A DNA stretch of 34,939 nt, from positions 1-34,939 of the forward strand of contig DAHUXU010000272.1 in assembly GCA_027307005.1 (NCBI GenBank). The letters are read 5' to 3'. Source of the DNA: Gemmatimonadota bacterium (GTDB lineage Bacteria; Gemmatimonadota; Gemmatimonadetes; Gemmatimonadales; Gemmatimonadaceae). The notes beneath the pieces are model-generated. The model was not told the origin of the DNA and made no database searches. It saw nothing but the letters and a program-made list of their open reading frames with translations. Shown piece by piece: positions 1 to 34,939 of the stretch. Each line of letters opens with the position of its first letter. The stretch's first letter is position 1. The position numbers and the translations under genes are program-made.

Positions 1-128
1 AACGTGCGTGCTTGTCGCAGCGCGGTGTTCCACGTGAAACAGAAAGAGGTCTTCCGTTGGGCATTCCCTGATTATATTGGCGGCGCGCGAAAGACTGTCT
101 CCGACCCTCAGATGGACGGAAGCGACTG
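1..128. other. Upstream region of parA, window edge
   Basis: No gene is supported here. A frame is open across it from position 4, but its translation resembles no protein I recognise and it runs into parA in another frame. The only clear element is the parS palindrome at 26-41. An upstream gene such as rsmG, common beside parA in other bacteria, would lie outside the window if present. Confidence 0.6.
26..41. promoter_or_regulatory. parS: parS centromere site
   Basis: The 16-mer TGTTCCACGTGAAACA differs at one base from the near-universal chromosomal parS consensus TGTTTCACGTGAAACA. It lies 87 bp before the parA start, where parS sites are often found. ParB loads here as a CTP-dependent clamp and spreads to form the partition complex. 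It is the only good match I found in the window. Confidence 0.93.
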
Positions 129-971
129 GTGGCTAGGGTCATCGCGATTGCCAATCAGAAAGGAGGCGTGGGCAAGACGACCACTGCCGTAAACCTCGCT
201 GCGAGCCTCGCGGTCGCGGAGCAGCGAACCCTTCTGGTTGATGGCGACCCGCAAGGCAACGCCACGAGCGGGGTCGGGCTCGACGGCGAGCGAGTCGCGC
301 GCACCGTGTACAACGCCCTCATCGGAGAGTGCTCGCTCTCCGAAGTGATCCTGCGATCAATCCAGTTCGCGCATCTCGACGTCGCGCCGGCAACGCCGGA
401 TCTAGCGGGCGCCGAAGTCGAGCTGGTCGACAGTCCGCGACGCGAGTTGGCGATGCGTGACGCGATCGCTCCGGTCCGCTCTCGTTACGACTTTATTCTC
501 GTCGACTGTCCGCCATCGCTGGGCCTCCTCACGGTCAACATGCTGGCGGCTGCGGATGCCGTCTTGATACCGGTGCAATGTGAGTACTATGCCCTCGAAT
601 GCCTCTCACAGTTGCTGAATACAATCCACATGATTCAGCGCGGCGTGAACGCAGAGCTTGCGATCGATGGCGTCTTACTGACGATGTACGACGCGAGGCT
701 CAATCTCTCTCGCCAGGTTGCAACCGACGCGCGCGAATATTTTGGTCCCAAAGTTTTCGATGCCGTCATCCCGCGGAACGTCCGGCTGGCGGAAGCACCC
801 AGCTTTGGTAAGCCAATCATTCTCTACGACGTCGCGTCGGCAGGCGCCCAAGCGTATGTCAGCGTCGCGCGCGAGCTGCTCGAGCGCTACCGGCGCAGCG
901 GCGATTTCACATCAGCTGCCTTGCTTAGCGATCGTCCGTCGGTTCCGGACATCCCGGCGAGAGCCGACTGA
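129..971 (+). CDS. parA: Chromosome partitioning ATPase ParA (Soj)
   Basis: ParA-type ATPase that binds DNA non-specifically as an ATP dimer and moves ParB-parS complexes to segregate the origin. The 280-residue length is typical of chromosomal Soj proteins without the extra N-terminal HTH of plasmid types. The deviant Walker A motif KGGVGKTTT is at residues 11-19, and DCPPSLG marks the Walker B/A' region near residue 125. The GTG start is chosen because the translation begins directly with the conserved MARVIAIANQKGG segment. A parS site lies just upstream and parB follows after 114 bp. Identification is secure. Confidence 0.96.
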   Translation: MARVIAIANQKGGVGKTTTAVNLAASLAVAEQRTLLVDGDPQGNATSGVGLDGERVARTVYNALIGECSLSEVILRSIQFAHLDVAPATPDLAGAEVELVDSPRRELAMRDAIAPVRSRYDFILVDCPPSLGLLTVNMLAAADAVLIPVQCEYYALECLSQLLNTIHMIQRGVNAELAIDGVLLTMYDARLNLSRQVATDAREYFGPKVFDAVIPRNVRLAEAPSFGKPIILYDVASAGAQAYVSVARELLERYRRSGDFTSAALLSDRPSVPDIPARAD

Positions 972-1085
972 CTCGAGTCACTTGAGTCCGGCCGCTCTCC
1001 TTCTGCGAACGGACTGCTCTGCATTTTGAAGCGACCATCGAGGCGGTTATGAATCCGCTCGAGACCATTCATCCACATACTGCGA

Positions 1086-1994
1086 ATGTCTACTGAAAAG
1101 CCTCGCCGCCTGGGGCGCGGCCTCGAAGCGCTGCTGGCGACACGCTCCAATCAGAGCACGACTGAACAGGTCAGTCGAGAGCAGCTTCAGCGTATAGCCG
1201 TGGCACGGATCCATGCGAACCCGTACCAGCCGCGTGCAGAGTTCAAACCGAATGAACTCGCGGAGCTAGAGGCCAGCCTCAAAGCGAACGGGCTGCTTCA
1301 GCCGATTGTCGTTCGGCCTCGGCCCAACGGAGATGGTTTCGAGTTGATCGCCGGCGAGCGGCGTTTGCGAGCCGCGACCAAGATTGGCTGGGAGGACATC
1401 CCAGCAGTCGTGAAGGACATTGATGACCAGATGCTCCTCACGCTCGCGCTGGTCGAGAATCTTCAGCGATCGAACCTGAACCCGATCGAAGAGGCGGTAG
1501 GTTATCAGCGTCTTATCAGTGACTTTACACTAACGCAGCAGCAGATTGCAGAGCTCGTCGGAAAGGACCGGACGACAGTTGCTAACATCTTACGGCTGCT
1601 GAGCTTACCAGAATCGGTGCGGCGCATCCTCCAGGATGGCCACATCACGCTCGGACACGCGCGCGCTCTTCTCGCCATCAGCGACGAGCGTGCGCTGACT
1701 GCGCTTGCCAACGAAATCGTTGCCAACGGGATGACCGTGCGCGACGTCGAAGAGCGCGCTCGCGCAGGACAAGCTCCGCGATCCCGTCCGCGCGCGCGTC
1801 GAGGCAGCACCAAGACCGAAACGCCGGCTGCCGTACGCCGCGCAGGCGAAGAGCTCCGGCGCCATTTGCAGACTGACGTGTCCATCTCTCAGCGCGACTC
1901 GGGACGCGGGGCAATCGAGATCGTCTTCTATTCCGCCGACGATCTCGATCGAATTCTCGATCTCCTCCTGGGAAGCAGCCGAGACGCGATGTGA
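1086..1994 (+). CDS. parB: Chromosome partitioning protein ParB (Spo0J)
   Basis: ParB CTPase and DNA clamp that binds parS and stimulates ParA. The 302-residue protein begins with the LGRGLEALL motif that usually contacts ParA. It continues with the NPYQPR segment, the CTP-binding GERRLRA box near residue 90, the ENLQRSNLNPIEEA stretch, the central helix-turn-helix (LTQQQIAELVGKDRTTVANI) and a C-terminal dimerisation region after a basic linker. The stop codon overlaps the GTG start of the next gene, which suggests translational coupling with the envelope and cytoskeletal genes downstream. Confidence 0.96.
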   Translation: MSTEKPRRLGRGLEALLATRSNQSTTEQVSREQLQRIAVARIHANPYQPRAEFKPNELAELEASLKANGLLQPIVVRPRPNGDGFELIAGERRLRAATKIGWEDIPAVVKDIDDQMLLTLALVENLQRSNLNPIEEAVGYQRLISDFTLTQQQIAELVGKDRTTVANILRLLSLPESVRRILQDGHITLGHARALLAISDERALTALANEIVANGMTVRDVEERARAGQAPRSRPRARRGSTKTETPAAVRRAGEELRRHLQTDVSISQRDSGRGAIEIVFYSADDLDRILDLLLGSSRDAM

Positions 1995-2803
1995 CGAAAG
2001 ACCCCAGCGAAAAACTGTCTGGACGCGGGTACGGCAATATCTACACGCCGCATGCTGGATCGATGATCATCCAGGTGCAGCGTGAAAGCGGGCTGGCCAA
2101 TCGAACCATCATCCTAACGCAACGCCAGGTTCGTCTCCTGCGCCGCGGCGCGTATGCGCTCGGGACGATTCTCGCGATCGTGGTGCTCAGTTGGTTTTTC
2201 CTGGCAACCCAGGCGGCGCGGGTTCCTGGACTGACACACCGCGTTCAGACATTGCAGCACGACGTCACGCGCCTCGACACGCTGCAGGCGGCGCTCACGG
2301 CGCTCGAGGGAAGATTCCAGCAAGTACAGCACATGCTTGGCGCCACCACGCCGACAGCGGCGACGGCGGCTGCAACCGTCGCCAACGCGGCAGACTCGAC
2401 TGACACGTCGATACCAAGTCAGTGGCCGCTCGCCGTCGCCGGCACCATTGTCGCTCGCGACGACACGACCGCATCGAGTAGCGGTATGGACATCGAGGCG
2501 CCGCCAGGCACACAAGTTCGTGCCTCGGGCGCGGGCTCGGTCGTCGAGGTCAGTGTCGATTCTTCGGGCAGCGCCACGGTCCGCATCGCACACAGCGACG
2601 GTTATGAGACGACATACGCTGACCTGCGCGATGTGCGAGTGACCCAGAAGAGTCGCGTCGCCGCCGGCGCCGCCCTTGGTGTGTTAGGCGGTCAGGCCGG
2701 TACCCTTCCCCCGCACCTTCATTTCGAAGTGCGTCACAACGGCACGAGCGTCGAGCCCATGTCGCTCATGAAACAAGGACCCTCGAATGGCGATCTTCAA
2801 TAA
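1991..2803 (+). CDS. Membrane-anchored M23/LytM-like protein, degenerate active site (LmdC-like)
   Basis: The 270-residue protein has a short basic cytoplasmic N-terminus, one membrane helix at about residues 52-75, a probable coiled coil, an Ala/Thr-rich linker and a C-terminal LytM/M23 fold. In active enzymes the first zinc motif reads HxxxD. Here it is S-S-G-M-D, so the His is lost and the Asp kept. The later YAHL motif is YADL, while HLHFEV is intact. Loss of a zinc ligand and a catalytic His suggests a non-enzymatic regulator of wall hydrolysis, as in EnvC or NlpD. M23 proteins encoded beside bactofilins (LmdC type) are a known association. It overlaps both parB and the bactofilin gene. 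The GTG start is set by the overlap; an internal ATG at 2063 is possible. Confidence 0.85.
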   Translation: MTKDPSEKLSGRGYGNIYTPHAGSMIIQVQRESGLANRTIILTQRQVRLLRRGAYALGTILAIVVLSWFFLATQAARVPGLTHRVQTLQHDVTRLDTLQAALTALEGRFQQVQHMLGATTPTAATAAATVANAADSTDTSIPSQWPLAVAGTIVARDDTTASSSGMDIEAPPGTQVRASGAGSVVEVSVDSSGSATVRIAHSDGYETTYADLRDVRVTQKSRVAAGAALGVLGGQAGTLPPHLHFEVRHNGTSVEPMSLMKQGPSNGDLQ

Positions 2804-3230
2804 GGACCCGCGCACATCGGATGAGGCGCGGGGCGCCTCGCACGGCGGCGGAAGCAGTTCATCGCTCTCGATCATTGCCGCAGGAACCAGCATCGACGGC
2901 GACATTGAAACGGAGGGCGTGATTCGCGTCGAAGGACGCGTCGAAGGCTCGATCAACGCCGGCAGACAGGTGCTCATAGGTCGCCAGGGCGAGGTTCGCG
3001 GCGACATCACGACGCGAGAGGCGGTCATTGGTGGTACGGTTCAAGGTACCATCACCGCCAGCGAACGCCTCGAGGTGCAGAGCACCTCGGTGATACACGG
3101 CGACATCAACACGCGGGCGATCGCCGTCGTGGAAGGCGGCCGGATCAATGGGACGGTGCGGATTTCGGATGCCAAAGAGCATGTCGAGTCCGATGTCGTC
3201 GAAGTGGCCGCTCTTGCGGTTGGCCGCTAG
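2787..3230 (+). CDS. bacA: Bactofilin
   Basis: Bactofilins polymerise without nucleotide into filaments lining the inner membrane and scaffold wall enzymes and, in Myxococcus, the ParABS machinery. The 147-residue protein has the short flexible N-terminus and then the beta-helical core with repeating hydrophobic-Gly units, such as GTSIDGDIETEG, EGRVEGSINA, GEVRGDIT and GGTVQGTI. The start overlaps the end of the M23-like gene by 17 bp, and the gene is the last of the parAB operon, directly before a strong terminator. The neighbourhood suggests that it couples origin segregation to cell shape or envelope growth. Confidence 0.94.
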   Translation: MAIFNKDPRTSDEARGASHGGGSSSSLSIIAAGTSIDGDIETEGVIRVEGRVEGSINAGRQVLIGRQGEVRGDITTREAVIGGTVQGTITASERLEVQSTSVIHGDINTRAIAVVEGGRINGTVRISDAKEHVESDVVEVAALAVGR

Positions 3231-3268
3231 CGGTCCACTCCGCAGTTGGCCAGTCGAGCGCTAGCTTG

Positions 3269-3306
3269 AAGGCGATAACCCACATTTGGTTATCGCCTTT
3301 TTTGTT
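3269..3306 (+). terminator. Rho-independent terminator of the par-bactofilin operon
   Basis: A perfect 12-bp stem (AAGGCGATAACC at 3269-3280, GGTTATCGCCTT at 3288-3299) with a 7-base loop runs into a long T tract at 3298-3310. It lies 38 bp after the bactofilin stop and before the BMP lipoprotein gene, so it separates the two operons. Confidence 0.95.
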
Positions 3307-3352
3307 TTTTGCACGTCTATAACTTCATACAAATCAATCCCTTAAACCAACT

Positions 3353-4381
3353 GTGCACAGCCGAGTGCGATTGTTCTCCACATTGTTCCACATTTCCGCA
3401 ATCGTATGCGTGATGACCGCATGTGGAACTGGCGCAGGGTCGGGTGCAGCTGATTCGACCGCGTTCAAGGTGGCTCTCCTCACTCCCGGTCCCGTCTCCG
3501 ATCACGCGTGGAACGCCGGCGCGTATCAAGGTCTACTTCGCATTCGAGACAGTCTTGGTGCACATATCAGCAACATCCAAGTGAAGACGCCTGCGGATTT
3601 CGAGGAGAACTTTCGAGCGTACGGCGCGCAGGGATACAATCTCGTCTTCGGCCATGGATTCGAGTTCCAGGATGCCGCTTCGCGCGTGGGGCCCGAATTT
3701 CCGCATACGGTCTACATAACGACGTCTGGCAATCGCTCCGGCGCCAACGTCGCTCCCATGATTTTTGGCTTCGAGGAACCGTCGTATCTGGCCGGCGTCA
3801 TCGCTGGAACGCTCTCGCATTCGCGCGTCGTCGGTGTGATTGGCGGAACCGATCTTCCGCCCGTCAAGAGCAGCTTCCTGGCGTTCACTGCCGGCGTGCA
3901 TGCGGTGGATCCGCGCGTTACTGTGCTCACGTCGTACATCGGGAACTGGGATGACGCGAGCGCTGGAAAGGAGCAAGCGTTGGCGCAAATTCAACGCGGC
4001 GCGGACTTCATTTTCCAGAACGCCGATGCTGCGGGTTTGGGTATTTTCCAGGCCGCGAAAGAATCGAAGAACGTGTACGTGTTCGGGGCGAATTCCGATC
4101 AGAGCAGCGTTGCTCCAACCGTCGTGATCGCGAGCGTCGTAATCGATCTGCCGCACGCGTTCCTAACTGTGGCGCGTGAAGTAAAGGCCGGGACGTTCAA
4201 GCCTGGGATACTCTATTTGGGAACACGCTCGGATGTGACCAAGCTCGTGATCAACCCCGCGCTCGCGTCGCACATTCCGCCTGGGCTGCGGGCGACGCTC
4301 GACACCACTCGCCAAGCGATTCTCGACGGGCGCGTTCGCCCGCCGCGCATCGAGTTCGTCGACTCGACTCATTCGCGCTGA
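3353..4381 (+). CDS. BMP/PnrA-family nucleoside-binding lipoprotein
   Basis: Substrate-binding lipoprotein of an ABC importer, family Bmp/PnrA/Med, whose characterised members bind purine or pyrimidine nucleosides. The 342-residue protein has a hydrophobic signal peptide and a lipobox, VMTAC, with the lipidated Cys at residue 24. It then has the family pattern: the TPGPVSDHAWN segment, the GHGFEF block, the FGFEEPSYLAGVIAG block and the FGANSDQSS block. The GTG start has no clear Shine-Dalgarno sequence, but it gives a well-formed signal peptide. It heads the operon with ATPase and permeases at 5154-9852, so it probably delivers nucleosides to that transporter. Confidence 0.9.
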   Translation: MHSRVRLFSTLFHISAIVCVMTACGTGAGSGAADSTAFKVALLTPGPVSDHAWNAGAYQGLLRIRDSLGAHISNIQVKTPADFEENFRAYGAQGYNLVFGHGFEFQDAASRVGPEFPHTVYITTSGNRSGANVAPMIFGFEEPSYLAGVIAGTLSHSRVVGVIGGTDLPPVKSSFLAFTAGVHAVDPRVTVLTSYIGNWDDASAGKEQALAQIQRGADFIFQNADAAGLGIFQAAKESKNVYVFGANSDQSSVAPTVVIASVVIDLPHAFLTVAREVKAGTFKPGILYLGTRSDVTKLVINPALASHIPPGLRATLDTTRQAILDGRVRPPRIEFVDSTHSR

Positions 4382-4383
4382 GC

Positions 4384-5157
4384 ATGCCGGCACTCTCTGA
4401 CATCGCGCAGTACCTCGACGAGCTCCTGCGCATCAGGGAGATTCCGGACTATGCCAACGCGCTCAACGGGATTCAGGTAGACACGGACGCCGAGATCGCG
4501 AAGGTCGCGGCGGCCGTCGATGCACGCGAGCAGACCATTCAGGGCGCGATATCCGCCGGCGCGAACTTGCTGCTCGTGCACCATGGACTGTTCTGGGGCG
4601 GTCTGCGCCCGCTCCGAGGACCGGCACTGCGTCGTGTCGACGCACTCATCACCCACCGCGTTGGCCTGTACTCGGCGCACTTGCCGCTCGACGCGCACCC
4701 GACGGTCGGGAACAACATCCTGTTGGCGCGCGAGCTTGGCCTAACGACGACGTTCGGTTTCGCCCGGCATCAAAATATCGACATCGGCGTCGGCGGTGAG
4801 GCCAATACGCCGACGCTGGAGATCATCGAGCGTGCCTCAGAGTTCGCGCGCCGCTACGGCGGCCTCGTTCGTCACTCGGCGTGCGGCGACGAGCGCGTCA
4901 CGCGACGCTGGGCCATCTGCACCGGTGCCGGCGCATCGCACGACACCCTCGCCGAAGCTGCGCTTCGAGGCGTGGACACGCTGATCGTCGGTGAGGGCGC
5001 ACACTGGACGGCCATCGATGCCGAAGAGCTGGGCATCGTCGTCATTTATGCGGGTCACTATGCGACCGAAACCCTTGGCGTGCAGGCGCTGGCGGCAGAC
5101 CTGAGCGCCACGTTCGCGATTCCGTGGATCTTCCTGCACGCTCCCACGGGGTTGTGA
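4384..5157 (+). CDS. Nif3-like dinuclear metal centre protein (YbgI family)
   Basis: Nif3/YbgI-family protein, 257 residues, of unsettled biochemical function; relatives bind two metal ions and some are called GTP cyclohydrolase I type 2. The metal-binding LVHHGLFW motif is near residue 64, a conserved SAHLPLDAH segment near 99, and the C-terminal HYATE motif near 222. It starts two bases after the BMP stop and its TGA overlaps the GTG of the ATPase gene. It is therefore embedded in a nucleoside ABC transporter operon, which is not its usual setting and suggests a role in handling the imported compound. Confidence 0.9.
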   Translation: MPALSDIAQYLDELLRIREIPDYANALNGIQVDTDAEIAKVAAAVDAREQTIQGAISAGANLLLVHHGLFWGGLRPLRGPALRRVDALITHRVGLYSAHLPLDAHPTVGNNILLARELGLTTTFGFARHQNIDIGVGGEANTPTLEIIERASEFARRYGGLVRHSACGDERVTRRWAICTGAGASHDTLAEAALRGVDTLIVGEGAHWTAIDAEELGIVVIYAGHYATETLGVQALAADLSATFAIPWIFLHAPTGL

Positions 5158-6587
5158 ACGCCGCTTCCGCGCTCTCGCTCGAGAACATCGCGCGCCGCTT
5201 CGGTTCGGTGCGGGCGCTCGAAAACGCATCGCTCGTCGTGCGCGATGGATCGGTGCACGCGCTCCTGGGCGAAAACGGCGCCGGCAAGACTACCCTGATG
5301 CGGGTGGCGTTCGGCCTCGTGCGACCGGATGCCGGCACGATTCGCGTGCGCGGCCGCGCCGTCGATCTGCCGTCGCCGGCAGCCGCGATTGCGTTAGGCA
5401 TCGGCATGGTCCACCAACACTTCAGCTCGATCCCCGCCCTGAGCGTCGCCGAGAACGTCGCGTTAGGCGGACACGGCGCCTACCATGCGGACCGCGTCCG
5501 TGCCCGCGTTCGCGACATCTGCGAGATGGTCGGCTTCAGCCTGGATCCGGACGCGCGCGCCGGCGACTTGTCGGTCGGCGCGCAGCAACGGCTCGAAATC
5601 GTGAAGGCGCTGGCCCGCGGCGCCCGCACGCTGATCCTCGACGAGCCGACCGCGGTTCTCGCACCCTCGGAAGCCGAGGACCTGCTGGCGATGCTCCGCC
5701 GGTTCGCTGATACGGGCGGCACGGTGGTGCTCATCACGCACAAGCTGCCGGAAGCACTCGCGACGGCCGACGCGGTGACCGTGCTGCGGCACGGTCGTAC
5801 GGTCCTCGCCGAGCCGGTCACCAACGTCGACGCCTCGAAGCTCGCAACCGCGATGATTGGTGGAGCACCGCCCGCCGCGGCGCGTCGCGAGCGTCGACAA
5901 GCCGGCCAGGTCGTGCTGGCGGCCGACCATCTCGCCGTGCGCGATGAGCGCGGCGTGATGCGCACGCGGGACGTCAGCCTCGCGGTGCGTTCGGGCGAGG
6001 TCCTTGGCGTCGCCGGAGTTGACGGTGCAGGCCAGCACGAGCTGCTGCTCTGCCTCGCTGGCCGTCTGCCACCATCGTCGGGACACGTCGAAGCGCCGGC
6101 CACGGTGGGCTTCGTGCCCGAAGATCGACTTCGCGACGCGCTGATACTCGAATTCGATGTTGCTGAGAACCTGGCGCTCCACGAGTCGGGCCGCGCACGC
6201 GGACGCCTGGCGTGGTCACGTATTCGAGCGCGCGCCGCCGAAATCCTGACCGAGTACGATGTGCGGGCACAGTCGGCCGACGCACTCGTCTCGACGCTTT
6301 CGGGCGGGAATCAGCAGAAGCTCGTGTTGGCGAGAGAGCTGGAACCGCATCCCAGCCTGCTCATCGTGGAAAATCCGACGCGCGGCCTCGATATCGCGGC
6401 CACTGCCGCCGTACACTCCCGGCTGTTCGACGCGTGCGAAGCTGGCGCGGCAGTGGTTGTCTATTCGAGCGACCTGGACGAAGTGCTAGCCCTTGCCGAT
6501 CGGCTCATCGTCATGTTCGAAGGTCGAAGCCGTGACGTGCCGCTCGACCGCGCGGCCGCGGGCCGCGCCATGTTGGGCGCCGCGTGA
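5154..6587 (+). CDS. Nucleoside ABC transporter ATPase, two tandem domains
   Basis: ATPase of the sugar/nucleoside (CUT2-related, NupA/RnsB-type) importer family with two ABC domains in one chain, about 477 residues. Domain 1 has Walker A GENGAGKTT near residue 39, a divergent signature LSVGAQQ and Walker B LILDEPT. Domain 2 has the degenerate Walker A typical of this family (GVAGVDGAGQ), signature LSGGNQQK and Walker B LLIVENPTRG. The frame is open from 5124, but the GTG at 5154 overlaps the nif3 stop as GTGA, the same junction seen elsewhere in this operon, so I place the start there. It energises the two permeases at 7814-9852. Confidence 0.92.
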   Translation: MNAASALSLENIARRFGSVRALENASLVVRDGSVHALLGENGAGKTTLMRVAFGLVRPDAGTIRVRGRAVDLPSPAAAIALGIGMVHQHFSSIPALSVAENVALGGHGAYHADRVRARVRDICEMVGFSLDPDARAGDLSVGAQQRLEIVKALARGARTLILDEPTAVLAPSEAEDLLAMLRRFADTGGTVVLITHKLPEALATADAVTVLRHGRTVLAEPVTNVDASKLATAMIGGAPPAAARRERRQAGQVVLAADHLAVRDERGVMRTRDVSLAVRSGEVLGVAGVDGAGQHELLLCLAGRLPPSSGHVEAPATVGFVPEDRLRDALILEFDVAENLALHESGRARGRLAWSRIRARAAEILTEYDVRAQSADALVSTLSGGNQQKLVLARELEPHPSLLIVENPTRGLDIAATAAVHSRLFDACEAGAAVVVYSSDLDEVLALADRLIVMFEGRSRDVPLDRAAAGRAMLGAA

Positions 6588-7804
6588 CGCCTAACCAGGC
6601 GGGAGCGCGGTCCCAGCTCGCGATTCTCGCCGCGTGTCTCGTGCTGGGCATGTCGCCCTGGTTCAGTGCGACGGTGGCCGCCCCGGCGATGGTCGCCGAG
6701 TGGCACTTGGCACAAGCGACCAGTCCGTGGTTCACGATGGCGGTGCAGTTAGGCTTCGTCGCCGGCACGCTGATCGCCTCGGTGTTCATGCTCAGCGATC
6801 GGTGGCGTGCCGAGCGATTGGCCGGCTGGAGCGCCGCGGTCGCCGGCACTGCCACCCTGCTCATTGCGGAGCGCGTCCACGGCGCGACCGGGGCGCTCGT
6901 GCTGCGCGCAATCACGGGTGCCGCGCTCGCGGGCGTGTACCCGCCGGGCATCAAGCTCGTCGCCGGGTGGTGGCGCTCGAGTCGCGGGCTCGCCATCGGC
7001 GTGCTGGTGGGAGCGTTGACGATTGGCTCGGCGTCGCCGCATCTCATCAGCGCGCTCGCGCCCAACCAGGACTGGCGCCGCGTGCTGCTGGTTTCGGCGG
7101 CCGCCGCATTCGCAGCGGCGGCGCTGCTCCTGCTCGCGGTGCGCGAAGGACCATACCAGGCGCCGTCGGCCGTGGTGAGCCTCGCCGGATTGCGTCGTGT
7201 CATCGCCGACCGAGGTGTGGTCTTGTCGATCGCGGGCTATCTCGGGCACATGTGGGAGCTGTACGCGATGTGGAGCTGGATCGCGCTGTTCTGGGCGGCG
7301 GTCGCGGCGCAGCACGCACTTCCCCGCACGGTGCCGAGTATGATGGCGTTCATCACGGTCGCCTCCGGGGCGATCGGATGCGTGATCGCCGGCGCGTTCG
7401 CGGATCGGTTCGGACGGACGACCACGACCATGACCGCGATGGTCGTCAGCGGCGCCTGCGCGTTAGGCATCGGCGTGGCGTACAGCGCTGGCGCATCGCC
7501 GGTGCTGCTCGGCGCCATCACGTTGATTTGGGGCGTCACCATCGTCGCGGATTCGGCGCAGTTCTCGGCCTGCGTGACGGAGCTGTCGCCGTCCGAATAT
7601 GTCGGCACCGCGCTCACCGTGCAGACGTGTCTCGGCTTCCTGCTCACCGTCGCCAGCATTCGCGCCGTGCCGGTGTGGGTTGCGCACTGGGGTTGGGGTT
7701 ACGCCTTCGCGCCGCTCGCGTTGGGCCCGGCGTTCGGTACGATCGCGATGTATCGGCTGCGCGGCGCCCGATACCGCGCGCGACTTGCCGGCGGGCACGG
7801 TTAG
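6584..7804 (+). CDS. MFS transporter embedded in the ABC operon
   Basis: Major facilitator superfamily protein, 406 residues, with about twelve hydrophobic segments. A cytoplasmic-loop motif of MFS type, ADRFGRTTTT, is near residue 267. The GTG start overlaps the ATPase stop as GTGA. Its substrate cannot be read from the sequence; the operon suggests a nucleoside, nucleobase or metabolic product. The stop TAG lies inside a GTTAGGC heptamer. An MFS gene between the ATPase and the permeases of an ABC importer is uncommon. Confidence 0.88.
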   Translation: MTPNQAGARSQLAILAACLVLGMSPWFSATVAAPAMVAEWHLAQATSPWFTMAVQLGFVAGTLIASVFMLSDRWRAERLAGWSAAVAGTATLLIAERVHGATGALVLRAITGAALAGVYPPGIKLVAGWWRSSRGLAIGVLVGALTIGSASPHLISALAPNQDWRRVLLVSAAAAFAAAALLLLAVREGPYQAPSAVVSLAGLRRVIADRGVVLSIAGYLGHMWELYAMWSWIALFWAAVAAQHALPRTVPSMMAFITVASGAIGCVIAGAFADRFGRTTTTMTAMVVSGACALGIGVAYSAGASPVLLGAITLIWGVTIVADSAQFSACVTELSPSEYVGTALTVQTCLGFLLTVASIRAVPVWVAHWGWGYAFAPLALGPAFGTIAMYRLRGARYRARLAGGHG

Positions 7805-7813
7805 GCGTTGGCG

Positions 7814-8944
7814 ATGCGTCCCGCGACGCCGGCGCCCGGTGCGTCCGCCGTGAGCACGTGGCGTCATCGCGCAGCGACGTCGCTCGGCGGCGCGGCCATC
7901 GTCGTGATGGTTGCGGTCCTATCGCTGGCGCTGCTCTGGGTCGCGCTTCGGTTGGCCGGCTTCGATGCGACGCTCGCCCTCGGCGCCCTGTGGCGCGGAT
8001 CGTTCGGAACCTGGTATGCGTTGACCTCCTCGACCCTGGTGCGCGCGACACCGCTCGTGCTCACCGGACTCGCCGTCGCCATCGCGTTTCGCGCCGGCGT
8101 CTGGAACATTGGCGCCGACGGGCAGTTGCTGGTCGGAGCCGCTGTTGCGACTGCGGTGGGTCTCGCGTGGGGCGCACAACTCGGCTGGCTGAGCATTCCG
8201 CTCGCCTTGGCGGCAGGCGCAATTGGCGGTGCGCTGTGGGCCGGCGTCGCCGCCGTGCTTCGCACGAAATTCGGCGTGCTGGAAGTGATCAGCACCATCA
8301 TGCTCAATTTCGTCGCGCTCGACCTGGTCGGATATCTCGTGCGAGGTCCGCTGCAGGAACCGAGTCACGCCTATCCGCAGAGCGACCAGATCCCCGCGAC
8401 GATGCACCTGCCGATCCTCATCCCGGGCACGCGGCTGCACGCGGGGTTTGCGTTAGCCGTCGCCGCGAGCCTCGTGCTCTGGTGGGCCATGCGATCGACC
8501 GCCGCGGGCTTTCGCGTTCGCGCCATCGGCGCCAACCCGGATGCCGCACGCGTCGCAGGACGTGTCGACGTCGCTCGAACGACGACCAACGTTCTGTTGT
8601 TGAGCGGCGCCCTGGCCGGACTTGCCGGCGCCATCGAGGTCAGCGGTGTCACGTTCGCGCTGTATGAGAACATCTCGCCCGGCTACGGCTACACGGCGAT
8701 TGCGGTGGCGCTCCTGGCGGGCCTCGACCCGCTCGGCGTGTTAGGCACCGGCATCTTGTTCGGCTCTCTCGAGGCCGGCGCGCTCTCGATGCAGCGAGAG
8801 GCGTCGGTGCCGTCGGTCGTCGTTACGGCCGTCGAAGCGGCGCTGGTCCTGCTGCTGCTCGCGATCAGCCGACGAGGCAGCGCCGCGAGCATCATCGCAC
8901 GCTTTGCTGGTGCGCGGTCGCCGACCCCGGACGACGCACCGTGA
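7814..8944 (+). CDS. Nucleoside ABC transporter permease 1
   Basis: Inner-membrane permease of the BPD_transp_2 family (NupB/YufP-like). About 376 residues with many membrane helices and the family motif FRAGVWNIGADGQLLVGA around residues 95-112. It forms the channel with the second permease and the ATPase. A TTG two codons upstream (7808) is an alternative start; I prefer the ATG. Its stop overlaps the next start as GTGA. Confidence 0.9.
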   Translation: MRPATPAPGASAVSTWRHRAATSLGGAAIVVMVAVLSLALLWVALRLAGFDATLALGALWRGSFGTWYALTSSTLVRATPLVLTGLAVAIAFRAGVWNIGADGQLLVGAAVATAVGLAWGAQLGWLSIPLALAAGAIGGALWAGVAAVLRTKFGVLEVISTIMLNFVALDLVGYLVRGPLQEPSHAYPQSDQIPATMHLPILIPGTRLHAGFALAVAASLVLWWAMRSTAAGFRVRAIGANPDAARVAGRVDVARTTTNVLLLSGALAGLAGAIEVSGVTFALYENISPGYGYTAIAVALLAGLDPLGVLGTGILFGSLEAGALSMQREASVPSVVVTAVEAALVLLLLAISRRGSAASIIARFAGARSPTPDDAP

Positions 8945-9852
8945 CCGGCGCTCTCACGAGCTTTCTCGAGGCGTCCGTGCGCACGGCGACGCCGCTCGCA
9001 TTGGCCGCACTCGGGGAGCTGCTCGTCGAGCGCGCCGGCGTCATCAACATCGGGCTCGAAGGTATCGTCCTCGGTGGCGCCTTCGGCGCGTTGCTCGGCG
9101 CTGGTACGAACCATCTTCTCCTCGGCTTTCTGGCCGGCTGCGCGGCGGGCATCGCGGTGGCTGCGCTGTTCGGCGTGTTCGCCGTGTCCATGCGCGCGGA
9201 CCAGATCATTACCGGCACCGCGATCAACCTGCTCGTCCTTGGCCTAACGGGCGCGCTGTATCGCGGGCTGTACGGAGCGACGGGCGCCGCGCTCTCGATC
9301 CCGACGACCGGCTCCTTCGCCGTCCCCGTTCTGTCCCGCATTCCGGTGCTCGGACCGACGTTCTTCGATCAACCGCCGCCGACGTATCTCGTGTACGTCG
9401 TTGCGCCGCTCTTCTGGTGGTGGTTGTATCGGACACACGCGGGACTCGCCATCCGGGCGATTGGCGAGCGGCTGGAGGCCGTTCGCGTGGCCGGAGTGGA
9501 CGCGCATCGATGGAGATGGATCACGCTGCTTGTCGGCGGAGCGCTCGGCGGCGTCGCCGGCGCGACACTCGTGTTGTCGCAATCGGGAACGTTCGCCGAG
9601 GGTATGTCCGCCGGCCGCGGCTTCATCGCGATCGCAATCGTCGTGCTGGGCCGGTGGCGTCCGATGGGCGTGTTGATCGCCTCGCTTCTGTTCGGCGCCG
9701 CGAGCGCGTTGCAATACCTGTTTCAGGCGATGGGCTGGAGTGTACCCTATCAGCTCTTTCTCGCAGTGCCGTATGTGCTGACGCTGCTTGCGCTCGCCGG
9801 ATTCGCCGGACGGCGTATCGAATCGCCGGCTGCCCTCGGCCGTGCCGGGTGA
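8941..9852 (+). CDS. Nucleoside ABC transporter permease 2
   Basis: Second BPD_transp_2 permease (NupC/YufQ-like), 303 residues, with the diagnostic ERAGVINIGLEGIVLGGAF motif around residues 29-47 and multiple membrane helices. The GTG start overlaps the end of permease 1, so equal translation of the two subunits is likely. It is the last gene of the operon and converges on a minus-strand lipoprotein gene 22 bp further on. Confidence 0.92.
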   Translation: MTGALTSFLEASVRTATPLALAALGELLVERAGVINIGLEGIVLGGAFGALLGAGTNHLLLGFLAGCAAGIAVAALFGVFAVSMRADQIITGTAINLLVLGLTGALYRGLYGATGAALSIPTTGSFAVPVLSRIPVLGPTFFDQPPPTYLVYVVAPLFWWWLYRTHAGLAIRAIGERLEAVRVAGVDAHRWRWITLLVGGALGGVAGATLVLSQSGTFAEGMSAGRGFIAIAIVVLGRWRPMGVLIASLLFGAASALQYLFQAMGWSVPYQLFLAVPYVLTLLALAGFAGRRIESPAALGRAG

Positions 9853-9874
9853 GGGCGCTCACGCCGTTGTCCGC

Positions 9875-10843
9875 CTAACAACCCGTGTGCACGCTCGTCC
9901 AGCGCAGGCGCCACGTACCGTCCGTCTGCCGTTCGATCATCGCGTAGGCACTCGTGTCCTGGCCGTCCCGCAGCACGACGAGCGCCAGGCGAGACGGCGC
10001 CGACAACCGCACGGCAGCGAGCACGTCGGTCGTCTCGATCGACTCTTCCAAACCGCCGGCGCGTTCATGGTACGCGACGCGATACGCCGCGTCCGGCGTG
10101 TTCGCAGCGCGCTCGGCGATGATGAACGTGTGCTGCTCGAGCGGCGATGCCTCCTGGTTGAGCCGCCTAACGAGATCCGCAGCGACGCCTTCTACGCCGG
10201 CAGCCGCCTGGAACCGGTATGCGTACCGGACGGAAAACGGGATGCCGCGAAACGTTCGGCTGGTATCATCGGGAAGCGCGGAGGCGATGCGCGTCAGATC
10301 CGCGGCGAAGCTCGCCGAGTCTGATCCCGACATGCCCTGGAGAGAATCGAGCGCCACAGCGGTAACGCGCTCCTGGACGAAGCCCACGGTCCAGCCCGCG
10401 GCACGACTCGTGTCTCCACCGATGCCAAGCGTTGCCGTCGGCCACTCGACGCACTCGTCCCCGGCCCACTCTTTGGACCCCGCCGAAACAACGGGCACTG
10501 CATCGACGACGCCGCCATGTCCAATCAGCGACACCGAGTCCCCACGCAGCGTCGACGCATCGAGTTGGAGCGTATCCGGGACCGTGCTGTCGGTGTAGAC
10601 GGGAAACACCACCGAGGCATTTGCAGCCGACGGTCCTCGCGCGAGCATCACGGGGCCAACGCTCGAGTCCCACTGCGGTACGGCTTCCGGCATCGGTTGC
10701 GCCGCCACAGACTCCGGTGCGTTAGGCGCGGCCGCATGCGCCGGCGCCGCGTCTCGAGTTCTCTTGCACGACGTGACAGACGCGGCGAGCAGCACGAGCC
10801 GCCCCACCCGGATGATCATGACGCGCCGGAGCTCTGACATGCG
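9875..10843 (-). CDS. Hypothetical lipoprotein
   Basis: Unrecognised exported protein of about 322 residues. The ATG at 10843 is chosen because it begins a basic N-terminus, a hydrophobic stretch and the lipobox SVTSC, with the Cys at about residue 25; the frame is open further upstream without signal character. The mature part is rich in Ala, Thr and Ser. Its C-terminal half has alternating strands ending in a conserved-looking RQTDGTWRLRWTSVHTGC tail. The TAG stop lies in a GCCTAAC heptamer. It probably shares a transcript with the DUF4031-like gene upstream. Confidence 0.72.
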   Translation of the reverse strand, partial: RMSELRRVMIIRVGRLVLLAASVTSCKRTRDAAPAHAAAPNAPESVAAQPMPEAVPQWDSSVGPVMLARGPSAANASVVFPVYTDSTVPDTLQLDASTLRGDSVSLIGHGGVVDAVPVVSAGSKEWAGDECVEWPTATLGIGGDTSRAAGWTVGFVQERVTAVALDSLQGMSGSDSASFAADLTRIASALPDDTSRTFRGIPFSVRYAYRFQAAAGVEGVAADLVRRLNQEASPLEQHTFIIAERAANTPDAAYRVAYHERAGGLEESIETTDVLAAVRLSAPSRLALVVLRDGQDTSAYAMIERQTDGTWRLRWTSVHTGC

Positions 10844-10908
10844 TGGAATCTTCGTGTCACCCGAGCAGGCGTCAACGACTGCGATGACGTCCCGCGACGA
10901 TGGGAAAA

Positions 10909-11136
10909 TCAGCGCGGCGGAAGGAAACGACCGACGAGATCCCAGTGCCAGGCATCGCGCCGAATACCCGTGCGCGGGTCCTTGAGCGGCTTGTACTGAA
11001 GACGCTCGGGAGGGAGGCCAACCTCTCTGCCATAGGCAAGCAGACGCAGTCGATCGATCGAGACCAGATGCGCCATTGGCTGCCCCCGGTATACATGCCG
11101 GTGCAGCCAAAGGCCGCCGTTCATGGCGAACGTCAT
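10909..11136 (-). CDS. Small DUF4031-like protein
   Basis: Protein of about 75 residues. The stretch MAHLVSIDRLRLLAYGREVG followed by an AWHWDL segment resembles DUF4031, a small family of unknown function with a conserved HyDL-type motif near its C-terminus. ATGs at 11136 and 11124 are both possible starts. The larger open frame upstream overlaps the pilin gene and is unlikely to be translated. It lies 65 bp upstream of the lipoprotein gene on the same strand. The family match is from memory of the pattern and is tentative. Confidence 0.5.
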   Translation of the reverse strand: MTFAMNGGLWLHRHVYRGQPMAHLVSIDRLRLLAYGREVGLPPERLQYKPLKDPRTGIRRDAWHWDLVGRFLPPR

Positions 11137-11215
11137 TCCCGCTTTTCTATTGTTCACGAACTCGCGATACCAACCCGACAAAGCCGCGCCTCGAAAGTCC
11201 TCTGATGTCGTCTCG

Positions 11216-11602
11216 CTAGTTGCAGGCGACGACGGACTCCACGGTGGCTGGCGAAGGCGGTGTCGCAGTGCCGATGAAGACGGCGCATGCCGACGACGAC
11301 GCACCCGGGTGACTTGCAGTGGCCGACCACCCTGACGGCGAAGCTTCACCAATCGTGACCGTCGTGCCAGCGGACGGTTGAAAATTGATCGCGGTAAGGT
11401 TGGTCGAGTACACGTCGTTTGTGTAGTAGTACGACTCTTCCGCCGTGGCGAGATTGCGGAGGTCGGACCTCATCGTTGCTGTATACGCCCTGCCCTTCGT
11501 CGCCGAGAACTTCGGGATCGCGATCGAGGCAAGGATGCCAATGATCACGACCACGATCAGCAGCTCGATTAGAGTGAAGCCCGACGCGCGGGAGCGAGAC
11601 AT
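11216..11602 (-). CDS. Type IV pilin-like protein 1
   Basis: Prepilin-type protein, about 128 residues. It has a short basic leader, then the class III cleavage and assembly motif SGFTLIELLIVVVIIGILAS, where prepilin peptidase PilD would cut after Gly and the Glu at mature position 5 is present. A globular domain follows with RSDLRNLATAEESYY and two Cys near the end that could form the pilin disulfide loop. I start at the ATG at 11602, which leaves a leader of typical length. A second pilin gene lies upstream. It could be a major pilin or a minor pseudopilin. Confidence 0.9.
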   Translation of the reverse strand: MSRSRASGFTLIELLIVVVIIGILASIAIPKFSATKGRAYTATMRSDLRNLATAEESYYYTNDVYSTNLTAINFQPSAGTTVTIGEASPSGWSATASHPGASSSACAVFIGTATPPSPATVESVVACN

Positions 11603-11627
11603 AGGACGTTCCCCATGACCGAAAGAG

Positions 11628-11646
11628 GAGCCACGACGCGTGGCTC
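11628..11646 (-). promoter_or_regulatory. Hairpin in the leader of pilin gene 1
   Basis: GAGCCACG (11628-11635) and CGTGGCTC (11639-11646) form a perfect 8-bp stem with a 3-base loop, ending 26 bases before the pilin ATG on the minus strand. No T tract follows, so it looks like an mRNA leader structure that may affect stability or translation, not a terminator. Confidence 0.5.
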
Positions 11647-11705
11647 GCGGTGCGGCTATGGGCAATGGAAGTGCCGCTCGAGTGACCGAACGTAACTCCT
11701 TGTCA

Positions 11706-11751
11706 GTCAGATTGTTAGGTAGTTAAGACTTCTCGCTGACGTCAATCTGAC
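11706..11751. repeat. Inverted repeat upstream of pilin gene 1
   Basis: GTCAGATTG at 11706-11714 and CAATCTGAC at 11743-11751 are perfect 9-bp arms separated by 28 bp, in the gap between the two pilin genes. Position and spacing fit an operator bound by a dimeric regulator or a loop element, but no promoter is clear enough to settle this. Confidence 0.45.
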
Positions 11752-11825
11752 CGCTCGATTTGCCACGCTTATGGCAGACTGCAACGACCCTGTGAGAGAC
11801 TCCTAAGCCCGCGTCTGGAGCGGGC

Positions 11826-12290
11826 TCATGGGGAGCAGCCAATCACATTTTTCAGCGTCGCGGGCGGCAACACCGGCGCGTCGCCGTAGTAAATCGCGCA
11901 GATGGCGGTATCGCCGGCGTAGCTCGCCTTGGCAGCCCAACCCAATGTGTCGGCAGACACCACATTGACCGCCACCTGCGGGCTGCTGCTGTACTGGATC
12001 TGACGTAGATCGGTGCTATAGGCGCCCGAGCGGTTCCAGTACGCTTCCTCGGTTGTAGCGAGATTTCGGAGGTCCGAGACCATCGTCGTGAGACAGTAGC
12101 GTCTCTTGTACGCATCGTAGCGTGGGATAGCCAGTCCAACCAGGATCCCGATCACGAGTAACACGACGAGCAATTCGATCAACGAAAAGCCGCGACGCGC
12201 ACGTCGTTGGCGCCGAGCGACCGGGTGAACCACGGAAGCCGGGGCCATGCCGGAGCGAGTTGTCGTCGGCCTAAAGAAAGCACGGCGCAT
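11826..12290 (-). CDS. Type IV pilin-like protein 2
   Basis: Second prepilin-type protein, 154 residues from the ATG at 12290 or 140 from the ATG at 12248. A long basic leader (ARRQRRARRG) precedes FSLIELLVVLLVIGILVGLA, the N-terminal assembly helix with Glu5. The domain after it shares the SDLRNLATTEEAYW block with pilin 1, so the two genes look like diverged duplicates, and it also has two Cys near the end. A GC-rich hairpin (11806-11826) abuts the stop but has no T tract. It lies downstream of polA on the same strand. Confidence 0.87.
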   Translation of the reverse strand: MRRAFFRPTTTRSGMAPASVVHPVARRQRRARRGFSLIELLVVLLVIGILVGLAIPRYDAYKRRYCLTTMVSDLRNLATTEEAYWNRSGAYSTDLRQIQYSSSPQVAVNVVSADTLGWAAKASYAGDTAICAIYYGDAPVLPPATLKNVIGCSP

Positions 12291-12367
12291 GTTCCGCGAT
12301 CGAGGTGCGGGAGAGCACGAGGATGTTCATGAAGACGACTGGTGCCCGCCAATGTCTCAAGGCCGCG

Positions 12368-15184
12368 TCACTGCTTCGTGTTCAGCCAGTTGTCTCCAGC
12401 GCCAATGTCGACGACGAGCGGAACGGAAAGCTCCGCTGCATGCTCCATCTCGTGACTAACGAGCGCGCGCAGCGATTCGACTTCATCGGTCGGTGCTTCG
12501 AACACCAGCTCATCGTGCACCTGGAGGATCATGACCGAGCGCGCTCGTCGTCCACGCAGCGCGTGATCGATCCGGATCATCGCGATCTTGATGAGATCCG
12601 CGGCGGAGCCTTGAATCGGAGAATTGGTGGCGGTGCGCTCGCCGAACTGCCGTATGCTGAAGTTGCGATCGCGCAATTCCGTGATGTAGCGACGTCGACC
12701 GAACAACGTCTGCACGTATCCGTTTTCGCGCGCGAACGCGACCATCGAATCGAGGTAGACGCGAATGCCGTGGAAGCGCTCGAAGTACTCGCTGATAAAT
12801 CGCCGTGCTTCGGCGATGTCGATGCGAAGCTGCCGTGACAACGCGTTCGCGCCCTGACCGTATATCGTGGCGAAATTGATGGTCTTTGCGCGCGCGCGCA
12901 TGTCCGACGTCACGTCCTCGATCGGCACGCCGAAGATGATCGACGCTGTTTGGCGATGAATGTCGCCACCGGCGCGGAATGCGTTGACGAACGCCGCATC
13001 GTTAGACAGGTGCGCCAGCAGCCGCAGCTCGATCTGTGAGTAATCTGCGGCGAGAAATTTCCAACCCGGCCGCGGCACGAAACCGCGTCGAATGTCTCGT
13101 CCGAGCTCGCGTCGAATCGGGATGTTCTGCAGATTCGGGTCACTCGATGACAGTCGCCCGGTGCTGGCTACCGTCTGATTGAAGGATGTGTGGATCCGAC
13201 CATCTGTCGGGTGCACCAGCGCGGGCAGTGCATCGAGATATGTACCCTCGAGCTTCGAGAGCTCGCGGTATTCCATGAGGAGCGAGGGCAGCTGGTGTCC
13301 CTGCTCCGCCAGCTGCTGCAGCACCGACGCATCCGTCGACGGACCACTCGGCGTCCGTTTGAGTACCGGAAGCTCCAACTTCTCGAAGAGGATCTGACGC
13401 AGCTGTGGATTGGAATTGATGTTGAACGGCTCGCCTGCCGCTTCGTAGATCTCCTGCTCCACTCGCTCGCGCTCGCGTTGGAAGCGCTCCTTGAGCGACG
13501 CGAACCACGAGCGATCGATCGAGACCCCCTGCCACTCCATTTCCGCGAGCACCGCAGAGAGCGGAAGCTCGATCTCGCACATGAGCTTCGTCAGCGCGTA
13601 TGCGTCGAGCTGGGGTTCGAAGACTGCGCGAAGGCGTAGCGTCATGTCCGCATCTTCGCACGAGTAGTCGCGCGCTGCGCTGACGGCACACTCGTCGTAC
13701 GGGACGAAGTTCCGGCCTTTTCCGCACAGGTCTTCGTACGACGTCATCTTGTGGTCGAGGAACTCGAGGGCGAGCACGTCCAGGCCGTGCGAGCGCCGTC
13801 CCGGATCGAGCACGTAGCTGGCGATCATCGTGTCGAAGTCGACGCCGGCGAGCCTAACGCCGGCGCGCCGGAGCACGAGCGAGTCGTACTTGGCGTTGTG
13901 CGCCGTTTTACGGAGGCCCGGATCCTCGAGCAGCGAGCGCAGCGGAGCCATCGCGTCGGAGTCGAGCGGCGGCAGGTTGCGAATCGCTGCTGCAGATGCA
14001 TCGGCGGCGCTCGCCGGCGCGCTGTCGGGCAACAGCTCCTGCTGCGCCGGACGATGCGGCCGGTGACGGAACGGCAAGTAATACGCCTCGCCGGGCGCGA
14101 GCGCGAGCGACAGGCCGACTAACGTGGATCGGAGCGGGTCGATGGACAGCGGGCTGCCGGCTTCGACGACGGCTTCCACGTCGACCGCGATATAGGAGGC
14201 AGACCGCACCCGAGCGTACAGCGTCTCGAGGCCTTCGACGGTGTCGATGGTGGCGTACCGTGCGCGTTCGACGGGACGCGCGGCGGCCGTCGCATGCTCT
14301 TTGGCGAGCGAGTGGAATTCCAGCTCGACGAAGAGCTCCTTCAGGCGCGCATGATCCGGCTCCGAGACTTGGAGCGCCGCGAGGTTGAGCGAGATCGGCA
14401 AATCTTCACGAATTGTTACTAATTCCTTGGACAGGCGCGCGGCCTCGGCTTGTGCGAGCAGCGCTTCGCGCGGACGCTTCTTGGTGATCGAGGTTGCGTT
14501 AGCCAGGATGTTCTCGAGCGATCCGTACGTCGCCACGAGCTCGGCTGCCGTCTTGTCGCCGATGCCTTTGACGCCGGGAATGTTGTCCGACGAGTCGCCG
14601 ACGAGGGCGAGATAGTCAATGACGCGATCGGCGGGGACACCGAGTCGCTCGGACGCGTTCTCGGTCGTCACCCACTGTTCTTCGACGGCGGCGGCGCCGC
14701 CTCGACCTGGATTGAGCAGCACGACGCCAGGGCGGACGAGCTGCTGGAAATCTTTGTCGCCCGAGACGACGACGACCTCGAGACCGGCTTCGAGACCGAG
14801 TCGCGCCATCGTGCCGATGACGTCATCGGCCTCGTAGCCTTTGAGCGTGATGACGGGGACCTTGTACGCATCGAGCAAGCTCGCGATGCGCTCCATGCCT
14901 CGATCGAAATCGGCTTGGAGTTCTTCGCCGAGTTTTTCGCGGGTTGCCTTGTACGCGGGATAGCGCTCGTGACGGAACGAGAGACCGGAGTCGTGGACCC
15001 ACCCGAGATAGGCGGGCTTGTGGGTTGCGAGCAGTCGCTGAAGGAAGTTCACCACTCCCCAGGCAGCCGAGGTGTTTTCACCGCGGCTGGTCGTGAGGGG
15101 GCGAGAGATCAGAGCGAAGAACGCGCGATAGATGAGGGCGTAGCCATCCACGAGGAAGAGGCGGCCTGCTGATTTGTTCGGCAT
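12368..15184 (-). CDS. polA: DNA polymerase I
   Basis: Full-length PolA, 938 residues, with all three domains. The 5' nuclease domain (to about residue 290) has GYEADDVIGTMA, SGDKDFQQL and GDSSDNIPGVKGIG. The 3'-5' exonuclease domain keeps its acidic residues: D-V-E in AVDVEA, AHNAKYD, and the Y-x3-D of YSCEDAD, so proofreading looks intact. The polymerase domain has motif A DYSQIELR (near residue 711), motif B RAKTINFATIYG and motif C VHDELVFE. It works in Okazaki-fragment processing and repair. A minus-strand terminator separates it from cspA upstream, so it should have its own promoter in the 15185-15255 gap. Confidence 0.98.
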   Translation of the reverse strand: MPNKSAGRLFLVDGYALIYRAFFALISRPLTTSRGENTSAAWGVVNFLQRLLATHKPAYLGWVHDSGLSFRHERYPAYKATREKLGEELQADFDRGMERIASLLDAYKVPVITLKGYEADDVIGTMARLGLEAGLEVVVVSGDKDFQQLVRPGVVLLNPGRGGAAAVEEQWVTTENASERLGVPADRVIDYLALVGDSSDNIPGVKGIGDKTAAELVATYGSLENILANATSITKKRPREALLAQAEAARLSKELVTIREDLPISLNLAALQVSEPDHARLKELFVELEFHSLAKEHATAAARPVERARYATIDTVEGLETLYARVRSASYIAVDVEAVVEAGSPLSIDPLRSTLVGLSLALAPGEAYYLPFRHRPHRPAQQELLPDSAPASAADASAAAIRNLPPLDSDAMAPLRSLLEDPGLRKTAHNAKYDSLVLRRAGVRLAGVDFDTMIASYVLDPGRRSHGLDVLALEFLDHKMTSYEDLCGKGRNFVPYDECAVSAARDYSCEDADMTLRLRAVFEPQLDAYALTKLMCEIELPLSAVLAEMEWQGVSIDRSWFASLKERFQRERERVEQEIYEAAGEPFNINSNPQLRQILFEKLELPVLKRTPSGPSTDASVLQQLAEQGHQLPSLLMEYRELSKLEGTYLDALPALVHPTDGRIHTSFNQTVASTGRLSSSDPNLQNIPIRRELGRDIRRGFVPRPGWKFLAADYSQIELRLLAHLSNDAAFVNAFRAGGDIHRQTASIIFGVPIEDVTSDMRARAKTINFATIYGQGANALSRQLRIDIAEARRFISEYFERFHGIRVYLDSMVAFARENGYVQTLFGRRRYITELRDRNFSIRQFGERTATNSPIQGSAADLIKIAMIRIDHALRGRRARSVMILQVHDELVFEAPTDEVESLRALVSHEMEHAAELSVPLVVDIGAGDNWLNTKQ

Positions 15185-15255
15185 GAACGAAAGGTCGCCC
15201 GAGCATCTGGGAGAAACCAGGGACGCAGTCGTCGCAGAGTAGTGCGACTAGGTAT

Positions 15256-15303
15256 GAAAAAGGCGAATCCGATCTGCGATGAGAGTCGCAGATCGGATTC
15301 GCC
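15256..15303 (-). terminator. Rho-independent terminator of cspA
   Basis: Perfect 18-bp inverted repeat (15262-15279 and 15286-15303) with a 6-base loop. Read on the minus strand, the stem is followed by five Ts at 15257-15261. It ends the cspA transcript before polA. The stem is unusually long and has no mismatch. Confidence 0.93.
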
Positions 15304-15391
15304 CGAGCCCGGTCTCCAGACACCAACGCCTGCCACGCGTTTGCGGCAGGCGGAAGCGGGGATCGAATGGCCCGTGAGCTCGAGAACGCGT

Positions 15392-15595
15392 CTAGCTGAC
15401 TCGCTGAACGTTGGCGGCGTGCAGACCTTTGTCGCCGGTTTTGATCTCGAACTCGACCTCTTGTCCTTCAGTTAGCGTCTTGAAGCCGTCCATGGCGATT
15501 GCCGAGAAGTGCACGAAGACGTCTTCACCGCTTTCCTGTTCAATGAAGCCGTACCCCTTGGCATCATTGAACCACTTCACTTTCCCTCTGGCCAT
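15392..15595 (-). CDS. cspA: Cold-shock protein, CspA family
   Basis: Single-stranded nucleic-acid-binding OB-fold protein of 67 residues, an RNA chaperone. RNP1 (KGYGFI) and RNP2 (VFVHFSAI) are both present after the typical [14 protein letters not shown] start. The ATG at 15595 is preceded at ideal distance by a strong AGGAGG site on the minus strand. The gene has its own consensus promoter about 80 bp upstream and its own terminator, so it is monocistronic. The leader of roughly 70 nt leaves room for the structured 5' UTR often found in this family. Confidence 0.97.
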
Positions 15596-15674
15596 TCGAG
15601 CAGCCTCCTGCGGGGTGAAACGGATCCTGCACGGCGTTGTGCGGGGCAAGGCCGGCGGCGGCTTTGCGGGCGCC

Positions 15675-15703
15675 TATATAGTCTCGACCTGCGATTTTGT
15701 CAA
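15675..15703 (-). promoter_or_regulatory. Sigma-70 promoter of cspA
   Basis: On the minus strand TTGACA (15703-15698) and TATATA (15680-15675) are separated by exactly 17 bp. This is a near-perfect housekeeping promoter. Transcription would start near 15667 and give a leader of about 70 nt to the cspA ATG. Confidence 0.85.
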
Positions 15704-16104
15704 GAGAACGCCATGCGGCACAAGAAGATACATATTCGGTGGTATGCGAGTTCGGGTCTGGGGTGCGTTAGGCACTGGCTGTGGGGCCTGCGTGGGGGCG
15801 TGCGGCAGGTGGGGGAGCGAGCGGGGAACCTCCGTTGGCGCTGGGCGAGCAGCATCAGGCTTGGTAGCGACAGTATAGCGCCTACATGGTGACATTCGCG
15901 CCATGTTTTGGCTGCAAATGCGCCAAACTCGCGGATTCGCGTTCAAGGGGTTCGCGGGGGAAGTCAGCGGAAACAGGCGAGTCTGCGCGTGGTGTGATCG
16001 GCGCACGCGGGGCGTTCGAGAGAGGGGTGTTCCGTGTTGCGACTGGCGATCTGCGACGCGCACCGTGCTTGCTGCGTTATTGGAGTCCAGTTAGCTTCGC
16101 CGGC
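15704..16104. other. Gap between the cspA promoter and the kinase gene
   Basis: About 400 bp without a convincing gene. A frame continuous with the kinase is open from 15886, but its translation has low-complexity Arg/Ser/Gly character unlike the conserved kinase domain. One GTTAGGC heptamer lies at 15767-15773. I see no RNA gene and no clear promoter for the kinase. Confidence 0.5.
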
Positions 16105-17031
16105 GTGAGTCGCGAGAACCTCTCAGGGACGACACTCGCAGGATACACGCTCCACGATATGGTCGGCGAAGGAGGAACGGCGGTTGTGTACCGCGCCGAT
16201 CATCCGCAGCACGGCACAGTCGCGGTGAAGGTGTTGCGCGAGAAACTGCGGAACGACAAGACGGCCGTCGCGCGGTTTCTGCGCGAAGCCACCTACGGTA
16301 CCAAGGTCAACCATCCGAACGTCGTCCGGACCATCGAGATTGGCGAGGCGCGGCCTGGGCTGCACTTCCTAGCCACCGAGTGGGCGCCGGGCGAGTTGCT
16401 CGAGAAGTATGCGAAGCGGCATGCGCCGCTTCCTCCGGCCGAGGTGTCGGGCATCATCCAGCAGATCGCGGAAGCGGTACACGCCGCGCATTCGGCGGGG
16501 ATCATTCATCGCGATCTCAAGCCGGACAACTTGATGTACGATGCGCCGACGAAGCGGGCCAAGCTGCTCGATTTCGGCATCGCCGCGCAGACGGATCTCT
16601 CTCCCGACGAGCGCCTAACGCGCGCCGGGTTTTTCGTCGGAACGCTCATGTACGTGGCGCCGGAAGCGCTGTCCGGCCAGTTGGTCACGGCGGCCGCGGA
16701 TCAGTACAGCCTGGCGACGATCGCCTACTATCTGTTGTCCGGAGCGTTGCCCTACACGGCGAAGTCGCAGCGAGAGATGTTCACGCAGCTGCTTTCGCAG
16801 CCGCCGATTCCGCTGCTCGCGTCGCGCAAGGGGCTCGAGGTTTCGCCGGCGGTCGAGGCGGTGGTCATGAAGGGACTGGCGCGGAATCCGACGGATCGGT
16901 ATCCGGACACGCTGTCGTTCGCGAACGCGCTGCGCGAAGCAGTCGAAGCGCCGCCGGCGCGGAAGGACGGATTGCTTCGCCGCGTCCGATCGCTCCTGCA
17001 CCGAGACGACCCCGAGGCGCCGCGGGCCTAA
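16105..17031 (+). CDS. Hanks-type serine/threonine protein kinase
   Basis: Soluble kinase of about 308 residues in PknB style, but without the usual C-terminal membrane helix or sensor repeats. The ATP-binding loop is GEGGTAVVY, the invariant Lys is in VAVKVL, the catalytic loop is HRDLKPDN, then come DFG and the APE-type motif VAPEAL; all key residues are present. The GTG at 16105 starts just before the kinase fold and is preferred over the in-frame GTG at 15886, although neither has a good ribosome-binding site. The TAA stop overlaps the stop of the convergent histidine kinase gene. Substrates are unknown. Confidence 0.87.
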   Translation: MSRENLSGTTLAGYTLHDMVGEGGTAVVYRADHPQHGTVAVKVLREKLRNDKTAVARFLREATYGTKVNHPNVVRTIEIGEARPGLHFLATEWAPGELLEKYAKRHAPLPPAEVSGIIQQIAEAVHAAHSAGIIHRDLKPDNLMYDAPTKRAKLLDFGIAAQTDLSPDERLTRAGFFVGTLMYVAPEALSGQLVTAAADQYSLATIAYYLLSGALPYTAKSQREMFTQLLSQPPIPLLASRKGLEVSPAVEAVVMKGLARNPTDRYPDTLSFANALREAVEAPPARKDGLLRRVRSLLHRDDPEAPRA

Positions 17032-18842
17032 CCGGCAGAGGTGGTGCGCGCGGGGCTGCCGGCGTCGGCCGGCGCATCCCCTTGCGGCGCGGCCCGCGCG
17101 GGCTCGTGCTCGACCGGGATCCAGACGGTGAACGTCGCGCCATGGCCCAACTCGCTCTCGATCGAGATGTCTCCGCCTAACAAACGGGCGAGACGGCGCG
17201 AGATGGCGAGGCCCAATCCGGTGCCCCGATGGATCGAGTCGCCTCGAGGTCCCGCGTTCACCTGCTCGAATTCGCCGAAAATGCGCTCGCGTTCGTTGGG
17301 CGCGATGCCGATGCCGGAGTCGGAGACGTCGAGCGCGATCCATCCGCCCGGTGGACGCGAGCCTTCGATGTTCGCCGGCGGACCGAACGGAGCCGGCGCC
17401 GGCGCGGGCGGCGGCGCCGCCGCGAGCTGCGACGCGACGTAGATGAGCGGCCGGGTGACCGCGCCGTGACTAACGTTAGGCGGCGGCGGCTCCAGGTGGC
17501 GGGCGCGGATCGTGATGCCGCCCGACGGCGTGAACTTGGTCGCGTTGCTCAGCAAGTTCATGAGGATCTGACGCAGATGCATGGGATCGGTGCGCACGCG
17601 GGGCAGCGTGGCACTCACTGCGATCTGGAAATCCAGGCCGCGCTCGGCGATGAGGGGCTCGACCTCACTGGCCACCGTCAGGACGAAGGCGCGGAGGTCG
17701 ATCGACTCCCGATGCACCTCGAGGCGGCCGGCCGCCATCTTGGCCAGATCGAGGATCTGATCCACGAGCAGCCGCAGGTGGCCGGCAGACGAGGCGATGC
17801 GTTCGACCGGCGAAATCTGACGTTGGGCGAGCTCTCCGTAGACGCCGTCTCGCAGCAGTTCGACGAATCCGACGATGGCGTTGAGCGGGGTCCGCAGCTC
17901 GTGCGAGACATTCGCGAGAAACTCGCTCTTGGATCTGTTGGCGCGCAACAATTCCGCGGACAAGCGCTCGAGCTCCGCAGACCGCTCGGAGAGACGAATG
18001 CCCTGTCGGCGCTCGTGCAGCAACATGACGATGAGGGCGCCGAGCGTCGCCAGGCCGATGCCCCAAACGAGCGGGCGAACGTTGGCGTAGCTGGATCGAC
18101 GCATCACGACGACGCGCCACTCCCCACCACCCGGCACCGGCAATGTGGACGATGCCGTATCCGCGCTGGCTGAGCGCGAAAGCAGGCGCGGCGTCGCGCC
18201 GATCGTGTCATCATTCGCGAGAATCACGAGCTGGCCGCGCACTCGGGGCCGCGCTTGCGATACACTCGAGAGGATTGCGTCAGTCGTGACGCTGCCGCCG
18301 GCGAATCCGCGAAAGCTGTTGCCGACGTAGATCGGCTCGAGCATCAGCACGCCCCGCTCGCCTGTGACCATCGATCCTGCTGTCGTCACCTGGCCTCTGT
18401 GCGTGGCGCGCGCAGCGGCGGCGAGGCGACCGACGCCGAGGGCCGAGATGGTATCAATGTCCAGGCCTTCGGCGAGCGGCGGCGACGCCGGACCGAAGAG
18501 ATGTTGCTCGCGGACTCGACCTGCGGTGTCCGTGATCCAGATTCGACGAAACGAATTTGCGTACTGCGTCATCGAGCTCACGAGCGATTCGAACTGCTCG
18601 CCGTGGACGACGCGCGTCGTATCGAGATAGAGCCCGCGAATCGATTGCAGCGCTTCCGTGTGCACGGCGAGAAATCCGCCGACGAGCGCTGCGGATTCGG
18701 CGGCTTCGACTTGAACCTGTGCGCGATTCGAGGTCGACAGCGAGCGATCGACCGCGTACAAGCCGGCGAGGGCGAAGATGAGCGCGAGTGACAACGCGAT
18801 CGACGACGCGCGAAGACGAACAGCTCGAGTCGACAGGTACAT
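17028..18842 (-). CDS. Membrane sensor histidine kinase
   Basis: 604 residues. Two membrane helices (about 10-30 and 254-275) flank an extracytoplasmic sensor domain of roughly 220 residues, perhaps CHASE-like. Then come HisKA with FLANVSHELRTPLNAIVGF (His near residue 311) and an ATPase domain with N box NLLSNATKF, D box DSGIGIAP and G box GTGLGLAI. The ATPase domain is interrupted between N and D boxes by about 50 residues rich in Pro and Ala. No response regulator gene is adjacent, so its partner is elsewhere. It is divergent from pyrE across an 89-bp gap. Confidence 0.9.
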   Translation of the reverse strand: MYLSTRAVRLRASSIALSLALIFALAGLYAVDRSLSTSNRAQVQVEAAESAALVGGFLAVHTEALQSIRGLYLDTTRVVHGEQFESLVSSMTQYANSFRRIWITDTAGRVREQHLFGPASPPLAEGLDIDTISALGVGRLAAAARATHRGQVTTAGSMVTGERGVLMLEPIYVGNSFRGFAGGSVTTDAILSSVSQARPRVRGQLVILANDDTIGATPRLLSRSASADTASSTLPVPGGGEWRVVVMRRSSYANVRPLVWGIGLATLGALIVMLLHERRQGIRLSERSAELERLSAELLRANRSKSEFLANVSHELRTPLNAIVGFVELLRDGVYGELAQRQISPVERIASSAGHLRLLVDQILDLAKMAAGRLEVHRESIDLRAFVLTVASEVEPLIAERGLDFQIAVSATLPRVRTDPMHLRQILMNLLSNATKFTPSGGITIRARHLEPPPPNVSHGAVTRPLIYVASQLAAAPPPAPAPAPFGPPANIEGSRPPGGWIALDVSDSGIGIAPNERERIFGEFEQVNAGPRGDSIHRGTGLGLAISRRLARLLGGDISIESELGHGATFTVWIPVEHEPARAAPQGDAPADAGSPARTTSAG

Positions 18843-18896
18843 AAGAAGCGCGCCAGAGAGCGAAGTCGCTCGCGACGCAGTGTTCTCGCACGTCGA

Positions 18897-18925
18897 TTGA
18901 CGTCGGAGATACGCGCCGGTAAGCT
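18897..18925 (+). promoter_or_regulatory. Predicted promoter of pyrE
   Basis: TTGACG (18897-18902) and TAAGCT (18920-18925) are spaced by 17 bp. Only six bases separate the -10 box from the pyrE ATG, so the expected transcription start is at or next to the A of the start codon, which would give a leaderless mRNA. Confidence 0.55.
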
Positions 18926-18931
18926 ACGGCC

Positions 18932-19498
18932 ATGACCGACCAAGAACGACTGGTTGCTCTGCTCGCGACACGATCGGCGAGACGTGGGCAGTTCGTTCTT
19001 GCTTCAGGCCGCTCGTCAACACTGTATATCGACGCCCGGCTGACGACAATGAGCCCGGAAGGTTTGGTGCTCATCGGGTCGCTTGGGCTCGCCTTGCTCG
19101 ACGACCGCGGTTGGGATGTCGACAGCATCGGCGGCTTGACGCTCGGCGCCGATCCGATTTCATACGCGATCAGCTATGCGAGCGCGTGCTCCGCGCATCC
19201 TCGACGCGCTTTCTCTGTGCGCAAGGAAGCCAAAGCGCATGGCACCGGGAAACTCATCGAGGGGCCGTTTGCGTCGGGGGATCGCGTCGCCGTCATCGAG
19301 GACGTGATCACGACCGGCGGCTCTGCGCTGCGCGCCATCGATGCCGTGCAGGCCGCCGGAGGGACCGTGGTGGGCGTGTTGGCGTTGGTCGATCGTGAGG
19401 AAGGCGGACGCGAGACGATCGAAGCGCGCGGCGTGCCGGTCGCTCCACTCGTTCGTGCTCACGACATTGTGGCGCGACTCGGACCTGTCTCGCCGTAG
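18932..19498 (+). CDS. pyrE: Orotate phosphoribosyltransferase
   Basis: Converts orotate and PRPP to orotidine 5'-monophosphate in de novo pyrimidine synthesis. 188 residues, usual for short bacterial PyrE. The PRPP-binding motif VAVIEDVITTGGSAL is near residues 113-127, GGLTLGADPI near 68, and the catalytic-loop Lys residues lie in RKEAKAHGTGK. There is no Shine-Dalgarno sequence before the ATG, which agrees with the promoter position just upstream. Its 3' end overlaps the convergent AraC-type gene by 40 bp. Confidence 0.95.
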   Translation: MTDQERLVALLATRSARRGQFVLASGRSSTLYIDARLTTMSPEGLVLIGSLGLALLDDRGWDVDSIGGLTLGADPISYAISYASACSAHPRRAFSVRKEAKAHGTGKLIEGPFASGDRVAVIEDVITTGGSALRAIDAVQAAGGTVVGVLALVDREEGGRETIEARGVPVAPLVRAHDIVARLGPVSP

Positions 19499-20397
19499 CC
19501 GTCCGACGAATTTGCTTGTTCCTGCTGCGCACCCGGGGGCACGAGCGCGCGCGAAGCGAGCGGATCGAACGTTCTCAGTGTCACCAGATGCGGTCGCACG
19601 AGCTCATCGCGAAACCGCAGCAACATGCCTTCACCGTTGTATCGCTCGCGGAACTCGAGTGCGGTGAGTCCGATGAGCATGCGCACGTGTCGACCGAAGC
19701 TCTGCGGCGACGAGTAGTCCATCCGATCCGACACGCTCGCCACGGACAATCCGGGATTCTCGAAGGCGCGAGCGGCGCGCACCAAGCGCGCCATGGCCAA
19801 GTATCGCTTTGGTGATGGCAAATCGGCGCGGAAGAACCGGCTCATGAGGGTGGTGGGCAGTACGAGTAGACGCGCCGCGAGCGCGCGGACACTCGACGCG
19901 CTCGTGGCGCCATCGAACAGCGATGCAAAGAATCGCCAGCATCCGTCGGGCACGCCGATGAGATCGAGCGAGAGCTGACCGATAGCGAGTCGATCGATGT
20001 CACTGAAGAATTGATTGGACAGCAAGTCCCGCAGTTGGCCCCAGCCTTCGGGATGTCGAACGTCGACCAACGACTTGACTCCTGATTGGCCGAGCCCGAG
20101 GACGGCGCGCGGAGTGTCGCGTTGCTCGAGGGAGAGGAGCGCGACGGCGGTGACCCGCGGGAACTCGCGCACGAGCCGAGCGACGGCGCACAATTCTTCT
20201 TCACCGCATCGGGCAACGGAGAGCACGACGGCGCCGGCACGCTGATCGCGAAGGTCCTCGAAGACGTCATCCAGCGAGTCGCGGTGGAGCGCGCGGTAGC
20301 GGCCTTCGCCTGCAGCGTCGACTCGCGTTCGTTCGACCGGGAGCAAGACGGTCGTGACGGGTTCCAATGGCATCGGCGTGAAAGCGATGGGATGCAC
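19459..20397 (-). CDS. AraC-type regulator with receiver-like N-terminal domain
   Basis: About 312 residues. The C-terminal part carries an AraC-family DNA-binding domain with two helix-turn-helix units (ARAFENPGLSVASVSDRMDY and SPQSFGRHVRMLIGLTALEF). The N-terminal 120 residues alternate hydrophobic strands and helices like a response-regulator receiver, but I cannot see the full acidic phosphorylation pocket, so it may be a pseudo-receiver. The start is the GTG at 20397, because a GGAGG site lies five bases upstream on the minus strand; an in-frame ATG at 20451 lacks this. It converges with and overlaps pyrE. Targets are unknown. Confidence 0.8.
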   Translation of the reverse strand: MHPIAFTPMPLEPVTTVLLPVERTRVDAAGEGRYRALHRDSLDDVFEDLRDQRAGAVVLSVARCGEEELCAVARLVREFPRVTAVALLSLEQRDTPRAVLGLGQSGVKSLVDVRHPEGWGQLRDLLSNQFFSDIDRLAIGQLSLDLIGVPDGCWRFFASLFDGATSASSVRALAARLLVLPTTLMSRFFRADLPSPKRYLAMARLVRAARAFENPGLSVASVSDRMDYSSPQSFGRHVRMLIGLTALEFRERYNGEGMLLRFRDELVRPHLVTLRTFDPLASRALVPPGAQQEQANSSDGYGETGPSRATMS

Positions 20398-20524
20398 GGC
20401 AACCTCCGGTCGTGGCGAGTCGTGGTGCGCGCGGATGAGGCGCGGGCGCACGATCGTTCGCCGCGTCAGCGAGGCGTCACATGGTCAATGGCGTGGTCAT
20501 TCGGGGGACGGTATCTTTCGTGGA

Positions 20525-20897
20525 GGTGCGAGGCCGGCCGGACGGTCGCGCGGGGCGTGAGCTTCGCGAGGAAAGTCCGGGCTCCGTAGGGCGGACCGCC
20601 AGCTAACGGCTGGGCGCTGCGCAGCAGCGACGGAAAGTGCCACAGAGAACAGACCGCCGGCGGATCATTGCCGGTAAGGGTGAAACGGCGGGGTAAGAGC
20701 CCACCGCGCATCTGGCAACAGGTGCGGCACGGTAAACCCCGGTCGGAGCAAGGCCGAATAGGCGGCGAGAGATGGCCCGTCTCGTCAAAGACGCCGCGGG
20801 TAGGCTGCTCGAGGTCGTGAGCGATCACGATCCTAGAGGAATGACCGTCCGGACGACATCGTCCGACAGAACCCGGCTTATAGGCCGGTCTCGCTCC
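20525..20897 (+). ncRNA. rnpB: RNase P RNA, bacterial type A
   Basis: Catalytic RNA of RNase P. Visible signatures are GAGGAAAGTCCGGGCT (near 20568), the ACAGA block of the core (near 20650), GGGTAAGAGCCCACCGC (near 20692), and the 3' conserved GACAGAACCCGGCTTATAGG (near 20865). The ends pair as helix P1: 20528-20539 with 20883-20894, twelve pairs including one G-U. Exact ends are estimated from P1. A terminator follows at once. Confidence 0.95.
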
Positions 20898-20899
20898 AT

Positions 20900-20942
20900 G
20901 CAGCCTCTCGTGAGTTCGTCGGCGCGGGAGGCTGCGTTTTTT
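20900..20942 (+). terminator. Terminator of rnpB
   Basis: GCAGCCTC (20900-20907) pairs with GAGGCTGC (20928-20935), and six Ts follow at 20937-20942. It directly follows the P1 helix of RNase P RNA. Confidence 0.88.
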
Positions 20943-20990
20943 CGCGGACGACGAGGGATGAACGTGGCCGCGTGTCACATCGGGGGATCC

Positions 20991-21905
20991 ATGGGACGTC
21001 AGATCGGATTGGCGGGCGGCGCGCTGGCTGCGGTGTGCGTCGCGTGCTCGACTACGCCTAACGTCGCCAAACCACCGGCGCCGGCTCCAACCCCGGCGAA
21101 GCGCGAATCAACCGCTGTTCGACCGGCGGTGCGCGAATGGACGATTCGGCGCGCGACGGGCACCTGGCGGTACAAGCTGGAAGGTAACGCAACGGTGGTG
21201 TTGGCGAGCGACTCTTCGACTCCGGCGGCGCCGATTCACACGATGGCGATGTATTCGTTGACCGTTGACTCGACCGGCGGCGGACCGGCGTACAGCGTCG
21301 CGGGTCGCGTCGACTCGTCGACGCTGACCGCCGGCGGCCGCGTCCCACCCCGGCCGGCCGACTCCACTCTCAGCACGTTCTCCGCGCGCCTCGATTCGGC
21401 GGCTGGCCTAACGGACGTCGCTCTGGGCGGCGGTGCGCGGGCGACGTGTGCGGGCGGCGTGACACCGACGGTGGCAGCGGGATTGACGCTGCTCTTGTCC
21501 ACGCCGTCGCATCTGCAACAGGGCGCAGTCTGGCACGACTCGACGTCGACGACGACGTGTCGCGGAACGGTGGCGGTGGTGTCGAAGGTGGCGCGTACGT
21601 TTCAGCTGGTCGACACGGCCACGTGGAATGGGCAGTCGGTGCTACGCGTGAACGTGACGTCGACGTCGACCGTCGACGGACAAGGCCTTGCCTCCGCGGC
21701 GGGCGACAGCATCTGGGTGAACGGCACCGGCACATCGTCGGGCACGCTGCTGCTCGATCCGTTGGCGATGATGCCGGTGTGGTCGGCGATGACGGGCAAC
21801 TCCGAGATCACCGTGCGAAGTCACGAGACCACGCTTCCGTTCAAGCAGCAGGTGACCGATACGACGACGATGCTCGACTATCGGTCGGGCACCGGCCAGC
21901 CATGA
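20991..21905 (+). CDS. Hypothetical lipoprotein
   Basis: About 304 residues, not recognised. The ATG at 20991 is preceded by GGGGGA at short distance and begins a compact signal peptide with lipobox AVCVAC, Cys near residue 19; an ATG at 20958 is an in-frame alternative. A Pro/Ala linker leads to a domain made of Thr/Ser/Gly/Val-rich strands, suggesting a beta-rich envelope protein. The gene lies between rnpB and dnaN and converges with dnaN, the stops only 12 bp apart. Confidence 0.75.
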   Translation: MGRQIGLAGGALAAVCVACSTTPNVAKPPAPAPTPAKRESTAVRPAVREWTIRRATGTWRYKLEGNATVVLASDSSTPAAPIHTMAMYSLTVDSTGGGPAYSVAGRVDSSTLTAGGRVPPRPADSTLSTFSARLDSAAGLTDVALGGGARATCAGGVTPTVAAGLTLLLSTPSHLQQGAVWHDSTSTTTCRGTVAVVSKVARTFQLVDTATWNGQSVLRVNVTSTSTVDGQGLASAAGDSIWVNGTGTSSGTLLLDPLAMMPVWSAMTGNSEITVRSHETTLPFKQQVTDTTTMLDYRSGTGQP

Positions 21906-21917
21906 CGCGCGTTTGCG

Positions 21918-23030
21918 TTAGTCAATGAGACGCAGCGGCATGATGAGGCACATGTACTGCGCCGGGTCATTCCAGCCGACGGGTTCGACGGTTGCCGCTC
22001 TCTCTGGTGCTTTGAACGTCAGTCGCACTTCATCGGTCGGCATGTTGCGCAGGATTTCGAGCAGATAGCTGGCATTGAAGCCGATGTCGAGCGCGTCGCC
22101 TTCGTAGGTGACGGGCAGCTCGTCTTGCGCTTCTCCCAAGTCCGGCGTCTGCACACTGAATTTGGCCATTCCTGCGTTGAACGACATGCGGATCCGATGC
22201 GTCTGATCGGAGGCAACCACGGACATACGCTTGAGCGCTTGTGAGAGCGCGTTCTTGTCGGCAAGCGCGATGCGATCGTTGTCGCGCGGAATCACCTGCT
22301 CGTACGGCGGGTACGGGCCTTCGATGAGGCGCGTGAAGACCGCGGTGAGCGGCGATCGGAAACCGAGATGGTTCTCTCCGCGCGCGATCTCGAGATCTTC
22401 TTCCGCCGGGAAGAGCCGTCGCAGCTGCTCGAGTGCTTTGGGCGGGATGATCAGATCTTCCGAGCGGCCGTTTTGCCCGGCGACAGGTACCTCGATTTTC
22501 GCGAGGCGGTGACCGTTGGTCGCGACCATGCGCATGCGGTCTCCGCGCAATTCCCAGAGCACGCCATTGAGAATCGGTCGGCTCTCTTCGGTGGAGACAG
22601 CGAACGCGGTGTGCGCGATGAGCTTTTGAAGCTCACCAGATTTGATCCTCCAGCTTTCCGAGAACTTGACTGCCGGGAAGGTCGGGAATTCGTCGCGAGG
22701 CAAGCCGAGTAGACGGAAGCGAGACCGTCCGCACTCGAGCGTGATCTTCTGTTCGCCGACCGCGCTGATTTTCACCGGCGCAGATGGAAGCTCGCGCACG
22801 ATTTCGGCGAGCTTCTTGGCGGGAACGGTGATGGCTCCCTGGCTTTCGACATCGGCGATGACTTCGGTGGAGACGGCCATGTCGAGATCCGTTCCGGACA
22901 AGCGGATCCCGCGCTCGTTGGTCTCGAGCAAGATGTTGGACAAGACCGGCAGTGTTGTTTTCGCCGGTACTGTCGCTATGACTGCCGACAATCCGTCCTG
23001 AAGTTTTTCGCGCGCGATAGTGAAGCGCAT
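21918..23030 (-). CDS. dnaN: DNA polymerase III beta sliding clamp
   Basis: 370-residue clamp that tethers the replicative polymerase to DNA. The N-terminus (MRFTIAREKLQDGLSAV), the TLPVLSNILLE and LSGTDLDMAV blocks, the RPILNGVLWEL segment and the C-terminal YMCLIMPLRL all match the family; three clamp domains fit the length. It lies downstream of dnaA on the same strand, across the oriC region, the classical dnaA-oriC-dnaN arrangement. Confidence 0.97.
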   Translation of the reverse strand: MRFTIAREKLQDGLSAVIATVPAKTTLPVLSNILLETNERGIRLSGTDLDMAVSTEVIADVESQGAITVPAKKLAEIVRELPSAPVKISAVGEQKITLECGRSRFRLLGLPRDEFPTFPAVKFSESWRIKSGELQKLIAHTAFAVSTEESRPILNGVLWELRGDRMRMVATNGHRLAKIEVPVAGQNGRSEDLIIPPKALEQLRRLFPAEEDLEIARGENHLGFRSPLTAVFTRLIEGPYPPYEQVIPRDNDRIALADKNALSQALKRMSVVASDQTHRIRMSFNAGMAKFSVQTPDLGEAQDELPVTYEGDALDIGFNASYLLEILRNMPTDEVRLTFKAPERAATVEPVGWNDPAQYMCLIMPLRLID

Positions 23031-23292
23031 TCCGATCCTCTGGTCCCGGATGCTCGCGGGGCTTGGAGTGAGAACGTGAACTCGCGGTGTTTTTCCTACT
23101 ACTTCTTTACTGTTGGATCAAGAGTAGTAGAAGTAGTAGGGGGTGTGGAATATGGGAAAACCAGGCGAAAGCATGAAGCGCGCAGCAGTTATCGTACTGA
23201 GAAAGCTGTGGGAAACCAAGTTACTGTGCCGAGAGCGTTGGAAAACGCGCGATGCGATGTGGAGACGCGATCGATTTCCCACGGCGTGCACA
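23031..23292. other. oriC: Chromosomal replication origin oriC (dnaA-dnaN gap)
   Basis: The 262-bp gap between dnaN and dnaA has lower GC than its flanks. Three minus-strand DnaA-box-like 9-mers occur at 23144-23152 (TATTCCACA), 23207-23215 (TTTCCCACA) and 23258-23266 (GTCTCCACA). Next to the first box a run of Gs (23139-23143) leads into CTA/CTT trinucleotides at 23139-23122. This is the box, GC block, DnaA-trio order known as the basal unwinding element of bacterial origins. The boxes deviate from TTATCCACA by two to three bases, so weak sites are expected. Confidence 0.82.
23095..23140. repeat. Inverted DnaA-trio tracts
   Basis: CCTACTACTTCT (23095-23106) and AGAAGTAGTAGG (23129-23140) are a perfect 12-bp inverted repeat with a 22-bp spacer. 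Each arm, read inward, is a string of CTA/CTT trinucleotides. The right arm continues as CTACTACTC on the minus strand and adjoins a DnaA box; the left arm has no box next to it. The structure could be two opposed unwinding tracts or a cruciform. Confidence 0.8.
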
Positions 23293-24681
23293 TCACGTGT
23301 GAAGATCCGAAATGCTTTTCCGCAGTGATTCCACACGACCGTTGAACGGAGCGTCGCTGGCCAGCAGGGACTGGACGCGCTCGAGGCTATGGATGACGGT
23401 GGAGTGATCGCGTCCACCGAAGGCGTTGCCGATTTCGACGAGTTGGAGGCCCAGGAACTCGCGGATGAGGAACATCGCGACCTGGCGCGGCACGGTGAGC
23501 TGTTTGGTGCGGCTCTTGGAGCGCAGGCCTTCGACGTTGATGCTGAACTCTCGAGCAACCAATTGCTGGATGGACTGAACGCTCAGCGCGTGCTTTTCAT
23601 CGGCGGTGCTGTCGCCATTTAGTCGCAGTTTGTCACGAAGTGCTTCTCGCGCCAGGCTGACTGACACGTCGCGGTGTTTGAGCGACGCGTAGGCGAGGAG
23701 TCGGATGAGCGAGCCTTCGAGCTCGCGGACGCTGGAGCGGACGTGTTCGGCGATGAAGCGGATGACGTCTTCCGGGATGGTGAGCTCGAGGTGATCGAGG
23801 CGCGCCTTGTTCTGGAGGATCGCGATGCGGTGTTCGAGGTCGGGCTGTTCGATGTCGGCGACCATGCCCCATTGGAACCGGCTGACGAGGCGTGCCTCGA
23901 GTCCCGGGATTTCGGATGGTGGCCGGTCGCTGGTGAGGATGATTTGTCGTCCCGCTTCGTAGAGTGCGTTGAACGTGTGGAAGAACTCTTCCTGGGTGGC
24001 TTCGGTGCGTTTGAGAAAGTGAACGTCGTCGAGCAGGAGGAGATCGGTTTCGCGATAGCGCCGGCGGAATTCGGGAGTGGACCGTTTTTGGATGGCGGCG
24101 ACGAGCTCGTTGGTGAACTGTTCGGTGCCGACAAAGCAGACGCGTGTTGACGGTGCGCGCTGCATGATCTCGTGGGCAACGGCTTGCATGAGGTGCGTTT
24201 TGCCCAGTCCGGTATCGCCGTAGATGAACAGCGGGTTGTAGACTTTGCCCGGCGCGGCGGCGACGGCTTGTGCGGCAGCGGCGGCGAGCTCGTTGGACTT
24301 TCCGATGACGAAATTATGGAAGGTGTAGCGGGCGCTGAGTTGGACGCCGGGGGCATCGCCAGGCGCTGTTTGGCGTGCCTGGTCGGGCGGCGGCGCGACG
24401 AACAAGTCCATTTGGGGCCGAGTCTTTCGTTCTTCGTCGACGCGAAAGACGATGGTGATGGGATGGCCTAACGCCAGTGGCGCGAGACTGGCGAGATACT
24501 GCGAGTGCTTGGATTCATTCCAATCGGCGGCGAATCGATCGGGTGCCGCGACGACGATGGTATCGCCTTCCAGCTCCAGTGCTTCGGTCGGCTCCAGCCA
24601 TGTTCGGTACGTTTGCTCGGGCAGCTCGAGGCGAGCGCGATCGAGCAAGCGGGACCATGTTTCTGTTGCCGTCAGTGTCAT
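23293..24681 (-). CDS. dnaA: Chromosomal replication initiator protein DnaA
   Basis: AAA+ initiator that binds DnaA boxes and opens oriC, 462 residues. Domain I starts at the ATG at 24681 (TATETWSRLLDRARLEL). AAA+ motifs: YTFHNFVIGKSNELA, Walker A GDTGLGKTHL, Walker B LLLLDDVHFL. Domain IV has the box-binding helix with GGRDHSTVIHSLERV near the C-terminus. The frame is open about 165 codons further upstream, but that part overlaps the rpmH promoter region and is not DnaA-like. A consensus-type DnaA box at 24725-24733 lies upstream, so autoregulation is likely. Confidence 0.97.
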   Translation of the reverse strand: MTLTATETWSRLLDRARLELPEQTYRTWLEPTEALELEGDTIVVAAPDRFAADWNESKHSQYLASLAPLALGHPITIVFRVDEERKTRPQMDLFVAPPPDQARQTAPGDAPGVQLSARYTFHNFVIGKSNELAAAAAQAVAAAPGKVYNPLFIYGDTGLGKTHLMQAVAHEIMQRAPSTRVCFVGTEQFTNELVAAIQKRSTPEFRRRYRETDLLLLDDVHFLKRTEATQEEFFHTFNALYEAGRQIILTSDRPPSEIPGLEARLVSRFQWGMVADIEQPDLEHRIAILQNKARLDHLELTIPEDVIRFIAEHVRSSVRELEGSLIRLLAYASLKHRDVSVSLAREALRDKLRLNGDSTADEKHALSVQSIQQLVAREFSINVEGLRSKSRTKQLTVPRQVAMFLIREFLGLQLVEIGNAFGGRDHSTVIHSLERVQSLLASDAPFNGRVESLRKSISDLHT

Positions 24682-24724
24682 GCTGGGGAACGACTCGGAA
24701 GGGGACGCGAAGCTAGATTCGGCG

Positions 24725-24733
24725 TGTGGAAAA
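24725..24733 (-). promoter_or_regulatory. DnaA box upstream of dnaA
   Basis: On the minus strand TTTTCCACA fits the relaxed consensus TTWTNCACA exactly. It is 44 bp before the dnaA ATG, in the dnaA promoter region, where DnaA commonly represses its own gene. Confidence 0.65.
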
Positions 24734-24810
24734 GTCAATCCGATGAAAACACGGCAGTAGCGTGAGTGGCGGCAATGCGAATTGCGGAGCGGCGCACGAA
24801 AAGTGTGGCG

Positions 24811-24839
24811 TTGACCGATGCGCGTGTGGTTGGTAGCTT
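24811..24839 (+). promoter_or_regulatory. Promoter of the rpmH operon
   Basis: TTGACC (24811-24816) and TAGCTT (24834-24839) with a 17-bp spacer, about 45 bp before the rpmH ATG. The -10 box is a weak match, but the spacing and position in the divergent dnaA-rpmH gap fit. Confidence 0.5.
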
Positions 24840-24884
24840 TCACGTTCTGTCTGTTGTGAACGGAACACGCATTGGAGTAAGGAC

Positions 24885-25049
24885 ATGGGCAAGCCAACGT
24901 ATCGTCCTCGGAACAAGCGCCGCATTCGCACGCATGGATTTTTGGAGCGGATGTCGACGCGTTGGGGGCGTGAGGTATTGAGTCGGCGTCGCAAGAAGGG
25001 TCGGAAGCGGTTGACCGTTCGGCTTCCGTCGAAGTACGCAGGCGCCTGA
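24885..25049 (+). CDS. rpmH: Ribosomal protein bL34
   Basis: Basic 54-residue protein of the large ribosomal subunit. The translation starts [19 protein letters not shown] and continues with [20 protein letters not shown] and KRLTV, the full L34 signature. A GGAG site lies upstream of the ATG. It has about eight extra C-terminal residues (LPSKYAGA) compared with the shortest homologues. It is divergent from dnaA and begins the conserved rpmH-rnpA-yidD-yidC-mnmE cluster. Confidence 0.97.
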
Positions 25050-25077
25050 GCGTCGGCGGTTCACGCGCCCGCATCGG

Positions 25078-25419
25078 TTGACGCGGCGCGCGGAGTTGGA
25101 GCGAGTTACGCGCGAGGGGAAGCGCATCCGAACCGACAGCCTCGAGCTGCGGTGGATCGCTTCCCCTCTTGGACATCCGGGTGGGGGTGGGGGGCGCGTT
25201 GGATTCATTGTGCCGAGGTATGCGGAGACTGCTGTGGCGCGCAATCGGCTCAAGCGGCGGCTGCGAGAGATTGCGCGCGTGGAGATTCTGCCTCGCATGG
25301 GCTCGTTGGACGCCATCATTCGAGCGCGGCCGGTAGCATATCGTGTCACGTTTGCCGAACTTCGGCGCGAGATGACACGTATGGGGGATGGATTGGTCGC
25401 CGGAGCGGAGCGCGAGTGA
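25078..25419 (+). CDS. rnpA: RNase P protein component
   Basis: Basic protein partner of RNase P RNA for tRNA 5' maturation. The core motif [14 protein letters not shown] matches the family RNR region, and [12 protein letters not shown] the N-terminal part. The only standard start codon is TTG at 25078, giving 113 residues. However, the ten codons before it, back to the rpmH stop, read [10 protein letters not shown] in the same frame. This looks like the normal RnpA N-terminus with its substrate-contacting Phe, yet no ATG, GTG or TTG precedes it. The true start may be non-canonical or reached from rpmH. The stop overlaps the yidD ATG. Confidence 0.9.
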
Positions 25420-25628
25420 TGCGGTGGGTGTTGATTTTTCTGGTGCGCGGCTATCAGGTCGCGCTCTCGCCGCTTCTGCCGTCGGCGTGCCGGTTCATGC
25501 CGAGTTGTTCGGCGTACGCCGTGGAGGCGCTGGAACGACATGGAGCGCTGCGCGGCGGTTGGCTAACCATCCGCAGGCTTGCGCGTTGCCACCCATTTTG
25601 TGTGGGCGGCTATGATCCGGTGCCTTGA
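25419..25628 (+). CDS. yidD: Membrane protein insertion efficiency factor YidD
   Basis: Small 69-residue protein that helps membrane-protein insertion with YidC. The family pattern is clear: an N-terminal amphipathic helix, [36 protein letters not shown] and the Cys-containing tail [16 protein letters not shown] overlaps the rnpA stop (TGATG), and yidC follows after 18 bp, the conserved gene order. Confidence 0.96.
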
Positions 25629-25646
25629 GCCCGGCTGCTAATTGAA

Positions 25647-27356
25647 ATGGAAAAACGATTCTGGATTTTTCTCGCGGTGGCGTTTGTCGTGTTGTACGGG
25701 ACAATGCTGCTGTTTCCGTCACCGCAGCAACCGAAGACGCGGGCAGGAGACTCGGTGGCGGTGCGCGATACCGCGCACCGTGCGGTTGAGCCATCGAGTG
25801 TCGCGACGCCCGCGCCGGTCCTGGCGACCGCTGCAAGAGTCGATACCACTGTGGTGTCGAACGCGCGGGTCGACACGATCGTGGTGCACACGTCGAACGC
25901 GACCTACCGAATGAGCACGCGCGGCGCGGCGCCGATCGGCGCGCGCATGGACGAGTTCCGCGCCTACTCCAAGGGCGATGGCAAGGTGGAGCTGGCGCGA
26001 AGCGGCTCGCCGCTGCTGTCGTATGCCGTCGTCTCGGAGCGTCGCGACACCATCTCGCTGGACCGCACCGTGTTCAGCGTGGATTCGTCGGCGCGCGGCG
26101 CCGGCGGCCTGCCGATCCTGCGGTTCCGGGGTGCGTTAGGCGCCGACACGGCGATGATCTCGTACACCTTCTCGCCGGACAGCTATCTGGTGCGGGTGAG
26201 CGGGTCCGTGCGTTCCACCGGCTCTGCTTCGGGCGCACCGCGGGTGCTCGTCGTTTCGCTGCCCTCCTGGTTTCGATCATCGGAGGCGGACTCCGCCGAA
26301 GATGACCGGCATCTCGCGTTCGTCGTGAAGACGATGCGGGACGATCCCGAGAGCATCGACTTCTCGAAGCTCGACTCGACGGTCGCCCGTGTCCAGAACG
26401 GACCGCTGAGCTGGGTGGCGAGCAAGAACAAGTACTTTCTGGTCGCGATGATGTCCGACACGGCGCGCTCGCCGTTTGCGGGCGCCGTGTTCGAGGGCGT
26501 GCCGCGTCCCGCGAAGACGATGGCCGTTCGCGCGTCGGGGCGCGTCATTCAGCAACTGCCGGCGGATGGTGCGTTCGCGTTCACGCTCTACATCGGGCCG
26601 CAGGAGTGGCGGCGACTGCTCGCGTTAGGCCGCGAGATGCAGAACGTGAATCCGCACGGCTGGATTTTCCGGCCGATCGTCCAGCCGTTCATCACGCTGC
26701 TCATGCGGCTGTTGCTGTGGGCGCACGACATATCGCGGATCAACTACGGCTGGCTCGTCGTGATCTTCGGTGTCGCCATTCGCTTGCTGCTCTGGCCTCT
26801 GAACCAGAGCGCCATGCGCGCGCAGCTCAAGCTGCAGCGGATTCAGCCCGAGCTGCAGGTGATTCAGAAGAAGTTCAAGAACACGCCGGAGAAGCTCAAC
26901 GCGGAGATGATGAAGCTGTACCGCGAGCACGAAATGAGTCCGTTCAGTCCGTTGGCGGGCTGCGTGCCGATGTTGATTCCGATGCCGGTGCTGTACGCGC
27001 TGTACTTCGTGTTTCAGGACACCATCGAATTTCGCGGCGTGTCGTTCTTGTGGATGGCGGACATCTCGCAACGGGATCCGTACTACATCCTGCCGATTCT
27101 GATGGCCGTGTCGATGTTCTTCCTCTCGTGGATCGGCTTGCGGGCGTCGCCGCAGAACTCGCAGGCGAAGGTGATGGCGTACACGATGCCGGTCGTCATG
27201 GGGGTGTTCTTCTATCGCTTGGCGGCGGGGCTCAATCTGTACTATGCGGTGCAGAACCTGGCGGCGATTCCGCAGCAGTGGTTGATTGCGCGCGAGCGTG
27301 CGAAGGCGGGGGTGCCGGCGACGTCGGCGGGGCCGGCCGGGGCGAGAGCCACGTAG
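25647..27356 (+). CDS. yidC: Membrane protein insertase YidC
   Basis: Insertase for inner-membrane proteins, acting alone or with SecYEG. 569 residues, the long Gram-negative form. There is an N-terminal membrane helix (residues 5-22), a large periplasmic beta-sandwich domain (about 80-330), and a five-helix insertase core from about residue 350. The core carries the hydrophilic-groove Arg in VAIRLLLWPL, a cytoplasmic coiled-coil loop (KLQRIQPELQVIQKKFKN), and SPLAGCVPMLIPMPVLYALY. The presence of the periplasmic domain supports a diderm host. Confidence 0.97.
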   Translation: MEKRFWIFLAVAFVVLYGTMLLFPSPQQPKTRAGDSVAVRDTAHRAVEPSSVATPAPVLATAARVDTTVVSNARVDTIVVHTSNATYRMSTRGAAPIGARMDEFRAYSKGDGKVELARSGSPLLSYAVVSERRDTISLDRTVFSVDSSARGAGGLPILRFRGALGADTAMISYTFSPDSYLVRVSGSVRSTGSASGAPRVLVVSLPSWFRSSEADSAEDDRHLAFVVKTMRDDPESIDFSKLDSTVARVQNGPLSWVASKNKYFLVAMMSDTARSPFAGAVFEGVPRPAKTMAVRASGRVIQQLPADGAFAFTLYIGPQEWRRLLALGREMQNVNPHGWIFRPIVQPFITLLMRLLLWAHDISRINYGWLVVIFGVAIRLLLWPLNQSAMRAQLKLQRIQPELQVIQKKFKNTPEKLNAEMMKLYREHEMSPFSPLAGCVPMLIPMPVLYALYFVFQDTIEFRGVSFLWMADISQRDPYYILPILMAVSMFFLSWIGLRASPQNSQAKVMAYTMPVVMGVFFYRLAAGLNLYYAVQNLAAIPQQWLIARERAKAGVPATSAGPAGARAT

Positions 27357-27385
27357 CCTCCATGCGCATCGACGCCCGTTAGGCA

Positions 27386-28771
27386 GTGAGCGCGGTGCTT
27401 CCCGGCGCCGAAGACACGATCGCGGCGCTGGCGACACCGCCGGGGCGGAGCGCGCTCGCTGTCGTGCGTCTGAGCGGTCCGCTGGCCCACGACATCGCGA
27501 GCCGCCTCCTCGAACCGTGGCGGGCGACGCCCCGCGCGGCGTATCGCGCGACTCTCCGGGATCCATCGACGGGCCGCGTCATCGATCGCCCGGTGGTGAC
27601 GGTCTATGGCGCTCCCCGCTCCTACACGGGCGACGACCTCGTCGAGCTGAGCGTGCACGGCGGGCACGTGGGGCCGGCGCGCGCGTTAGGCGCGCTCCTG
27701 GCGGCCGGCGCTCGCCTGGCGCTCCCGGGCGAGTTCACGCGCCGAGCGGTGGCAGCCGGGAAACTCGATGTGCTCCAGGCGGAAGCCATCGGGGACCTCA
27801 TCGACGCCGAGTCGCAGGCGATGCACGACTCGGCCCTCGAGCAGTTGGAGGGACGGCTGTCCCGCCGGGTCGCGGAGCTGCGCGAGTCGGTTCTGCGGGT
27901 GGAGGCGATGATCGCGTACGACATCGACTTCCCCGAGGAGGACAGCGGGCCGATCGAGCCCGCGCGCGTCGCGGAAGCGACCGTGGCGCTCGAGGACGCG
28001 CTCGAGCGTCTCCTCGGCACCGCGGCGGCGGGCGAGATGGTGCGGCGTGGTGCACGGGTGGTGTTGGCCGGCGCGCCGAACGTCGGCAAGTCGTCGTTGT
28101 TCAATGCGCTCGTGGGTCGCGAGCGGGCGATCGTGACGCCGATCCCGGGGACGACGCGGGAAGCGATCGAGGCGGTCGTGGACCTGGGTGCGTGGCCGAT
28201 GCGGTTGATCGATACGGCGGGTCTCCGCGCGTCGGCGGATCCGATCGAGCAGTTAGGCGTGGCGATGACCGAGCGAGTGCTGGCCGAGGCGGATGTGGTG
28301 CTGGCGTGCGGCGACAGCGCGTCGTCGTTAGGCGCGGCGGGCGCGGCGGCGCGCGCCCGCACGCCGGCGCCGGTGGTGCCGGTGCGAACGAAGGCCGATC
28401 TCCTGGCCCCGTCCGATTTCGCATCGTTACGCTATCAAAGTGAGACTCCCGTGGCGGTGAGTGCGGTCACCGGCGCCGGGCTGGCCGAGCTCAGGGAGCG
28501 GCTCGAGGCGATGATCGCGGGGCGTGTCGGCGAGGAGTGGCGCGACACGCCGCTCTTGACGCGCGAGCGGCACCGCGCCGCGATCGCGCTGGCGCGCGCG
28601 GAGGTCGGCGCATTCAAGCAGGCGTGGAGCGACGGCGACAGCGGAGTGCCGATCGTGGTGGCGGCGGTTCACCTGCGCGCCGCGGCGATGGCGCTCGAAT
28701 CGCTCATCGGCGCGATCGACGTCGAAGACGTGCTGGATCGCGTCTTCAGCACGTTCTGCGTGGGGAAATGA
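27386..28771 (+). CDS. mnmE: tRNA modification GTPase MnmE
   Basis: With MnmG, installs the carboxymethylaminomethyl group on U34 of certain tRNAs. 461 residues from a GTG start. The N-terminal tetrahydrofolate-binding domain has SYTGDDLVELSVHGG and LPGEFTRRA. The G domain has G1 GAPNVGKSS, G2 GTTRE, G3 DTAG and a G4 of TKAD. The C-terminus ends FCVGK, with the catalytic Cys of the family. A GTTAGGC heptamer sits directly before the start codon. MnmG is not in the window. Confidence 0.97.
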   Translation: MSAVLPGAEDTIAALATPPGRSALAVVRLSGPLAHDIASRLLEPWRATPRAAYRATLRDPSTGRVIDRPVVTVYGAPRSYTGDDLVELSVHGGHVGPARALGALLAAGARLALPGEFTRRAVAAGKLDVLQAEAIGDLIDAESQAMHDSALEQLEGRLSRRVAELRESVLRVEAMIAYDIDFPEEDSGPIEPARVAEATVALEDALERLLGTAAAGEMVRRGARVVLAGAPNVGKSSLFNALVGRERAIVTPIPGTTREAIEAVVDLGAWPMRLIDTAGLRASADPIEQLGVAMTERVLAEADVVLACGDSASSLGAAGAAARARTPAPVVPVRTKADLLAPSDFASLRYQSETPVAVSAVTGAGLAELRERLEAMIAGRVGEEWRDTPLLTRERHRAAIALARAEVGAFKQAWSDGDSGVPIVVAAVHLRAAAMALESLIGAIDVEDVLDRVFSTFCVGK

Positions 28772-28805
28772 GCCGGCGCCGAGCCGGGGCCGACCTGCGA
28801 CTCCG

Positions 28806-29744
28806 TTAGGCCGTGGCCGCCGTCTCGTCTCCGGCGAGCATCTCCGTTGCCTCGGCGCGGAGACACCAGGGAAGCCCGCGCGCCGACACCGCGTTCTCCA
28901 CCATCCTGCTCCCCACGTAATACCCCGACCGCTCCGGCAACACGTAGCCACCCGGCATCGTACGCGCGTCGACCGGGAGTCCATCGGCGAGGTATCGCAG
29001 GCGAAGGCCGAGCGCTGCCCGGTCGAGATCGCCGGCGATGTCGGCGGTGATCGTGTGCTCGAGGTCGCGAATGCGGGCATACCGGCGACGGTCGTAGCCG
29101 AAGTATTCCCATTCGGCGTGACCCGGGCTCACGGCGCGCGCGGCTTCGACGGCGAGTCCTTCGTTCACGAGCAGCTCGCGCAACGATGCTCGACGCGCCG
29201 TGTCCCAGTACGAGTAATACCCACCGGCGGCATGCACGAGACGACGTAATTCACTGCGTCCGTGCGGCGACGTGTAGCGGATCACGTGCGCGATCTCGTG
29301 TGCGAGCCACGGACGAATGAGCTCGGGATCGAGTCCGAGCCCATGCGTTTCTTCGCTTGCGACTGCAGTGAAATGTTCCAAGCAAATCACCGCGATGCCT
29401 TTACCATCGGTGACAAGCTCACCGGCATTTGCAGCGCCGACGCCCACCATGAGGACGACGTCGATGTCAACGTCCAGGTCTAGAAGTTTGGAGCATGCGG
29501 AGATTGTGTCTCGCGCGAGCGACAGGACGTCGGTGCGCTCCAACATCCCCACGAGGTCGTGCCGATTGGCCAGCACGGTGTTTCGTACCACCTCGTAGAA
29601 GTGTTCGCTCTCCGGATCGAGCACGTAGTTGTGCCAATACGGTTCCAACACTCGGCGATTGGCATTGAAGTAGTTCTGGTAGGCAGCGACGGGATCGCTG
29701 TTGTCGACAACGGCAAAGAAATCGGGAACCAGGTCAATGAGCAT
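28806..29744 (-). CDS. Putative zinc metallopeptidase, DUF2268-like
   Basis: About 312 residues, cytoplasmic by lack of a signal peptide from the ATG at 29744. A WLAHEIAHVIR segment near residues 145-155 supplies the HExxH zinc motif, and LLVNEGLAVE about 40 residues later supplies the third ligand Glu of a gluzincin. This resembles DUF2268 predicted Zn-dependent proteases. The upstream open frame lacks family character and crosses the divergent promoter gap. The TAA stop lies inside a GTTAGGC heptamer (complement). The substrate is unknown. Confidence 0.78.
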   Translation of the reverse strand: MLIDLVPDFFAVVDNSDPVAAYQNYFNANRRVLEPYWHNYVLDPESEHFYEVVRNTVLANRHDLVGMLERTDVLSLARDTISACSKLLDLDVDIDVVLMVGVGAANAGELVTDGKGIAVICLEHFTAVASEETHGLGLDPELIRPWLAHEIAHVIRYTSPHGRSELRRLVHAAGGYYSYWDTARRASLRELLVNEGLAVEAARAVSPGHAEWEYFGYDRRRYARIRDLEHTITADIAGDLDRAALGLRLRYLADGLPVDARTMPGGYVLPERSGYYVGSRMVENAVSARGLPWCLRAEATEMLAGDETAATA

Positions 29745-29898
29745 GGCACCGAAGGGGGGAACCGGACTGGACGTGTGCGACTGATGTCGTCGGGACGCGG
29801 CAAGATACCGGCGACCGGAAACTGCTACAAGAGGAAACACACCTGTGGCACGCAACTTTCCTTGATCATTCCGGAGAGAGGAGGCAGGAGCCGAGAGG

Positions 29899-30558
29899 AT
29901 GACCACGCTGAAGCAAATTGACCTGACGTGTCCCATCTGCGAGACCCGCTTCACGTCGCACGCGGTGCTGTCGACGAATTCGTTCGGCGGCAAGCGTACC
30001 GACTTTCACGAGCGGGCCGCGGGCGCCCAACCGTTGCCGTACCTGATTCACATTTGTGCGCGGTGCGGATACGCGGGTGGCGAGCGCGACTTCAGCGATG
30101 AAGCGGACGTCAGTCCAGTGTTGCGCGAGCACGTGTTGGACGAGCTCGCGCCCAAGCTGCCGGCAGTCGGCGGCACGATTCCGGGTTCGGCAAAGTCCGA
30201 GTTTGCCGCGAAGGTCGCGGCGTGGCAGGGCGCGGAACCGCGGCGCATTGCCGATCTGTATTTGCGCGCGGCGTGGTGCTGCGTGGATGAGGGCGATGTC
30301 GAGGCGGAGCGATTCTTCCGCCGACACGCGGCGTGGCAGTTCGAGGCGGCGCTCTCGAGCTACGATGGCGCAGAGCGAGAGGAGCGGGCGGTGCTCACGT
30401 ATCTCGTCGGTGAGCTCTGGCGCCGCATCGGCGACCTCTCGTTAGCCGGCGAGTGGTTCGATCGCGTGGAATCCGAAGTGATGGATCCCGCCGCCCAACG
30501 CTGGGTGTTGGACGCAGCGTGGCAACAGCGGAGCTGCCCCCGCGATTGGTTCGAGTGA
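29899..30558 (+). CDS. DUF2225 family protein
   Basis: 219 residues. The N-terminal zinc ribbon has two Cys pairs, CPIC and CARC, and the C-terminal part is helical and TPR-like (RIADLYLRAAWCCVDEGD, ERAVLTYLVGELWRRIGD, AGEWFDRV), the organisation of DUF2225. The function is not established. A GGAGG-rich stretch precedes the ATG. It is divergent from the DUF2268-like gene across 154 bp and convergent with upp. Confidence 0.85.
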   Translation: MTTLKQIDLTCPICETRFTSHAVLSTNSFGGKRTDFHERAAGAQPLPYLIHICARCGYAGGERDFSDEADVSPVLREHVLDELAPKLPAVGGTIPGSAKSEFAAKVAAWQGAEPRRIADLYLRAAWCCVDEGDVEAERFFRRHAAWQFEAALSSYDGAEREERAVLTYLVGELWRRIGDLSLAGEWFDRVESEVMDPAAQRWVLDAAWQQRSCPRDWFE

Positions 30559-30586
30559 GCGCGACTCGTCGCGCACCGAGCGGCCG

Positions 30587-31234
30587 TCAGCGCGTTCCGA
30601 AAATGCGATCGCCGGCGTCGCCGAGACCCGGCAGAATGTATCCCTGCGCGTTGAGCTCGCGGTCGAGCGCGGCTGCGTAGATCGGCACGTCGGCGTGCGC
30701 ACGCTGCACGCGCTCGATGCCCGCCGGCGCCGCGACGATGCAGAGAAACCGGATACGCGTCGCTCCGGCTCGTTTGAGCGATGACACAGCGGCGACCGCG
30801 CTCCCTCCCGTTGCCAGCATCGGGTCGAGCACGAAAAGGTTCCGTTCGGCCACGTCGCCGGGCACCTTGAAATAGTAGTCCACCGGTTCGAGTGTATCGT
30901 GATCGCGATACATTCCGATGTGTCCAACACGTGCCGATGGAACCAGCCGCAACACACCTTCCACCATTCCGAGTCCTGCGCGCAGCACGGGCACGAGCGT
31001 GAGCTTCTTTCCGCTCACGCGCCGCCCACGCGTCGACTCGAGCGGCGTATTGACGTCTACCGTCTCGAGCGAGAGATCGCTCATCGCCTCGTAGGCCATG
31101 AGCATCGCGATCTCCTCGACCAGCTCCTTGAACAACTTTGTCGTCGTCGTGCGATCTCGCGCGATCGAGAGCTTGTGCTCGATCAGCGGGTGGCGGCTGA
31201 CGATCACGTTGCCCAGCGCAGGGGTGGTGTGCAT
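30587..31234 (-). CDS. upp: Uracil phosphoribosyltransferase
   Basis: Salvages uracil with PRPP to UMP. 215 residues from the ATG at 31234. Signatures: [15 protein letters not shown] near the N-terminus, the PRPP-binding [12 protein letters not shown], and the uracil-binding C-terminal [12 protein letters not shown]. The frame is open further upstream, but that stretch overlaps the divergent gene. With pyrE and the nucleoside importer in this window it forms a pyrimidine supply theme. Confidence 0.95.
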
Positions 31235-31261
31235 GGGCCGCAAACTAGTATCTTCGGCCGA

Positions 31262-31450
31262 ATGAAAGAATATCAGGCGGTGATCCTCCGGCTCACACGG
31301 CGATCGCAGGAAGACGAAGATGCGTTCACCGATCTGCTCAACGAGCGAAGCCGTGGTGGATGGGAGCCCGCGCTGATGACTCAGGACGGCCAGCGCCTGA
31401 CGGTCGTGTTCCAACGGACATCACCGGGAGAGTCGCGTGTCGCCGGCTGA
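31262..31450 (+). CDS. Small DUF4177-like protein
   Basis: 62-residue protein beginning [11 protein letters not shown] and containing [11 protein letters not shown] and a strand TVVFQR. This pattern, a short alpha-beta fold with a Gly-Gly-Trp-Glu motif, recalls DUF4177, whose function is unknown. It starts 27 bp from the divergent upp start and overlaps the TetR-type gene by 14 bp, so the two are probably co-translated. Confidence 0.65.
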
Positions 31451-32048
31451 CGGGGCAGAATTCAGAGTGACGAATGCCGAGCACCGGCCGCGTCTCGAGG
31501 CGGCCGAACGGATTTTGCGCGCTGCCGTGCGGTGCATCGTGTCATCGGGCGCTGCCGCGCTCACGATGCACGACGTGGCCGAAGAAGCAGAAGTGAGCAA
31601 AGGGCTCATTCACTATCATTTTCACGACAAAGACACGCTGCTTGCGCGCGTCGTGGAATGGATGGGCCAGAACCTCGTGTCGCGAGAGCGCGCAGCGCTC
31701 GAGAACTCGACGCCGCGCCACGCGATCGACGATCTCTGGGCGTGGCTTGCCGCCGAGCTCGATCGCGGACATCTGCGGGTGCTGCTCGAGCTGGCACAGT
31801 GGCGAAATCCGCTCGTGCGAAGAGCCATTCACGCGGCGAACCTCGCTCGCCGCGATGCGTCCGCCGCTTCCATCGAGCGACTCTTCGCCTTACTGGCGCT
31901 GCGGCCCCGCATCCCGGCGAGGCTTCTGGCCGATGTGGTCGTGCCGTTCGTCGATGGACTGGCGATGACCATGGGCGTGGATGCGGAGTTCAATCCGCGC
32001 GCGGCATTCGATGTGCTCTGGCTCTCGCTGCTGACGCTCACGGACTAA
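31437..32048 (+). CDS. TetR family regulator
   Basis: 203 residues. The N-terminal helix-turn-helix reads AAVRCIVSSGAAALTMHDVA and continues EEAEVSKGLIHYHFHDKDTL, the classical TetR DNA-binding pattern. The C-terminal helical domain would bind an unknown ligand and dimerise. The GTG start has a GGGAG site six bases upstream, inside the end of the small protein gene. Targets are unknown; its own operon and the neighbouring upp are candidates. Confidence 0.88.
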   Translation: MSPADGAEFRVTNAEHRPRLEAAERILRAAVRCIVSSGAAALTMHDVAEEAEVSKGLIHYHFHDKDTLLARVVEWMGQNLVSRERAALENSTPRHAIDDLWAWLAAELDRGHLRVLLELAQWRNPLVRRAIHAANLARRDASAASIERLFALLALRPRIPARLLADVVVPFVDGLAMTMGVDAEFNPRAAFDVLWLSLLTLTD

Positions 32049-32117
32049 CGCGACCGCCACGGGCAGGACAGTGCGGTCTCTTGCCACAGCGGGTCGCTCG
32101 CGCCCAGGTTCGCCGCC

Positions 32118-32726
32118 ATGAAGCGCCGGACATCTCTGAAAGCGCGCATCATCGGCGCTGTCGCAGTCGCCGTGTTTCTGGCGTGGGTCGCGATGGTGAT
32201 CGCCGTGATCGTGGTGGGGGCGCGCGATCAAGCGGCTCCGGCAAACGCGATCGTCGTACTGGGCGCCGCCCAATACGAAGGGCATCCGTCGCCGGTGCTC
32301 CGCGCACGGTTAGACCATGCGCTGGACTTGTATCAGCGATCGTTGGCGCCACTCGTGATCGTGACGGGAGGAACGGGCGCTCGCGACACGACGAGTGAAG
32401 CGCAAGTGAGCCGGCGGTTCCTGCTCGAGCGGGGCGTTCCGGACAGCGCGATCGTGATGGAGACACACGGACTGACCACGAGCCAGTCCATCCACGCGGT
32501 CGCTGCGATCGTGTCGGCACTCCCGGGGCAGCGGGTGATCCTCGTGAGCGACCCGTTTCACATGTTGCGTCTTTCGATTCTTGCGCACGCGTTAGGTCTG
32601 ACGCCGTTGACGTCGCCGACCCGGACGAGTCCGATTTCGAATCGAGCGAGCGAGCGTTGGAAGTATGTGTTTGCGGAGTCGCTCAAGGCGCCGCTGTCGT
32701 TCGTGATCGAGCGAATCTCAGACTAA
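32118..32726 (+). CDS. YdcF/DUF218 family membrane protein
   Basis: 202 residues with one N-terminal membrane helix (about 9-34), then a DUF218 domain: AIVVLGAAQYEGHPSPVLRA, VIVTGGTGARDTTSEA, VMETHGLTTSQSIHA and LVSDPFHMLRL. Members include SanA and YdcF; roles in envelope barrier or polysaccharide metabolism have been proposed. The domain faces the periplasm if the helix acts as a signal anchor. Confidence 0.87.
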   Translation: MKRRTSLKARIIGAVAVAVFLAWVAMVIAVIVVGARDQAAPANAIVVLGAAQYEGHPSPVLRARLDHALDLYQRSLAPLVIVTGGTGARDTTSEAQVSRRFLLERGVPDSAIVMETHGLTTSQSIHAVAAIVSALPGQRVILVSDPFHMLRLSILAHALGLTPLTSPTRTSPISNRASERWKYVFAESLKAPLSFVIERISD

Positions 32727-33504
32727 CACGCTACGGTGGCACCATAAAGAGTCGTTACTGTCGGAATCCGGGCGCTAATTTGTTGGTGCGAAGCGGCACG
32801 AACATGCGGCGTCAGGTGACTAACGGCTCTGTGCTCGTCGTCCGCGAAACCGGCTGTGTGGCCGGAGGTTTGGTTGCCAGGCTCTGTCGGAGGCGAGGAG
32901 GACAGGGCCTCGTGCGCCCGGTCGGCGGGAACGCGGGATAATGCGTTGGACTGCCTTACGTAAGCGTGTCTGTGTCGTAGCCTCTTGCGTATATGCCAAG
33001 AAACACATCACATTGTCGCCGCCGGCTGTCTTTACACCAGCGCGGCATCTTTTCGCCGCGGGAGATCCCTGATGGCGAGGGGAGCTCCGGACCGGTAGGC
33101 CCCAGTCGCGGCGTTGGGCCGCAGGCGGCTACCTATTTGTCGTACCGTTTGAGCTCTTGTCGTCGAGTGTTTTCTCCTCGTGAGGCGCTGGGCGGTGCTG
33201 ACGGTTTCGCACCCGCTCTACAGCATTCGTTTGCGCTTTCGCATCGGAGCCATTTCTTCATGGGCTACTGTCGGTGCGTGTCTCATCGGTCGCATCCTGT
33301 TGACGAATATCTTCTCGCCGCAATCGGTCGAGAACTGGTTGGCGTGTAAAGGAGTCGGCTCTGGTCGGGTCGGGGTTGCGCGTCAACGGGTCGTTGTCGA
33401 GCGCGGAGCGGCCGAGTAGGTAGCGGGTCGGGAGGAGAGGATTGGAGCTCGAGGTTCGCCGGTCATTGAAGCGCTGTAGTGACTCTCTCATGGGAGGTTC
33501 GTGC
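32727..33504. other. Long gap without a convincing gene; some RNA-like structure
   Basis: About 780 bp. A frame at 32993-33349 on the plus strand is open, but the translation is Arg/Ser-rich and matches nothing I know. Two adjacent hairpins can be drawn: CCGGC/GCCGG (32850-32854 with 32861-32865) and GGCTCTGTC/GACAGGGCC (32880-32888 with 32901-32909, one G-T). I see no tRNA, tmRNA, SRP or known riboswitch signature. The last part must hold the promoter of the PQQ dehydrogenase gene. Confidence 0.5.
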
Positions 33505-34939
33505 ATGCGAATCCCAAGGTTGCTCGTCGCCGTCGCGGCTGCGGCGCTGTGCGTCGGAAGCGTCGCCGCGCAGGAGCAAGTCGGGACGACGAAGGGGAAG
33601 GCGTCGCAGGAGCCGAGCTTTACCAGCGTGACCGACCAGATGCTGCTGGATGCGCGGCAGCATCCCAACAACTGGGTGACGTACGGGCACGACTACTGGA
33701 ATCAGCGTTGGTCGACGCTCAATCAAATCAACACGTCTAACGTTGGGACGTTGCACGTGGCGTGGATGTACCAGACCGGGATTTCGCGGCTGGGCTCCTT
33801 CGAGACGAGTCCGATCGTGATCGACGGCGTGATGTATCTCACGACGCCGTACAACACCGCCATGGCGGTGAATGCGCGGACGGGGAAAGAGATCTGGCGG
33901 TACGAGCACAAGCAGAGCATCGCGTCGCCGATTTACTGCTGCGGTCCGAACAATCGCGGGGTCGCGATTTCCGAGGGCACGGTGTTCATGGCGACGCTCG
34001 ACGCGCATCTGGTGGCGCTCGATGCGAAGACGGGCGCCGTGCAGTGGGATGTGCAGGTGGAGGATCCCGAGGCGGGGTACAGCGAGACGATGGCGCCGTT
34101 GATCGTGGGCGACAAAGTGATCGTCGGCATCTCCGGCGGGGAGTACGGCATTCGCGGATTCGTTCGCGCGTACAACAAGAGCAACGGCCAGCCGCTGTGG
34201 ACGGCGTACACCGTGTTCGACAAGGGGTGGGAAGGAAAATTCACGCCGACGACTAACGAGGGCGAGCCGTTGCATCGCAACATCGACGCGGAAAAGGCGG
34301 CGATGGCGCAGTACGGCGATGCGTGGCAGCGGGGCGGGGGCGGCGTGTGGATGACGCCGACCTATGATCCGGCATCGCATCTTCTATTCTTTGCGGTGGG
34401 GAATCCCTCGCCGGATCTCGACGGGTCGGTACGGCCAGGCGATAATCTCTGTACGGACTGCATCATGGCGGTGGACGCCAACGACGGCACGGTGAAGTGG
34501 TACTACCAGGAAGTGCCGCACGACGTGTGGGATCTGGATGCGGTGAGTCCGCCGGTGCTGGTCAAGCTGAAGGATGGGACGACGGCGGTGGCGCAGGCGG
34601 GGAAGACGGCGTGGGTCTATGTGCTGAACGCGGCGACGGGGAAGCTGATCCGGAAGTCGGCGCCGTTCAACCGGCTGGAGAACATGTTCGCGCAGCCGAC
34701 GCCCGAGGGGACGAGGATGCTGCCGGGCGCGAACGGCGGCTCGGAGTGGTCGGCGCCGGCGGTGGATCCGACGTTAGGCTACATGTACGTGTTAGGCATC
34801 GAGCAGCCGATGCACTACATCACGCACAGCGCGCCGTTCGAGAAGGGCAAGTTGTGGCTGGGCTCGGCGTTCAAGGCGGTGCCGGGCGAGCGGCAGTACG
34901 GGACGTTCAGCGCGGTGAACCTGAATACGGGTAAGATCG
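33505..34939 (+). CDS. PQQ-dependent dehydrogenase (partial, 3' end outside window)
   Basis: Quinoprotein alcohol dehydrogenase-like beta-propeller; 478 codons are visible and there is no stop. A signal peptide of about 22 residues (LLVAVAAAALCVGSVAAQ) indicates periplasmic export. The vicinal Cys pair that stacks on PQQ is in IYCCGPNNRG (near residue 146). Tryptophan-docking repeats such as VNARTGKEIWRY, LDAKTGAVQWDV and VDANDGTVKWYY recur. The catalytic region HDVWDLDAVSPP has Asp343 and a second Asp at 345, the pattern associated with lanthanide-dependent enzymes. A GGGAGG site lies seven bases before the ATG. The substrate is unknown. Confidence 0.93.
   Translation, partial: MRIPRLLVAVAAAALCVGSVAAQEQVGTTKGKASQEPSFTSVTDQMLLDARQHPNNWVTYGHDYWNQRWSTLNQINTSNVGTLHVAWMYQTGISRLGSFETSPIVIDGVMYLTTPYNTAMAVNARTGKEIWRYEHKQSIASPIYCCGPNNRGVAISEGTVFMATLDAHLVALDAKTGAVQWDVQVEDPEAGYSETMAPLIVGDKVIVGISGGEYGIRGFVRAYNKSNGQPLWTAYTVFDKGWEGKFTPTTNEGEPLHRNIDAEKAAMAQYGDAWQRGGGGVWMTPTYDPASHLLFFAVGNPSPDLDGSVRPGDNLCTDCIMAVDANDGTVKWYYQEVPHDVWDLDAVSPPVLVKLKDGTTAVAQAGKTAWVYVLNAATGKLIRKSAPFNRLENMFAQPTPEGTRMLPGANGGSEWSAPAVDPTLGYMYVLGIEQPMHYITHSAPFEKGKLWLGSAFKAVPGERQYGTFSAVNLNTGKI

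Follow-up and report, generated by a model that had tools for sequence, protein, structure and literature searches.

The gap between dnaA and dnaN in a member of the Gemmatimonadaceae raises the question of whether a bacterial origin may be opened by DnaA from two sides, with DnaA-trio signals on both strands, in opposition at the two sides of a single melting zone. How two helicases are loaded onto the two strands of a bacterial origin is a stated unsolved problem (PMC10721633). A lineage with DnaA-trios on both strands, one set at either edge of the melting zone, is naturally suited to testing whether DnaA can mark both strands by itself, and such a test could reuse the existing oligonucleotide assays of the basal unwinding sequence (BUS). 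A second signal facing the first in mirror image would offer a simple means of preparing both strands for two replication forks. The stretch of DNA analyzed here, referred to as the window (34,939 nucleotides), is one entire contig of a 733-contig Gemmatimonadaceae MAG.

The gap spans 262 bp and lies in a gene neighbourhood that corresponds to the classical origin arrangement. It is bordered by dnaN, encoding the sliding clamp (21918..23030, minus strand; three DNA_pol3_beta domains), and by dnaA, encoding the initiator (23293..24681, minus strand; Pfam Bac_DnaA at 5e-68, Bac_DnaA_C and DnaA_N). The far side of dnaA carries rpmH, rnpA, yidD, yidC and mnmE, among which rpmH, rnpA and yidD were identified by eye. 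The first in-frame start of the dnaA reading frame is at 25176, and homology begins at about codon 155-170 in many homologue matches; the likely start is near 24681. The longest frame (23293-25176, minus strand) has 627 aa, and automatic annotation could place the start of dnaA about 165 codons too early, within the rpmH-dnaA gap, which also contains the DnaA box TTTTCCACA (24725..24733, minus strand, 1 mismatch). Elsewhere, in loci L002 and L003 (G000:C69, 179-1774), a single open frame lying away from the dnaA locus gives two strong Bac_DnaA domain matches.

Within the dnaA-dnaN gap lies the least stable 50-mer of the whole 35-kb window (23090..23139). The gap is very probably oriC, the chromosome replication origin, since it combines the dnaA-dnaN neighbourhood with unstable DNA. 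GC skew does not switch sign at the gap within the window, which comes from a fragmented assembly. Two single-contig relatives, G026 and G130, show a skew that turns from mostly negative ahead of dnaA to positive behind it, although this profile is noisy and coarse, being sampled every ~230–260 kb (dnaA of G130 is located at 3.69 Mb).

The first of the two signals belongs to a published type. On the minus strand, which is the sense strand of dnaA, the box TATTCCACA (23144..23152, 2 mismatches to TTATCCACA) is followed by the GC spacer CCCC (23140..23143) and by six DnaA-trios, CTA-CTA-CTT-CTA-CTA-CTC (23122..23139). The published BUS rule demands a box with at most 2 mismatches, a spacer of 0-16 bp and at least three NTN trios, with the central A of the trio on the bound strand (PMC8287927). 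The 262-bp gap holds a canonical BUS by this rule: the box has 2 mismatches, the spacer is 4 bp long, and there are six trios. This agrees exactly with the initial annotation, which had read an origin with an unwinding sequence of this kind in the gap. A search of the 3.85-Mb assembly for the tract (15 nt, at most one mismatch) gives a single match, and the tract forms the strongest block in the alignment of relatives, and the TCCACA core of its box is retained in most congeners. DnaA would bind the strand complementary to this tract; such a mechanism is assigned by homology, because the DnaA of the window contains both the AAA+ and the box-binding domains that a BUS requires and aligns with a Bacillus DnaA at 42% identity. 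The arrangement resembles the BUS of Bacillus subtilis and its relatives, in which a box, a short GC spacer and repeated 3'-GAT-5' trios lead into the melting zone in the interval from dnaA to dnaN (PMC6669920, PMC8287927). Two weak DnaA boxes are also present in the gap, TTTCCCACA (23207..23215) and GTCTCCACA (23258..23266), both on the minus strand with 2 mismatches.

The second signal has no counterpart in the B. subtilis BUS. As had been noticed initially, a tract of four trios, CTA-CTA-CTT-CTT, faces the first one from the plus strand (23096..23107); read on the dnaA sense strand, its reverse complement starts 14 bp beyond the first tract. Between the two tracts lies the centre of the melting zone (23108..23121), which is AT-rich in most relatives, and the least stable 50-mer extends across the opposed tract and this centre into the greater part of the first tract. 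The opposed tract of the window passes the trio count of the BUS rule (at least 3) and fails its box requirement (at most 2 mismatches within 16 bp): all 9-mers ending 0-17 nt before it have at least 6 mismatches to a DnaA box. The earlier remark that a box adjoins the first tract only is thus right for the genome of the window. The published survey retained one BUS candidate per origin, and the words 'inverted', 'opposite' and 'both strands' are nowhere mentioned in its text (PMC8287927). Opposed or inverted trios and a two-sided origin design were not found in the open-licence literature searched.

Together the tracts include a perfect 12-bp inverted repeat with a 22-bp spacer (23095-23106 / 23129-23140), as originally described. 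Taken alone, this repeat is only modestly unusual: block shuffles of the window contain 0.3 perfect 12-bp inverted repeats with a spacer of at most 60, and further, unrelated ones exist in the real window. The stronger evidence against chance comes from relatives, in which the opposed tract is conserved. From the order, the dnaA–dnaN gaps of ~90 genomes were gathered, and ~45 more came from other families of the class. Each gap was anchored at its first tract, and the opposite strand was scored for its best match to three trios. By this custom scoring scheme, devised after inspection of the sequences, 64% of 72 dereplicated relatives within the Gemmatimonadales score as having an opposed trio tract, compared with 25% in dinucleotide shuffles, with the window's own genus excluded. 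The mean score is 5.59 against 4.22 ± 0.15 (z 9.0), where the null treats dereplicated genomes (<75% identity) as independent. With base shuffles, 39 dereplicated genomes give 5.83 against 3.55 ± 0.21, and the same test on an upstream control region yields a z of 0.4. The opposed tract is therefore conserved in the Gemmatimonadales, and the initial reading, which had been made to depend on conservation in relatives, survives the comparison.

It could be argued that the tract is not a separate element, and that purine-rich edges of the melting zone, together with ordinary DnaA boxes near dnaN, merely imitate trios. The uneven quality of the tract across genera is consistent with such an explanation, as are the modest excess in other orders of the class (z 2.6) and the frequency with which shuffled AT-rich DNA produces a match by chance. 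Functionless mimicry nevertheless appears clearly unlikely, as it has to contend with the z of 9 against dinucleotide shuffles in the order and with the narrow range of positions, as most tracts lie 30–39 nt away from the first trio. In family f2, an unguided MAFFT alignment also shows a column-level footprint, in which the opposed tract stands out as the conserved block AG.AGTAg.

The initial annotation had left two explanations of the facing tracts side by side, namely converging DnaA filaments and a cruciform at the opening site. Conservation of the opposed tract favours converging DnaA tracts, while the alternative that the inverted repeat acts as a DNA cruciform or a single-strand hairpin is very improbable. 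The window strand itself folds at -12 kcal/mol (z -6.2), and strong hairpins also occur in two other genera (L093 and L094), but the median hairpin z in 39+39 relatives is about -0.6, which makes the window an extreme outlier. The perfect 12-bp repeat is moreover lost within the genus. In congeners L007 and L008, a change of CTA to CTT in the opposed tract breaks the pairing and retains the trio, and in L009 the arms differ from those of the window; variation of the right arm thus preserves trios rather than pairing. With no conservation of the perfect repeat even inside the genus and unremarkable hairpin potential in relatives, a cruciform is unlikely as a shared function.

A comparison of arms leads in the same direction. 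Compensatory conservation of the inverted repeat was not found, apart from a weak excess of complementarity between a genome's own arms over swapped arms (6.88 vs 6.48, outliers omitted). This excess of 0.4–0.75 score units, calculated without correction for phylogeny, is small yet statistically detectable, and much of it derives from a few genera, those of the window, L093, L094 and L039, where a hairpin may play a role. As a conserved function, the cruciform or hairpin was rejected by the swapped-arm test, the hairpin z in 78 relatives and the comparison within the genus. As a separate observation, L093 (G020) carries, from the first tract to +55, an unusual CTGGTACTGCTGT-like sequence common to both arms, and is the strongest example of the two arms having changed in step.

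The other orders of the class provide a further indication of what the second signal may be. Their opposed-tract excess is modest even where the box is clear, and more than half of these relatives have no clear opposed tract. An inverted DnaA-box core (GTGGA or TGTGG on the sense strand) is found in 20 of 39 genera, against 0.4 expected, at 45–59 nt from the first trio, and it is visible as GtGGAaAac in the unguided MAFFT alignment. A full BUS on the reverse strand, as defined by the published rule (PMC8287927), is present in 8/39 genera against 0.5 expected. Since both the inverted box and the reverse BUS exceed expectation, some of these origins appear to carry a complete mirror-image pair of unwinding sequences facing across one melting zone. 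In the order of the window this second, inverted box is missing, a core at the same place being found in 1/39. Forward boxes occur there further downstream, in 8/39 and 7/39 genomes in two 15-nt bins against ~1.1 expected in each. Several gaps of the order (for example L031, L034, L046 and L054) show a forward TCCACA box after the opposed tract, and in part of the order this box occupies the place of the inverted box of the other orders.

These patterns point to a two-sided oriC, in which DnaA takes hold of one strand at either edge of the melting zone, possibly with a helicase placed on each; we regard this as a fairly probable reading. Against it count the missing adjacent box of the opposed tract in the window's genome, the relatives that lack a clear opposed tract (about a third in the order and more than half in the other orders), the other class of the phylum, where three genomes have neither signal, and the local GC skew, which keeps its sign at the gap. 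From the box at 23144-23152, DnaA would extend an ATP filament into the first tract and capture the complementary strand, as in the established BUS mechanism. The opposed tract (23096-23107) would serve as a second single-strand site for DnaA, on the other strand and at the far side of the same melting zone, which would allow both strands to be captured and kept apart. In other orders the second filament could begin from its own inverted box, whereas in the order of the window, where this box is gone, the second tract would probably be filled after duplex opening by the first filament. Three steps are inferred from sequence patterns: the binding of DnaA to the opposed tract, the capture of two strands and the placement of helicases. 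A likely use of such a design would be to provide each strand with one helicase, DciA acting as the helicase operator; DciA is found in 28/31 genomes of the group. The wider proposal that Gemmatimonadota flank one melting zone with mirror-image DnaA unwinding sequences on opposite strands, so that both strands are marked by DnaA itself and each is assigned one helicase without a DnaD-like factor, is more tentative, and we consider it possible rather than probable.

Bacillus offers a precedent for a different assignment of the second signal. Its DnaD recognition element (DRE), described in Firmicutes, likewise adds to the unwinding site a second element that is specific for one strand, and recruitment of the second helicase through DnaD at this single-strand motif has been proposed (PMC10201434). 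The opposed tract might accordingly be a single-strand site for another protein such as DciA, which is present, and resemble the DnaD element while lying beside the trios and not opposite them. This alternative is unlikely, as the tract itself has the form of DnaA-trios and the inverted box that follows it in other orders points to DnaA. The DRE, in contrast, is complementary to the trios and is recognised by DnaD (PMC10201434). The DnaB_2/DnaD domain (PF07261) was found in 0/21 genomes of the window's group, with positive controls in B. subtilis and L. lactis, which also speaks against a site for another protein, and on this ground the DnaD/DRE explanation was rejected.

The location of the element within the dnaA-dnaN gap, on a transcribed strand, also allows for a regulatory site or an RNA structure that acts on dnaN expression, and inverted DnaA boxes could control this gene. 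Such a role seems highly improbable, however, as the element lies within the least stable 50-mer of the window and the Rfam scan gave zero matches up to E=1. A search for promoter-like sites, and for terminator-like ones on the dnaN strand, was likewise negative; an RNA element, a promoter and a terminator on that strand were each rejected on these results.

A two-sided DnaA origin would have partial parallels in other bacteria. Streptomyces is said to possess an origin with two putative unwinding elements (cited in PMC7561715), which is similar in having more than one unwinding site per origin. In B. subtilis, the BUS does not have the second tract that is found here on the other strand, nor the inverted box of its own that accompanies the second signal in other orders of the class. 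According to one account (PMC10316083), the oriC of Escherichia coli contains two facing DnaA assemblies, with left and right arrays oppositely oriented, but both arrays are found to the same side of the unwinding element, while the signals described here stand on both sides. The same account describes the extended Trio (eTrio) of Thermotoga maritima oriC, a TAG-repeat single-strand motif that is likewise bound by DnaA. There, a TTATT motif, the eTrio and a DnaA-trio share a single unwinding element that adjoins one DnaA-oligomerizing region, and an opposed tract is not mentioned in that description (PMC10316083).

Beyond the class the picture is less uniform. Neither the opposed tract nor the inverted box is present in three genomes of the other class of the phylum. 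In a search of other phyla that was small (39 + 25 genomes), the 39 genomes with a first tract show no clear overall excess of opposed tracts (4.78 vs 4.50 ± 0.18). Scores of at least 6.5 occur at a frequency of 0.21 against 0.07, some of them resembling ribosome-binding sites, and inverted boxes occupy the corresponding place in 2/39. With no clear overall excess in these genomes and so few inverted boxes, a universal bacterial feature was rejected. In the phylum of L155, the excess is absent in 8 genomes; two of its loci, L320 and L325, lack opposed trios and have inverted DnaA boxes (GTGGATAA and TGTGGACAA) downstream of the first tract. A raw excess of 5.51 against 4.38 ± 0.26 (17 genomes, not dereplicated) is seen in the phylum of the Saganbacteria locus L144, and given this excess the two-sided design may not be confined to Gemmatimonadota. 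Opposed trio-like tracts lie beyond the first tract in L274, L275 and other members of this phylum, and an inverted DnaA box does so in two of its genomes. A further locus, L095, comes from a contig titled 'Nitrospiraceae bacterium', although its DnaA is 69% identical to that of the window and its gap is of the Gemmatimonadota type; the MAG is probably mislabelled or mixed.
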